A DNA stretch of 64,000 nt from an uncultured Alphaproteobacteria bacterium. GTDB lineage: Bacteria > Pseudomonadota > Alphaproteobacteria > MPNO01 > UBA830. Location: positions 37,411 to 101,410 of the forward strand of contig CAJWSW010000001.1 in assembly GCA_913046035.1 (NCBI GenBank), in the 5' to 3' direction. Shown here piece by piece: positions 1 to 64,000 of the stretch (within the stretch, counting starts at the first letter, position 1; each line of letters starts with the position of its first letter). Position numbers and translations under genes: made by a program. Below the pieces are notes generated by a model. It searched no databases, was not told the origin of the DNA, and worked only from the letters and a program-made list of their open reading frames with translations.

Positions 1-570
1 GGAGAGCCGCTTTACAACTATGAGAATGTAGCCAAAGCGCTACGCATTATTACAGACGAGGAGGGCATTAACATTTCCCGTCGCCGGATCACTCTTTCAA
101 CCGCTGGAGTAGCGCCGTTGATCCCCAAGGTTGGCAAAGAACTAGGCGTTCAGCTCGCAATATCGCTGCACGCCGTGCATGACGATTTGCGTGATGAAAT
201 TGTACCGATCAATAAAAAATATCCTATAGCCGAATTGTTAGATGCTTGTCGTTCCTATCCAAAAGCGAAAAATTCTAGAAGGATAACTTTTGAATATGTG
301 ATGTTAAAAGGCGTCAACGATACGCCAGCAGATGCGCGCGAATTGGTCCGTCTAATTCGCGGTATTCCTGCTAAAATTAATTTAATCCCATTTAATCCGT
401 GGCCCGGGGCGCCATACGACTGTTCTACCAATGACGACATTGCGGTCTTCGCTGGTATTATCAACCGTGCAGGGTATTCGTCGCCTGTTCGCACGCCCCG
501 TGGGCGGGATATACTTGCCGCCTGTGGTCAGCTAAAGACAGCCAGTGAGCGGGAGCGCAAGCACATTTAA
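1..570 (+). CDS. rlmN: 23S rRNA (adenine(2503)-C(2))-methyltransferase RlmN, C-terminal part (5' truncated by window edge)
   Basis: Frame open from base 1 ([14 protein letters not shown]...[18 protein letters not shown]...[24 protein letters not shown]), typical RlmN radical-SAM C-terminal half; TAA at 568-570. Confidence 0.93.
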
Positions 571-883
571 ATTAAGATGACCCCTATTGAGGGAAATAAT
601 GCCGCTGAAGATCCAAGAGGTTAAGTTGCATTCTCTTTGTGGCCGGAAAATTTGATTTCGATGTTTCTAAAATCCGTTTATTTTAAATGCGATCTAATCA
701 AGCCTACTGCGTGCCACGCATGAGATGGGTAGGGTTTTATGATTTTGCATTTAAATCGGTATTGTTTCTGATGCCTGTAAAAATCACACCTCGACTAACT
801 AAATGCAGGCCCCGTTGATTGCGCTAACTTGCTGGATCTGATGTAAGTCCTATACTCCTTGCGCCACAAGTTGAGAGGTTTTT

Positions 884-2104
884 ATGGCAGGACCAAGACC
901 TGGAGAGGTCAGAAAGATTGTGCTCGCTTATTCCGGTGGGCTCGACACCTCCGTTATTCTGCGATGGCTGCAGCAGACATATGATTGTGAAGTTGTGACC
1001 TTTACTGCGGATCTTGGGCAGGGGGAAGAGGTGGAGCCGGCGCGTGAAAAGGCTGAGGCTGCTGGCGTGAAGGAAATCTATATTGATGATCTGCGAGAAG
1101 AATTTGTGCGGGATTTTGTTTTTCCTATGTTCCGCGCTAACGCCCTATATGAAGGTATCTATCTACTCGGCACGTCGATCGCTCGACCGTTAATTTCAAA
1201 GCGTCAAATTGAAATTGCTCGAGAAACTGGCGCTGATGCCGTCAGTCACGGTGCAACCGGGAAGGGGAACGACCAAGTAAGGTTCGAGCTTGGCTATTAC
1301 GCGTTAGAACCGGATATCAAGGTTATCGCACCTTGGCGTGAGTGGGACCTTGATTCGCGCACTAAACTTATGGAATTCGCCCGCAACAACCAAATTCCAA
1401 TCTCACGCGATAGGCTCGATGAACCGCCCTACTCTACGGATGCTAATCTTTTGCACATCTCATACGAAGGGAAGGCTCTCGAAGACCCTTGGGTTGAGGC
1501 TGATGAAGCAATGTATACCCGCTCGGTCTCTCCGGAGCGTGCGCCCGATATCCCCACTTATATCGAGCTCGGTTTTCAGGCGGGTGACGCGGTTAGCATA
1601 AACGGTGAAAAATTATCGCCGGCGGCGCTGTTGCAAAAACTTAATGTTACTGGCGGCGCAAACGGCATTGGGCGCATTGATATTGTGGAAAATCGTTACG
1701 TCGGCATGAAATCTCGTGGTGTCTACGAAACGCCGGGCGGAACAATCCTCGCCGCTGCACATCGCGGCATTGAGTCAATTACACTCGACCGTGGCGCTGC
1801 TCACCTAAAAGATGAGCTGATGCCGCGTTATGCTGAGCTGGTCTATAACGGTTTCTGGTTCTCTCCTGAGCGCGAGATGATTCAAGCAGCTGTCGACGAA
1901 AGTCAGAAACATGTTGATGGCACGGTCCGTCTAAAGCTGTTCAAAGGATCTGTCAGTGTTGTAGGTCGTAAGTCCCCAGTCAGCCTTTATTCGGAAGAGC
2001 ACGTCACTTTCGAAGCCGACACTGTCTACGACCAACGCGACGCGGAGGGCTTTATTAAACTAAATGCTCTGCGTCTGCGGCTTATGAACGCCCGCAAGGG
2101 ATGA
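884..2104 (+). CDS. argG: argininosuccinate synthase
   Basis: [20 protein letters not shown]-loop motif and full-length 406 aa family match by eye. Confidence 0.97.
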
Positions 2105-2985
2105 CTGATGGCACTGGGGTCTCGAGGCCCCAGTTTTTGCTTGCGGCGTTGTGGGCGCTGCTCGCTGCCGGTAGCTTCACCGTGATGATCGCGAGTGTAC
2201 GCTATATGGACGGCAAATTTGATGCGTTTGAGATTGTTTTCTTCCGCGCGCTAGTCGGAGTTTTCATCGTCATTCCGTTGGTAAGCAGATCAGGATTTAC
2301 AGCGCTTCGGACCTACCGCCTACGCATGCATTTGGTGCGGACGCTATTTGCGCTATTCGCTATGGCGACTTTGTATTATGCATTGGCTTTTATTCCAATA
2401 GCGCAGGCAGTCGCACTTACATTTCTCATACCGCTCTTCACCACTATTGCCGCGGGAACAGTGCTGAACGAAAAAGTTGGCTTCTACCGCTGGGGAGCAA
2501 CGTTAGTTGGGTTCTGCGGCGCACTCATTATTATCAGACCTGGTTTAACGGAGGTAAGTTTGCCGATCCTTTTAGCAGTGTTGTCGTCTGCCCTTTACGC
2601 TGGTGCCTGGTCCAGCGTCAAAATCTTAACGCGGACGGACTCTGCGGCTGCAATTGTTTTCTGGATGAACATTTTGATGGTGCCCTTGACTGCTATTCCG
2701 CTGATTTTTGTTTGGGTTACACCTGCACCGGAAGATGTCTTCGTGATTGGGATCATGGCTCTTTCAGGGTGGGCGGCACACTATTGCCAGGCGCGTGCCT
2801 TTGCGTCCGCCGACGCCAGTGCAGTGATGCCATTTGATTTCCTGCGCCTACCACTGGGTGCCCTCCTCGGTTATTTACTTTTCGCCGAAATTATAGACAC
2901 ATGGACTTGGGTTGGTGCGGTTGTCATTTTCCTCTCTGGATACTACACCGTTAGGCGCGAATCTTTTCGGAACCAGGGAAAATAG
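2101..2985 (+). CDS. EamA/DMT-family transporter (start codon uncertain; may begin downstream of the terminator hairpin)
   Basis: Multi-TM protein with [20 protein letters not shown]...W motif typical of EamA. Confidence 0.85.
2113..2138 (+). terminator. Rho-independent terminator-like hairpin downstream of argG
   Basis: ACTGGGG-tctcgagg-CCCCAGT followed by TTTTT, 9 nt after the argG stop codon. Confidence 0.7.
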
Positions 2986-3103
2986 CCTCAGCTCAGCACT
3001 CAACGCAGTCCTAAGTCGCCTTGCTGGACGTTCATGGTCATATCCTCAAACAAGGTGCATAACTTTGATCGATTGAAGAAAATGGCGCCGGCATGGTGTG
3101 TTT

Positions 3104-3997
3104 TTATATATCGGGAGGGTCAATACCGTTCTGTCTGCAGGCTGCCACTAGTGTGTTGTGCATTAGACAAGCGATTGTCATCGGACCGACGCCGCCAGGA
3201 ACTGGCGTAATAGCCTTCGCGTGCTCCACTGCTTCTTCAAAGGCGACATCACCAACCAAACATGTCTTTCCTTTTTCTTTGCTAGAGACCCGATTTATTC
3301 CCACATCTATGACGGTTGCACCCTTTTTAATCCAGTCACCTTTGATCATTCGTGGTTGTCCAATCGCTGCAATCAGAATATCAGCGTCTCTGCATATAGC
3401 TGGGAGATTGTTGCTACGGGAATGCGCAATCGTTACTGTGCAATTTGATTCGAGTAATAGCTGCGCCATCGGCTTTCCCACAATATTAGACCGGCCTACC
3501 ACGACAGCCTTGAGGCCGGTTAAATCTCCTAGGCATTCTTTTAGCAAGATGCGGCATCCGAGCGGAGTGCAAGGCACCATGCCGCCTCTGCCAGCAGACA
3601 GAAGTCCGACATTGCGGAGATGAAATCCATCTACATCCTTTGCAGGGTCGATGGCGTCAATGACTGAGTTTTGGCTAATTTGGTTAGGAAGTGGCAGTTG
3701 TACCAGTATGCCGTTTACCGATGGGTCGGCATTGAGTTTCTTTATCGTAGCTAACAGGTCTGCTTCTGATGTGTTTCCAGGTAGGTCTTCGCCCAACGAT
3801 AGCATGCCGGCTTCAACCGTTTGTTTATTCTTGTTGCGAATATAGACTTGGCTTGCTGGATCCTCCCCGACTAGGATTGTGGCTAGGCCAGGCACAATTC
3901 CATAAGTTTCCCTTAACCGGTTGGTTTCTGCGGCAATACGTTTACGGAGACTGGCCGCAAATCTTTTTCCGTCGATGAGTTTTTCGGCAATCATCAA
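3104..3997 (-). CDS. folD: bifunctional methylenetetrahydrofolate dehydrogenase/methenyltetrahydrofolate cyclohydrolase
   Basis: [37 protein letters not shown] motifs. Confidence 0.96.
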
Positions 3998-4003
3998 GCT
4001 CTT

Positions 4004-4306
4004 TCAGGTGGCAATCCAGATGTAAACTTGCCGCAGAATACCATCCTTCAAAAACAATAATATAAGAATGGCGATAAGCGGTGAAAAATCGATCCCACCA
4101 AAATTTGGTAGCAGATTGCGTATCGGCCGCAGCATGGGTTCAGTAAGTCGATACAGCGTATCACCAACCATATAGATGAGGCGGTTGCCGGTGTTGATCA
4201 CATTGAAAGCAATTAGCCAACTCATGATTGCGGAGATGATAAAACACCACATATAGAGATTTACGATAATATCGAGCAGGTTGAAGATGGTGGTAATGAG
4301 TTGCAT
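4004..4306 (-). CDS. YggT family membrane protein
   Basis: Small two-TM protein with TEPMLRPIRNLLPNFGGIDFSPL motif. Confidence 0.88.
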   Translation of the reverse strand: MQLITTIFNLLDIIVNLYMWCFIISAIMSWLIAFNVINTGNRLIYMVGDTLYRLTEPMLRPIRNLLPNFGGIDFSPLIAILILLFLKDGILRQVYIWIAT

Positions 4307-4488
4307 AAAAAGGGCGCCTGTAAGTTAGTAGTTAGCAAGGTAGCGGCGGCTGGATTCTGGCGCAACCCGTTGGTGCTTATCGACCTAAATCATAGGGTCG
4401 TACTAGATGAATTCAGACCCTCCAGGTTGCTTGACATGAACACCCATCGTCCACATTATCCTGCCCATTCGCCTGTGGCCGGCACCGT

Positions 4489-4564
<76 letters not shown>

Positions 4565-4766
4565 CTATTTATCGCATGTCCCTTGTTGTTAGACACTTCA
4601 GGTTTTTGTATTCGGTAACTGATACAAAATCCAATCGGTATGGCTGGTAAATCGCTGCAGGCCCGACCGTTTGTCCATTGGCCGGACGCCAAGCTAGTTT
4701 ATTCCTTTTGTTAAGTGCAGAGGCACACCTTCTCAGATTTTACGGACGAATTTCGTTATCACCATT

Positions 4767-4800
4767 AAAAAAAATAGGGCGGCTCGCGCGGCCGCCCTAT
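4767..4800 (-). terminator. Rho-independent terminator of the minus-strand peroxiredoxin gene
   Basis: On minus strand: ATAGGGCGGC-CGCGCGA-GCCGCCCTAT followed by an 8-T tract. Confidence 0.85.
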
Positions 4801-4820
4801 GGCACGTTCAGTACCGCCCG

Positions 4821-5273
4821 TCAGGAAATGGAATCCAAATCATTAATGACTTGTTCGGGGTGATCGGCGGCCTTGACCTCATCGTAGGCAAAGTGAATTT
4901 TGCCATCTGGTCCGATTAATACTGATTTCCGAGGTGCCTTCAGGCTGCCTGCTTCTGAAACACCAAATGCAATAGATGTGCTTCCATCCAAATCACTCAG
5001 CAAATCATAAGGGAAGGAGAATTTATCACGAAACGCGGCGTTATCTGCTGGGCTATCAAAAGAGATCCCCAGGATTGATGTGTTGCGGTCTTCAAAGTCT
5101 TGGATTCGATCACGGAACCCGTTGCCTTCGATCGTTCAGCCGGGTGTATCGGCTTTTGGATACCACCAAAGCAGGACGTAGCGGCCGGCAAAGTCATCTC
5201 GCGTAACTGTCTTGCCATCCTGGTTCGGGAGGCTGAAAGCCGGCGCATCGGTGCCGGTGGCGATTAGGGCCAT
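4821..5273 (-). CDS. Bcp/thiol peroxidase-type peroxiredoxin, predicted selenoprotein (UGA at codon 46 read as selenocysteine)
   Basis: ATG at 5273 with GGAG upstream. MALIATGTDAPAFSLPNQDGKTVTRDDFAGRYVLLWWYPKADTPG[TGA]TIEGNGFRDRIQDFEDRNTSILGISFDSPADNAAFRDKFSFPYDLLSDLDGSTSIAFGVSEAGSLKAPRKSVLIGPDGKIHFAYDEVKAADHPEQVINDLDSIS*. Only the codon at the peroxidatic Cys position is TGA; the frame is open on both sides. Confidence 0.88.
5107..5134 (-). promoter_or_regulatory. Putative bacterial SECIS element immediately 3' of the UGA codon
   Basis: Minus strand after TGA (5138-5136): A CGATC gaaggca ACGG-GUU-CCGU GATCG. Lower 5-bp stem, 5' bulge, 4-bp upper stem, GUU apical loop beginning 18 nt after the UGA. 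Confidence 0.65.
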
Positions 5274-5346
5274 TCAGAAAACTCCATTATAAATGTTAAC
5301 GATAATATTTATAACACGGTCTTTAAAAGTTCAAAATAGAGGTAAA

Positions 5347-5369
5347 AACCCGGCGCAATGCGCCGGGTT
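5347..5369 (-). terminator. Intrinsic terminator hairpin downstream of the small zinc-ribbon ORF
   Basis: Minus strand: AACCCGGCGC-ATT-GCGCCGGGTT followed by TTT. Confidence 0.75.
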
Positions 5370-5390
5370 AATGGGTGTTAGCGTTAAGTT

Positions 5391-5570
5391 TCAAACGAAG
5401 TCCGGTTCACTGCGTTTGCGACAGCGTAAGCAGAGGCGATTATGCCAACCTTCACTGGCAAATTTTTCGCCGCATGACATGCATTTGCGTTCTGTTGGTA
5501 CGTCGCTCGCGGCGCGATGCTCCATTACAAGTTCTTCACTTTCGAGCGAGCTTGTATCCGATTCACTCAT
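5391..5570 (-). CDS. Small 59-aa zinc-ribbon-like protein
   Basis: Not in the supplied ORF track. MSESDTSSLESEELVMEHRAASDVPTERKCMSCGEKFASEGWHNRLCLRCRKRSEPDFV*; CxxC...CxxC; GGGAG upstream of ATG; followed by a terminator. Confidence 0.75.
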   Translation of the reverse strand: MSESDTSSLESEELVMEHRAASDVPTERKCMSCGEKFASEGWHNRLCLRCRKRSEPDFV

Positions 5571-5980
5571 GTAATAGCTCCCTTGTCGTTATCGATCGTT
5601 ACTTGGTCGATAGTTGTCCCAACCACCATTTTGGTGGTGTCCCCACTTTTACGCTCTGAGACGATTAGCCTCTGTTTTGCCTGCCTATTGTTGCACCTTA
5701 AAAGATGTCTTGTTGCAGACCCAACCATTTACGCGGATTGCTGATTTAATTAACAAAATCACCCCCACCCGTAAGGGAAAAAAGACAATTATATTCAGCT
5801 AGAGCCGTTCCAACATCAAACTTTGGAGGTCGCCTCTATTTTTCCGTATAGTATCACGATTCCAACTGGGAGGGGTAGTGAATCTGCATGCTCAGCGGGT
5901 ATTTTCATGAGGATTTTTAGGCAACTGACGAAATTCTGACAATTTGCCGCAGTCGCTTTTCTCATGCATTAATCGCATTT

Positions 5981-6403
5981 CTAAAAAGTTTGGCTATCTG
6001 GAATTGCAGCGATCGCCGCTGCGGCTACCTCAAGGTCCTGCTCCCCGGTTCCAGAGCCAACGCCAACACCGCCGATACAATGGCCGTCGATGATAATTGG
6101 CAGTCCGCCAGGCAAATTAATACGTTGACCGTCAGTCCCTAATGCGAGTTTTATATCGACACCTTCCAACAGACCGCCTGATGGCTCCCTGTAGCATGCA
6201 GCCGTACGGGCTTTTCGAAGGGATGTCTCAAGCGACATGTGAAAAGCTCCGTCCATGCGGATGAATGCAAGTAAGTTGCCGCCATTATCCACGACGGATA
6301 TACATTGCGGTTGTCCTATCTCCGCCGCTTTTTCAACGCCCGCATTCAGCACCGCAAATGCTCCCTCATGTGTAAGTTTTAGAAATGGTTTTGTTTCAGA
6401 CAT
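5981..6403 (-). CDS. GlcG/HbpS-type heme-binding protein (DUF336)
   Basis: AxNxGGNLLAFIRMDGA... GLPIIIDGHCIGGVGVGSGTGEQDLEVAAAAI motif. Confidence 0.85.
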   Translation of the reverse strand: MSETKPFLKLTHEGAFAVLNAGVEKAAEIGQPQCISVVDNGGNLLAFIRMDGAFHMSLETSLRKARTAACYREPSGGLLEGVDIKLALGTDGQRINLPGGLPIIIDGHCIGGVGVGSGTGEQDLEVAAAAIAAIPDSQTF

Positions 6404-6461
6404 GACATAACCTCAGATTTTGGTCCGAACAGTCTTTCAGTTGTGAGAGGTCAACGCAACT

Positions 6462-7676
6462 CTATGTTGTTTTGACAGGCGCCGGCAACTTAATCGGTCG
6501 GTCGTTAATGCAGCAGTGAAGGAAAGCCGCTGTTGCCGAAAGCCCAATAGCGAGCCACCAGGCAGCTTCGTAGGTGCCGAAGATGTCATAAAATAATCCG
6601 CCTAAGAATACTCCGGTAAATGCACCTATCTGATGGCTTAGAAAAACTATGGCAAATAGTGTGCTCATATATCGGGGTCCAAAAATTTGGGCCACGATTC
6701 CACTTGTAAGCGGAACAGTAGATAACCACAAAACCCCCAAGATCGCGCTGAACCCAATTACCGTCACCTCATTAACAGGCAGATACAGGAAAATTAGAAA
6801 TAGCAGTCCGCGCGCGATGTATATTTGGCTCAATAGATTTCTTTTCCGCCACTTTCCGCCTGCCCAACCCGCGATAATAGTGCCGAATAGATTAAAAAGC
6901 CCGATAATGCTTATCGCCGTTGCTGCTAACCAAGGACCTGCGCCGCTATCAGTCAAATATTTGGGGAGGTGTGTCCCTACAAACTGAACCTGAAAACCGC
7001 ATACGAAGAAGCCCATAACTAACAGCCAGTAGCCGCGATGGGCGCTGGCCCTTTTGAGTGCGCTACCCAATGTTTCAGTGTCAGGTTTGGAGAATGCTGT
7101 ATCACCTGCCCATCGCATAGAATAGGCAAGCGGGACGGCTACCGCGACCATCGCCGCAAGCCCGAGGATGCCGCTCGCCCAGCCAAAACTGTCAATCAAA
7201 CCGGTCGTGGTCAGGCCGAACGTGAATTGTCCTGCCGATCCACCTCCAGTGACAATACCGAGCCATAATGTGCGTGACTTTTCTGGCGCGATCCGGCCGA
7301 CAATACCAAGCGGCAAAGTCAACCCAACCCCTGAGGCACCAATGCCGACGATCACTCCCGCCGACAAAAACATGGTTTCTGGCGTTACCGACACTGATAT
7401 AAGTGCAAGCCCTACGGTATAGAGTCCGGCAGCAAGTGCGATAACTGTTGTTGGCCGCATATATCTATCCGCGAGTGCTCCAGTAAATGGCGCGGCTATG
7501 CCCATTACAAGGTTTTGGGTTGCGATAGCGAGGGCAAACTCACTTATCCCCCAGTCCAAGTCGGTAATTATCGGATCAAGAAACAGACCGAAGCTTTGAC
7601 GCGACCCGTTCGCGATCAGCACCACCGCTGTAGCGGCAAATAAGATATAAAAAGGCGAGCGCCAGAAACTTTTCAT
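6462..7676 (-). CDS. MFS transporter
   Basis: 12-TM protein, MFS motifs (GALADRYMRPT). Confidence 0.85.
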   Translation of the reverse strand: MKSFWRSPFYILFAATAVVLIANGSRQSFGLFLDPIITDLDWGISEFALAIATQNLVMGIAAPFTGALADRYMRPTTVIALAAGLYTVGLALISVSVTPETMFLSAGVIVGIGASGVGLTLPLGIVGRIAPEKSRTLWLGIVTGGGSAGQFTFGLTTTGLIDSFGWASGILGLAAMVAVAVPLAYSMRWAGDTAFSKPDTETLGSALKRASAHRGYWLLVMGFFVCGFQVQFVGTHLPKYLTDSGAGPWLAATAISIIGLFNLFGTIIAGWAGGKWRKRNLLSQIYIARGLLFLIFLYLPVNEVTVIGFSAILGVLWLSTVPLTSGIVAQIFGPRYMSTLFAIVFLSHQIGAFTGVFLGGLFYDIFGTYEAAWWLAIGLSATAAFLHCCINDRPIKLPAPVKTT

Positions 7677-7736
7677 TGAAATAAATTCCGGAACAGTAAC
7701 TGCTATTTACTATACTCGTTTGACGGTCAGCTTAAA

Positions 7737-8975
7737 TCAGTCAGCACTAGAATTATGTGTCTGTATTTTAGCGGCCGCCGGAATTTCGGCCATTTCGGCA
7801 CCTTCTCCCAGTTCGATCAACTCAATCTTCTCGCCGCGGGTAGCAACTTTCTTTGTAGAGGTGCTGATCTTAGCTATATCGTCCTGCGCTTGTCTAAAGT
7901 GTGTTTGCAACTTTTCAACTCTATCGTCTATACGGCCGACATCAACCAGTAACTTGCGGACTTCCGTTTGGATTAGACCAGCCTGTTCTTGCATAGAGGC
8001 ATCCTTTAGAACCGCCCGAACGGTGTTAAGCGTGGCCATAAGTGTTGTTGGCGAAACAATCCAAACTCGAGCGCGATAAGACTTGTCGACTGTCTTTGAG
8101 TGATTTGCGTGAAGTTCAGCATAAACTGCTTCGGAAGGTAAAAACATCAGTGCCGACTCTGCAGTCTCACCAGGAATGATATAGCGCGCCGCAATATCAT
8201 TTACATGTTTCAGCACGTCTGCAGAAAATTCGCGGGCGCACTGCCTTTTGCTTATCTCATCTTTGGCCGCCCGAAGCGCATGGTAACTTTCAAGCGGGAA
8301 CTTTGCGTCGATAGCGATGGCGCCGGGTGGATTGGGTAGGTTAAGTATGCAGTCGGCGCGTTTTTTATTACTGAGTGTTTTTTGAAACTCGTAGGCGGAC
8401 GGCGGCAGCGCGGCCTTTATCAAATCCTGCAACTGGATTTCACCGAACACGCCACGCGCCTGGCGGTTGGTGAGAACATCCTGAAGCTTTACTACCCGTG
8501 CTGAAAGGTCTGTGATGTTTTTCTGTGCGGCGTCTATTACTGCCAGACGTTCTTGCAACTTGATGATGGTTTCCGACGATTTGGTGCTCGTTTGTTGTAA
8601 GGTGTCCCCGACACGTTTGGTAACGTCTGCGAGCCGATCTTCTAGCGTTTTAGTGATAGCTAATTCTTGGTTTTGTAGACGTTCAGAAAGAGCTTTCTGG
8701 CTCGCCGCGTCCGCTTCGGCAATTTGCGTGAGACGGCCAGCCAGTTCAGCCTGCTGGGCTGCCAGGCGGTCTGTGTTGTGCGCGATGATCTTCGATGTTT
8801 CCTGCTTGCTGCTACGGAATAAGGCGAGTGCCGCCAGAGTCGTGGTAACAGCGGCAAATGCGAGCACAATAATTATGATTAAATCCATAAATCGGAGCAT
8901 ACCCTGAACTTTCGCGAATCGGACTGCATGACCGTTTGGAATAAGAGATGCTTGACCCTGCTGAGGTGAACGCAT
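7737..8975 (-). CDS. rmuC: DNA recombination protein RmuC (start probably at an internal Met near the TM segment)
   Basis: N-terminal TM, coiled coil, and RGVFGEIQLQDLI...DAKFPLESY...RVWIVSPTTLMATLNT. Confidence 0.9.
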   Translation of the reverse strand: MRSPQQGQASLIPNGHAVRFAKVQGMLRFMDLIIIIVLAFAAVTTTLAALALFRSSKQETSKIIAHNTDRLAAQQAELAGRLTQIAEADAASQKALSERLQNQELAITKTLEDRLADVTKRVGDTLQQTSTKSSETIIKLQERLAVIDAAQKNITDLSARVVKLQDVLTNRQARGVFGEIQLQDLIKAALPPSAYEFQKTLSNKKRADCILNLPNPPGAIAIDAKFPLESYHALRAAKDEISKRQCAREFSADVLKHVNDIAARYIIPGETAESALMFLPSEAVYAELHANHSKTVDKSYRARVWIVSPTTLMATLNTVRAVLKDASMQEQAGLIQTEVRKLLVDVGRIDDRVEKLQTHFRQAQDDIAKISTSTKKVATRGEKIELIELGEGAEMAEIPAAAKIQTHNSSAD

Positions 8976-9011
8976 ACGTAAACTTCAAAGAATTACCTTA
9001 GGTATAAACTC

Positions 9012-9536
9012 ATGGCTTTGCTGCCCATTATTACTGCTCCAGACCGACGATTAAAAAAAGTCGCGATACCTATTGAGGACGTGGATGACGAGGTGCGTTG
9101 CTTGATGGACAGTATGCTGGAAACTATGTACGCGGCGCCGGGTGTGGGATTAGCAGCGCCGCAGGTTGGCGACTTACGACGAGTTATCGTTGTAGATGTT
9201 GCCCGTGCGGGAACAGATCCAACGCCGATCTGCCTCGCTAATCCGGAAGTTATTGCCACCTCGGACGATGTTTCCGTTTTCGAGGAAGGTTGCTTGTCGC
9301 TTCCGGAGCAGTTTGCCAACGTAAAGAGGCCCAAGAGTGTATGTGTGCGATATCGCGACTACGAAAACAAGATATGTGAACAAGAGATGGACGGGTTTTT
9401 GGCAACTTGTGTCCAACATGAGATTGATCACCTCAATGGTGTATTGTTTGTGGACCATATCTCGAGCCTCAAGCGTAGTATGTTATTGCGCAAACTTACC
9501 AAAATTAAAAAATCCGCGGCCCACGCGCGGGCTTGA
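9012..9536 (+). CDS. def: peptide deformylase
   Basis: GVGLAAPQVG, EEGCLSLPE, CVQHEIDHLNGVLF. Confidence 0.96.
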   Translation: MALLPIITAPDRRLKKVAIPIEDVDDEVRCLMDSMLETMYAAPGVGLAAPQVGDLRRVIVVDVARAGTDPTPICLANPEVIATSDDVSVFEEGCLSLPEQFANVKRPKSVCVRYRDYENKICEQEMDGFLATCVQHEIDHLNGVLFVDHISSLKRSMLLRKLTKIKKSAAHARA

Positions 9537-9544
9537 GAAAGTAA

Positions 9545-10450
9545 ATGCGAGTTGCTTTCATGGGCACGCCGGAGTTCTCAGTGCCTGCGTTGTCCGCCCT
9601 GATTGAAGCCGGACACGAAATCGCCTGTGTGTATTCACAGCCACCTCGTCCTGCTGGTCGGGGGCACAAAAAGCGCCCTTCTCCGATACAAGAGCTTGCC
9701 GAGTCGCTCGACCTCGACGCGCGCCAACCGAGCAGTCTCGGCGAAAAGACCGTTCAGGCGGAGTTTTTATCTCTAAACGCGGATGTAGCCGTTGTGGTCG
9801 CTTATGGGCTTATATTGCCAAAACCGATACTTAGTGGACCAAGGCTCGGATGTTTAAATATTCATGCTTCGCTTTTGCCTAGATGGCGCGGCGCGGCGCC
9901 CATTCAACGGGCAATACTTGCCGGTGAATCTGAGACCGGCATTACTATAATGCAAATTGACGATGGGCTTGATACCGGTCCGATATTGGCGGTTGAGCGC
10001 GTACCGATTACCAAAAAGACGACGGCATCCAATCTTCATGATGAGCTTGCCAACATCGGCGCGCGATTGATTGTTGAGGTGCTATCCAATGATCTACCCT
10101 CTCCCGTTTCACAGCCAGAGGAGGGGGTGACCTATGCACAGAAGCTCGATCGTTCGGAGGGACGAATAGACTGGACAAGGGCTTCGAGCGAGATAGACCG
10201 GCGAGTGCGAGCTCTCAACCCATGGCCTGGGGTGTGGTGTGAGCTAAATAGCGAACGGTTGCAAATTTTCTCAGTAAAGCCGGTTAACGGTAGCGGTGTC
10301 CCCGGGACGGTAATTGCCGAACCGCTCATCGTTGCTTGCGGTGAAGGTGCATTGCAGATTGATCAAGTGCAACGTGCGGGTAGGTCAAAGATGCCAACGG
10401 CTGACTTCGTGCGTGGTTACCCCGTGCCAATTGGGACGGTGTTTTCATGA
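9545..10450 (+). CDS. fmt: methionyl-tRNA formyltransferase
   Basis: [36 protein letters not shown]. Confidence 0.97.
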
Positions 10451-11223
10451 CGCGGTGGAAACTCACCGTTGAATATGACGGCAGCGCTTACGTGGGCTGG
10501 CAACGGCAGGCAAACGGTCCATCAATCCAACAGGCCATTGAAGAGGCTGTATTAAGGTTTTGTGGTGAAGACGCACGAGTGCATGGAGCCGGTCGAACCG
10601 ATGCTGGTGTTCATTCCTTGGGGCAAGTGGCCCACGTAGATATATCTAAAGCGACCGACTCTAAAACTGTTCGCGAGGCGCTCAATGCCCACATGAGCAA
10701 AGAGCAGATTGTTGTTACAGAAGCGATAGCCGTACCAATGGACTTTCATGCTCGCGTCTCTGCGGTTGAGCGGAGCTATCGTTATCGTATTTTGAACCGC
10801 CGACCGCGCCCAGCGATTGAAGCGGGCCGTGTTTGGCATGTGCCATTACTTCTCGATGAAAATGCTATGCATGAGGCGGCGCAAAATCTGGTCGGACGCC
10901 ATGATTTTACAAGTTTTCGAGCCGTGATGTGCCAGGCTAAATCGCCGGTTCGGACGCTCGATGAATTACGGGTCACCCGGACCGCAGATGAGATCCATAT
11001 CCATGCGCGCGCACGGTCATTTTTGCATCATCAGATCCGTAATTTTGCCGGCACGCTGGCGCTGGTTGGATTGGGAAAATGGAAGGCTGATGACGTGTCG
11101 GCGGCGCTGGCCGCGAAAGATCGATCTGCCGCGGGCCCGACCGCGCCGCCGGAAGGTCTATACCTTGTAGCTGTTAAATATCCAAAGATTGATCTACCTC
11201 ATATGCCCGAATACCCGGAATAG
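10447..11223 (+). CDS. truA: tRNA pseudouridine(38-40) synthase TruA
   Basis: [32 protein letters not shown]. Confidence 0.96.
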
Positions 11224-11789
11224 AGGGATTGCACTATCACGTTAAGAGCGAGTGCAACAAAGAAGTCTATTGTAACGATCATAACCGCTATGGGCGCGCG
11301 TATATCTAGCATAGTCGATGCGATAAAACTTTGATATATTAGGATCGCAATCACCGAAACGAGAATAACAAACCCTGTAACATGTGGAGGAACAGCTCCA
11401 CTTGCTACCAGCGTCCGGACAAACAAAAAGAGAAACACTTGCAAAACGATGGCCCAGTTCCATGCAGCGATGAACTGAAAATACTTGCTAAACCGGCCAA
11501 GCTTGCTGGTAACGTATATCATGATAAGTGGAAAGATTGTCCAGCCGATAACATATGCCGATGTTTCAACAGCTAAAATACGAAAGCTTCCTGCTTCAAC
11601 TGGTTGTTCTGTGAATTTAAGGAGTACTAATGTCGCGTATGTGGGAAGCGCGACAAGGGATGCGTAGAATGAAATCCAGAACGATTCTTGTGTATTGGCA
11701 AAATATTTTGAAGCGGTGCTATCAAATTTAGCGAACCGGAAGGCTCCGTAAATCGAGAGTAGTACCTCTCGTTTGGAGACTCTAATCAC
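11199..11789 (-). CDS. Hypothetical multi-TM membrane protein (Yip1/YIPF-like)
   Basis: ~196 aa, several TM helices, 4-nt overlap with dapE start side. Confidence 0.6.
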
Positions 11790-12937
11790 GTCGCTGCAAT
11801 ATCGGTGAAGTATCCGGCAAGAATGGACGTATAGATATCGGTCAGGGTGCGGATATCTGAAACAGCGATGCGTTCATCTACCTTGTGCATGGTCTGGCTG
11901 ATAAGTCCAAATTCCGCTACTGGACAAAAATTCTTAATGAATCTTGCGTCGGAGGTGCCTCCTGATGTGCTTAGTTCCGGTGTTACACCAGTCGCCTTTT
12001 CCACTGAACTTGTGATTAACGCGCTGAAGTCGCCTGGGGGCGTAAGGAAGGCTTCACCTGATACACGGATGTCAAGATCATATTGTCCCCCAACGGCATC
12101 ACATTGCGTGTGTAGCCATTTAGTAAGCTCTTGACTGGTGTGGAGGTCATTAAATCGGATGTTGAAGCTAGCCGTCGCCTGCGCGGGGATAACGTTGGTG
12201 GCTGGGTTCCCAGTATCTACCGTAGTCAGCTGTAGGCTGGACGGCTGGAAATGATCCGTGCCCTGGTCTAGCTCGTGGGATGAGAGCGCGTCTAACATTT
12301 TTACCAGACGCGGCAGCGGGTTGTCAGCTAGGTGCGGATACGCGGCATGCCCCTGTACGCCGGTCACTTTCAAATGCCCCGTCAGACTGCCCCGACGCCC
12401 GATTTTGACCATGTCTCCCAGATTGTTCGGGTTCGTTGGTTCACCCACAAGGCAAACGTCAATCAACTCGCCTTGTTTTTCCATCCAGTCGAGCACTTTC
12501 TTAGTGCCGTTTATTGCAGGGCCTTCTTCATCGCCAGTAATGAGCAAGCTAATGGAGCCCGCAACATCACCTTTAACCAGAATTCGGCTGACGGCCTCCA
12601 CGAAAGCAGCTATTGCGCTTTTCATATCGGTTGCGCCACGGCCATAGAGAATGCCATCGATTATTTCGCCTCCAAAGGGATCCACGGACCATGCGTCGGT
12701 ATTTCCTAAAGGCACCACATCGGTATGCCCAGCGAAACAGAAATTGGGACCTTTGTCACCGCGGCGGGCGTACATGTTAGCTACGTCCGGCGTGCCATTT
12801 TCTGAGAACGGCAACCGATAACAAGCGAAACCCAGCTCCTCTAGCGCAGCCTGCAATACATTTAATGCACCAGCGTCTTTTGGGGTCACACTAGGACAGC
12901 GAATTAATTCTTGAGCAAGTTCGACGGCGTCAACGAT
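11786..12937 (-). CDS. dapE: succinyl-diaminopimelate desuccinylase (N-terminus extends beyond the GTG-started ORF at 12889; proposed AUC start)
   Basis: [40 protein letters not shown]; conserved [19 protein letters not shown] is encoded upstream of the called start. Confidence 0.9.
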
Positions 12938-12942
12938 GACAA

Positions 12943-13800
12943 TCAGTCCCTAAGTAGGTCATTAATAGAAGTCTTAGATCGCGTCTGTTCGTCAACCTGC
13001 TTGACTATAACAGCGCAATACAGGCTTGGACCTTCGCTTCCATCGGGCAGCTTTTTGCCTGGCATCGACCCAGGCACAACTACTGAGTAGGCTGGAACAC
13101 GGCCGGATGTGACCTCGCCGGTTTCGCGGTTTACGATCTTGGTTGACTGGCCCAGAAAGACACCCATCGATAAAACCGCGCCTTTTTCCACAATTACACC
13201 CTCGGCGACCTCTGACCTCGCACCAATAAAGCAATTGTCTTCAATGATAACAGGATCGGCCTGCAGGGGTTCCAGCACACCACCGATGCCTGCACCGCCG
13301 GAAATATGGCAGTCTTTTCCAATCTGCGCACAGGACCCAACTGTGGCCCAAGTGTCCACCATCGTGCCGGTATCTACGTAGGCACCTAAGTTAACGAAGC
13401 TAGGCATTAGTACGACGCCGGGCGCTAGGTAGGCAGAACGGCGCACGGTGCAATTTGGTACTGCTCGGAAACCCGCACTACGGAATTTTGCGCTATCCCA
13501 GCCAGCAAATTTTGATGGCACCTTGTCAAACCAAGGGCTGTCGCCGATTCCGGGAAATGATGGGCCGCCTGGCAACGGCGTCATATCGAAAATTCGAAAA
13601 GACAACAACACCGCTTTTTTTAACCATTGATTTACCGTCCAGCCATCAGAGTTTTTTTCTGCGACGCGAAGCCTGCCAGAGTCCATCCCTTCAAGCGCTG
13701 CGTCTATAGCATCACGCAACTCACCTTTAGTATTTGGAGAGATATTTTCTCGATCCTCCCATGCATGATCGATCAATTGTTCGAGTGCGGTGTCGCTCAT
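12943..13800 (-). CDS. dapD: 2,3,4,5-tetrahydropyridine-2,6-dicarboxylate N-succinyltransferase
   Basis: Left-handed beta-helix hexapeptides; [30 protein letters not shown]. Confidence 0.96.
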
Positions 13801-13869
13801 TACTCTTTCACTTTACCAGGTTGGAATTCGCTAAGAATATATAGGAATTCCTGCTGCAGTGAAAACTAC

Positions 13870-14565
13870 TTAGGCGCGATTTGTCACACCACGTAACCAC
13901 TGGGGAAGATCGTCTGTGATGTAGTCGATGTAACTGGTGTCCGTAATGCGCTTTGCCCAGTCGGTATCGGTGCGAACCCAAACAGTTTTCATTCCCATCT
14001 CCGCCGCAGGTTTCAGGTTGCCGGGTATGTCTTCGACCATAATCGCACGTGCAGGGTCAATATCGTGGAGTGAACATAGCCGACGATATGAAACAATAGC
14101 TGGTTTGGGTACAAAATCGGCGTCGTTGATGTCAAAGATACCGTCAAAATATTCGGTGATCCCAATACGCTTCATCACCTCACGGGTGTGTTCGGTGAAG
14201 GCATTTGTATAAATAAATTTGCGCCCACCTAGACCCTTTAAGATCCCTGCGAGTTGTGGATTAGAAGTGACATCCGTGAGGTCCAGTTGGGACAGGTGAC
14301 TAATATATTCTTGAGGATCGAGGTCGTGTTCGACCATCAGCCCCCTTAGTGTCAACCCATGGGTACGGAAATATCCTTTCTGGATGCGCCGTGCTTCAGC
14401 CCGATCAACGTTAAGGAAATCAGCAATAAATGATCCCATAAGATCGTCTATCTCGGCTAGCATCTTGGGAGTGATGGGGTAAAGGGTATTGTCCAGATCG
14501 AAAATCCAGACGTTGATATCTTCAATGTCTTGGAAGGACGCGCTTAGCGATGCGATTTTGTTCAT
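13870..14565 (-). CDS. pyrimidine 5'-nucleotidase, HAD superfamily
   Basis: WIFDLDNTLYP, KFIYTNAF, MVEDIPGNLKPAAEMGMKTVWV. Confidence 0.88.
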   Translation of the reverse strand: MNKIASLSASFQDIEDINVWIFDLDNTLYPITPKMLAEIDDLMGSFIADFLNVDRAEARRIQKGYFRTHGLTLRGLMVEHDLDPQEYISHLSQLDLTDVTSNPQLAGILKGLGGRKFIYTNAFTEHTREVMKRIGITEYFDGIFDINDADFVPKPAIVSYRRLCSLHDIDPARAIMVEDIPGNLKPAAEMGMKTVWVRTDTDWAKRITDTSYIDYITDDLPQWLRGVTNRA

Positions 14566-14762
14566 TTGATTAGCTTGGCTTTTAATTCCTGGGTTAATGG
14601 ATTTGTTCGAGTTTCACGAAGAAACTAGTCGCCTGTGATGTTAAAATTATTTTTGAACCTGCCGCAAATTAAACACCTGACCCGTCAGATCGAAATTGAA
14701 TCTCGGTTCCTAAAAAAACACTTCCTGCAGTGATTTATCGACCGAAATGGTCTTGTACGTAT

Positions 14763-15698
14763 TTACTCTTTCTTGGCTCGGATCATTGTGCCAGCCCCGT
14801 GTTCGGTAAAAATTTCGAGAAGCAAAGCATGCGGTACACGGCCGTCCATAATGACTGCCGCCTCAACTCCGTTCTCTACTGCTTTTAGGCAGGTTTCTAT
14901 CTTTGGGATCATGCCGCCAGAAATCGTCTCGTTTTTAATCAACAACTGTGCATTTCTCGCCGACATATTGGTCATTAGATCACCCTTCTTGTCGAGCACG
15001 CCCGCGACGTCTGTGAGCATTAGCAGACGTGTCGCGCCAATAGCACCAGCAATTGCACCTGCTGCTGTATCGGCATTGATGTTGAACGTTGTGCCGTTTC
15101 GACCGATACCAAGCGGGGCGATCACTGGAATCATTTTGGAGCTTGCAAGGGTGTCAAGGACTTCCGTGTTTACGGCGTAAGGTTCGCCGACAAAACCCAA
15201 GTCGATTGTCTCCCGCTTATTTGGGGGTGTCTTGCGTGTGTGCTCAAGTTTGCGGGCCTGGATCAAATTACCATCCTTACCGGATATGCCAACGGCGGTG
15301 CCACCAGCATCGTTTATCGCAGTAACGACTTCCTTGTTAATTGATCCGGCCAAAACCATTTCAACGATATCGACAGTACGTTTATCTGTTACCCGGAGTC
15401 CGTCAATAAATTCGCTCTTAATTTTCATTTGATCGAGCATTCTTCCGATCTGCGGACCGCCGCCGTGGACAATTACCGGGTTAATACCAACTTGTTTAAG
15501 CAATACGATATCGCTGGCGAATTGCTCTGAAAGTGTTTCGTCGCCCATTGCGTGGCCGCCATACTTTACGACGAATGTCTTGCCGCCAAACTCTTGAAGA
15601 TAGGGCAACGCTTCAGTGAGTGTTTCAGCTGTGCGCAGTAATGACCTGAGCCCAGTGATATTTTTTAAACCGTTTTTTTTATTCGTTGCCATCGGCAT
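14763..15698 (-). CDS. argB: acetylglutamate kinase
   Basis: [39 protein letters not shown]. Confidence 0.96.
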
Positions 15699-15741
15699 TC
15701 CCTGGATAAATTTATCCCAAGATAGTTGTTGGGGATGGCAT

Positions 15742-16398
15742 TTACCGGATATCGGCGATTATTGCCAGTTCGGTGCGCAAGGTTTCAATACCTTCTTTTT
15801 TTGTTGAACTAGTCCTGATGATCATCGGGTGCGCAGCGACATGCTTTGCGATGAGCTTTAGGGTGTTTTTAATTGTGCGCTCGAGCGCGGCGGGCTTTAC
15901 CTTATCGCATTTTGTGAAGACGATCTGGTAAGATACGGCAGCTTCGTCGAGATCCTTCATCACTTCGATGTCCTTGGATTTGAGGCCGTGCCGGGCATCT
16001 ATCAGCAAACAGACGCGACGCAGGGATGGCCTGCCGCGAAGATAGTCGAAAATGAGGCGTGTCCAACGCCGGATTTCGGTCTTGGATGCTTTAGCGTAAC
16101 CGTATCCAGGGAGATCGGCGAGGATCAAGGCATCTTTTAGCTGAAAAAAATTTATCTGTTGCGTCCGCCCTGGCGTGTTGGAGACGCGGGCGAGGGCCTT
16201 ACGATCCGTTAGTGCATTAATGAGGCTTGACTTGCCCACATTTGACCTCCCGACAAATGCAATTTCTGGCAGATCGGGTTTTGGCATGCTGCAGTAGTCG
16301 GGGGCGCCGGAGATGAATACACAGTCCTGCGCAAATAACCAACGCCCGCGCTCCAGCAGCTTTGCAGATAATTTTAGTGCGTCCGGGTCATCGTTCAT
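15742..16398 (-). CDS. engB: ribosome biogenesis GTP-binding protein YihA/YsxC
   Basis: [31 protein letters not shown]. Confidence 0.95.
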
Positions 16399-16420
16399 GA
16401 CCGGGCTCCGTCGATCTAAT

Positions 16421-18394
16421 TCAGCGGCGTTTTCGTTGGCGCCGGGTTTTGCCCTTGGCCTTACTTTTCGCCTTTGCTTTCGTTGCGTTTGCTGCAGGAT
16501 CCGGCTGGTGAGCGGTTTTACCGCTCTCGTTTGCCTTTGCAGCGTTACTCTTTTTGTTCCCGCGCGGCGGCGCTTTAGGAGGCTCAGCGTTTATTGTCTC
16601 TCCCGATGCAGATACGCCCATTTGGCGCATGATAAGCCATTGCTGGCCGATCGATAATGTATTGTTCCATGCCCAATAAATCACGAGCCCTGCAGGAAAG
16701 CCACCAAGGAGGAAGGTGAAAACGATTGGCAGTACCATGAAAATCTTTTGCTGCATTGGATCAGCCGGTTGCGGGTTCAACTTTTGCTGTAGGAACATCG
16801 TTAGGCCCATGATGATCGGCCAAATTCCAATATTTACGATGGCTAGCGCCGGAGGCACATCCCACGGGAAAAGCCCAAACCCGATTAGAAGACCCAGCGG
16901 GTCTGGTGCTGAGAGATCCTGGATCCAACCAAAAAACGGAGCGTGACGCATTTCGATTGTTACAAAAAGCACTTTGTATAATGCGAAGAACACCGGGATT
17001 TGTATCAAAATCGGAAAGCAGCCGGACATGGGATTGGCGCCTTCCTTTTTGTACAATTCCATCATGGCTTGGTTTTGGCGCTGACGGTCGTCCTTATACC
17101 TTTCTCGAATTTCCGTCATTTTCGGTTGTAACTTTTTAAGGCGGCTCATTGAGCGATACGACTTGTTGGCAAGTGGGAAGAACAAGATCTTGATCAACAC
17201 CGTTAGCAGTAAGATGGCGAGACCAAAATTGCCTAGGATCCTGTTAAAATATTCAATAGCGTAGAAAATTGGCTTGGTCAGGTAATAAAACCATCCAAAA
17301 TCTACTAGCTTGTCGAACACGGGTAGGCCTAATTCGTCGCGATAGGAATCCAATAGCCGAACTTCTTTAGCACCCGCGAAGAGGCGTGTTCTATATTCGC
17401 CTGACTGCCCAGGTGCGAGAACATTTGCCGATGCCAAATAATCTGCCTGATATTTTTCCTTTACACCACGGGGTGCGCTGTGGACCCAGCGTCCCTTATT
17501 TTCGGTCTTTTGGTCCGGAACGAGCGCTGTAGCAAAATACTTGGCCGTAATGCCGATCCAATTAGTCTGGCCGTCTGGCGCGATCACGCCACCTTCTTCA
17601 TCTTGGATTGAGCTGTAGCTCTCCTCTTGCAGAGTTCCGTTGATAGCTCCCGTCATGCCCTCGTGCAAAATCCAGAAGCCTGATGTCTCTGGTGTGCCCG
17701 TCAACGAAATAAGGCCGTATGGGTTTAGCGTTACAGGCTTTTTACTGTCATTTTTTACCGCTTGCCTAATTGAAAACATGAAATTTTTGTCTAAAGACAC
17801 CGTTTGACTAAACACAATGCCTTGTGGATTTGTCCAACTCAGCGTTACCGGGGAGCCGACCGATAGTGTTTCTCTATCTGCGGTCCATACAGTATCAGCA
17901 TCTGGTACGGTAATACCCGCTGTCTGCGAAACCCAGCCAAACTGGGCGTAATACGGGTTATCTGTACCTAATGGCGAAAGCAGAAGAATATTTGGGCTAT
18001 CTTTTTTTATGGTTTGGCGATAGCTAAGTAGTGTCAGATCATCAATTAATGCGCCTTTTAAGCGAACAGAACCAATCATGCGATCAGTGATGATTTTTAC
18101 CCTTGGTAAAGAATTTAGAACTGTTTGCCTGTCAATACCCAGTTCAGAAGACGGACGGCTCGCAATGGGGGTGTTGGTTCCAGTGGTGGGAGCAATACCA
18201 GATGCGCCTGGCATGGGGGCGGGCGGAGGAGAAGCTCTCTCAGATGCCGAAGTGCTTTGCTGCATCTGCTGTGTTTTTTGCGTTTCTTTTATGACACGTT
18301 CTTTTTCCAGTCTGGGTGCTTCTACAAATAGTTGAAAGCCTAGCAAGATCGAAACGCTTAGAACGATCGCCATAATGAGGTTGCGTTGTTCCAT
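16421..18394 (-). CDS. yidC: membrane protein insertase YidC
   Basis: MEQRNLIMAIVLS...; RGSR-type C-terminal insertase domain (YKSMSRLKKLQPKM..., GCFPILIQIPVFFALYKVL). Confidence 0.97.
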   Translation of the reverse strand: MEQRNLIMAIVLSVSILLGFQLFVEAPRLEKERVIKETQKTQQMQQSTSASERASPPPAPMPGASGIAPTTGTNTPIASRPSSELGIDRQTVLNSLPRVKIITDRMIGSVRLKGALIDDLTLLSYRQTIKKDSPNILLLSPLGTDNPYYAQFGWVSQTAGITVPDADTVWTADRETLSVGSPVTLSWTNPQGIVFSQTVSLDKNFMFSIRQAVKNDSKKPVTLNPYGLISLTGTPETSGFWILHEGMTGAINGTLQEESYSSIQDEEGGVIAPDGQTNWIGITAKYFATALVPDQKTENKGRWVHSAPRGVKEKYQADYLASANVLAPGQSGEYRTRLFAGAKEVRLLDSYRDELGLPVFDKLVDFGWFYYLTKPIFYAIEYFNRILGNFGLAILLLTVLIKILFFPLANKSYRSMSRLKKLQPKMTEIRERYKDDRQRQNQAMMELYKKEGANPMSGCFPILIQIPVFFALYKVLFVTIEMRHAPFFGWIQDLSAPDPLGLLIGFGLFPWDVPPALAIVNIGIWPIIMGLTMFLQQKLNPQPADPMQQKIFMVLPIVFTFLLGGFPAGLVIYWAWNNTLSIGQQWLIMRQMGVSASGETINAEPPKAPPRGNKKSNAAKANESGKTAHQPDPAANATKAKAKSKAKGKTRRQRKRR

Positions 18395-18397
18395 GAC

Positions 18398-18643
18398 TTA
18401 GCGCTCGTCCCTTTCAGGTACGGGATCAAATCCGCCCCTTGTCCATGGATGGCATCTGCCAATCCGTTTCATCGCCAACCACCCGCCACGCCGGGCGCCG
18501 TGCTCACGTATAGCTTCGAGAGCATAGCATGAACAACTCGGGTAAAATCGACAGGTTTGTGGTAGGACTGGTGACATAAATACCTGATAACCACGCACCG
18601 CGCAGGTCAGCAAATTTTTGGGTAGTTTTTTTAATTGATCCAT
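18398..18643 (-). CDS. yidD: membrane protein insertion efficiency factor YidD
   Basis: [32 protein letters not shown]. Confidence 0.95.
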
Positions 18644-18692
18644 GCCGTCCCATTTTTAAATGCGCCCAGTTTCGAGCGTCATTGTACTTATG

Positions 18693-19046
18693 TTATTTGC
18701 GAAGCGCGCCAAGTTTTTCAAGGCCGGTTTTCAGGTCTTCTCCTAGCGCTAAATAATTCCTTCGCAGCGTCTCTTTGCGGCCGATTAGCACGATGTCATA
18801 TCCCGTAGAGGCGGAATGAGGCAGTATTTCTTCTGCAATAGCCCGGAGACGCCGGCGTGCACGGTTGCGCTCGACAGCGTTTCCAACACGCTTACTTACT
18901 GTTACTCCGTACCGTGTGCCGTTTTTGACCGCTCGATCGTCAAGTGGTTGAGGAGCAGCCTGCAGTACAATACCCGCCGTGACCCATTTTCGATTTGCCG
19001 AGGCAATTCGCAGAAACTGCCTTCGGTTTCTCAGGCGCTCGATCAT
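18693..19046 (-). CDS. rnpA: ribonuclease P protein component
   Basis: MIERLRNRRQFLRIA...YGVTVSKRVGNAVERNRARRRLRAIAEE; start placed at the internal Met (19046) rather than 19139. Confidence 0.92.
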   Translation of the reverse strand: MIERLRNRRQFLRIASANRKWVTAGIVLQAAPQPLDDRAVKNGTRYGVTVSKRVGNAVERNRARRRLRAIAEEILPHSASTGYDIVLIGRKETLRRNYLALGEDLKTGLEKLGALRK

Positions 19047-19059
19047 CGCGCCGCTGCAA

Positions 19060-19194
19060 TCACGCGGATAGCCGCTTACGACCTCTGGCACGACGACGGG
19101 ATAAAACCCGACGACCTCCCACGGTTTGTTTGCGCGCACGAAATCCGTGCCGCCGCTTACGCACTAGAACACTAGGCTGGAATGTACGTTTCAA
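19060..19194 (-). CDS. rpmH: 50S ribosomal protein L34 (TTG start)
   Basis: (L/M)[43 protein letters not shown]; conserved N-terminus coincides with TTG at 19194. Confidence 0.95.
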
Positions 19195-19481
19195 GGTTTT
19201 CTCCGGTTTTCTGAGGTAGAAAAACTCGCCCGGTGTATAAAGTTTTGGACTTGCCAAGTCAACGAAAGTGCGAAAAGGGCGTAATCCGCCAAAATGCCGC
19301 TATTCAGTTTATGCTGTTGGATACCGGATCGTATCCTTGTGGTATAAAAAAAGTATCTAATTATGCACAGAGCTTACGTTCTACGAATTAAAAATTCAAA
19401 ATTTAATGCAACGATTTTCTCGTTTTTTTACGCCATTTTCTGCTGGGAACATGATTGTAAGCTTTGTCGGGAGGCCGGTGA

Positions 19482-20240
19482 ATGGTAGGAACGAGAGGTC
19501 CTTGGAATGGCGCAGAGGTGGAGAAAAACATTTTCTCGTTCGCACGTTTCTTTTTATTTTTGCTGTTTGTCAGCGGATTTGTAGCTTTCGTCATTTTCGA
19601 CGTATACCAATACATTTCTTTCGATGTCCTCAAAGCCAATCGTTTACAGTTGCAACTCTGGGTTTCTAACCATGCCGCTATCGCTGCCGCGGCCTTTGTG
19701 GTAACGTATGCGTTAGCAGTGGCATTTTCCTTGCCTGGTGCGGTTCTTATAACCCTCACTGGCGGGTTTTTGTTTGGTCCTTATTTTGGAACCGTTTACG
19801 CCGTGATTGGAGCAACCATCGGCGCAATTTGTATTTTCCTAGCAGCTAAATACATTTTTGGTGACTTTTTAGAGGCAAAAGCTGGCCCCCGGGTAAAATG
19901 TATGGAAGCTGGGTTTCGCCAAAACGAGCTGAGCTATCTTCTCATTCTTCGGCTAGTGCCTTTATTTCCCTTCTGGTTGGTTAACCTGGTCGCGGCATTT
20001 CTGCGCGTTAGCCTGCGGAACTACGCAATTGGTACGGTTCTTGGCATTATCCCTAGTACCTTTGTGTACACATTGGCTGGCGACAGAGCTGGTGCTTTAT
20101 TAAACGCAGAAGAGAACCTAGGTCTTGAGATTATATTTGAACCGCGTTTCCTCACCCTCATTTTTGGTTTGATAGTTCTTGCGTGCATCCCAATCGTCTA
20201 CAAGAGCATAAAGGGGCGGAAAGATGTTCCGAATACTTAA
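19482..20240 (+). CDS. TVP38/TMEM64 (VTT/DedA-like) family membrane protein
   Basis: GAVLITLTGGFLFGPYFGTVYAVIGATIGA...LRLVPLFPFWLVNLVAAF. Confidence 0.88.
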   Translation: MVGTRGPWNGAEVEKNIFSFARFFLFLLFVSGFVAFVIFDVYQYISFDVLKANRLQLQLWVSNHAAIAAAAFVVTYALAVAFSLPGAVLITLTGGFLFGPYFGTVYAVIGATIGAICIFLAAKYIFGDFLEAKAGPRVKCMEAGFRQNELSYLLILRLVPLFPFWLVNLVAAFLRVSLRNYAIGTVLGIIPSTFVYTLAGDRAGALLNAEENLGLEIIFEPRFLTLIFGLIVLACIPIVYKSIKGRKDVPNT

Positions 20241-20272
20241 CCGGCCTGAGGTTTTATAATAGGTTTCATCAT

Positions 20273-21697
20273 ATGCCGAACCAAATCTTCGTTGATATCT
20301 GCGTCGTAGGCGGTGGCTCAGGCGGTCTCTATGTCGCCGCCGGCGCATCCCAGATGGGCGCCGATGTAGCCTTAATAGAGAGCGGCAAGATGGGTGGGGA
20401 TTGTCTCAACCACGGCTGTGTACCTTCCAAGGCGTTAATTGCTGCCGCTCACACTGCGCATACCATCAAATCTGCAAGGCGTTTCGGTATCGAAGCCGCT
20501 GAGCTTAACATAAATTTTAAAGCAGTACACGATCACATCCACGGGGTGATCGGCAAAATCGCGCCGCAAGACTCTGTTGAACGATTTGAAGGTCTTGGGG
20601 TGAAGATAATTAAGGCGCGCGGGAGATTTGTTGGCCCAACTGAAGTTCAGGCTGGTGAGACCACTGTGAGGGCGAAACGTATCGTCATTGCTACAGGGTC
20701 GCGCGCTAGTATACCGCTTATCCCGGGTCTGGATTCAGTTCCGTTTCTTACTAATGAGACGATTTTCAGCTACACTAAATCGCCTTCAAAGCTGTTGATC
20801 ATTGGCGGCGGAACCATTGGAAGTGAATTAGCTCAAGCATATTGTCGACTCGGTTGTCATGTGACGATATTGGACATCGCGAAGATACTTAACAACGACG
20901 ACCCAGAACTAACCGAAGTAGTGCGAACTCGTATGCTAAAAGAGGGCGTTGTATTCCGTGAAGAAATAGAGATCATGAGCGTTCAAAAGGCTGGTTTAGG
21001 GGTGGCAATAGACATAAAGGACAATGGGAAAATAGAGCGTATAAACGGTTCTGACCTACTTGTTGCTGCGGGCCGCGTGCCTAATCTGGACGGTTTGGAG
21101 CTGGAAAAAGCGGGAATCGAATATGACCGTCATGGTATTAAAACAGATAAGCGTTTGCGGACGTCTAATAGCAAAGTTTTCGCAATTGGCGATGTCGTCG
21201 GCGGCTTTCATCTAACACACGTTGCTGCCTATCATGCTGGGGTCGTGCTTCGTAATGCGCTGTTCCGTTTACCCACCAAGGTCAATTATTCAGCGTTGCC
21301 TCGGGTAACCTACACAGATCCTGAAATCGCGCACGTCGGAATGACGGAGGCACAGGCACGGAAGAAATTCGGTGATATTAGAGTGCTTCGTCATCCCTTT
21401 GCTGAGAATGACAGAGCGCAGGCTCAATCCGATATAGATGGTCTTGCAAAAATCATTACCAATTCAAAGGGTAATGTTGTTGGTGCATCTATTGTTGGTC
21501 CGCAAGCGGGTGAGCTTATTCAAAGTTGGATCTTGCTAATAAAGAAAAAAATGAAGATTGGCACAGTCGCCGGACTTATTATCCCTTATCCGACCCTGGG
21601 CGAGGTCAATAAGCGCGCGGCGGGAAGCTTCTACACTTCAAAGCTTTTCAGCGAGAAGACAAAACAATTCGTCCGGTTACTTCTCAAATTAGGTTGA
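20273..21697 (+). CDS. pyridine nucleotide-disulfide oxidoreductase (mercuric-reductase/dihydrolipoamide dehydrogenase-like)
   Basis: VVGGGSGGLYVA, GGDCLNHGCVPSKA redox-active CxxxxC, GGGTIGSELAQ, AIGDVVGGFHLTHVAAYHAG. Confidence 0.9.
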   Translation: MPNQIFVDICVVGGGSGGLYVAAGASQMGADVALIESGKMGGDCLNHGCVPSKALIAAAHTAHTIKSARRFGIEAAELNINFKAVHDHIHGVIGKIAPQDSVERFEGLGVKIIKARGRFVGPTEVQAGETTVRAKRIVIATGSRASIPLIPGLDSVPFLTNETIFSYTKSPSKLLIIGGGTIGSELAQAYCRLGCHVTILDIAKILNNDDPELTEVVRTRMLKEGVVFREEIEIMSVQKAGLGVAIDIKDNGKIERINGSDLLVAAGRVPNLDGLELEKAGIEYDRHGIKTDKRLRTSNSKVFAIGDVVGGFHLTHVAAYHAGVVLRNALFRLPTKVNYSALPRVTYTDPEIAHVGMTEAQARKKFGDIRVLRHPFAENDRAQAQSDIDGLAKIITNSKGNVVGASIVGPQAGELIQSWILLIKKKMKIGTVAGLIIPYPTLGEVNKRAAGSFYTSKLFSEKTKQFVRLLLKLG

Positions 21698-21919
21698 GGT
21701 CTCGGCGCTATGCAAAATTGTTCCTATGCACTCGTGAAGATCAACGCTACTGTTGCGCTGGTTGGGTTCTATCAAAGTACCTATTGCGATAGGATTTTTG
21801 CTCGTTTTGGCGTCCTAAGCTCTGAATTTGATTGATTGCGCTATCAGGCAGGTCGTTGCTCCCTGGGAGCTGACTAGTTATTTATTATTTAGTATTACGT
21901 ATAAACGGCGAGGCTTAAC

Positions 21920-22108
21920 ATGACTAATTTCTCAAACTGGATTTTAGGCTTTTGCGCCGCGATTATGGGTGTGGCCGGGCTATTTGTTGCTTCCCATGCC
22001 GGCGACGGGGTCGGGTACTGGGGCGGATTGGCTATTTTTTTATTCGCTGTCCTTTTTGTGTTTTTCCTTATCCGGACCACCCTCGACCATGAAGAGGAGG
22101 GCCACTAA
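21920..22108 (+). CDS. Small hypothetical membrane protein (2 TM)
   Basis: 62 aa, two hydrophobic segments, convergent with downstream MFS gene. Confidence 0.5.
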   Translation: MTNFSNWILGFCAAIMGVAGLFVASHAGDGVGYWGGLAIFLFAVLFVFFLIRTTLDHEEEGH

Positions 22109-23259
22109 CTTTTGGTCTTATCTTCCCGCCCAACCAGCGTTGCTAGCAAAAACGCTCCTCCGCCGCCTCCCGCCGATAGTAAGATCATCATATAAAATGC
22201 TCCACCCCCATAGGTATCGTAAAGCCAGCCCGTAATCAGCATCATTAGTCCCATAACGAGACCAATTGCGAGCCCTGAATAGAGACTCTGCGCAGATGCG
22301 GACATATGTTCTGGTACCGTCCGTAAAATAAAATGTATCGCCGCAAGATGTGCGGCACCAAATGTTAAGCCGTGCAGCCATTGGGTCGCGAACAGCACTG
22401 TTATATCTGTTGAGCTGCCGAGTATCGTCCAGCGCAGTAGGCCCGCTATCGCTGCAATCCACATTAATTTGATTGGCGTTAGACGCGCTAAAACCGACGC
22501 GGAAAATGCGAAGAGGATTATTTCCGCAACTACACCCTCCGCCCACAAAACGCCAATCAGGGCGTCTGATATTCCCGCTGAGCGCCAGTGAATTGTGCCA
22601 AAAACATACAGTACTGCGTGGCTTGATTGTAAAAGGCTGACTGACAAAATAAAAATTAAAAACTGCCTTTGTCTCATCAGCGTGAATGCTGGGAAACGTG
22701 CGTCAGAAGCTTTTTGGGGGTCACGCGCTGATCGCTCTGGGAGACTGCAGCTGGCGATGAAGGCGGCAATCATAGCGGCCACAATCATCCAAAGGATTAC
22801 CGCATCGCCGCTTCTCTCAACAACCCAGCCTCCAACATATGCGGCAAGGATGAACGTTATTGATCCCCAAAGCCGCACACGGCCATAATTAAACCCGTGT
22901 TCCACCGACGCTCGCGAGGCGAGATTTTCGCCTAACGGGATCAATGCCATGAACATAGCGCTTGCTAGGATATTTATAAAAAAAAGAGTCCAGAATTCTT
23001 CTGCGAGGCCAAATAGCGCGTAGGTGAATACTCCCCCGGCGGCCGAGATCATGATAATTTTTTTGTGCGCGCCAGACTTATCTGCAAAGTGTGCAATGAA
23101 AGGATTAGCAAAAGCTCGGATCCAGACCCCAACCGACAGGATTAGGGCGATCTCCGCTGCGCTAAGGCCCCGAAATTCAAGCCAAGCAGGCCAAAATGGC
23201 AGATGGATGCCAACGGCCAAAAAAATCGCGGCATAATATATAGAAAAACGAGTTGCCAT
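22105..23259 (-). CDS. MFS transporter, phenylpropionate-permease (PPP) family-like
   Basis: 12 TM; YYAAIFLAVGIHLPFWPAWLEFRGLSAAEIALILS... typical N-terminus. Confidence 0.82.
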   Translation of the reverse strand: MATRFSIYYAAIFLAVGIHLPFWPAWLEFRGLSAAEIALILSVGVWIRAFANPFIAHFADKSGAHKKIIMISAAGGVFTYALFGLAEEFWTLFFINILASAMFMALIPLGENLASRASVEHGFNYGRVRLWGSITFILAAYVGGWVVERSGDAVILWMIVAAMIAAFIASCSLPERSARDPQKASDARFPAFTLMRQRQFLIFILSVSLLQSSHAVLYVFGTIHWRSAGISDALIGVLWAEGVVAEIILFAFSASVLARLTPIKLMWIAAIAGLLRWTILGSSTDITVLFATQWLHGLTFGAAHLAAIHFILRTVPEHMSASAQSLYSGLAIGLVMGLMMLITGWLYDTYGGGAFYMMILLSAGGGGGAFLLATLVGREDKTKS

Positions 23260-23377
23260 ACTGCTCCTCGATGTAGCAGCTGTACCTTTGACATGACACC
23301 CATCTTTTTCAAAAGAAAGCGCGATTTGGTTCTTGTGTGTTTTTGGATCTAAATCGGAATATGTAAACAGTTTTGTA

Positions 23378-23527
23378 ATGGCTACGATTCGTTACACTGA
23401 AACACTTAAAAAGCACTTGAGACCACCATCATCAGTGAACAGAAACCTATCGACGGCTGCAGTTCGATCTCGATTAATCTGGATTGTGTTTGTCGTCCAT
23501 GATAACGGAAAGAAACAAGAAATTTAA
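23378..23527 (+). pseudogene. Possible MoaD/ThiS-like remnant (truncated)
   Basis: MATIRYTETLKKHLRPPSSVNRNLSTAAVRSRLIWIVFVVHDNGKKQEI*; N-terminus resembles MoaD/ThiS-like beta-grasp proteins but the C-terminus is lost. Confidence 0.3.
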
Positions 23528-23541
23528 TTTGGGGAATAAAC

Positions 23542-25293
23542 ATGCCAACCAAGGCAATCAAGGTCGATAGTGCTGCCGAGGCCTATCTAACGGTCCTTAA
23601 AGACCGCGAAGTTGATTACTTATTTGGTAATGCCGGGACAGATTTCCCGTCAATCATAGAAGGCCTATCAAAATCGCTTGCGGGAGGTGGAAGCGCGCCA
23701 ACACCAATCACTGTTCCACATGAAAATTTAGGTGTTGCGATGGCGCACGGTTATTATGTGTCAACCGGGCGGCTCGCCAGTGTAATGGTGCATGTGAACG
23801 TCGGCACCGCTAATGCAATCTGTGGTATTATGAATGCGTCCCGCGAAAACGTTCCAATATTGATGACATCGGGCCGCACCCCGTTGACTGAAGAAGGCTA
23901 CGACGGTTCACGTTCCCTCTATATCCACTGGGGTCAAGAGATGTTTGATCAGGCGGGTTTAATGCGTGAAATGGTTAAATGGGATTATGAGCTCCGAAAT
24001 GTAAAACAGATCGAAACCGTTGTGGACCGTGCAGTAAGTGTCGCTATGTCGGAGCCCCGGGGCCCGGTTTACCTGTCACTACCGCGAGAGGTGCTTGCCG
24101 AGAAGCCAGGCGATTTTAGCTTTCAGTCGCCATCCCGTCGCGTTGCAGCGCATGGTTCGGCGCCCGATCCAGCTGCACTCGACGAGGCCGCGCAAATTCT
24201 TACTTCAGCCAAAAACCCTCTTATAATTACCGCTAGCGTTGGGCAGAACCAGGCAGCTGTACCAGCGTTAGAGTCTCTGGCAGAGCGCTATGCGCTGCCC
24301 GTTATTACCTATCGACCAAGATATGTGAACATATCTTCTGATCATCCAATGCATATGGGGTATGAACCAGGCGCCTACTTACCGACAGTGGATGCTGTGC
24401 TAGTTGTTGATTGCGATGTGCCTTGGATCCCCTCTCTGCACAAACTGAATCCCGATGCCAGCGTAATCCACATAGGTGCCGACCCGCATTTTGAAAACTA
24501 CCCCATCCGTGGCTTTCCATGTGATCTCGCAATCCGAGCCAGCGCAGTTACAGCTCTGCCGCAACTCGAGAAAGCCATGAGCGCACACGAAAAATCTACA
24601 AACGCCAAGATTGATGCTCGGCGAGAGAAAATCGGTGAGGTTAAGAGTGAGCAGGCCGCTGCCAACAAGGCGCGAATTGAAAAGATTGTTTCTGGCACAG
24701 CCGCGATGGACAATGCTTGGGTAGCTCACTGCATTGAGCAGCTCAAGGAAGACGATGACATTCTCGTCTCGGAATCCCAGCTGGCGCTTGCTAATTTGTC
24801 GCTGCGCAATCCCGGCACATATTTCGGAACAAGCCCGGCGGGCGGACTTGGATGGGGACTGGGTGCTGGCTTGGGCGTAAAGCTGGGAGACCGGGCCAAA
24901 CGCGTCTGGAACGTTGTCGGCGACGGTTCTTATATGTTCGGCAATCCAACCCCGGCGCATTTCGTGTCCAGTGCCTACGACCTACCGGTCCTAACCGTTA
25001 TCTTGAATAACAAGATGTGGGGATCGGTGCGGAAGGCAACGCTCGGTCTATATCCGGAAGGGTCGGCTTCCGGCGCCAACCAGGCACCCTTGACCTATCT
25101 TGAACCGGCACCTGAATATCATAAAATTGTAGAGGCGTCAGACGGCTATGGCGAAGAAGTGAGAGATCCCCGCGATCTTCCCGCGGCACTTGAACGCGGT
25201 ATGAAGGCGGTTGATATCGACAAGAAAACCGCGGTCATCAACGTCCACACTACCTACGATGATGCCGCCGCCAAGGCGGACGCGGTGCGCTGA
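23542..25293 (+). CDS. thiamine-pyrophosphate-dependent enzyme (acetolactate synthase/benzoylformate decarboxylase-like)
   Basis: N-terminal PYR, central and C-terminal PP domains; VVGDGSYMFG...NNKMW ThDP-binding motif. Confidence 0.88.
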   Translation: MPTKAIKVDSAAEAYLTVLKDREVDYLFGNAGTDFPSIIEGLSKSLAGGGSAPTPITVPHENLGVAMAHGYYVSTGRLASVMVHVNVGTANAICGIMNASRENVPILMTSGRTPLTEEGYDGSRSLYIHWGQEMFDQAGLMREMVKWDYELRNVKQIETVVDRAVSVAMSEPRGPVYLSLPREVLAEKPGDFSFQSPSRRVAAHGSAPDPAALDEAAQILTSAKNPLIITASVGQNQAAVPALESLAERYALPVITYRPRYVNISSDHPMHMGYEPGAYLPTVDAVLVVDCDVPWIPSLHKLNPDASVIHIGADPHFENYPIRGFPCDLAIRASAVTALPQLEKAMSAHEKSTNAKIDARREKIGEVKSEQAAANKARIEKIVSGTAAMDNAWVAHCIEQLKEDDDILVSESQLALANLSLRNPGTYFGTSPAGGLGWGLGAGLGVKLGDRAKRVWNVVGDGSYMFGNPTPAHFVSSAYDLPVLTVILNNKMWGSVRKATLGLYPEGSASGANQAPLTYLEPAPEYHKIVEASDGYGEEVRDPRDLPAALERGMKAVDIDKKTAVINVHTTYDDAAAKADAVR

Positions 25294-26465
25294 TGTCTTT
25301 TCCTGTCGATGCCGTGAATATGCAGCTTGAAAAGCTGGCAAAGCATCCATTCTATGAGGGGCGTGTGCCTTCGAGCGTCGCCGATGCAGAAGACTTTGCC
25401 GCCAATGTGCCGCTTATGAGCCGGACCGAACTGGTTACGGAAATGAATAAAACGGGTTACGGTGCATTTGGCGGCGGTAATCCGGTGCGCATGAATCTTA
25501 GCCCTATGGGCTCTTCGCTCGTCCCCGTGATGCAGACGAGTAGTGACCTCGATTATCTTATTACAGCGGCTCGAACGCATCTAGATGCTTGCGGCGTTGG
25601 TCCTGGCGACGTGTGCGCAGTAACTTTTGGCTATCACATGTTCGTTGCCGGCCTATTCTACCAGTCACAGATGGAAGCCCATGGCGTGCCATGTATTCCG
25701 CTCGGTCCCGGCGAAGTAGAACGCACCGTCGAAGTCTGCACTCAGCACGATGTAACTGTGCTTGCGGGTAATCCTTCCTTCTCGTTAAAGCTGATCGAGC
25801 ATGGACTGAAACCGCCAAAGGTGTTCTTTGCTGGGGGCGAGGCATTTACCGGCAATCCGAAGCTCTATGGTGCGGTGCGTGCGGCGATGCCGGATACCTT
25901 GCTAGTGGATTCGTTCTCGTTATCGGAATTCTTGCCTGTAGCGCGGACCTTTCCCGGCGGTGAGGGTGTGCATGTGTTCGACGAACTGGTGTACGCAGAG
26001 GTGGTCGAACCCGGAACCGGTGAACGGTTGGGGGATGGTGAGCGGGGTGAGCTGGTGTTGACCCATTTGAAGAAAGAGGCGCAGCCGCTGCTGCGATATC
26101 GCACTGGCGATCTAACTATTCGCCAGACCACGGAACCGCTTCACGGACGCACAATAAACCTGCCGCGCGTCGTATTTGGCCGCACCGATGACATGGTCAA
26201 AGTAAAGGGTGTAAAGGTCTACCCGTCGGAACTCCGTAGCGTTTTGCTAGGTCTCGATGGGCCAACCGGTCGATATCGCCTCACTGTGTCAGCGAAAGAC
26301 GGCGGTGGTGACCGCCTTGCGCTCACTTTGGAGGGATCTGGCGGAGATGGTGTGTCTGAAGAAATTGCCCGGCGCTTTAAGAGTCAGACTTTGATTTCGG
26401 TAGATGAAATTACATTTAAAGAAATTGTTGAAGAGGGCCTCACGGTCGTGGACACGCGAAGCTGA
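25293..26465 (+). CDS. PaaK-like adenylate-forming (acyl/aryl-CoA ligase) family protein with atypical P-loop
   Basis: GGEAF..., LLRYRTGDLT, VFGRTDDMVKVKGVKVYPSEL; ORF starts 1 nt overlapping the stop of the ThDP gene (TGATG). Confidence 0.78.
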   Translation: MSFPVDAVNMQLEKLAKHPFYEGRVPSSVADAEDFAANVPLMSRTELVTEMNKTGYGAFGGGNPVRMNLSPMGSSLVPVMQTSSDLDYLITAARTHLDACGVGPGDVCAVTFGYHMFVAGLFYQSQMEAHGVPCIPLGPGEVERTVEVCTQHDVTVLAGNPSFSLKLIEHGLKPPKVFFAGGEAFTGNPKLYGAVRAAMPDTLLVDSFSLSEFLPVARTFPGGEGVHVFDELVYAEVVEPGTGERLGDGERGELVLTHLKKEAQPLLRYRTGDLTIRQTTEPLHGRTINLPRVVFGRTDDMVKVKGVKVYPSELRSVLLGLDGPTGRYRLTVSAKDGGGDRLALTLEGSGGDGVSEEIARRFKSQTLISVDEITFKEIVEEGLTVVDTRS

Positions 26466-26484
26466 GAGAGGGGAACAAACCACC

Positions 26485-27594
26485 ATGACCGATGCGCCAT
26501 GGCGACTAATCGTTGATAACAATTCCTATGCAGATTTTTCGGTATCGGTTTCGCCAGCCGTCGAAAAAGCTCTAGTTGGCGGCGAATCACCGCCAACGAT
26601 TTATCTCAATATCTTTGACCGGGATTCGATCACCATCGGCGTCAATGAAGACCCGGAGCAAGTGCTTGATTTGGATTTCTGTCATAGTAACGACATTGAT
26701 TTTCGGCGCCGTGTAAATGGTGGCGGCGCCATCTATACCGGCACAGGTTCCGCTTTTATGGTCTATTTTATTCCCACGACGCATCCAGATGTACCGGAGA
26801 CCACCGCGGAGGCATTTCCAAAAATTCTTACAGCATTTGCTGAAACGTTATCAAAGCAGTTCGGGTTTCCCGCGGAATATCGGCCGCTGAACGACGTGCA
26901 GGTCGAAGGACGTAAATTGGTGCCTACCTCCCTTAAGATCGAAAACGGGGTCATGACGTTTCGCTTTGTGGTTAATGTGAAGGAAATGAATACCGCGTTC
27001 GCCGGTGCCGCGATGCCTATGCCTCCCGAAAAAGTACAGGACAAGGTGCATAAGGACCTGCAGTCGCGCTTTACCTGCCTAGAACGCGAGGCAGGACGCT
27101 GCATTTCAGCGGGCGATCTGGAGCAGATGGCGCGCGTCGCCGTTGCCCATACGTTCGGCGAACCGACACTCGAGTTTGGTCAGCTGACCGATGTCGAACG
27201 CACTTACGCTGAGGAATTCCGTAGCGTGTACGATAATGATGAGTGGCTTTTTGGCAAATCCGAGCGCAATCGGTTTCGCGCCGACACACAACCCGACGAT
27301 ACCGTTGGATATGGACGCGAAAAGGCCGTCGGGGGCATGCTTTGGGCAACGCTTGTAGTGCGCAACGGCAAGGTATTACATGCCATCCTGAATGGCGATT
27401 GGCACCCTCGGCCGATAGGCAGCGTTGGCTGGTTGGAAGACGCGCTTAAAGGTGTGGATGCGACCCAGGAATCCGTTCGCAAAACCATCACCTCTTTCAT
27501 GCAACGCGACGACGTAGAATTTGCTAGCGTTGAAATAGACGACTTGATGGCTGCATTTGGCAAGGCGTTGAATAGCCAAAAGCCTGTTAGTTGA
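26485..27594 (+). CDS. lipoate-protein ligase A-like protein (BPL/LplA fold)
   Basis: SITIGVNEDPEQVLD...FRRRVNGGGAIYTGTGSAFMVYF...DVQVEGRKL; ATG 26485 preceded by AGAGGGG. Confidence 0.78.
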   Translation: MTDAPWRLIVDNNSYADFSVSVSPAVEKALVGGESPPTIYLNIFDRDSITIGVNEDPEQVLDLDFCHSNDIDFRRRVNGGGAIYTGTGSAFMVYFIPTTHPDVPETTAEAFPKILTAFAETLSKQFGFPAEYRPLNDVQVEGRKLVPTSLKIENGVMTFRFVVNVKEMNTAFAGAAMPMPPEKVQDKVHKDLQSRFTCLEREAGRCISAGDLEQMARVAVAHTFGEPTLEFGQLTDVERTYAEEFRSVYDNDEWLFGKSERNRFRADTQPDDTVGYGREKAVGGMLWATLVVRNGKVLHAILNGDWHPRPIGSVGWLEDALKGVDATQESVRKTITSFMQRDDVEFASVEIDDLMAAFGKALNSQKPVS

Positions 27595-27816
27595 CCCAGA
27601 CACGCGATGTCTAACTTATACAGCGCGAGCCCAAGCGTGCGTTTTGAAACTCGATCTGGAGGCAGCGGTCGCTAACTCGTAACGGATCAGTTGGCCTCGA
27701 GAGGCGCCATCCAAGACTTTTAAACGGCGCGGCGCATCCGCTTCAACTTGCCGAGCAAACAGCAAAACGGCAATATCGTGGCGGGCAGAATCAAGGGCGT
27801 GTGGGGAATTTAGGAT

Positions 27817-28587
27817 ATGGGCGTCGTAGTAATTGACCGTCGGGACGATGGAATAGCGCGGGTCGTAATTAATCGGCCCAATAAACGGAACGCGCTCAAC
27901 GACGAAGTGCGGCATGCGTTGATTGCCGAGCTGCCAGTTCTGCTGAGTGATGAAACCGTGCATGCACTTGTGCTGACAGGTGAGGGTGGCCATTTCTGTT
28001 CGGGTGGCGATATTGCGAGCATGGATGGTTTGGACAGCAGGGGAGCGCGTGCTCGGATGAAAGACAATCACACTATCGTTAGGCTATTAGCGGAGTCTGA
28101 AAAGCCTGTTGTGACTGCCGTTGAGGGGTATGCCGTTGGTGCCGGCGCGGGTCTCGCGATGTTGGGTGATACCGCAGTGATTGCTGACAGCGGCACCATT
28201 GGTTTCCCCTTTTTTCGTGTCGGCCTGATCCCAGATTACGGCATCCTGCATACCCTGCCGCGCCGCGTGGGTGGAGCGAAAGCACGACAGGTGTTACTGT
28301 ATGCCCAGATGGTCAAAGCCTCCGATGCGGTTGCCTGGGGGCTGGCGGATGAACTGGTTGCTGACGGTAAAGCCGAGAGAGTCGCTATCGAACGCGCGCT
28401 GACCTTGGCGCAAATGCCGCCCCTCGCTTTTGCTATTGCCAAACAGCAGCTGGGCCTTGCTCCGGTAAAGCTTGAGGAAGCGCTGGAGATGGAGGCGCTG
28501 GCACAAGCTGGGTGTTTCGGTGCAGATGAATTCCTTGAGGGTTCCACCGCGTTTATGGAAAAACGCAATCCCGTTTTTCGGAAATAG
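27817..28587 (+). CDS. enoyl-CoA hydratase/isomerase family protein
   Basis: INRPNKRNALNDE, GGHFCSGGDIASM, GYAVGAGAGLAMLGD. Confidence 0.92.
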   Translation: MGVVVIDRRDDGIARVVINRPNKRNALNDEVRHALIAELPVLLSDETVHALVLTGEGGHFCSGGDIASMDGLDSRGARARMKDNHTIVRLLAESEKPVVTAVEGYAVGAGAGLAMLGDTAVIADSGTIGFPFFRVGLIPDYGILHTLPRRVGGAKARQVLLYAQMVKASDAVAWGLADELVADGKAERVAIERALTLAQMPPLAFAIAKQQLGLAPVKLEEALEMEALAQAGCFGADEFLEGSTAFMEKRNPVFRK

Positions 28588-28590
28588 GTT

Positions 28591-29574
28591 ATGGCCGACC
28601 AAAAATTTCGCACACGCATTACTGATTTGTTCGGGATCGAGCACCCCATCGTCTGTGGAGGTATGATGTGGCTAGGAGACGCCGAATATACCTCGGCAGT
28701 CGCACGGGCCGGTGGGATCGGGTTCATCACGCCAAGATCGTTTCCTACGCCGGAGGATTTCCGCGAGCAACTTCGGAAAGCACACGATCTATCGGATGGC
28801 AAGCCTTTTGGAGTGAACCTGTATATATCCGCGCGGTCAGAAGCAAATCAGATGCTGCAGATATTTCTTGATATTGCTATCGAAGAGCGTGTGAGGTTCG
28901 TCGAAACCGCGGGTTTCTCGCCAAAGGAATTCATGCCAAAGATCAAGGATGCCGGGATGACTGTGATGCATAAATGCACGACACTTCGACATGCGCGGTC
29001 AGCGCAGAATGCTGGTGTTGACGCTGTTGCGATCCTCGGCGCTGAAGCTGGAGGCCATCCAGGGATGGATATGATTGGTACGATGGTGCAGGGCGCGGTC
29101 GTACCGCAGGAACTAGATGTACCGGTCGTGTTAGCGGGTGGTATGGGGACGGGTCGACAGCTTGTTGCGTGCCTTGCATTGGGTGCTCACGGTATGCTGG
29201 TTGCTACCCGCATGGTAGTGGCGGCTGAGATCTGGGCGCATGAAAACTATAAAAAACGCCTATCTGAGCTCGGCCCTAGTGATACAAAGATTATAATGTC
29301 AATTTTCGGTGATAATTCCAGAGTAATTGGGAACCACTCTAGCGAAGCCGTTCTATCGCTGGAAGCAGAGGGTAATAAAGACTATGAAGCATATCGGCCT
29401 TATGTTCAGGGAAATTTACAGAGGAAAGCCTATGTCGATGGTGATTGGACGAGGGGCACGATGTCGGTTGGGCAATCGGTAGCTTTTGCTGGCGAAATAG
29501 AGCCGGTGGGAACAATTATCGACGGGATCATGGACGAGGCGACGGTTGTCCGTGAGCGTCTTAATCGATTTTAG
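28591..29574 (+). CDS. nitronate monooxygenase / 2-nitropropane dioxygenase-like flavoprotein
   Basis: GIEHPIVCGGMMWLG, GGIGFITP, GAEAGGHPG, VVLAGGMGTGRQLVACLALGAHGMLVATR. Confidence 0.88.
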   Translation: MADQKFRTRITDLFGIEHPIVCGGMMWLGDAEYTSAVARAGGIGFITPRSFPTPEDFREQLRKAHDLSDGKPFGVNLYISARSEANQMLQIFLDIAIEERVRFVETAGFSPKEFMPKIKDAGMTVMHKCTTLRHARSAQNAGVDAVAILGAEAGGHPGMDMIGTMVQGAVVPQELDVPVVLAGGMGTGRQLVACLALGAHGMLVATRMVVAAEIWAHENYKKRLSELGPSDTKIIMSIFGDNSRVIGNHSSEAVLSLEAEGNKDYEAYRPYVQGNLQRKAYVDGDWTRGTMSVGQSVAFAGEIEPVGTIIDGIMDEATVVRERLNRF

Positions 29575-29698
29575 ACCCGGCTCGCCAACGCTGGCTTGCG
29601 CTGGCTTTTCCCTACTTTTGGCCATTTGGAAATAATCCCGTCAGGGTTGCGGAACGAGAAAAGGCCAGGGCGGACTGAACAAAAGAAAGGAAAGGACG

Positions 29699-31225
29699 AT
29701 GGCGCAAGACGTCAATTCACCCCACTACACCATTGGCGTCATCGGCACTGGCACAATGGGGCGGGGCATCGCTCAGATTTCTGTCGCCGGCGGCTTTAAG
29801 GTTAAGATCTTCGATTCGGAAAAGGGCGCAGCCCAGAAGGCGGAAGAGTTTATTCATCGGATGATTAAACGGTCTGCCGAAAAAGGACAAATCAGCGAAA
29901 TAGAAGCAGAGGCTGCGAATGCACGCCTAAACATCGTAGAAAGCCTTGCAGATTTCGCTGACTGTAGCCTTGTGATCGAGGCAATCGTCGAAAATCTCGA
30001 CATTAAACGCGCGGTTTTTTCTGAGTTGGAAGGTATCGTTGCCGAGGATACAATCCTAGCGTCGAACACATCATCGCTTTCAGTTACGCAGATCGCGGCA
30101 GGCTGCGAAAAGCCTGACCGAGTGGCTGGGTATCACTATTTCAATCCCGTGCCATTGCTGAAAGTGGTTGAGGTCGTCGATGGCCAGATGACAGCACCCT
30201 GGGTGGTTGACAAACTGGGTGTAATTGCTCGCAAATGCGGCCACGAACCGGTGCGCACGCGGGATACGCCCGGTTTCCTGGTCAATCACGCCGGACGTGG
30301 CCTATACACCGAGGGCGCGCGTATCCTTGCCGAAGGTATTGCCGAACAGCATCAAGTAGACGACGTGCTGCGCGAGGGGGGGGCTAATTTCCGCATGGGA
30401 CCGTTCGAGCTGATGGATACCACCGGTCTCGACGTGTCTGGCGTGGTTATGGAATCGATCTACGAACAGTTTTACCACGAGCCGCGTTTTAAGCCCCAAG
30501 CGTTCATCCGTAACCGCATGGCCGCTGGACTATACGGCCGCAAGGTTGGACAGGGTTTCTACCCCTACGAAGACAACAGGAAGGTTACACCTGACGAAGT
30601 CGAAGTTCCTACTGATCGGCCTGATAGCGTTTGGGTTGGACCGGAGGGACACGACAGTACCAAGTTGCTGGCAGATTTTCTGAAAGACCACGTTGAGGTC
30701 GAAACCGGTGCCAAGCCATCGGCTAGGGCGATATGTATGGTCGCGCCGCTGGGTCGTGATGCGACGATGACGGCCATCGATCTCGGTATCGAGGCAGAGC
30801 GCACGGTCGCGGTTGATACGCTCTTTGGGCTTGACGGCAGGCGAACCATGATGACCACCAGCGTCACGGACGAGGGCGTGCGCGATTTGGCGCACGGGGT
30901 CCTTGCAGGAGATGGCGGCAAGGTGACCGTAATACACGATAGCCCTGGTTTCATTGCTCAGCGAGTGATTGCGACTATCGTAAATATTTCTGCTGAAATT
31001 GCACAGATGCGTATTGCGACGCCGGTGGATATTAATAAAGCGGTAAAGCTTGGCCTTGCTTATCCGCAGGGACCCCTGGAGTTTGGCGATACGCTGGGAC
31101 TAGGAAAAATCCTCGCCATCCTTACGGCAATGTACGATTTTTATGGCGATCCCCGCTATCGGCCAAGCCCCTGGCTGACGCGCCGCGCACGCCTCGGTAT
31201 TTCGCTTATGACGCCCGAGGCATAA
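29699..31225 (+). CDS. 3-hydroxyacyl-CoA dehydrogenase (PaaH-like)
   Basis: IGVIGTGTMGRGIAQISVAGGFKV, AIVENLDIKRAVFSELE, SNTSSLSVT, two C-terminal 3HCDH domains. Confidence 0.93.
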   Translation: MAQDVNSPHYTIGVIGTGTMGRGIAQISVAGGFKVKIFDSEKGAAQKAEEFIHRMIKRSAEKGQISEIEAEAANARLNIVESLADFADCSLVIEAIVENLDIKRAVFSELEGIVAEDTILASNTSSLSVTQIAAGCEKPDRVAGYHYFNPVPLLKVVEVVDGQMTAPWVVDKLGVIARKCGHEPVRTRDTPGFLVNHAGRGLYTEGARILAEGIAEQHQVDDVLREGGANFRMGPFELMDTTGLDVSGVVMESIYEQFYHEPRFKPQAFIRNRMAAGLYGRKVGQGFYPYEDNRKVTPDEVEVPTDRPDSVWVGPEGHDSTKLLADFLKDHVEVETGAKPSARAICMVAPLGRDATMTAIDLGIEAERTVAVDTLFGLDGRRTMMTTSVTDEGVRDLAHGVLAGDGGKVTVIHDSPGFIAQRVIATIVNISAEIAQMRIATPVDINKAVKLGLAYPQGPLEFGDTLGLGKILAILTAMYDFYGDPRYRPSPWLTRRARLGISLMTPEA

Positions 31226-31403
31226 TCAAGTTACCGGGAGTCCGTGCACGGCTCGAGTGATTGGCAACACTCCTGATGTTTACATTATAAAAACTACCAG
31301 AGTGTGGCCAATAATAGCGTGAGAAAGCCGCCGCCGGAAAAGGTAGCCGTTGTTAAATACGTCGGTGAACTGTCGAAAAAGATATGGGTATCAGTAATTC
31401 TTC

Positions 31404-33101
31404 TTAATGCGTGTCAAACACCGTTTGGTAGAGATCTAATCGTTCCTGAATTGCGCCGGTTTCTGCTTCGGTCGGGGCTAACGGATCAACGGCCGGCGGC
31501 AGCGCGCCGAATTTCAAGAGGCAAGCAATCAGTGTCAGCCGAGCTTTTGTTGATGTTAGGTTGCTCCCGCCAAGAAACACGCCCGCGCGGGCGGAGAAAC
31601 CCTCATTGTTGCCTCGTCCAACGCGGACCACCGGCATCCCGCTATAGACCGCCTTTGTCATCAACGCATTGCGCTGGGCGTTGGTCATGGAACCGTATGG
31701 CGACTGCCCTTCTACCACGAACCCCGCCAGCGGGGCATTAGCGAGGTTGTCCTCTATTTGGGCTATAAGATCGACCTCCCGCTCCGGGCCTGATTCCGCG
31801 GCTTCCTGGCTATAATTGCCCTCCTTGGTAATAGTAACTTTCGGGATCGCAGATCCGAGCAGTTTGCCATCGCGATCTTTGACCGCGACATCGACCGCCT
31901 TCATCCCGCTCCCAGATTTCGTATAGCCGATGACGCTGAGTGGTAGGCGGGTGCGGTTTACATCCGACTGATAGGTATGCTTTGCGCCTGGCAGATATGT
32001 CAAGATCGGCGGCATTCCATGTCGTACCGCGCCCAGCAGTCCACCATGCCCGCCGGTGGCAACATAGCCCCCGGGACGGGCCTCGCCTTTCTGGACTTCC
32101 CGCGATGCGAAGATTTGCTGTTCTTGGATGACTACGGTGCCGGCACGGTTTCTACCGTCGCCGCCCTCCCAGACCCGGGACGTAATGTAATCGATCGAAT
32201 CTACAAGGTTCTTGGGTCCGTCATTGCTGATCTCGCCATGCGTCCGTTGGGCGGCATTGCCGCAGACTGGCAGTGTAGTATCGAGAATTAGGTTGAGCCA
32301 GTACAGCGTTTCTTCTATCCGCGGGCTACCCTGGGTCCAGATAGCGCCGAGATAGTCGCCGCTATCGAGAATGTCTTGGATGTTGTTAACCATGCGTGCC
32401 ATCCAGTCGCGTGACGGGGAACTTGCTAAATGCACGGGTCGGTAAGCAAAGAAATCCCGGCCCATCATCTCCGGTTCAATATCGCCGTCGCCTACGTCGG
32501 TGCGGGCATGAGCTGACTGCCCTTTTGTATACCCGCCTGACGGCATGATGCGGAAGAAGTCAACATCTGCACGCCGCGATGCTAGGTTACCCGTACCATC
32601 CTCTGCGATACCAAAGCGGTCAATTTCTTCAAAAATACGAGATCCGTCTGGATAATAAGCCTGGCGAGATTTGTTTGCTGGCGCGCCCGGAAAGGCGCAA
32701 TCATCCTCCCATGCGCTGCCGTCTGCCTGAAAGGCCATGTATGGCATTGGGTAGAGACCGTCGTCGGGTGACAATTCGATTCTGTAGGCGGGTATATCGT
32801 CGTCTGACTGCCTTTCCGTTCGAAAAGTACCAGAGGTATCTACGTATCCGTCGGGAGGGCCATAAAGATCTGCCGCGTCAGACTCCAACGGATGGGCGCT
32901 AAACTGTTCCACATAGACTGTAACCGGAGCCGCTAGACGTTGCGGCCGCAGCACGTCGTATCTCGGCTTGCTGCCGTCTGGATTTGTTTTGACGGAAAGG
33001 CCGCGCGCGGCGCGTGCCTTGTTACTGGTGACTAAAGGCGGTGAATTGCTGATCGTTGCGTTTGAGCCAGAAAGATATGCAATACGCGGTTTGCTGGTCA
33101 T
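31404..33101 (-). CDS. asparaginase-domain-like protein (565 aa)
   Basis: YLSGSNATISNSPPLVTSNKARAARGL and GGHGGLLGAVRHGMPPILTYLPG; family recognised only loosely. Confidence 0.5.
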   Translation of the reverse strand: MTSKPRIAYLSGSNATISNSPPLVTSNKARAARGLSVKTNPDGSKPRYDVLRPQRLAAPVTVYVEQFSAHPLESDAADLYGPPDGYVDTSGTFRTERQSDDDIPAYRIELSPDDGLYPMPYMAFQADGSAWEDDCAFPGAPANKSRQAYYPDGSRIFEEIDRFGIAEDGTGNLASRRADVDFFRIMPSGGYTKGQSAHARTDVGDGDIEPEMMGRDFFAYRPVHLASSPSRDWMARMVNNIQDILDSGDYLGAIWTQGSPRIEETLYWLNLILDTTLPVCGNAAQRTHGEISNDGPKNLVDSIDYITSRVWEGGDGRNRAGTVVIQEQQIFASREVQKGEARPGGYVATGGHGGLLGAVRHGMPPILTYLPGAKHTYQSDVNRTRLPLSVIGYTKSGSGMKAVDVAVKDRDGKLLGSAIPKVTITKEGNYSQEAAESGPEREVDLIAQIEDNLANAPLAGFVVEGQSPYGSMTNAQRNALMTKAVYSGMPVVRVGRGNNEGFSARAGVFLGGSNLTSTKARLTLIACLLKFGALPPAVDPLAPTEAETGAIQERLDLYQTVFDTH

Positions 33102-33515
33102 CTCTACTCTCCTGGTTTATTTTTTTGATTCGTCTAACGGTAAGGGTGATGGCTGGGCAACGTGTCTGCCGAGTTGGTCGAGAGCATGTGTTAATGCGGC
33201 GGGATTATGCTAGTAGCTTTTGCGTCGGTCTCAGTACTATACCGTTCTCTGCACCAGTAACTATCATAACCCTCGTGATTTAATTCTACGCGTCGTGTTG
33301 ACCTAGAGTCGAATCTTGAAATTTTGAGAACGCTGACGATTCGGTTGCAGGGGGTTGAAACAAACTACAGGGCATATAAATTGCGATAGTTTGCTTTGGT
33401 GAGGTTGAGACCATACGAAAATCGCGTAACATTGATCTTCTTCACTCGCCGCTGCTGCACAATAATGGGCTATCCCGTCACCGTATTTTACGCCGACCAG
33501 AATGAAGACTGCATC

Positions 33516-35495
33516 TTGCCGAAATTAAAGAACGTTGATCACGCTCAACTCGCTAATGCCATCCGCGCTCTGTCCATGGATGCTGTTCAGGCCGCCAATT
33601 CGGGCCATCCTGGAATGCCGATGGGCGCTGCTGACATAGCGACAGTGCTTTTCACAAAATACCTTAAATATGATCCTGCTGATCCAGACTGGGCTGATCG
33701 GGACCGCTTCGTGCTGTCCGCCGGGCACGGCTCAATGCTCCTTTACTCTTTGCTATATCTTACGGGATATGCGGATATGACAATTGATCAGCTAAAAAAC
33801 TTCCGTCAATGGGGATCGAAGACAGCAGGCCATCCCGAATACGGCGAGTCTGGTGGCATCGAGATGACTACCGGACCGTTGGGGCAGGGAGTTTCGACGG
33901 CTGTAGGCATGGCCATCGCCGAGCGGTCGATGAACGCTCGCTACGGCGATGATCTCGTAGATCACCACACCTGGGTGATTGCGTCGGACGGTGACCTTAT
34001 GGAGGGTATAAGCCACGAAGCGGCATCGCTTGCGGGGCATTTAGCGTTGCGGCGCCTGGTTGTTCTCTATGATGATAATGGAATTTCTATCGACGGCAGC
34101 ACAGACATGTCGTTATCCGATGACGCGCTTTGTCGATTTGAGTCCTACGGCTGGAATGCCCAGCGCTGTGACGGACATGATATAGATTCGCTGTGTGGTG
34201 CAATTGATGCTGCACTCAAATCTGCGAAGCCCTCGATTATAGCTTGCCGTACTACTATCGGTTACGGATCGCCGACTAAGTCGGGGACCGCAGGATCGCA
34301 TGGTTCCCCGCTTGGTGAGGAAGAGATAGCAGCGACACGTGAGGTTTTAAATTGGCACCATGAGCCGTTTGTCATTCCGAACCAAATTCTTGACTGTTGG
34401 CGGTCCATTGGAGGCCGGGGTTCGAAGGCGCGGAAAGATTGGTTCGACCGTCTGACTAAGTCCAGCAAGCGCCAGGATTTTGAACGTGCTATGTCTGGAA
34501 AATTGCCCGTGGGATGGGAACAGACTTTGATCGATGCTAAGAAATATTTTTCGGAGGAAAAACCAAAGATCGCGACCCGCGCCTCTTCCGGCAAGACGCT
34601 GGACTTTGTTACACCCTCCGTTCCTGAGATGATCGGCGGTTCCGCTGATCTGACTGGGTCTAACAATACGAAGGCAGAGGGCTTTGAAGGTCTATTGCCG
34701 CCGGACTATGCCGGGCGCTACATGCATTACGGGGTGCGTGAGCACGGGATGGCCGCAGCGATGAATGGTATGGCACTGCATGGCGGTGTGATCCCATATT
34801 CAGGCACCTTCTTGATCTTTTCCGATTACCTTCGCCCTTCACTTCGCCTTGCGGCATTAATGGGGATCCGGGCAATACACGTGTTGACGCATGACTCTAT
34901 TGGTCTGGGTGAAGACGGGCCTACGCACCAACCAGTTGAACATTTGGCAGCCTTGCGTGCGATCCCAAATGTTAACGTATTTAGGCCGGCTGATGCAGTC
35001 GAGGTTGCAGAATGCTGGCAGCTAGCGCTTGAGACACAGCACGGCCCGTCCGTGCTAGCGCTTACACGTCAGAGCTTGCCGACGTTGCGCATGGACCACA
35101 CTACTGAAAACCTGTCGGCTAAGGGCGCATACGTACTGGCTGATGCTGACGGCGATCGTGCCGTGACCATCCTGGCCACTGGATCAGAAGTTGAGATAGC
35201 TATTGCAGCCCGCTCGTCGCTTCAGGCGGATGGTGTTCCAACCGCTGTGGTGTCAATGCCCTGTTGGGAGATGTTTGCCGCCCAGGACGATGCGTATCGC
35301 ACATCGGTATTGGGCGACGGTGTTCGGATCGGTGTCGAGGCCGCGATGCAATTCGGGTGGGAACAATGGATCGGCGCAGAAGGTGGGTTTGTGGGTATGA
35401 CTGGCTTCGGGGCGTCCGCCCCCGCCAGCACGTTATATGAGAGATTTGGGATTACGGTGGATGCCGTCGTTGCTGCGGCGAAGGAAAGGCTCTAA
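33516..35495 (+). CDS. tkt: transketolase (true start uncertain: TTG 33516 or upstream ATG 33465)
   Basis: [64 protein letters not shown]. Confidence 0.96.
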
Positions 35496-35558
35496 AGCGG
35501 TCGTGTCCTGCCAAACATAGAAATAGTCGGAAACAGTAAGTTTAACGGAGGGACATCT

Positions 35559-36569
35559 ATGGTGACTCGGGTTGCGATTAACGGCTTTGGCCGCATAGGA
35601 CGGCTGACGCTGCGTGCGGCGTTAGAGTCAGGCCGTAAAGATATAGAATTTGTAGCTATTAATGATCTCGGTTCGACTGAGATGAACGCGCTGCTTCTTC
35701 AACGTGATACTACGCATGGACCTTTAGCTAAGAGAGTGAAGGCTACTGCAACCGGAATCAACGCCGGAAACGGCGTAATGAAAGTGTTTTCCGAACGTGA
35801 TCCTGAGAACCTGCCTTGGGATAGGTTAGGGATAGACGTTGTTCTTGAGTGCACCGGGATATTTACAAAACGGGATATGGCCGAGAAACATCTGAAGGCG
35901 GGTGCAAAGAAAGTTCTGATTTCTGCGCCTGGAACAGGAGAGGATCTAACCGTTGTTTATGGGGTCAATGATCATAAGCTGCGCAAGTCACACACAGTGG
36001 TGTCGAATGCATCGTGCACCACTAATTGTCTGGCCCCTGTGGCTTCAGTTATGCACAAGGCATTTAATATTCAGCAAGGCTATATGACAACAATTCACGC
36101 CTATACCGGTGATCAGCGTATCCTTGATACATTACACAGCGACCCACGCCGCGCTCGCGCAGCGGGACAGTCGATGATCCCAACTTCAACGGGTGCCGCA
36201 AAGGCAGTTGGTTTGGTTCTGCCGGAACTTAACGGAAAGTTGGACGGTACCTCGATAAGAGTACCGACTCCTAATGTCTCGGTTATTGATTTCACTTTTA
36301 TTCCGAAAAAGAAAACAACGGTCGACGAGGTAAATGCTGCGGCCATTAAGGCTTCGCAATCGAAGAGGCTCAAAGGCATTCTCAACATTAATGAAGCGCC
36401 GCTGGTTTCTTGTGATTTTAACCATGACCCTGCGTCTTCTACCTTCGATGTCACCCAAACGCAGGTAGTGGATGGCAAGCTTGTTCGCGTCGTAAGCTGG
36501 TATGATAATGAATGGGGATTTTCCAATCGCATGCTAGATACTGCTGCAGCAATGGGTAAGTTAAAATAG
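35559..36569 (+). CDS. gap: glyceraldehyde-3-phosphate dehydrogenase (type I)
   Basis: AINGFGRIGRLTLRA, SNASCTTNCLAPVA, SWYDNEWGFSNRM. Confidence 0.97.
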   Translation: MVTRVAINGFGRIGRLTLRAALESGRKDIEFVAINDLGSTEMNALLLQRDTTHGPLAKRVKATATGINAGNGVMKVFSERDPENLPWDRLGIDVVLECTGIFTKRDMAEKHLKAGAKKVLISAPGTGEDLTVVYGVNDHKLRKSHTVVSNASCTTNCLAPVASVMHKAFNIQQGYMTTIHAYTGDQRILDTLHSDPRRARAAGQSMIPTSTGAAKAVGLVLPELNGKLDGTSIRVPTPNVSVIDFTFIPKKKTTVDEVNAAAIKASQSKRLKGILNINEAPLVSCDFNHDPASSTFDVTQTQVVDGKLVRVVSWYDNEWGFSNRMLDTAAAMGKLK

Positions 36570-36606
36570 GTATCCAATTTTCCTGTCATATCGGCCTTCC
36601 CACTCA

Positions 36607-36630
36607 ACCCCCACATTAGCTGCTGGGGGT
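36607..36630 (+). promoter_or_regulatory. Intercistronic hairpin between gap and pgk
   Basis: ACCCCCA-cattagctgc-TGGGGGT; no strong T-tract. Confidence 0.45.
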
Positions 36631-36665
36631 GCCGACGTCGATAAGTATGGAAGGCTTGGGTAAGG

Positions 36666-37865
36666 GTGGGGTCGAAAATGTTTAAGACCATTGATCAGCA
36701 TGATGTATCGGGTAAAAAGGTGTTGGTTCGTGCCGATTTAAATGTTCCGATGCATGATGGCGTGGTAACCGATGCCACCCGCCTTGAACGGCTCGCGCCA
36801 ACAATCATAGAACTGTTGGATAGAGGCGCGCTGGTGATCATTACGTCGCATTTCGGTCGGCCTGAGGGTGAGCGAAGATCCGAGATGACCATGGCAACAC
36901 TCTGTGGTCCGCTTTCTGATGTTTTGGGAGGGCGTAATGTCGTCTTTGCTGATGACTGTATTGGGCCAGAAGCGAGAAAAGTGATCGATTCGGCTACAGG
37001 CAGCGATGTGGTGCTTCTTGAAAATCTCCGGTTCCACGCTGGAGAAGAGGATAATGACGCGGCCTTTGCAAGCAAATTGGCATCGCTTGCTGATATTTAT
37101 GTGAACGATGCGTTTTCGGTCGCACATCGTGCGCATGCTTCGACAGAAAAACTGCCGAGGTTGCTGCCTAGTGCTGCGGGCCGTTTGATGCAGGCGGAGT
37201 TGGCTGCGCTCAATTCCGCACTTGGCAGTCCGGAGCGTCCCGTTGGTGCAATTGTTGGTGGAGCGAAAATCTCGACCAAGCTCGATCTGCTCGAAAATCT
37301 TGTCAAAAAGGTAGACATGCTTGCGATTGGCGGCGCGATGGCGAATACTTTCCTTTATGCGTTGGGTACTGATGTTGGGAAGTCTTTATGTGAAGCCCAG
37401 ATGCGGCCTACCGCGCTAAAGATACTTGGCATCGCTGATCATGCGGGCTGTGAAATCATCCTGCCGTCAGACGCGGTGGTCGCTACCGAACTCGCTGAAG
37501 GGGTCCCAAGTCAAATAGTGCCAGCAACGGCTGTTCCCTCCGATATGATGATCCTCGATATTGGTCCGGGCAGCGCTAATGCGCTCGCTGCTATGATGGG
37601 CGATTTAAGAACGCTGGTTTGGAACGGCCCACTAGGTGCATTTGAGGTCGCGCCGTTCGATGCTGGCACAGTAATGTTGGCAAAGGTTGCCGCCGATCTA
37701 ACCCGATCGGGCTTTTTGAATACGGTCGCTGGCGGGGGCGATACTGTCGCCGCGCTCGCTGCCGCGGATGTGGTTGATGAATTTTCTTATGTTTCAACTG
37801 CAGGTGGAGCGTTTCTCGAATGGATGGAAGGTAAGGAGCTTCCTGGCGTGAAAGCACTTGATTAG
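36666..37865 (+). CDS. pgk: phosphoglycerate kinase (start may be at 36678)
   Basis: GKKVLVRADLNVPMHDG, TSHFGRPEG, GGGDTVAAL, STAGGAFLEWMEGKELPG. Confidence 0.97.
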   Translation: MGSKMFKTIDQHDVSGKKVLVRADLNVPMHDGVVTDATRLERLAPTIIELLDRGALVIITSHFGRPEGERRSEMTMATLCGPLSDVLGGRNVVFADDCIGPEARKVIDSATGSDVVLLENLRFHAGEEDNDAAFASKLASLADIYVNDAFSVAHRAHASTEKLPRLLPSAAGRLMQAELAALNSALGSPERPVGAIVGGAKISTKLDLLENLVKKVDMLAIGGAMANTFLYALGTDVGKSLCEAQMRPTALKILGIADHAGCEIILPSDAVVATELAEGVPSQIVPATAVPSDMMILDIGPGSANALAAMMGDLRTLVWNGPLGAFEVAPFDAGTVMLAKVAADLTRSGFLNTVAGGGDTVAALAAADVVDEFSYVSTAGGAFLEWMEGKELPGVKALD

Positions 37866-37956
37866 ATTCGCTGTAAAATGTTCGCCTAGTCACTCCGGCG
37901 ATGCTTCGTTAAGCGAACTGCTCTGAGTCTTCTCACCTTAATTTATCTACCGATGC

Positions 37957-38682
37957 TTAGCTTCTCGCATTTGCCGCAATAAAAGTTTTGATTTCCGCGT
38001 CGGTCATCGCCCCGGGAAACATTTCTGCGCGCATGGCAACCCGCTGGGCGCTAATGTCTTTGATCGCATCCTTCATCCGCGTTAGTTCCTTTTCGGTGTT
38101 AATTAAATTTACGCAGATTTTTGCCTGTTCGGCGTAATGGTCTTTTTCATCCTCATAAATGATATTCATGGCTTTCGCGGTCATATCGTTGACGGTGCTG
38201 CCGGACAACTTCGCCCCCTCTCGGAAAAGGCGGGCGCCCCCGCCTTCAGTGAAGCCAACCGCCGCCCGCGTCAGTTCGTCGTTGACATAGCTGCGGCGGA
38301 GATCCCCAAGTTTTTTTTCTTCCTGGAGTTGCACTGTGTCTTCCGCGGCGATCGGTCGGCCCATTACGTGTTCGAGGATATCGGCTAACATAACATAGTG
38401 ATTGAACTCCTCCGTAAGTTGGGTGAGCAAAAAATGGTATTCGTGCCGGTCTATAGATTTGTCAATTTCTGGAAACCGGTCGACAAGCTCCTTGAGTTCG
38501 CGGTGCAAACCGTTAAAGAACCCATCGACCGGATGGAGTTCTTTCCATAGCTGCGCTCTCAGGTAAAACGCGTGATCATCTTCGGTTGCATCTTGGTAGT
38601 ACCGCCTTGCGATTTCGCCTTCGCATTCCCAGTAGGGCCATGCAACGTCTACAAGTGTTTCTTCGATATTCTTCTTCATCAT
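37957..38682 (-). CDS. Ferritin-like-fold hypothetical protein
   Basis: All-helical; repeated carboxylate/His pairs (TEEFNHYVMLADI, YEDEKDHYAEQ) suggest a diiron-type four-helix bundle. Confidence 0.5.
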   Translation of the reverse strand: MMKKNIEETLVDVAWPYWECEGEIARRYYQDATEDDHAFYLRAQLWKELHPVDGFFNGLHRELKELVDRFPEIDKSIDRHEYHFLLTQLTEEFNHYVMLADILEHVMGRPIAAEDTVQLQEEKKLGDLRRSYVNDELTRAAVGFTEGGGARLFREGAKLSGSTVNDMTAKAMNIIYEDEKDHYAEQAKICVNLINTEKELTRMKDAIKDISAQRVAMRAEMFPGAMTDAEIKTFIAANARS

Positions 38683-38794
38683 TGCCTCAAGGTTGAGCTC
38701 TATTCCTGCAATTTTAGCAACCCCCTATTTTTTACGCCAGATTGCGAAAGCGCAAAGGATCCGCGAATATACCAAGGACAGGAGTTTTATAAAA

Positions 38795-40489
38795 ATGATT
38801 CATCTTGAAACTGACGTGCTTGTTGTAGGCGCTGGAGGCGCTGGCATGTATGCAGCCATTGCGGCCGCGCGTAATGATGCAGATGTCATACTAGCGGATA
38901 AATCGATGATTAGTCGTGGCGGCGCCACCATAATGGCGCAGATGACAACAGCGGCTGCGCTTGGCGAGCAAGAGCCTGACAGCTGGGAAAAGCACCTTAA
39001 TGACACTCTCGATGCCGGCCGTGGTCTTTGTAATGAAGAGTTATCAGGCATCTTGTGCAGAGAAGCGGTTGATCGGATCCATGAAATGGATGATTGGAAG
39101 GTCGGCTGGGCGCGGAAAGATGGCAAAATTACTGGCGTAATGGCACCTGGTCACAGCGTACCCCGCTGCGTCTATGTTGATTTTTTGAACACTGGCCCGG
39201 CGGTGGCGAAATGCCTGCGTACGCAGGTGGCGCGTGCAAACAGCGTTATGCGGGTTAGCGGACTTGCGATCAACGATATTGTTGTTGATGACGGGATTGT
39301 CGTCGGCGCGGTCGGCTGGAACATAGAGGACCAAACGCCGGTAACTATCGCGGCTAAAGCGGTTGTACTGGCGGCGGGTGGGCTGACGCGGCTTTATGCT
39401 CGCAACAGCGCATCGGTAAATATGAATGGAGACGCCTACGCCATGGCACTCCGAGCCGGCGCCGATTTGATCGATATGGAATTTCCCCAGTTCTTTCCAA
39501 TTGGGCATCTCGCACCACGCCTCGTCGGAATGGACCCAATAATGTGGGATCCGTTTCGTTACAAATTAGGCGGGCGTCTATTTAATGCCGAAGGTAAGGA
39601 GTTCCTCCACCGGTATGGAGGCGAAGATGCAGAAAAATACACCACTACACGCGATATTATTTCATATGGGATAACAAAAGAAAACGAGGCTGGGCGAACC
39701 ACAGAAAATGGTGGCGTGCATCTTAGTTTTCAACACATTCCCGAGGAACAGCTGCGCAACGCGTTTGGCCCTGTGATTGATAAGCTTGCGAGTAACGGTA
39801 TCGATTTAACTAAGCGGACCATCGAAGTGTCACCTATTGCCCATTACCACATGGGTGGGATACGGGTAAATGAACAGATGGAAACCAGCGTCCCGGGACT
39901 TTATGGTGCCGGCGAAGCAGTAGGCGGTGCCAATGGTGCCAACCGGCTTTCAGGCAACGCAATCCCGGAAGCGTTTGTGTTTGGTGAACGGGCAGGACGA
40001 TTTGCTGCGGGCTACGCAAACGGCCGTAAGCAGGGCTGGTCGGATATGGGCGCAGAAGAACATCTTGACCGGCTTGACGCTCTTACAGGGCGTCAGACTG
40101 ATGCGAACGGCGAGCTCTCGGCGCTAGGCGAAATGTGGGCTGAACTGCAGACATTGATGTGGGATAAAGTTGGCGTGCTGCGAACAGAAGTAAAGCTTAT
40201 GGCTGCCCTTGCACGTATCCGCGAAATGCGGCCGGAACTCGAGGCAATCACTCCGACTAATGATGCGGAATTCAATCTTACCTTGCAAGACTGGTACGAC
40301 CTGCGCTCAGCCCTGCTGACGGCAGAGTCAGTTGCGCTCGCAGCGATTAATCGGACTGAAAGCCGCGGTGCGCACCAACGCGAGGACTACGAGGAAATCG
40401 ATCCTGCGCAATCCCATAACCAGCGTCTGCAGCTCGACCGAAATGGTAGCTTAGTGTCTGATTATCTCTCAGTAGGGCGCGCCGCATGA
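38795..40489 (+). CDS. FAD-binding protein, succinate dehydrogenase/fumarate reductase flavoprotein family
   Basis: DVLVVGAGGAGMYAAIAAARNDADVILADKS, SPIAHYHMGGIRVN, YGAGEAVGGANGANRLSGNAI; ATG at 38795 preceded by GGAG. Confidence 0.9.
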   Translation: MIHLETDVLVVGAGGAGMYAAIAAARNDADVILADKSMISRGGATIMAQMTTAAALGEQEPDSWEKHLNDTLDAGRGLCNEELSGILCREAVDRIHEMDDWKVGWARKDGKITGVMAPGHSVPRCVYVDFLNTGPAVAKCLRTQVARANSVMRVSGLAINDIVVDDGIVVGAVGWNIEDQTPVTIAAKAVVLAAGGLTRLYARNSASVNMNGDAYAMALRAGADLIDMEFPQFFPIGHLAPRLVGMDPIMWDPFRYKLGGRLFNAEGKEFLHRYGGEDAEKYTTTRDIISYGITKENEAGRTTENGGVHLSFQHIPEEQLRNAFGPVIDKLASNGIDLTKRTIEVSPIAHYHMGGIRVNEQMETSVPGLYGAGEAVGGANGANRLSGNAIPEAFVFGERAGRFAAGYANGRKQGWSDMGAEEHLDRLDALTGRQTDANGELSALGEMWAELQTLMWDKVGVLRTEVKLMAALARIREMRPELEAITPTNDAEFNLTLQDWYDLRSALLTAESVALAAINRTESRGAHQREDYEEIDPAQSHNQRLQLDRNGSLVSDYLSVGRAA

Positions 40490-40854
40490 GCACGCAACCT
40501 AAGTCAGTAGCCGTCACTATTCAGCGCGGTGCACCCGGTGTTGAGGGTCACACCGAGACTTTTGATGTGCCATATCGAGAGGGTATGTCAGTGCTTGATG
40601 CGGTGGTGTGGATCAGGACAAATGTCGATTCCTCAATCGCGTTTCGTTATAGCTGTGTCAACGCCAACGCCTGCAAGGAATGTATGGTCTCTGTTAATGG
40701 CAAAACCGAGTATGCCTGTACAGCGAGGCTATCAACCGAGAGCACGACTGTTGGTCCGCTAACTAACAAGACGCTAATTCGCGATCTCGTAACGGATATT
40801 GTACCTCCAAAGGAAAATCTGCGTGCAATCCTTGCAGCGCGCGACGGAGGTTAG
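40486..40854 (+). CDS. Short 2Fe-2S ferredoxin-domain protein, SdhB/FrdB N-terminal-like
   Basis: SCVNANACKECMVSVNGKTEYACTA (C-x5-C-x2-C-x11-C); ATGA overlap with the flavoprotein. Confidence 0.8.
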   Translation: MSTQPKSVAVTIQRGAPGVEGHTETFDVPYREGMSVLDAVVWIRTNVDSSIAFRYSCVNANACKECMVSVNGKTEYACTARLSTESTTVGPLTNKTLIRDLVTDIVPPKENLRAILAARDGG

Positions 40855-40955
40855 GGTCTCTATAATGTTTGCTGTGTTCTTTAACCGAGCAGGCATCGCT
40901 ATATTTTAAATGCCGCTCGACGTTCGAAACGTAATTTCAAGAAGGTTTCGGGGAC

Positions 40956-41975
40956 CTAGGTTTCGGCTTCCAACATTTTGGTCACCACCCGTCGCGCTTG
41001 CAAAACCCCGGCATCTGCATTGATGTCAATGCCTTCCCAATGTCGGCCCGCACTATCAATATTTCGCTGCTGCGCGGCAAGTATGTCTACGTCTTCACCG
41101 AAAGCAGTCTGTGCGGCATTGGCCAAAAATTTTGTTAGTTCAGTGTCGTCAAGGCGATAGTTACGCGCATGGTGCCAGAAATAATGACAGGAATCGTTGG
41201 TTTCTGGGGTTATGGTGTGGTTTGAGTAGACCGTGATACCCTCGTTGCGATTTCCGTCTTTTGCGCCAGTGCCTGCATTAGCACACCCCGCGTCGATCAC
41301 AACATGGGTAGGTGCTGTCCAACTAATAAGTTGCCACCGGTCAACATTCCCAAGAAAATTACCTGCGGTGGCGAACATAGCAGGTGGCTTCTTGTCCATG
41401 ATCCATCTCTCGATACGGACCTGGTCGGCATCGCGATATGTATGCAGTGGTGCATCAGTAACGCCGTCGGCGCCAAGAGTTGTCGCATGCACAAATTGCA
41501 CATGCGATAAATCAAGCAGATTGTCGACAAGAAGTTGGTGATTACCCTGGACGTGGAAGTAGCCTGAATTAGAAATCCAGTTTGGATCATCATTCCAGTG
41601 ATAGTCAGGTATTGTACTAGGGTCTGCCTTATCTGGATCACCTGGCCAGATCCAGATATAGCGGTATCGTTCTACAATCGGATAAGGCCGTACACTTGCG
41701 TTGGGCGGTACACGTTTTTGTCCTGGCACTGAGACACAAGTTCCTGTTTTATCGAATTCCAACCCGTGATAGCCACATTGTATCTTGTCGCCGGTCCGCT
41801 TACCTAGTGATAGGGGAAGATGCCGATGGCAGCACCGATCTTCTAAAGCGGCGGGCGCACCATTGCTATCTCTGAAGACAACAATAGGGTCGCCACAAAT
41901 AGTACGACCAAGTAGATTCCCTGTAAGTTCGTGACTTTCAGCAGCGACGTACCACGCGTTTTTTATGAAAATCAT
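40956..41975 (-). CDS. Rieske 2Fe-2S aromatic ring-hydroxylating/O-demethylase oxygenase (VanA-like)
   Basis: CCHRHLPLSLGKRTGDKIQCGYHGLEFD Rieske C-x-H...C-x2-H; DLSHVQFVH catalytic region. Confidence 0.9.
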   Translation of the reverse strand: MIFIKNAWYVAAESHELTGNLLGRTICGDPIVVFRDSNGAPAALEDRCCHRHLPLSLGKRTGDKIQCGYHGLEFDKTGTCVSVPGQKRVPPNASVRPYPIVERYRYIWIWPGDPDKADPSTIPDYHWNDDPNWISNSGYFHVQGNHQLLVDNLLDLSHVQFVHATTLGADGVTDAPLHTYRDADQVRIERWIMDKKPPAMFATAGNFLGNVDRWQLISWTAPTHVVIDAGCANAGTGAKDGNRNEGITVYSNHTITPETNDSCHYFWHHARNYRLDDTELTKFLANAAQTAFGEDVDILAAQQRNIDSAGRHWEGIDINADAGVLQARRVVTKMLEAET

Positions 41976-44290
41976 CCTGAATTTTCCATTATCATTTCCA
42001 CAACACGTTTCGGTTCAATAGGAAGGTCGCGTATGACTATGCCGAATTCCGACAGTGCATCGTCAACTGCGGATGCGATTGCTGATGTGACCGGGATTGT
42101 TCCACCTTCGCCTGCACCTTTGACACCCAGCGGGTTGAGAGGTGTTGGGCTTTCCATGTGAACGATTTCGAAGCTCGGAACTTCGGGAGCGGTTGGCAGA
42201 AGGTATTCACCAAAATTAGTCGTCTGCGGTTGGCCTTGTTCGTCGTATACCATCCTTTCAAATAACGCACTGCCGAGACCGTGAGTAGCGCCGCCGGTGA
42301 TCTGGCCCTCGACGATCGTTGGATTTATAAGCTTGCCGCTATCGTGCACGATGACGTAGTTCATTATTTTAACATGCCCGGTTCCAGGGTCTACCTCGAC
42401 TTCTGCGACATGCACGCCATTACAATAAGTTAGAGTTGGTGGACTGAAATTGGCGGTGGCTTCCATCCCGGGATCCACGCCGCCCGGCAGTGAAAAACCT
42501 GGCATACCCTGTACCGCGCGGGTTACATCGCCCAGGCTAACTGACATATCAGGAACGCCTCGGACCGAGATACGGCCCTTAGCGATTTCTAGGTCTTCCT
42601 CCGGCGCTTCCATCATGTGTGCAGCAACTTTTAATGCCTTTTTGCGTACCTCTAGGGATGCCACGTGGACTGAGGATCCCGCCGTTACCGCTTGACGGCT
42701 GGCAAAAGCGCCGAGGCCAAGAGACACGGAGCCAGTATCGCCAGTGACGACTTCGATGTCTTCGATATCTATTCCTATCTGCGAGGCGCACACTTGCGCC
42801 AGAGCCGTTTTTAGGCCCTGGCCCTGATCTGTCGCGCCCGTATAGATAACGATCTTTCCGGAAGGCTTAACGCGTACGGTAGCGGATTCGAAAGGGCCCC
42901 GACCCGTGCCCTCTACATAATTTGCAATTCCAATCCCTAAATAGCGTCCTTCGGCACGAGCCTTGGCCTGCCGCGCGCGAAAATCGTTGTAGTCAGAACG
43001 CTCTAGTGCGGCATCCAGCGCTGCTGGGTAATTTCCAGAATCATATGTCATGGTCGCGCCGTCACGCGTTTTGATCTGAGTGTCGTATGGCATCGCCTCA
43101 GTGGGTATGAGGTTTCGGCGCCTGACCTCCACCCTGTCGATATTTAACTCGCGTGCGATCCGGTCCATGAGGCGTTCCATGGCAAATGTTCCTTGGGGTC
43201 GGCCGGCACCGCGCACAGGTGTAACCGGGGTCATATTGGTGAGTGCCATTTTGACATCTAGCGACATTGTCGGCAGTTCGTAGGGACCCAGGAAATTTGT
43301 TGCCGCGTTATATGGTAAATTTACCCCATATGGGGTGTAGGCGCCATGGTCGTGCGCCATGCTGCCTCGCACTCCCAGAAGATGTCCATCCACGTTGACG
43401 GCGACCTCCAGGTCCCAGAGCTGGTCGCGCTCCATCGTGGCAGAAGTGAAATGCTCTCGCCGGTCCTCAACCCACTTTACTGGTTTGCCCAGCTGCATGG
43501 CTGCGATTGGGATTGCGACCTCTTCTTGATAAAAAACGAATTTCGGTCCAAAGCCACCGCCGACGTTTGGTGTTACTACTCGGATGCTGTCTTCTGGCAG
43601 GTCTAATAGCTCGACGAGGATGGATTGTGCCCGATGTGCCATTTGGGTTGCTGACCATACGGTCAACTTTCCATCGTGTTCGTTTAGCCGTGCAGCGACG
43701 CCGCGGCACTCAATGGCATGGCCTAGACCCTTGTGTTGGTGAAGTGTTTCGCGAAAGATATGTGCAGCGTCGGCGAATGCGCTATCGACATCGCCATAGG
43801 AGAGCGTAAAGCCCGCAACGTTATTATCTTTTAGTTCGTTGTTAGCTTTGGGTGCGCCGTCTTCTAGCGCGGCAACGTAGTTAGAGGAAACGGGTAATGC
43901 GTCATAGGATACGTCGACGAGTGCTGCCCCGTCTTCCGCGCTGTAGGGGGTTTCAGCGATTACCATTGCAATTGGCTCGCCCACATAACGAACTTCGCCG
44001 TCCGCGAGGACTGATGGGCTGGCTGACAGTTTTAATGCGTTAGAAGGTTGTTCGACAGGCATTACTGTGTCGGTAAGAAAGTCACGCAAATCATCGAGTG
44101 TGTAAATAGTGACAACGCCATTAGCTGCGAGCGCTGCCATTGCGTTTATATTAGTGACTTTTGCATGCGCGAAGGGGCTACGTACAAAAGCGGCATAAAG
44201 CATGTTGGGGAGGTGAATGTCGTCTAGGTAACGCCCTTTCCCTCTTAATAAAGCGGGATCCTCTACGCGTTTTATCTTTTCGCCGAACAT
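41972..44290 (-). CDS. xanthine dehydrogenase-family molybdopterin-binding (large) subunit, CoxL-like without the form I active-site loop
   Basis: MFGEKIKRVEDPALLRGKGRYLDDI, VGGGFGPK, GRGPFESATV, GVKGAGEGG catalytic Glu; 4-nt overlap with the Rieske gene. Confidence 0.9.
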   Translation of the reverse strand: MFGEKIKRVEDPALLRGKGRYLDDIHLPNMLYAAFVRSPFAHAKVTNINAMAALAANGVVTIYTLDDLRDFLTDTVMPVEQPSNALKLSASPSVLADGEVRYVGEPIAMVIAETPYSAEDGAALVDVSYDALPVSSNYVAALEDGAPKANNELKDNNVAGFTLSYGDVDSAFADAAHIFRETLHQHKGLGHAIECRGVAARLNEHDGKLTVWSATQMAHRAQSILVELLDLPEDSIRVVTPNVGGGFGPKFVFYQEEVAIPIAAMQLGKPVKWVEDRREHFTSATMERDQLWDLEVAVNVDGHLLGVRGSMAHDHGAYTPYGVNLPYNAATNFLGPYELPTMSLDVKMALTNMTPVTPVRGAGRPQGTFAMERLMDRIARELNIDRVEVRRRNLIPTEAMPYDTQIKTRDGATMTYDSGNYPAALDAALERSDYNDFRARQAKARAEGRYLGIGIANYVEGTGRGPFESATVRVKPSGKIVIYTGATDQGQGLKTALAQVCASQIGIDIEDIEVVTGDTGSVSLGLGAFASRQAVTAGSSVHVASLEVRKKALKVAAHMMEAPEEDLEIAKGRISVRGVPDMSVSLGDVTRAVQGMPGFSLPGGVDPGMEATANFSPPTLTYCNGVHVAEVEVDPGTGHVKIMNYVIVHDSGKLINPTIVEGQITGGATHGLGSALFERMVYDEQGQPQTTNFGEYLLPTAPEVPSFEIVHMESPTPLNPLGVKGAGEGGTIPVTSAIASAVDDALSEFGIVIRDLPIEPKRVVEMIMENSG

Positions 44291-44572
44291 GGTTCCTGTT
44301 CTCCTTCTAGGATAGAAGAATAACTGTCCTGGCACAGCGCGTCATCTCATGGCAGGAGAAAATTGAGCTGTGGATCCGAAGGTAAATTTCCTTTGTTAGA
44401 AGTCTACGCGATTTAGCGGGTGGTCGGATCTCGGTTAGAGTAGCCGTTCGAAAGCTAGTTTATAGGGTGTGTAGGGTATAATCATCCGCCGCAGTATTTT
44501 GATCAACGTGCGGATTGGACACGAGTTCGCAAAACCCTTGCATGCGTGCTCGTCGCAATTCATGTTTGGAGC

Positions 44573-45118
44573 ATGTCTGATGTATCAAAACTCAATGGCC
44601 CGACTATTTGGCAGGTACCTGAAGGGGATAACCGCGAGCGGCTGACTTGCCCGGATTGTGGCTTTATCAACTATGAAAATCCAAAGATTGTGGTTGGCGC
44701 CGTCTGTACCTGGGAGGGCAAGTTGCTCTTGTGTCGGCGTGCCATTGAGCCGCGACGTGGGTTTTGGACTATTCCCGCCGGATACATGGAGTTGAATGAA
44801 ACGGCTGAAGCGGGTGCTGCTCGTGAAGCAAAGGAAGAGGCCTGCGCAGATATTGATATCGATGGCCTTATTGGGGTCTACACGATTCCCCGGATTAGTC
44901 AGGTCCAGCTAATCTATCGCGCGGTCTTGAGAGGCGGCTATTTTGCGGCAGGCGATGAGACTGAAGAATTGGATTTGTTTGATTGGGATAAAATCCCTTG
45001 GGAAGATTTGGCTTTTCCTTCCGTCAACTGGTCGCTTTGTCACTGGCACGAAATAGCGGAAGCAAAAGTTTGGCCTCCATTTTCAAATCCGCCTGGCCAA
45101 GACGGCAATTACCTCTGA
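44573..45118 (+). CDS. NUDIX hydrolase with N-terminal zinc-ribbon
   Basis: [19 protein letters not shown]...; Nudix box [21 protein letters not shown]. Confidence 0.92.
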
Positions 45119-45148
45119 AAAAAATCCCGGGCCGTATCTCGAATCATC

Positions 45149-46069
45149 TTAAGCCTCCAGTTCAACTGGAGGGAAAACGCCGGCCTTCCCGATCATGGCG
45201 GGTACAGCGTGCCCCAACTGTTCGCCGATCCACTCTCCAGTTTCAATCAATTTGTCGTTTCGTATTCCCGTCTCAATACCCATGCGAGTGAGCATATAGA
45301 CCAAGTCCTCAGATGGGACGTTGCCGGTTGCGCGGGGTGCGAATGGGCAGCCACCAATTCCCCCTACGGAGGCATCAATAGATCCAACGCCAGCCTCTAC
45401 GGCCGCGTAGCAATTCGCAAGCCCAGTGTTACGGGTATTGTGAAAATGCGCACGGAAATTGGCATTTGGGGCGATCTCCATAACAGCGGAGAACAGATCA
45501 GCAACCTGGCTGGGCACAGCGCAGCCGATGGTATCGGCTAGGGCAATTTCATAGGTGTCATTCCCTGCGACGCGCTCAACTAGCCTAGTTACCTGTTCCG
45601 CCGGAACTTCGCCTTGAAAAGGGCAACCGAAAGCTGTGGATATCGTAAGCGAACATCGCACACCGCTTTTTTTTGCTTCCGCAGCTATGTTTTCGTACAC
45701 GTTAACAGCCTGCTCGACGGTCGTACCCTGGTTTTTCTGGCTGAAGGTGTCAGAGGCGACGAGCGCATAATTTACTTCTTTGCAACCTACTGCCAATGCG
45801 CGGTCAAGGCCGCGTTGGTTTAAAACCAAACCTATGTATGTCACGCCGTCATCGACTGGCAGTGCGGCAAACACTTCTTCTGCGTCTGCCATTTGCGGGA
45901 CGCGCTTAGGGTTGACGAAGCTGACTGCCTCTATCCGTTTGAGCCCCGCATCGCAGAGCTTAGAAATGAATGCCACTTTGGTGCTGACATCAAGGATTTC
46001 TGACTCATTCTGAAGTCCATCACGGGGGCCGACATCGATAATTTCTACACTCTTCTGAATCTTTGCCAT
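45149..46069 (-). CDS. mvaB: hydroxymethylglutaryl-CoA lyase family protein
   Basis: VGPRDGLQNE, EAVSFVNPKRVPQMAD, GIGGCPFAPRATGNVPSEDLVYML. Confidence 0.93.
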   Translation of the reverse strand: MAKIQKSVEIIDVGPRDGLQNESEILDVSTKVAFISKLCDAGLKRIEAVSFVNPKRVPQMADAEEVFAALPVDDGVTYIGLVLNQRGLDRALAVGCKEVNYALVASDTFSQKNQGTTVEQAVNVYENIAAEAKKSGVRCSLTISTAFGCPFQGEVPAEQVTRLVERVAGNDTYEIALADTIGCAVPSQVADLFSAVMEIAPNANFRAHFHNTRNTGLANCYAAVEAGVGSIDASVGGIGGCPFAPRATGNVPSEDLVYMLTRMGIETGIRNDKLIETGEWIGEQLGHAVPAMIGKAGVFPPVELEA

Positions 46070-46114
46070 TCTTGGACCCCCTTTTTGTTTTCCTTATCAT
46101 TAACATAACGCAAT

Positions 46115-47326
46115 TCACTCACTGTTGGCATTGCGTTCCATTGGTCGCGTTATTAACGACAGCACGACGCCTACACCCGCCATGGAAGCGACAAGCCAGA
46201 TGACTTCGCTCCAGGCACCGGTTCCAGCCCGAACAGTAGCCATGGCCGGGGGGCCAAACAGCATTCCGGCGTTGGTGCCCATCACCATCAATCCGTTCAT
46301 GGTACCGATTTGAGATGGCGCCGGCGTATAGACTGCAACCGAACCCACCGCTGCTGCCGGGATCATCCCACCAAATATACCGAATAATAGCGCACAGCCG
46401 AGCCTCGCGCCCTCTCCTATCGATCCGGAGAACACGCCCAATTGCGTTATTCCCATGCCAAGCGCGCCAGCAAATAGTAGGCACCAGCTTGGCATGGCGC
46501 GGCCCATCGCCCATGCGGACATCCAATTGCCACCGGCGTTGAAAAGCAGAATAATCGCTGGCACCGCCGCTGCAAGCAGCGTTGAGGCGTCGTACGTCTC
46601 TCGCATATACGTCGGCAACCAGGCCATCATCGAAATATGTTGTGCCGCGTACATCGCGAAACACGCCGCGACCAAACAAGCTCCTCGCTGTTTAAAACAC
46701 GTAATCACGTTATACAGCAGTTTGTCTCCACCGCCTCTGGCGCCGCGGCGACGCCAACCGTTGGTAACGAAAAACGCCAGCGCTGCCCAGAAAACAGTGA
46801 GCATCGCATTGGCAAGCCAAAGGGTTCGCCAGTCCGATATGCCTAGTATAAGGGCACTACCGATAAGCATTCCGGCAAATCCTATCGGCACGTATGAAGA
46901 CCAGACACCAAGAGCCCATTTTCGGTCTTTGGTTGAGGTTACGTGGGTAATTATGCCCGCGCCGGCCACCGTCGAAGCACTGAAGCCGATTCCCTCGATG
47001 AAGCGCGATAACAACATGGCGTTCGCTGAAACCGCAAAGGCGCCAATAAGGCTGCCCGCCGCGATGGTCAAAAGACCGATTACCAACACAAAACGTTGGC
47101 CAATGCGGTCACCGATTGTCCCGGAAATCAATCCAAGCGCGAATCCCGTAAACGAGATCATTGAAGCGATCCAACCACCCATTACCAGGCCTGCATCTAG
47201 CTCTCTCATTATGAGAGGGAGCGCTGGCGGTAGCTTACCGAGATGGCAGGCGGCGATTATACCCCCACCAAACGCAACCCACATAACTCCCCATTGGGTT
47301 CCATCGCTCTGAGTCGGATTCGACAT
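46115..47326 (-). CDS. MFS transporter (CynX/NarK-like)
   Basis: 12-TM; GLISGTIGDRIGQR MFS motif. Confidence 0.85.
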   Translation of the reverse strand: MSNPTQSDGTQWGVMWVAFGGGIIAACHLGKLPPALPLIMRELDAGLVMGGWIASMISFTGFALGLISGTIGDRIGQRFVLVIGLLTIAAGSLIGAFAVSANAMLLSRFIEGIGFSASTVAGAGIITHVTSTKDRKWALGVWSSYVPIGFAGMLIGSALILGISDWRTLWLANAMLTVFWAALAFFVTNGWRRRGARGGGDKLLYNVITCFKQRGACLVAACFAMYAAQHISMMAWLPTYMRETYDASTLLAAAVPAIILLFNAGGNWMSAWAMGRAMPSWCLLFAGALGMGITQLGVFSGSIGEGARLGCALLFGIFGGMIPAAAVGSVAVYTPAPSQIGTMNGLMVMGTNAGMLFGPPAMATVRAGTGAWSEVIWLVASMAGVGVVLSLITRPMERNANSE

Positions 47327-47409
47327 TTACTATCATTACTTGTTCGCCTTGACCCTTTCATACGCGTCAGCGACGATAACGAAAAGTCAAAAGACGGAGT
47401 ACATAGAGG

Positions 47410-48624
47410 ATGGGTACCGAGGCTGCACCACGTTCCGGACCGTTAGCAAATATTCGCGTTATTGAAATGGGTACTATGATCGCAGGCCCATTTTGTGGGC
47501 AATTGTTTGCTGATCACGGCGCCGAGGTTATCAAATTGGAACAGCCTGAGGTCGGCGACCCAATGCGGCAATGGGGAAAGGAAAAACCTCATGGAAAAGC
47601 TCTATTCTGGCCAGTACTCGCGCGTAATAAACTCTCTGCGACGCTTAATGCGCGTGAAGAAGATGGGCAACTTCTGGTAAAAAAACTTGTCGAAGGCGCT
47701 GATGTGCTGCTCGAGAATTTTCGGCCCGGAACGATGGAAAAGTGGGGGCTTGGCTTTGAGGAACTTTCTGCCATCAACCCAAAGCTGGTTATGATCCGTG
47801 TGTCGGGGTTCGGGCAAACAGGCCCTTATGCAAAGCGAGCAGGCTATGGCGCTATTGGGGAGGCAATGGGCGGCCTTCGCTATACAACCGGCGACCCATC
47901 GCTACCGCCTAGCCGTGCTGGTATATCGATAGGAGACTCACTAGCCGCAACCCATGCTTGTCTAGGTGGCATGATGGCGTTGCATCAGGTGCGGCTCACG
48001 GGCAGGGGGCAGGTGGTTGATGCGTCGATATACGAATCCGTACTCAACATGATGGAAAACACTGTCACGGAATACGATGTCGGCGACTATATTAGAGAAC
48101 GAACAGGCTCATTTTTGCCTAAGATCGCGCCGTCGAATGTGTATCCGACAAAAGAAGATGTCTGGCTTGTCATAGGCGCAAATCAAGATTCAGTTTGGGC
48201 GCGTATGGCGGAAGCCATGGGACATCCTGAATGGGCGACAGATGAACGCTTTGCTACTCATCAGGCACGCGGAATCAACCAGATTGAGTTGGATGAGATC
48301 ATTTCCGATTGGACAAGGCATTTCGCTGTTGCCGATTTGGAAGTGTTGTTGAATGAACACGGTATTCCTAACGGCAAAATCTATCGGGCGCCGGAAATGA
48401 TGGAAGACCCCCAGTTTCAAGCACGGGAAAGCATTGTCCGTGTCGATCATCCGGAATTTGGAAACATCGCCATGCAAAGTGTGACGCCTAAGTTTTCGGA
48501 AACCCAGGGCGCTGTTCGTCATCCGGGGCCGGCTCTGGGCGAACACAATGATTACGTCTGGGGCGAGGTCGTCGGGAAGTCTGTTGATGAGATCGTTAAT
48601 TTAAAGGACCGCGGAGTAATATAG
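47410..48624 (+). CDS. CaiB/BaiF CoA-transferase family protein
   Basis: RVIEMGTMIAGPFCGQLFADHGAEVIKLEQPEVGDPMRQWG, LLENFRPGTMEKWGLG. Confidence 0.94.
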   Translation: MGTEAAPRSGPLANIRVIEMGTMIAGPFCGQLFADHGAEVIKLEQPEVGDPMRQWGKEKPHGKALFWPVLARNKLSATLNAREEDGQLLVKKLVEGADVLLENFRPGTMEKWGLGFEELSAINPKLVMIRVSGFGQTGPYAKRAGYGAIGEAMGGLRYTTGDPSLPPSRAGISIGDSLAATHACLGGMMALHQVRLTGRGQVVDASIYESVLNMMENTVTEYDVGDYIRERTGSFLPKIAPSNVYPTKEDVWLVIGANQDSVWARMAEAMGHPEWATDERFATHQARGINQIELDEIISDWTRHFAVADLEVLLNEHGIPNGKIYRAPEMMEDPQFQARESIVRVDHPEFGNIAMQSVTPKFSETQGAVRHPGPALGEHNDYVWGEVVGKSVDEIVNLKDRGVI

Positions 48625-48645
48625 CGAGGCGAAAGAGGGCCCATA

Positions 48646-48925
48646 CTGAACACCGGCAAGGAACAACTCAATGCCTCCGCCACGGGCGGAACTATACGGA
48701 CGAATTATGAATCGGTAATCGGCTGTACATCGCGGAAGGGCACGAAGCAGAGGAGATCACTTGCGCCGTTCTCTGAAGCATTGAGGTTTCAGCCTTTGCT
48801 TTCCAAACCCCTCGGTTCGTGCGTTCGTAACAAGTTCGAATACCCGCTATAGGCCGAATACGAGAAAAGCGAAGTCGTGGTGCTCTGCGACTAGGTCTTC
48901 GAACCCTGGGAAAAGTATTAGTTCA
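48646..48925 (+). pseudogene. Decayed HpaB-type (4-hydroxyphenylacetate 3-monooxygenase/PvcC-like) gene remnant
   Basis: One frame from 48646 reads LNTGKEQLNASATGGTIRTNYES... then ...NKFEYPL*AEYEKSEVVVLCD*VFEPWEKY*, resembling the HpaB N-terminus fused to the conserved FDxVxVPWE block; in-frame stops and a large internal deletion. Confidence 0.5.
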
Positions 48926-49162
48926 CGCCAACACTGAAATGTCAAACAGGATAGATGTGGCAGCTGAGGTTTCGATGCGATCTTTGTCCAGCACCTTCAA
49001 CCAGTTTTCTGCCAAAACGGTTTGCAGACGGATAATTCCCCGGGAAGTAGCGGGTTCAAGCATCTCTCACGATGAAATGATGGTTCTAGCGACGACAGGT
49101 AGCGCATCAAAAATGTTTTGATAGAATGTTGTTCACTGGGTTCGCATTCGGAAGGAACAAAG

Positions 49163-50242
49163 ATGACGTTACTTCTCTCCAACGACGACATTGAACACCT
49201 ACTTGTAATGACGGAACTTATTGATGTTCTTGAAGTTTCGTACCGGGAGCTGGCAAAGGGGCGCGGTGGCAACCGGTTGCGCTCCGATATCGTAACGCCG
49301 ACTTCATTGCGGGAGGATGGCCTTTACGCTCTAAAATCGATGGATGGTGTGATACCAAAATTAGGTGTCGGAGCGATACGCATTAATTCCGACATCCTTA
49401 CCTTTCCCCAGGTCGGCAATCAGATGCGCCGGGTAAAAGTGCCCGCTGCGCCAGGCAAACGCTATGTTGGGTTGGTACTTCTGTTCAGCACACATACGGG
49501 TGAACCCTTGGCGATAATGCCCGACGGTGTGATGCAGCGTGCGCGGGTTGGAGCGACAAATGCGATCGCTGCAAAATATCTATCGCGGGAGGATGCAACC
49601 GTGTTGGCTGTTCTTGGTTCCGGGTGGCAGGCTGGTGCACAGGTCATTGCCCATGCGGCGGTTCGGGAACTGACAGAGATCCGTGTATTCAGTCCTAATC
49701 CCGACAACCGTAACGCCTTCGCTAAAGAGATGGCGGAAGAGACAGGGCTTCCGGTACATGCCAGTGACTCCGGAGAGGAAGCCTGTCGGGGTGCCGGGCT
49801 GATTGCTTGTGCAACAAATGCCGTTCAGGCTGTGTTCGCCCGTGACTGGCTCGAACCCGGCATGCATATCGGCACAGTCCGGCCCGGCGCAACAGAGGTG
49901 GATAAACGCGCTTGGGACGATATAGATATCTTTGCGCTGCTGGATCACGACGATAATGCACAGATGATTTATACCCACGGCGTTTTAGTCGGTGAGGATA
50001 GGGTTGGGAAATACGGTGTCGATCACGATGACTGGCACGCCTCCCTTCCATCTTTGCCGGAGATAATCAGCGGTCAAAGAGACGGTCGGACGGCCGACGA
50101 ACAGGTGAGTTGCTTTTTGAACAATCTCGGTATGGGATATCAATTCGCGGCCGCAGGATATCTAGTTCATAAGAAGGCCCTCGAAGCTGGGGTCGGCAAC
50201 GACCTGCCCACAGACTGGTTCACCGAAACCGTTCACCCCTGA
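49163..50242 (+). CDS. ornithine cyclodeaminase/mu-crystallin family protein
   Basis: KVPAAPGKRYVGLVLLFSTHTGEPLAIMPDGVMQRARVGATNAIAAKYLSREDATVLAVLGSGWQA. Confidence 0.9.
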   Translation: MTLLLSNDDIEHLLVMTELIDVLEVSYRELAKGRGGNRLRSDIVTPTSLREDGLYALKSMDGVIPKLGVGAIRINSDILTFPQVGNQMRRVKVPAAPGKRYVGLVLLFSTHTGEPLAIMPDGVMQRARVGATNAIAAKYLSREDATVLAVLGSGWQAGAQVIAHAAVRELTEIRVFSPNPDNRNAFAKEMAEETGLPVHASDSGEEACRGAGLIACATNAVQAVFARDWLEPGMHIGTVRPGATEVDKRAWDDIDIFALLDHDDNAQMIYTHGVLVGEDRVGKYGVDHDDWHASLPSLPEIISGQRDGRTADEQVSCFLNNLGMGYQFAAAGYLVHKKALEAGVGNDLPTDWFTETVHP

Positions 50243-50263
50243 AGGCAAAAAATTTAAGCGGTT

Positions 50264-51328
50264 TTAACCGATGCCGTACTGATCCGCCGCCAGCCATTCG
50301 CGCGGAATAATGCGATTGGTGTTGTCTCCCTCCGCCATTTTACTTTGGATTAGCGCGCCGGCTGCCGCAAACTGCATGGCGAGGCCGGTGTTGTTTTTGT
50401 AGTAAATAATGTTGTCTGGGGCGGATTTTACTTGGGCGCGCCCGGCGAATATTTCTCCCAAAACGTGAACATTCTCTTTTTTGACCAGCCCGGCCTCGAG
50501 GGGTTCTATCAGTTCGATCTGCTTGTTCGAATATACGCTGTCCCAGTCGTTAATCACGATATCGGACGCGCGGATAAAAGTTTCGTTGTCCACCTCGCGC
50601 CGGGTGGCGGTTGGATCCGAATTTACGATAGATATGACCATCTGGCCGTTGCAAAGCCATTCGCCCCTCAGCACCGGCGTAGTAGTATTAGTTGCGCAGC
50701 ATACAATATCCGATCCCTCCACCACTGTACGCGCATCCGATACCGGAATAATCTCTGCATCCAGGTGTTGCATATCATGGATCCAGTTGCGCACATGGTC
50801 GGTGTTCGGGCTAAAAAGCTTTATCTTTTCGATCTTACGAACAGCGCTTATTGCCTCCGCATGGGCCCGGGATTGCCGGCCGGTTCCTAACAATCCGAGG
50901 ATCGAAGCATCCTCTCGCGCGATTTCATTGACCGCGGCGCCGGTGGTTGCACCTACTCTTATTCCACTGACATGGGATTCGTGCATAAATGCGACAGGTT
51001 CGGAGGTCTTAATGTCGTAGAGGATAACCACGGTCCAGTTTACGGGTTCCGGATTTCGCATCGAACGGCGCCCGCTGTCATATGCATTGTCGTCAATAAT
51101 ATGAGTGCCGGCTCGGACGCAGGCCAAGCCGAAACTGGGCGCGGCGCCCACGTGGACGTTGGCGTAGTAGCTTTTTTCCTTATCGCCGTTTTCGATCGTG
51201 TATCGGACGCGGGGTAGGCTGATTGCGGTTTGGTCTGCAAAATCCTGAAAGCAAACCCGCATTGCGTCGATGCATTCTTTCATGTCTAGGTGACGGCGTG
51301 CGTCTTCGTCCGTGATAATGATGGCCAT
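50264..51328 (-). CDS. ornithine cyclodeaminase/mu-crystallin family protein (start at internal Met 51328)
   Basis: MAIIITDEDARRHLDMKECIDAMRVCFQDFA...HVSGIRVGATTGAAVNEIAREDASILGLLGTGRQSRAHAEAI. Confidence 0.9.
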   Translation of the reverse strand: MAIIITDEDARRHLDMKECIDAMRVCFQDFADQTAISLPRVRYTIENGDKEKSYYANVHVGAAPSFGLACVRAGTHIIDDNAYDSGRRSMRNPEPVNWTVVILYDIKTSEPVAFMHESHVSGIRVGATTGAAVNEIAREDASILGLLGTGRQSRAHAEAISAVRKIEKIKLFSPNTDHVRNWIHDMQHLDAEIIPVSDARTVVEGSDIVCCATNTTTPVLRGEWLCNGQMVISIVNSDPTATRREVDNETFIRASDIVINDWDSVYSNKQIELIEPLEAGLVKKENVHVLGEIFAGRAQVKSAPDNIIYYKNNTGLAMQFAAAGALIQSKMAEGDNTNRIIPREWLAADQYGIG

Positions 51329-51341
51329 ATGTAACTCCGGG

Positions 51342-51827
51342 TTAGAATTGACCGCCAAACACCCAGCCCTCAAACACCTTGTATCTAAGCAGCTGTTCGA
51401 AAACGATCCAGGTAACAGCGGTAATGGCGATTGCGCCGATTGTGGTTTTTCGCCAGGGCATCCGGCCTTGGAGGCGCATGAATGCAATAGTGTATATCGG
51501 TATTGCCGCAATAAATCCGATGATAGCAACGAGGCCGACAAAGCTCGCTACCCACAACGCAGGGATAATACCGCTGCGGGCAGATCGATCCGTTTCGGTG
51601 GAAGAGCTGTCCAGTGGTTGGCCGGATAGGATTTCATGAAGGGTCCGACCGATCCCCGTTTCCGTCTGTGCAACGATATCAATCAAGGTAAGAATAACTG
51701 CTGTCCAGCCGATCAGCATCGGTATCGTATGAGCGCGGCCATCATAAGCATGGCTCCAGACAAGAAAGGTAGCCGCCACAGCCAAACCCACAAGAGCGGG
51801 TATTATTCGCCTGAGCTGCGGGCTCAT
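51342..51827 (-). CDS. tripartite tricarboxylate transporter TctB family protein
   Basis: Small 4-TM protein between a TctA gene and an OCD gene, GWVFG C-terminus. Confidence 0.82.
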   Translation of the reverse strand: MSPQLRRIIPALVGLAVAATFLVWSHAYDGRAHTIPMLIGWTAVILTLIDIVAQTETGIGRTLHEILSGQPLDSSSTETDRSARSGIIPALWVASFVGLVAIIGFIAAIPIYTIAFMRLQGRMPWRKTTIGAIAITAVTWIVFEQLLRYKVFEGWVFGGQF

Positions 51828-53326
51828 GATTTACCCCGCTTGAAGGGGCGGCGGCCGAAGGCAAAGCGGAGGCCCGGCAACGCAAGACATAAGGCTGTAA
51901 CGATAAACAGCAGAAGGGAAATCTCCCGTGTAAAGAAAATCATCCAATCGCCGTCTGCCATAGCGATCGATTGATGGTAACTTCGCTCGGCTAGTTCCCC
52001 TAGCACCAGCGCGATTACCAATGTAATTCGCGGAAATCCATACCGGATCATCAGAAACCCGATAACACCGAATACCATCGCCAGAACGACGTCACCGAAC
52101 TCGCCTTTAAGCGCATAGACCCCCACCAATGCCACTGCGACAACGGCGGGGACTAGAATGTTTACGTTGACCCGCGTGATCATCGATAGCTGGCGCGCCA
52201 CTATTATGCCGATCAAAGAGGCTAGGACTGTTGACGCTGTCAGCGCCAATATGATGCTGATGACGACGTTTTCTTCTTCGATCAGCAACATCGGGCCTGG
52301 TTCAATGCCGTGAAGAATAAGCACACCGAGAAAGATAGCTGATTCTGCGCTTCCAGGAATGCCGAATGAGAGGGTTGGAATCAGTGATCCTCCATCCTTT
52401 GCATTGTTCGCCGACTCAGGTGCAATAACGCCTTTAATGTTGCCTTTCCCGAAAGTTTCCCGGTCCTTTGCGGTCTGAACGGTGGCGGTGTAGGCAAGAA
52501 AGGATGCAACGGTTCCGCCGACGCCCGGGAGCGCACCTACGAAGGTGCCGATCGCCGATCCTCTCAGCAGGATTGCCCAGTTACGATATACTGACGCAAC
52601 GCCTGACCAAACACCACTGATCTTTCCGGACGCCTCTTTAGTCGCAACCGTCCCTCCCTTAACCGTGAGGTTTATCATCTCAGAAAGGGCGAACAATCCG
52701 ACGAGTGCCGGCACCAACGGGATGCCGTCATATAGATATTCTATATCGGCGGTAAATCTGTACCCGCCGCTGACGGCATCGTATCCGACAAGGGCCAGCA
52801 TCAAACCGAATAGTGCACTAATTAACCCGCGCAGAAAAGCACCACCGGTCGAAACCGCAATCGCCGATAGTCCGAGTAAAGCCAACATGAAGAATTCAGG
52901 CGGACCGAAAGATAGGACAATCAGTTTTGCGACAGGAATTATCGCGATCAGCGTAAAGACGCCGATCAACCCTCCTGTGGAGGATGCTGCTGCCGCGGCA
53001 CCGATTGCCATACCGGCTTTTCCTTGTTGCGCGAGCGGATAGCCGTCGAAACAGGTAGCAGCATTTGGCGCAATACCAGGTGTATTCAATAGGATCGCAG
53101 CAACTGAGCCACCGAAGGATGTCGCACCCATCACCCCGCCGACCATGGTTATTGCAAGCCAGGGCTCCATTCCAAATGTAAGCGGCATAAGGAGCGCGAT
53201 TGCCGTTGTCCCGCCAAGACCTGGGACGGCGCCGAATATAAGTCCTACGAAGACCCCCAGAAACAGGTACAGAGTGCCCTCTAGCGTAAACAGGAGGGAA
53301 AGCCCCGAGCTGACAGCTTCAAACAC
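51824..53326 (-). CDS. tripartite tricarboxylate transporter permease TctA family
   Basis: GLIFGAVPGLGGTTAIALLMPLTFGMEP...GSFVGALPGVGGTVASFLAY...SANNAKDGGSLIPTLSFGIPGS. Confidence 0.95.
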   Translation of the reverse strand: MFEAVSSGLSLLFTLEGTLYLFLGVFVGLIFGAVPGLGGTTAIALLMPLTFGMEPWLAITMVGGVMGATSFGGSVAAILLNTPGIAPNAATCFDGYPLAQQGKAGMAIGAAAAASSTGGLIGVFTLIAIIPVAKLIVLSFGPPEFFMLALLGLSAIAVSTGGAFLRGLISALFGLMLALVGYDAVSGGYRFTADIEYLYDGIPLVPALVGLFALSEMINLTVKGGTVATKEASGKISGVWSGVASVYRNWAILLRGSAIGTFVGALPGVGGTVASFLAYTATVQTAKDRETFGKGNIKGVIAPESANNAKDGGSLIPTLSFGIPGSAESAIFLGVLILHGIEPGPMLLIEEENVVISIILALTASTVLASLIGIIVARQLSMITRVNVNILVPAVVAVALVGVYALKGEFGDVVLAMVFGVIGFLMIRYGFPRITLVIALVLGELAERSYHQSIAMADGDWMIFFTREISLLLFIVTALCLALPGLRFAFGRRPFKRGKS

Positions 53327-53365
53327 TGGAGGTCTTCATCGCAAGGGAATTAACATGAAATGAGA

Positions 53366-53393
53366 GCACGACCAGTAGTTGGGCTGGTCGTGC
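53366..53393 (-). promoter_or_regulatory. Strong hairpin between tctC and tctA
   Basis: GCACGACCAG-(8 nt)-CTGGTCGTGC perfect 10-bp stem in the tctC-tctA intergenic gap. Confidence 0.75.
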
Positions 53394-53403
53394 GATCAGA
53401 TAT

Positions 53404-54354
53404 TCAGCCCTTTTTACCGAGTGCTGATTTGTACTTCAGATAAAACTTCAACACCTCATCAACACGTTTCGCAGTTTCTTCTGACCCTGCGGGCAGAAAA
53501 GGGCGTTTTTTGGTTTTGGCTTTAAATTCTGGATCCGCCATCGCCTTCAGCATTGCTGTTTCCAATATCTTGATCCGATCTACCGGAACGCCAGGTGGTC
53601 CACCGACAAGACGTTCAAGGCTCATACCTTCGAGTTCGGGGAAACCAGCTTCGCGCGCGGTCGGGACACCCGGGAAGCTGCTTTTCTCCTCGAAAGTTGC
53701 AAGGACTCGAACATCACCCGCTTGATGATATTTCCGGACCGTGGTGACAAGAGTATAGACAGCATCTCCGTCACCGCGGATTGCTGCAAGGATGAACTGC
53801 TTGGAGCCCTTATATCCGGTTAGCATTTTGAAGGGGATGCCCATTACGGTCGAGGCAACGGCACTGGCGGTATAACCGGTTGATCCGAAACCAGTGGTCG
53901 TGATCTTCATCGGCCGATTGAGTTTTTTTACGTCCGCGAGTGACTTGATTTTGCTCTTTGATCCAACCATCAGGATGTAGGTGCCTCGGGCCAGCCGCGA
54001 AACCCAGCTTACTTTCCCGAGATCATAATTGACCTTTTCGCCGAGAAGAGGGGGGATAGCCATCCCGGGAATATTAAACACCGCGATGGTATGACCGTCG
54101 GGTTTGGAACGGAATAATTGCGAAATGCCCTTTCGGCCGCCCGCGCCTGAAACGTTCTTCGGAACGACATTCACCTTTTTAGGGAGATATTTCTCCATGT
54201 AGGGCGCGATGGCGCGAACGGTGCGGTCAAATCCACCTCCAGCGCTATAGGGGATGATGAACGTGATGTCTTTGTCGGGAAACGCTTGAGCGGCTCCCGG
54301 AAGGGCCACGCCCAGAGTTAGAGCAGCTGCAATTATTGTTGATTTGTATGCCAT
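53404..54354 (-). CDS. tripartite tricarboxylate transporter substrate-binding protein (TctC/Bug family)
   Basis: Signal peptide then FPDKDITFIIPYSAGGGFDRTVRAIAPYMEKYL; MGIPFKMLTGYKGSKQFILAAIRGDGDA. Confidence 0.92.
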   Translation of the reverse strand: MAYKSTIIAAALTLGVALPGAAQAFPDKDITFIIPYSAGGGFDRTVRAIAPYMEKYLPKKVNVVPKNVSGAGGRKGISQLFRSKPDGHTIAVFNIPGMAIPPLLGEKVNYDLGKVSWVSRLARGTYILMVGSKSKIKSLADVKKLNRPMKITTTGFGSTGYTASAVASTVMGIPFKMLTGYKGSKQFILAAIRGDGDAVYTLVTTVRKYHQAGDVRVLATFEEKSSFPGVPTAREAGFPELEGMSLERLVGGPPGVPVDRIKILETAMLKAMADPEFKAKTKKRPFLPAGSEETAKRVDEVLKFYLKYKSALGKKG

Positions 54355-54429
54355 TATTCGAACCTCCCTAGCCATTGGTTTTTTGCACGAAGAAAGATTA
54401 CTTCGATATCGGAGTTTCGCCAAGACGGC

Positions 54430-54860
54430 TTTCAACATTTATACCGTGCTTCTGGGAGCACTAGAGTATAAGTGCTAGCAAAGGTGAAACGCATCTGGCT
54501 ATAGTCCAGATATCGGCAGGTTCGTTGAATAACAGCCATCCGGCGACCCTGACGATAAGTAGGCGGAGGAAATCGAATGGGACAACAATGCTTATGTTTG
54601 CGGTGGCTTAGGCTTTGGTGATGAGGCAGATACCGACCGTGCCGGTTATGCCAACGTTGATTAGAAGCGAAAGGTCGGAGGCGGATGGAGGACCCACTAT
54701 ATCGCATCTAAAATTTTTGCCAAAGGGCACATAAAGGTATGCACTCACAGCGCAGCCGCGATCACGTTTCCGGTCGATGTTGGTTTTTGATGCAGATAGT
54801 TGAACAGGCGTAGGAGACAGTGCCGCCCGTGACAAATGTGTGCTAAAGCCGATCTCATCG
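54430..54860 (-). pseudogene. EamA/DMT transporter pseudogene (C-terminal half, stop + frameshift)
   Basis: Minus strand reads PPSASDLSLLINVGITGTVGICLITKA*ATANISIVVPFDFLRLLIVRVAGWLLFNEPADIWT then, in another frame, FASTYTLVLPEARYK*; matches the EamA C-terminal consensus also seen in the intact copy at 2101-2985. Confidence 0.75.
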
Positions 54861-55062
54861 AACCCCAGCCGCAAAGTGGCGATCCCGGCAGCGATGGGCC
54901 TATTAGGTCTCGGATGAATAGAATTTGAGAGGACGTGTAATCGGTCGATTGGGCGTAAATCAGAACTATCATTTTAGACCAAACGACTACTGCAAGCAGT
55001 ATCTAGCCAATACTGCACAGGTCAGTCTTTACTCCGGACACCGACGTCGCCGGCGGTTCAGG

Positions 55063-55683
55063 TCAAGTCAGTCCTATCATTACGTGTTTTTGGAACGCTG
55101 GTCGGGCGCACATGGCTTTATACCAGCGTTTTAGGTTACCAAATTCTTCGCGTTCGATCGGCAGTTCGTACCATCGATAGGCAAGAGGCGCGATGGGGAT
55201 ATCCGCCATCGTAAACCGGTTACCGCCGACGTAGTCGTTGCGCGATAGATGATCGTCCAGGATTGCCCATTTACTCGCCCACGAATCGCGTGCGGCGTTA
55301 ATGACATCCATGTCGCGTTCTTCAGGCGGTTTTCGGATCAGGCCGTGAAACACCGGAACCATATCGCCTACTAGTTCGGTCAGCTGCCAGTCCATCCACA
55401 TTTCACACTTGGCGCGGTCGCCGGGATTGGTTGGAAAGAGGGAGCCCATGCTGTGTTTTGAAGCGAGATACCGGACGATGGAGTTAGATTCCCACAGCAC
55501 AAGATCATCGTCGATGATTGTCGGAATACGGCCATTGGGATTTAGCGATAGATAAGACGCTTCATGGTTCTTACCAAACGGTCCGCCGACGTCCTCACGT
55601 TCGTATTCAATTCCAATTTCATCAAGTATCCAAAGTGCTTTCATCACGTTAGACGAATTTGCCCTTCCTTTTACTAAAAGCAT
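55063..55683 (-). CDS. glutathione S-transferase family protein
   Basis: GRANSSNVMKALWILDEIGIEYE..SLNPNGRIPTIIDDDLVLWESNSIVRYLA. Confidence 0.93.
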   Translation of the reverse strand: MLLVKGRANSSNVMKALWILDEIGIEYEREDVGGPFGKNHEASYLSLNPNGRIPTIIDDDLVLWESNSIVRYLASKHSMGSLFPTNPGDRAKCEMWMDWQLTELVGDMVPVFHGLIRKPPEERDMDVINAARDSWASKWAILDDHLSRNDYVGGNRFTMADIPIAPLAYRWYELPIEREEFGNLKRWYKAMCARPAFQKHVMIGLT

Positions 55684-55804
55684 TTATTTCTCCTCTACCT
55701 GCGGATGCTGGTCTTACTTTCACCATGACCGGGGTTTTAGGCCGATCTATGGGACCATTCGTACGAGCAGCAAAGGTTGACAATGGTAAACCCGCAGAAA
55801 ATGC

Positions 55805-56431
55805 TTACTGCATCCCGATATCAATAATGTGTTTGCGAAATGTCTGCCGCGCGCAGATTTCGTCGTACCAACGCCTAAGATTTGGATAATTTTCACGTTC
55901 TATATCCAGGTTAAACCAACGAAAGGTGATGGGCGCAGCCGGTATATCCCCTATCCCAAAAGTACTACCTGAAAGATATTTGTTATCTCTAAGCCAGTTT
56001 TCGAGTATTCCGTTTGCCTTAGCCCAACCGTCTCGGGCGGCGTCGATTTTTGCAAGATCGCGTCTTCTTTCTGGGGTTCGGATAAGACCCTGATATACAG
56101 GTACATGTGATACTGCAAGCGTAGATGACGCCCAGTCCATCCATCGAGAGGCGTTTGCGCGTTTTTGAAGATTTTTCGGCCATAGCGTGGTCCCGTTACC
56201 GTGTTTGTCTGCCAGGTATCGCACTATCGTATTTGATTCCCATAATATGAAGCCGTCGTCATCAATCGTCGGAACCCGACCATTTGGGTTCAAAGAAAGA
56301 TACTCTGCTGTATCATTGCCGCCGTACGGGCCGCCTAAATCTGCACGTTCATAAGGTATATTGAGTTCTTCACATACCCACACCACTTTCTGAACATTTG
56401 ATGATGTGGCGCGTCCTAATATCTTCAACAT
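55805..56431 (-). CDS. glutathione S-transferase family protein (tandem paralogue)
   Basis: GRATSSNVQKVVWVCEELNIPYERADLGGPYGGNDTAEYLSLNPNGRVPTIDDDGFILWESNTIVRYLA. Confidence 0.93.
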   Translation of the reverse strand: MLKILGRATSSNVQKVVWVCEELNIPYERADLGGPYGGNDTAEYLSLNPNGRVPTIDDDGFILWESNTIVRYLADKHGNGTTLWPKNLQKRANASRWMDWASSTLAVSHVPVYQGLIRTPERRRDLAKIDAARDGWAKANGILENWLRDNKYLSGSTFGIGDIPAAPITFRWFNLDIERENYPNLRRWYDEICARQTFRKHIIDIGMQ

Positions 56432-56443
56432 TAACAGATATCC

Positions 56444-57664
56444 TTAATCGATTTGCAAAAATAGGCACTTCAGATAAGCGCTTTCTGGGAGGGCAGGATG
56501 GACCGGATGATCGGGCCCCGCGCCCCCAGTATGCAGAATGCGCCCATTGCGTTTTGCGTCTCTAAGACCGCGATAAATCTGACTATTGAATAATGCTGTG
56601 TCCACATGTTGTGAACAAGACGCGATGCAGAGAACACCGCCTGGCTCCACTAGTGATGAAGAGAGTCGTGCCAGTTTACGATATCCCTGTAGGCCAGATT
56701 TGAGACCTTTGCGGCTTTTTACAAATGCAGGCGGATCTGCAATTACGATACCAAAGCGTTGATTGTTTTTTTTGAGGGTTTCCATCGCTGTAAATGCATC
56801 AGCCCTCTCAAACTTGCAAACACCTGATACGCCAGCCGCTTCGGCTGACCGGGTTGCTAGATCTAGTGCCGCATGGGAACGGTCAACACAAATCACATTG
56901 CTCGCGCCCGCTACGGCAGCTGAAATTCCGAAACCGCCAAGGTAGCTATATAAGTCTAATATGGGTTTTCCCATTGCTAGGGAGGCGACACGTACACGAT
57001 TTTCTCGATGATCAAAAAACCAGCCTGTTTTTTGTCCTCCGATAAGGTCTGTTAGAAACTCAATCCCATTTTCCACTACCCGCGTCGTAGTTGATACATG
57101 ACCTATAATAGTTGCCGGGTTGTCTTCCATTCCTTCCAAGCGTCGCGCTGCCCCCTGTCTCTGAACTACGATACCTTTTGGGGAGCATGTTCTTTGTAAT
57201 GCTTGAACGATATCATTTGCCATTAGATCCATGCCAGCTGTATTCAGTTGGACAACTAAGCTTTCGTCGTAGCGATCGACAATAAGTCCTGGCATTCCGT
57301 CGGCTTCGGCATGCACCAGTCGGTAGAACGGTCGGGCAAAGAGGCGGTCACGCAGATTCATTGCATTAGAAAATCGACCCACAAGCCAATCTGCGTTGAT
57401 ATCGATATCTGGATGCCGCTCGAGAATCCGAGCGCTGATCAGCGAATGGGGATTAAACATTGCGGCCCCCAGAAAACGCCCATGCGTATCATTTAGTGCG
57501 ACTATTGTGCCGGATTTTAATTCCCTCAGTTCGGACGTCATGTCAATTTCATTGGAATAAGCCCAGGGATGACCACTAGCGATGCGCTTATGCATCCCTG
57601 GGCGGAGAACAGCTTTGGGGCGAGTGCTAGCTGAGATTTTTTGAGGCCTTGCCATACCGTTCAT
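56444..57664 (-). CDS. class I SAM-dependent rRNA methyltransferase, RlmI-like (PUA + methyltransferase)
   Basis: LRPGMHKRIASGHPWAYSNEI, GQKTGWFFDHRENR, DLYSYLGGFGISAA, IADPPAFVKSRK. Confidence 0.92.
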   Translation of the reverse strand: MNGMARPQKISASTRPKAVLRPGMHKRIASGHPWAYSNEIDMTSELRELKSGTIVALNDTHGRFLGAAMFNPHSLISARILERHPDIDINADWLVGRFSNAMNLRDRLFARPFYRLVHAEADGMPGLIVDRYDESLVVQLNTAGMDLMANDIVQALQRTCSPKGIVVQRQGAARRLEGMEDNPATIIGHVSTTTRVVENGIEFLTDLIGGQKTGWFFDHRENRVRVASLAMGKPILDLYSYLGGFGISAAVAGASNVICVDRSHAALDLATRSAEAAGVSGVCKFERADAFTAMETLKKNNQRFGIVIADPPAFVKSRKGLKSGLQGYRKLARLSSSLVEPGGVLCIASCSQHVDTALFNSQIYRGLRDAKRNGRILHTGGAGPDHPVHPALPESAYLKCLFLQID

Positions 57665-57709
57665 GGCGGGAGTTTACAGGGTACGCATTAGCGTTCATAT
57701 GGTCAGTTT

Positions 57710-58561
57710 TTATCCGGACCTCTTTGCTTCACGCACCGTGCTGTAGTAGCCAGTGGCGAAAATAATCAGTGCGCCCGCAGCGGTCCATGCATCAAGCACT
57801 TCTGTAAATAGTATCCAGCCTAGCGCCACAGAAAATGGTAGTCGCATGAAATCAAAGACAATTACGAAACTGGCATCGCCTACTGCCAAAGATCTGGTGA
57901 TGCAGTAATGCGTGGCATATCCGGTGATTCCCAACCCAATCATTGCTGGCATGTCTGCCCATGCTGGTGTTTGCCAAACGAAAGCGGCAGGGATAGCCGA
58001 ATAGATCAGAATGGTAACGCTCATATAGAAAACCACTGTGCTGCCGGATTCGGTGTTTGAAAGAAGCTTCGTCACGACGTGGGCGCAAGAATACAGGAAT
58101 GCCGCAAGAAGTATTGAGAGTGTCCCAATGTTTAAAGGTATAATGCCTGGCCTAATGATAATTAACGCGCCGGCAAATCCGACCAGAATAGCGACCATCC
58201 TGTGGCCACCGATGCGTTCACCGAGAAGTGCTGCTGCAATGATTGCCGTGAACAAAGGTGATGTGAATTGGAGTGCTGCGACGTCGGCAAGAGAGATTTT
58301 TGTAACGCCGAAGAACCACGCCACGTTTCCGCTGTATAGGAAAGCGTTGCGTATTGCGTGTGTCCCCAAACGTTCAGTACGGAAAATCGCTTTGCCCTGG
58401 CGGACCATTGATGGCGTCATAAGGACTAGGTTGATTACGTTCCTGAGAAAGATCATTAAGAGAACCGAATAGGTGGGCAGGTAGCGGATACAGATAGCCA
58501 TAGCGGTCAACGCACCTGCCGCTGCAATCATCCACCAGGCTCCTTTAGCTGCATTGCTCAT
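57710..58561 (-). CDS. EamA/DMT-family transporter
   Basis: 10-TM; ALQFTSPLFTAIIAAALLGERIG, FDFMRLPFSVALGWILFTEVLDAWT. Confidence 0.92.
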   Translation of the reverse strand: MSNAAKGAWWMIAAAGALTAMAICIRYLPTYSVLLMIFLRNVINLVLMTPSMVRQGKAIFRTERLGTHAIRNAFLYSGNVAWFFGVTKISLADVAALQFTSPLFTAIIAAALLGERIGGHRMVAILVGFAGALIIIRPGIIPLNIGTLSILLAAFLYSCAHVVTKLLSNTESGSTVVFYMSVTILIYSAIPAAFVWQTPAWADMPAMIGLGITGYATHYCITRSLAVGDASFVIVFDFMRLPFSVALGWILFTEVLDAWTAAGALIIFATGYYSTVREAKRSG

Positions 58562-58563
58562 CC

Positions 58564-60264
58564 TTAGTCTCCTATAGCGATGCCTTCGCGCCGGCTGTCC
58601 GCACCGCCATCGAACCCCTGTGGTGTAATGCGGATTCCTTGCAAACCGCTATTCAGAACTCTGATACGAACCTCGTGTTTTAATTGTCGGAGTGCGTCGG
58701 CTCTTTTCGTGACTTCTGTGTCTTTTTCGAGTTCCGTCGCGCCATTACGATTAACATGGTTCGGTAAATCGATGGCTGACTGCATATCAAGATTCCAGTC
58801 TATAAGTCCGACAATCGCCTTCACCACATACGCAATAATACGCGATCCGCCCGGGGATCCGATCGTCGCGAATAGTTCCCCGTCCTGGTCAAAGATCAGC
58901 ATCGGCGACATTGAGCTGCGCGGTCGCTTGCCGGGCGCAATGGCGTTCGCTGTAGGCTGCTTGATAGATTGCGGAAGGTGAGCGAAGTCGGTCAATTGGT
59001 TATTCAACAAAAAGCCTCGCACAAAAAGGTGGCTGCCGAACGCCCTCTCAATTGACATAGTTAAGCTTACAGAATTGCCCTGGTTATCTACCACTGAAAG
59101 ATGAGATGTGGATGGAAAGCCCTCGCGATTGTCCGATAAGCGTCTTCCGCTGACGGAGCCAGGTGGCTGGCCGGGCAAAGCCTTGACCATGGTTGAACTG
59201 GCGGAGATTTGCCGAGACCTGCTTCTTAGGTAGGAGTCGTCCAACAATCCTAGTACCGGCACCTCCACAAAATCCGGATCGCCGATGTACTGTCCGCGGT
59301 CGGCATATGCCAGACGGCTGGCCTCTGAGATGAAATGTATAGCCTTGACAGAGCTCGGTTGTAATTTTGGCATGTCGAAAGGTTCCAGAAGACCAAGGAT
59401 CTGCAGCACTGTCAGTCCACCTGATGTTGGTGGTGGCATGCCGCAAACGCGGTATTTTCTATAGACCCGACAAAGAGGACGACGTTTTTTTGCAGTGTAT
59501 TGTGCGATATCGGCGACGGTCATTTTAGCTGCGTTGCGACGTGCGTTTTTTACCGCGGTGGCAATATCTCTCGCAATTACACCAACGTAAAACGCATCTG
59601 GTCCGCCTGCTGCGATCCTGCGCAGAGTGTCGGCTAATGCTGGATTGCGCAAGCGGTAGCCGACCGGTAGTGGTTCTCCAGAAGGTGTATAAAAATAGTT
59701 TCTCGCAGCATGAAACCTCTTGAGGTCTTGTGCAGACTTGATCATGGCGTTTAAACGCGGGGAAACTGCGAAACCCTCTTCTGCAAGCCGAATTGCGGGC
59801 TCGAACAAACGCCACCAGGGTAATTTACCGTGATCGCTATGAGCAAGTGCGAGCATGCGGATTACACCTGGGATGCCAACTGCGGCGCCGCCCGCGCTGA
59901 TATCGGAGAACGCGCGGCGCTTGCCATCAGGACCTTGAAAAACACCAGCTGAGATTGCCAATGGCGCGGTTTCGCGGCCATCGTACGCTTCGACCTTTTT
60001 CGTCTTCTTTTGGAAATGCATAAGAAATGCGCCTCCACCGATACCAGAACTTTGTGGTTCCACCAAGGTCAACACAAGCTGGCTGGCGATAGCTGCGTCA
60101 ACGGCGCTGCCTCCGGCTCGCAAGATTTCGCGCCCTGCTTCTGATGCTATGGGGTTGGCGGTCGCAATCATGTGCCGTCGGGGTAATTCGGGTTTTGTTG
60201 CGCAAGCGACCGCGATTACCGTAAGGCCCGAAAAAAGCAGAACTTTTAATATCGTCGGTTTCAA
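58564..60264 (-). CDS. ggt: gamma-glutamyltransferase
   Basis: ATANPIASEAGREILRAGGSAVDAAIA, SSGIGGGAFLMH, PSTSHLSVVDNQGNSVSLTMSIE, SSMSPMLIFDQDG. Confidence 0.95.
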   Translation of the reverse strand: MKPTILKVLLFSGLTVIAVACATKPELPRRHMIATANPIASEAGREILRAGGSAVDAAIASQLVLTLVEPQSSGIGGGAFLMHFQKKTKKVEAYDGRETAPLAISAGVFQGPDGKRRAFSDISAGGAAVGIPGVIRMLALAHSDHGKLPWWRLFEPAIRLAEEGFAVSPRLNAMIKSAQDLKRFHAARNYFYTPSGEPLPVGYRLRNPALADTLRRIAAGGPDAFYVGVIARDIATAVKNARRNAAKMTVADIAQYTAKKRRPLCRVYRKYRVCGMPPPTSGGLTVLQILGLLEPFDMPKLQPSSVKAIHFISEASRLAYADRGQYIGDPDFVEVPVLGLLDDSYLRSRSRQISASSTMVKALPGQPPGSVSGRRLSDNREGFPSTSHLSVVDNQGNSVSLTMSIERAFGSHLFVRGFLLNNQLTDFAHLPQSIKQPTANAIAPGKRPRSSMSPMLIFDQDGELFATIGSPGGSRIIAYVVKAIVGLIDWNLDMQSAIDLPNHVNRNGATELEKDTEVTKRADALRQLKHEVRIRVLNSGLQGIRITPQGFDGGADSRREGIAIGD

Positions 60265-60375
60265 AATTTTTGACTATTATAAATTGGATAGGGTTATTTT
60301 CGTATATCCTTTCGCAGGTGCGAAAAAGAGGGTAAAAGACAGTTTTTTTGTTAGATGGGCCCACGGAAGGCGACA

Positions 60376-61230
60376 ATGAGTACTCCAAGCCGGATTAAAC
60401 GGATTACAGCGCCGGAACTGTCCGCGCGCAAGGGTAAAGAGCCAATTGCGGTTCTTACAGCGTACACAGCACCGATGGCTCAGTTCCTCGACGAACATGT
60501 CGATTGTCTTTTAGTCGGCGATTCGTTGGGCATGGTAGTTTACGGCCTTGATACCACACTAGGTGTCTCATTAGATATGATGATTAATCATGGTGCAGCC
60601 GTCGTGCGAGGCTCGAACCACGCTTGCGTGATAGTAGACATGCCTTTTGCTAGTTACCAAGAGTCATCGGAACAAGCCTACCGAAATGCAGCGCGAATAA
60701 TCCAGGAAACGGGCGCGGATGGCGTGAAGTTAGAAGCTGGTTTGGTATTAGCCCCTACAATTGAGTTTTTAGTGCGGCGTGGCATCCCTGTTATGGGGCA
60801 TGTCGGCCTTATGCCGCAATCTGTCAACACTTACGGTGGCTTCCGTGTCCAAGGAAAGGAAACGACAGTGGCTCGCCAGGTAATTGATGACGCCCGCGCG
60901 GTGTCCGATGCGGGAGCTTTTGCTATCGTGATTGAGGGAGTGATGGAACCGGTCGCGCGTGAGGTTACAAACGTTGTTCCAGTGCCGACGATAGGCATCG
61001 GGGCATCTGTTGACTGTGACGGTCAGGTCTTGGTTGCAGAGGATTTACTTGGGCTTTTCAGCAATTTCACTCCGAAGTTCGTCAAACGCTACGCGGAGCT
61101 GGGTATCGATATTTCGGCAGCTGCCGCCAAGTATGCCGAAGATGTCCGAGCCCGGCGATTTCCCAGTCCCGAACACTGCTTCGGAGCACCAAAAACTAGC
61201 GGCGCAGAGGTGCGGCAACTCAAATCCTGA
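60376..61230 (+). CDS. panB: 3-methyl-2-oxobutanoate hydroxymethyltransferase
   Basis: [69 protein letters not shown]. Confidence 0.96.
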
Positions 61231-61238
61231 TTGGTGTT

Positions 61239-62126
61239 TTGAACCATTCTGAGAGCGAAATAAAACAACCCAAACCATTGAAAGTTATTAGAACAGCTTC
61301 AGAAATGCAGAGCGTAGTTCGCGCCGCCCGCGGAGATCGTATGGTCATCGGGTTGGTTCCTACAATGGGCGCGCTTCACGCCGGACATATTTCACTAGTT
61401 CATCGCGCACGGAAGGAGTGTGGGCTGATAATAGCGAGCCTATTTGTCAATCCCATACAGTTTGGCGCGAATGAAGATTTCGATTCTTATCCACGTGATC
61501 AAGAGCGTGATTTTGGCATATTTGAACGGAATGGTGTGGATATTGTTTACGCACCGGCAATCGACGTGATTTATCCAGACGGTTTTGGAGTCACGGTGAC
61601 TGTCTCTAAATTGACCGAATGCCTTTGTGGGACCAAGCGACCAGGCCATTTCGATGGGGTGACGACTGTCGTATCCAAATTATTCGAACATTGCCAGCCG
61701 GATTGTGCATATTTCGGCGAGAAGGACTATCAGCAATTAAAGGTTGTTGAACAGATGGTGAATGAGCTTGATTTGCCCATACGGGTCGTTGGAGCGCCAG
61801 TTATACGAGAGCGCGATGGCCTCGCTATGTCATCGCGGAACACTTACCTCAACGAAACGGAGCGGCGGATCGCCCCAGCATTATTCAGAACGATGCGTAC
61901 GGTTGCTATTCGCCTGTCCAGAGGAGCTGAACTTGAGTCGCAGTGCGAGTGGGGCAATGATGCACTGCTTGCCGCCGGCTTTGATAGGATTGATTATTTT
62001 GAGGTTTGTGACGGCCAAACTCTTGAGCGTGCGAGAGGTTACCGGCCTAGCTTACGAATATTTGCGGCAGCGTGGTTACGTGAAACACGTCTCATAGACA
62101 ATCTTGCGGCAGATGAAATAGATTAG
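61239..62126 (+). CDS. panC: pantothenate synthetase
   Basis: GLVPTMGALHAGHISLVHRA, SLFVNPIQFGANEDFDSYPRD, PDCAYFGEKDYQQL, MSSRNTYL. Confidence 0.96.
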   Translation: MNHSESEIKQPKPLKVIRTASEMQSVVRAARGDRMVIGLVPTMGALHAGHISLVHRARKECGLIIASLFVNPIQFGANEDFDSYPRDQERDFGIFERNGVDIVYAPAIDVIYPDGFGVTVTVSKLTECLCGTKRPGHFDGVTTVVSKLFEHCQPDCAYFGEKDYQQLKVVEQMVNELDLPIRVVGAPVIRERDGLAMSSRNTYLNETERRIAPALFRTMRTVAIRLSRGAELESQCEWGNDALLAAGFDRIDYFEVCDGQTLERARGYRPSLRIFAAAWLRETRLIDNLAADEID

Positions 62127-62650
62127 AGGCTTACTCGGGTCCTACCCAGTTCTATCCTCGCAATTATTAAAAAAAGGTAGGTGTGGCTGTTAGAGGCATA
62201 ACAAATAATTCTGAGCTACTCCAAAATAAACCCAACATCGTACGACAGCTCGTCGAGTGGTTTGTTACCTTGAGCTTATAAACCAAGATCAGTTGCGCAT
62301 TCTACCATCAATCCAACAAAATAAGTGGCAACATAAATCGTGGTGGGATAAATCTATTGCGATTTCCATCAGTACAGTTCGTCGGACGCGTTTAGAAGTT
62401 CAGTACACGCGGTCGAAAGCGCATCAAACAGCTGGTGCCGCAGCTGCAGAGATAACTAAACGTGATATCTCGGCTGGTTCTACCCAATATTAATAGGGCG
62501 ATCAAAGTCGAACTTCAGCCGGTGGTGTCCTGATTGGCAATGTCTTCCCGTCACAAAGGCAACTTTCGCGCATCGTCTGTATCTTAACCGTCTGAACAGA
62601 TAGGACGTAAACCCCTGCCGAATTAGACTTTCTGATACTACAGGAGTGTT

Positions 62651-63904
62651 TTAACGGACGTAGAGATGGATCTCGTTAGTTGCGGCCGCACTGCTCGTCA
62701 GTGCCGATAACCTTACTCGATCCAGTGGAAGTCCCATGTCGGACAGGGATCGCAGAACTGTTTCGGCGTTCTTTTTTGAAGAACTAGCCGAGAGGGCCAC
62801 CCGCGCGGCGTTGCCCTGGTTGGGAGCTACTGCAACAAGATCGAACATGGCGTTTGGACGCCGCTGGAGTGCTCGACTTATTGCCTGATAAAGCGGCTGT
62901 TCGTACTGAACGTTAGCGCGGTCAAACCGAATTACGACCAATGGACGACGCTCAGCGGCGGGTCCTATCGGCGATGATGCAAAACCGCTGCTAGCGGTTG
63001 GCGCGGCAGATGAAAATGCGCGATTACCAAGACTTGATCCGAGCATCTCTCCATTTTTAATAGCGAGCGCAAGGGTCGTAAGGTTCGTCCGCTCGGTTCC
63101 AAGGTAATTGCTTTGACGCGATATGTCCTCACTAAGTTCATTAAGCAACCTGTCGATTAGCACCACCGTGCGATTTACCTGGTCTTCAAGGATTGCAAGC
63201 TGACGGTGGTCTTCATCGATTGCGCCGGATAGGCCGTAAGCGGCGCGACTTGTTTCCAACAAATATGCAGACAAAGTAGAAGTGCTGGCCACACCATTGG
63301 CTAGCTTGTTCATCTGGGCAATATCATTTTCGACCTTGGCCAGGTTTGCCTGCGCAACATCCCATTTTTTCACCAATTCTGGGTTCCCAGGCGTCGTGCC
63401 AACTTGGAGTCGTGAATTGATAGCGCCGACGGTCGTATGATAATTTTGAGAATTTTGGATCGTTAGTTTTCGGATTGATTGAAGTTGGGTGTTCTGTTGG
63501 CTTATTTGTGATTGTAACCTCTTCAATTCACCGCGGATTTCAATAACGCGCTGTCCTACATATGTTCCGGTGGTTGTTCCTTGAGAGACTTTCGGCGGGA
63601 TAAAATTTGTCCGACCAAGAGCAGGTGGTGGTGTAAGCGACAATGTCGGTTGAGCGTTAGACTCGGCCCGTGCAGGAGGTATATTAGTTTTGATGTTTTG
63701 TTTGGCTGTCGGATTTTCGCCGGTTAGTGTGGGAAACAATCCGTCTGATACAAAAGAGCACCCGCCGAGCAGGATACCGATCATGACGACAATCGAACTA
63801 TTTTTTACTGTATTCGATCGGGTTTTTCTAATACGGGCCATGGTAAAGGCCTTACCCCCATTTATTTCATTTTTCTCGGGTCCAAACCAAAGCGTGATAA
63901 ACAA
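62651..63904 (-). CDS. Lipoprotein with coiled-coil middle and C-terminal globular domain (start may be at the internal Met of MARIRKTRS)
   Basis: Lipobox-like GILLGGC; long helical region; C-terminal RRPLVVIRFDRANVQYEQPLYQAISRALQRRPNAMFDLVAVAP... Confidence 0.65.
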   Translation of the reverse strand: MFITLWFGPEKNEINGGKAFTMARIRKTRSNTVKNSSIVVMIGILLGGCSFVSDGLFPTLTGENPTAKQNIKTNIPPARAESNAQPTLSLTPPPALGRTNFIPPKVSQGTTTGTYVGQRVIEIRGELKRLQSQISQQNTQLQSIRKLTIQNSQNYHTTVGAINSRLQVGTTPGNPELVKKWDVAQANLAKVENDIAQMNKLANGVASTSTLSAYLLETSRAAYGLSGAIDEDHRQLAILEDQVNRTVVLIDRLLNELSEDISRQSNYLGTERTNLTTLALAIKNGEMLGSSLGNRAFSSAAPTASSGFASSPIGPAAERRPLVVIRFDRANVQYEQPLYQAISRALQRRPNAMFDLVAVAPNQGNAARVALSASSSKKNAETVLRSLSDMGLPLDRVRLSALTSSAAATNEIHLYVR

Positions 63905-64000
63905 CTTGCAGAGGTCGTCAAACAGATTACTTGGCTAAACCTAATATATAATACTTTAACGAGTAACCGCCGACAAGCCGATTGTATTGGGCAATGAAAG

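Follow-up and report, generated by a model that had tools for sequence, protein, structure and literature searches.

The minus-strand frame at 5273-4821 has an in-frame TGA where Bcp-type peroxiredoxins have their peroxidatic cysteine, and raises the question of whether an ordinary gene has been broken or whether the TGA encodes selenocysteine (Sec). The locus lies in a window of 64,000 nucleotides, the whole stretch of DNA that was analysed, from an uncultured alphaproteobacterium. On the sequence-level evidence for the gene, a predicted SECIS element and the Sec machinery, this is almost certainly a genuine selenoprotein, a Bcp/PrxQ-type peroxiredoxin with Sec as the peroxidatic residue. The gene and its parts are the following.

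4821-5273, minus strand: predicted Sec-peroxiredoxin (Sec-Prx) coding sequence (translation; Pfam AhpC-TSA, 4.8e-30; AF2 pLDDT 95.2)
5136-5138, minus strand: TGA predicted to be read as selenocysteine, U46, at the peroxidatic position (80 best relatives: 78 TGA, 2 TGC)
5157-5159, minus strand: Pro39 codon of PxxxTxxU (invariant, 27-row alignment)
5145-5147, minus strand: Thr43 codon, the catalytic Thr of PxxxTxxU (invariant, 27-row alignment)
4929-4931, minus strand: Arg115 codon (invariant, 27-row alignment), presumably the active-site Arg of peroxiredoxins
5282-5285, minus strand: Shine-Dalgarno GGAG (sequence)
4774-4800, minus strand: intrinsic terminator, a 10-bp stem and T run directly 3' of the gene (sequence)

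The read-through frame has 150 codons and a stop, with UGA as codon 46. The ATG (5273-5271) opens 45 sense codons ending in ...WWYPKADTPG, and after the TGA (5138-5136) another 104 codons in the same frame, TIEGNGFRDRIQDFED...VINDLDSIS, lead to the stop TGA at 4823-4821. Start, GGAG, 45 codons, TGA and continued frame are exactly as an earlier note on this DNA had stated, and its observation that the translated protein has no other Cys also holds, with zero Cys codons in the frame. The ORF listing at the locus has an out-of-frame ORF at 4997-5248, and the 3' piece in the earlier listing is due to an in-frame TTG at 5003-5001. Pfam AhpC-TSA spans the read-through protein end to end (residues 7-127), and the TGA is the peroxidatic position of PxxxTxxC in this match, in agreement with the earlier assignment to the Bcp-type peroxidatic Cys. 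Since the whole frame matches AhpC-TSA and the TGA is conserved in close relatives, its presence is not due to chance. The neighbouring genes (YggT, FolD, GlcG-like, MFS) are common to near relatives only and no conserved operon was found; no redox partner was seen among them.

The AlphaFold2 model on the 27-row alignment has a pLDDT of 95.2 and a pTM of 0.91, and Foldseek groups it with Bcp, PrxQ and the 1-Cys AhpE, with TM about 0.9. Pro39, Thr43, residue 46 and Arg115 are invariant in this alignment. The peroxidatic site carries the motif P39xxxT43xxU46, which together with the PF00578 domain matches the description of Sec-peroxiredoxins (TxxU motif as in PMC13188914). Position 51 is Asn. 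Some relatives have a single Cys elsewhere, at varying places, and no resolving residue is conserved.

We infer the catalysis and the reductant from this active site. The conserved Pro39/Thr43/Arg115 pocket would activate the selenolate, which would reduce peroxide and be converted to the selenenic acid. Because the protein lacks Cys, resolving the selenenic acid would take a thiol from outside (thioredoxin, glutaredoxin or glutathione), giving a 1-Sec mechanism. Such a cycle is the most likely one, being favoured by the Cys-free window protein, by Asn51 and by the relatives' lack of a conserved resolving residue. The earlier note had proposed a 1-Sec enzyme; the absence of Cys from the frame stands, and the mechanism is a reading of it. 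Sec might instead be inserted into an enzyme that is not mainly a peroxidase, such as a thiol oxidase or a sensor, in which case the truncated 45-residue product would signal a shortage of selenium. The window protein's lack of a resolving residue would suit such a role, and no assay of the clade was found in the literature searched, but PxxxTxxU and Arg115 are conserved in 27 of 27 rows and the fold matches peroxidases such as 1-Cys AhpE, which makes this role improbable.

Of the 80 best relatives in the reference genomes (52-80% identity), 78 have TGA at exactly this codon; most are Alphaproteobacteria, with MAGs of gamma, SAR324 and Gemmatimonadota among the rest. TGA is also present here in every one of the 20 other orthologues found in 60 related genomes. 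The orthologue with TGA is thus found in 21 genomes of the same order, its own included, and selA is found in 20 of these (Fisher p = 3.7e-8 for co-occurrence across 61 genomes, with their relatedness ignored). The exception, G022 (93% complete), carries the orthologue with no selA detected, probably because its assembly is incomplete. The copies in a Phycisphaerae MAG (L069) and a Flavobacteriales MAG (L089) are near-identical to the alphaproteobacterial ones, and their contigs are probably mis-binned.

The two of the 80 with TGC are L113 (Caenispirillum bisanense MAG) and L117 (Rhodospirillaceae MAG). These provide the Sec/Cys pairs at this column that the earlier note had called for, and all Cys Bcps have TGC or TGT there. 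selA has no match in the L113 and L117 genomes and a match in six of six UGA genomes tested. The L113 and L117 Cys proteins group with the Sec proteins in the tree. The pattern suggests a reversion from Sec to Cys upon loss of the Sec trait, a direction that we infer from a tree of 149 columns.

A bacterial SECIS is defined as a hairpin shortly after the UGA, with a small apical loop containing a guanosine (PMC1088965). Such a hairpin, GGGUUC-CGUGAUC-GAAUCC, lies 18-36 nt after the U of the UGA, with G as the second loop base.

5102-5120, minus strand: apical hairpin of the predicted bacterial SECIS (comparison of 95 UGA genes)
5092-5131, minus strand: whole predicted SECIS with outer stem, 5131-5126 pairing with 5097-5092 (MFE structure)

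Every stem pair, six in all, is conserved in 92-95 of the 95 UGA genes, one pair shows a double change from G-C to A-T on both sides, and the loop reads CGUGA(U/C)(C/A) in 95 of 95. In the two Cys orthologues, none of the six pairs is kept. The predicted outer stem recurs in single-sequence folds of relatives. Across 79 distinct sequences, codon choice is frozen from +4 to +11 after the UGA (Phe TTC in 79/79, Arg CGT in 79/79, Ile ATC in 74/75, Gly GGG in 71/78, and the Arg at +10 always CGA or AGA). Upstream of the UGA, and again from about codon +12 on, it is largely unconstrained, and Cys-Bcp genes that encode these residues draw on several synonymous codons. So few stem changes occur that covariation itself is weak, and the synonymous suppression is the stronger evidence for a SECIS. 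The near-invariant hairpin and the suppressed synonymous choice are consistent with what would be expected of a bacterial SECIS. The fold that the earlier note had proposed to check at 5095-5140 stands as a conserved hairpin with a loop G, centred at 5120-5102, but its single-sequence MFE is not better than that of shuffles (z 0.65 to -0.58), and it is the comparison among relatives that supports it.

These comparisons also bear on whether the TGA is a sequencing error, or whether an ordinary Bcp gene has suffered a nonsense mutation in its Cys codon. Standard ORF calling splits the gene, and the same genome has an intact Cys Bcp paralogue (C34:22615-23064), as a pseudogene would allow. Against this, dozens of species at 52-80% identity, assembled independently, have the same TGA and an intact frame downstream of it, the protein is conserved on both sides of the UGA, and the hairpin is constrained. 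Purifying selection acts downstream of the UGA, where differences between relatives are over twice as frequent at third as at second positions (e.g. 57 vs 14), and the frame there has not accumulated the stops that the earlier note had named as a possible refutation. That note's argument that a random nonsense mutation is unlikely is supported by the same data, and a pseudogene or error is extremely improbable.

The Sec machinery for the predicted selenoprotein is present in the genome (2.78 Mb in 127 contigs, 91% complete). A tRNA-Sec with anticodon UCA (76.4 bits) is on contig 17, adjoined by selB and selA. The selA match is 574 bits, and the selB fragment within the locus scores 170.8 bits, below the curated cut-off, with the locus boundary removing the N-terminal part of selB. 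The selD match (307 bits, contig 26) is the C-terminal part of a longer frame of 781 aa (L010:262-2529) with an oxidoreductase-like part upstream and Cys in the SelD active site (MRCGGCGAK). Similar NDH-SelD fusions have been reported in marine data (PMC2398784). All four of selA, selB, selC and selD, for which the earlier note had proposed a search, are thus present, which excludes their absence, its main refuting condition. SelB with Sec-tRNA(Sec), bound to the hairpin just downstream, would decode UGA46 as Sec. If UGA encoded a different amino acid throughout the genome (Trp, or Cys under an altered code), this would account for the read-through, but it has next to no probability, since TGA terminates the Sec-Prx gene itself and several orthologues, homologues have Cys and not Trp at the column, and the Sec machinery is present while its absence goes with TGC.

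A tRNA-Sec nested inside selB is known in Alphaproteobacteria (PMC9312934). This arrangement was rejected here, as the tRNA-Sec lies outside selB, 67 nt past its end. FdhA was rejected as the reason for the Sec machinery, as a full-length homologue without an internal stop is present. No SelW-like (Rdx) selenoprotein was found in the genome, and the Sec-Prx gene is the sole match to a SECIS-like UGA pattern in it.

Related genomes carry other Sec-containing candidates. L142:1501-1863 in G010 is a Prx-like selenoprotein candidate with YRGHWUPYC (UxxC), near selA (contig 15, about 113-116 kb); UxxC Prx-like proteins are a known selenoprotein family. A second Sec-Prx group (L034:1501-1959, L123-L130, L150), found in genomes G010, G012, G014, G018, G020, G021, G023, G025, G026 and G138, branches beside the window's group with 100/100 support. 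Its motif, (F/V)PRA(F/Y)GxxUTxEAxGFRD, has Gly in place of the catalytic Thr of TxxU, but Sec and the SECIS hairpin of the window's group are both retained. This second group may represent a distinct enzyme, and no description of it was found in the reviews PMC9312934 and PMC13188914. One member, L124:1501-1947 in the single-contig genome G012, has an extra in-frame TAG where relatives have Gln (NADxEKPS), and is a decaying copy or an error.

Reading the raw sequence can reveal a selenoprotein that is split in two by ORF calling. The clade is a natural experiment, with Cys and no SECIS where selA is lacking, and UGA with a nearly frozen hairpin where selA is present. This contrast could be used to test what advantage Sec gives a marine bacterium in removing peroxide.

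Sec-containing peroxiredoxins are a known class, as the earlier note had said (PMC1088965, PMC2398784, and the reviews PMC9312934 and PMC13188914, which list them). The first demonstration of the family (COG1225/PF00578, TxxU) came from Eubacterium acidaminophilum (Sohling 2001, as cited in PMC9312934). In the Sargasso Sea, with 43 genes, it ranked second in abundance among selenoprotein families (PMC1088965), and the Global Ocean Sampling data contain 253 Sec-Prx genes (PMC2398784). The window protein shares with it the domain, the motif, Sec at the peroxidatic position and a marine bacterial source; the metagenomic genes fit it in source and motif and may belong to its clade. The host is a marine Rhodospirillales-like alphaproteobacterium, unlike the clostridial host of E. 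acidaminophilum PrxU. The protein scores 35.4 bits against the NCBIfam PrxU equivalog NF040737 (cut-off 270), which points to another, shorter branch of the family, and 108.6 bits against the Bcp equivalog NF006960 (cut-off 140), which places it in neither curated equivalog, though within the wider peroxiredoxin family.

E. coli Bcp and Xanthomonas PrxQ, which are thioredoxin-dependent thiol peroxidases, have a similar fold and about 30-40% identity, but the window protein has Sec for Cys and lacks a resolving Cys both at +5 (Asn51 here, Cys in PrxQ) and at any other position. In the tree, the Sec proteins separate from the Cys Bcps with 100/99 support. They could, although we hold this somewhat doubtful, be a separate old peroxiredoxin lineage and not a Bcp with one residue swapped, committed to selenium and to a 1-Sec cycle with its own reductant, which moved between marine lineages with a fixed SECIS and in which loss of the Sec machinery would force Cys reversion and SECIS erosion. 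The mycobacterial 1-Cys peroxiredoxin AhpE also has a single redox residue and a similar fold (TM about 0.9), but has Cys, not Sec, and is only about 28% identical. The Sec-Prx here is well supported but ordinary: its selenoprotein family has been known since 2001 and is common among marine bacteria.
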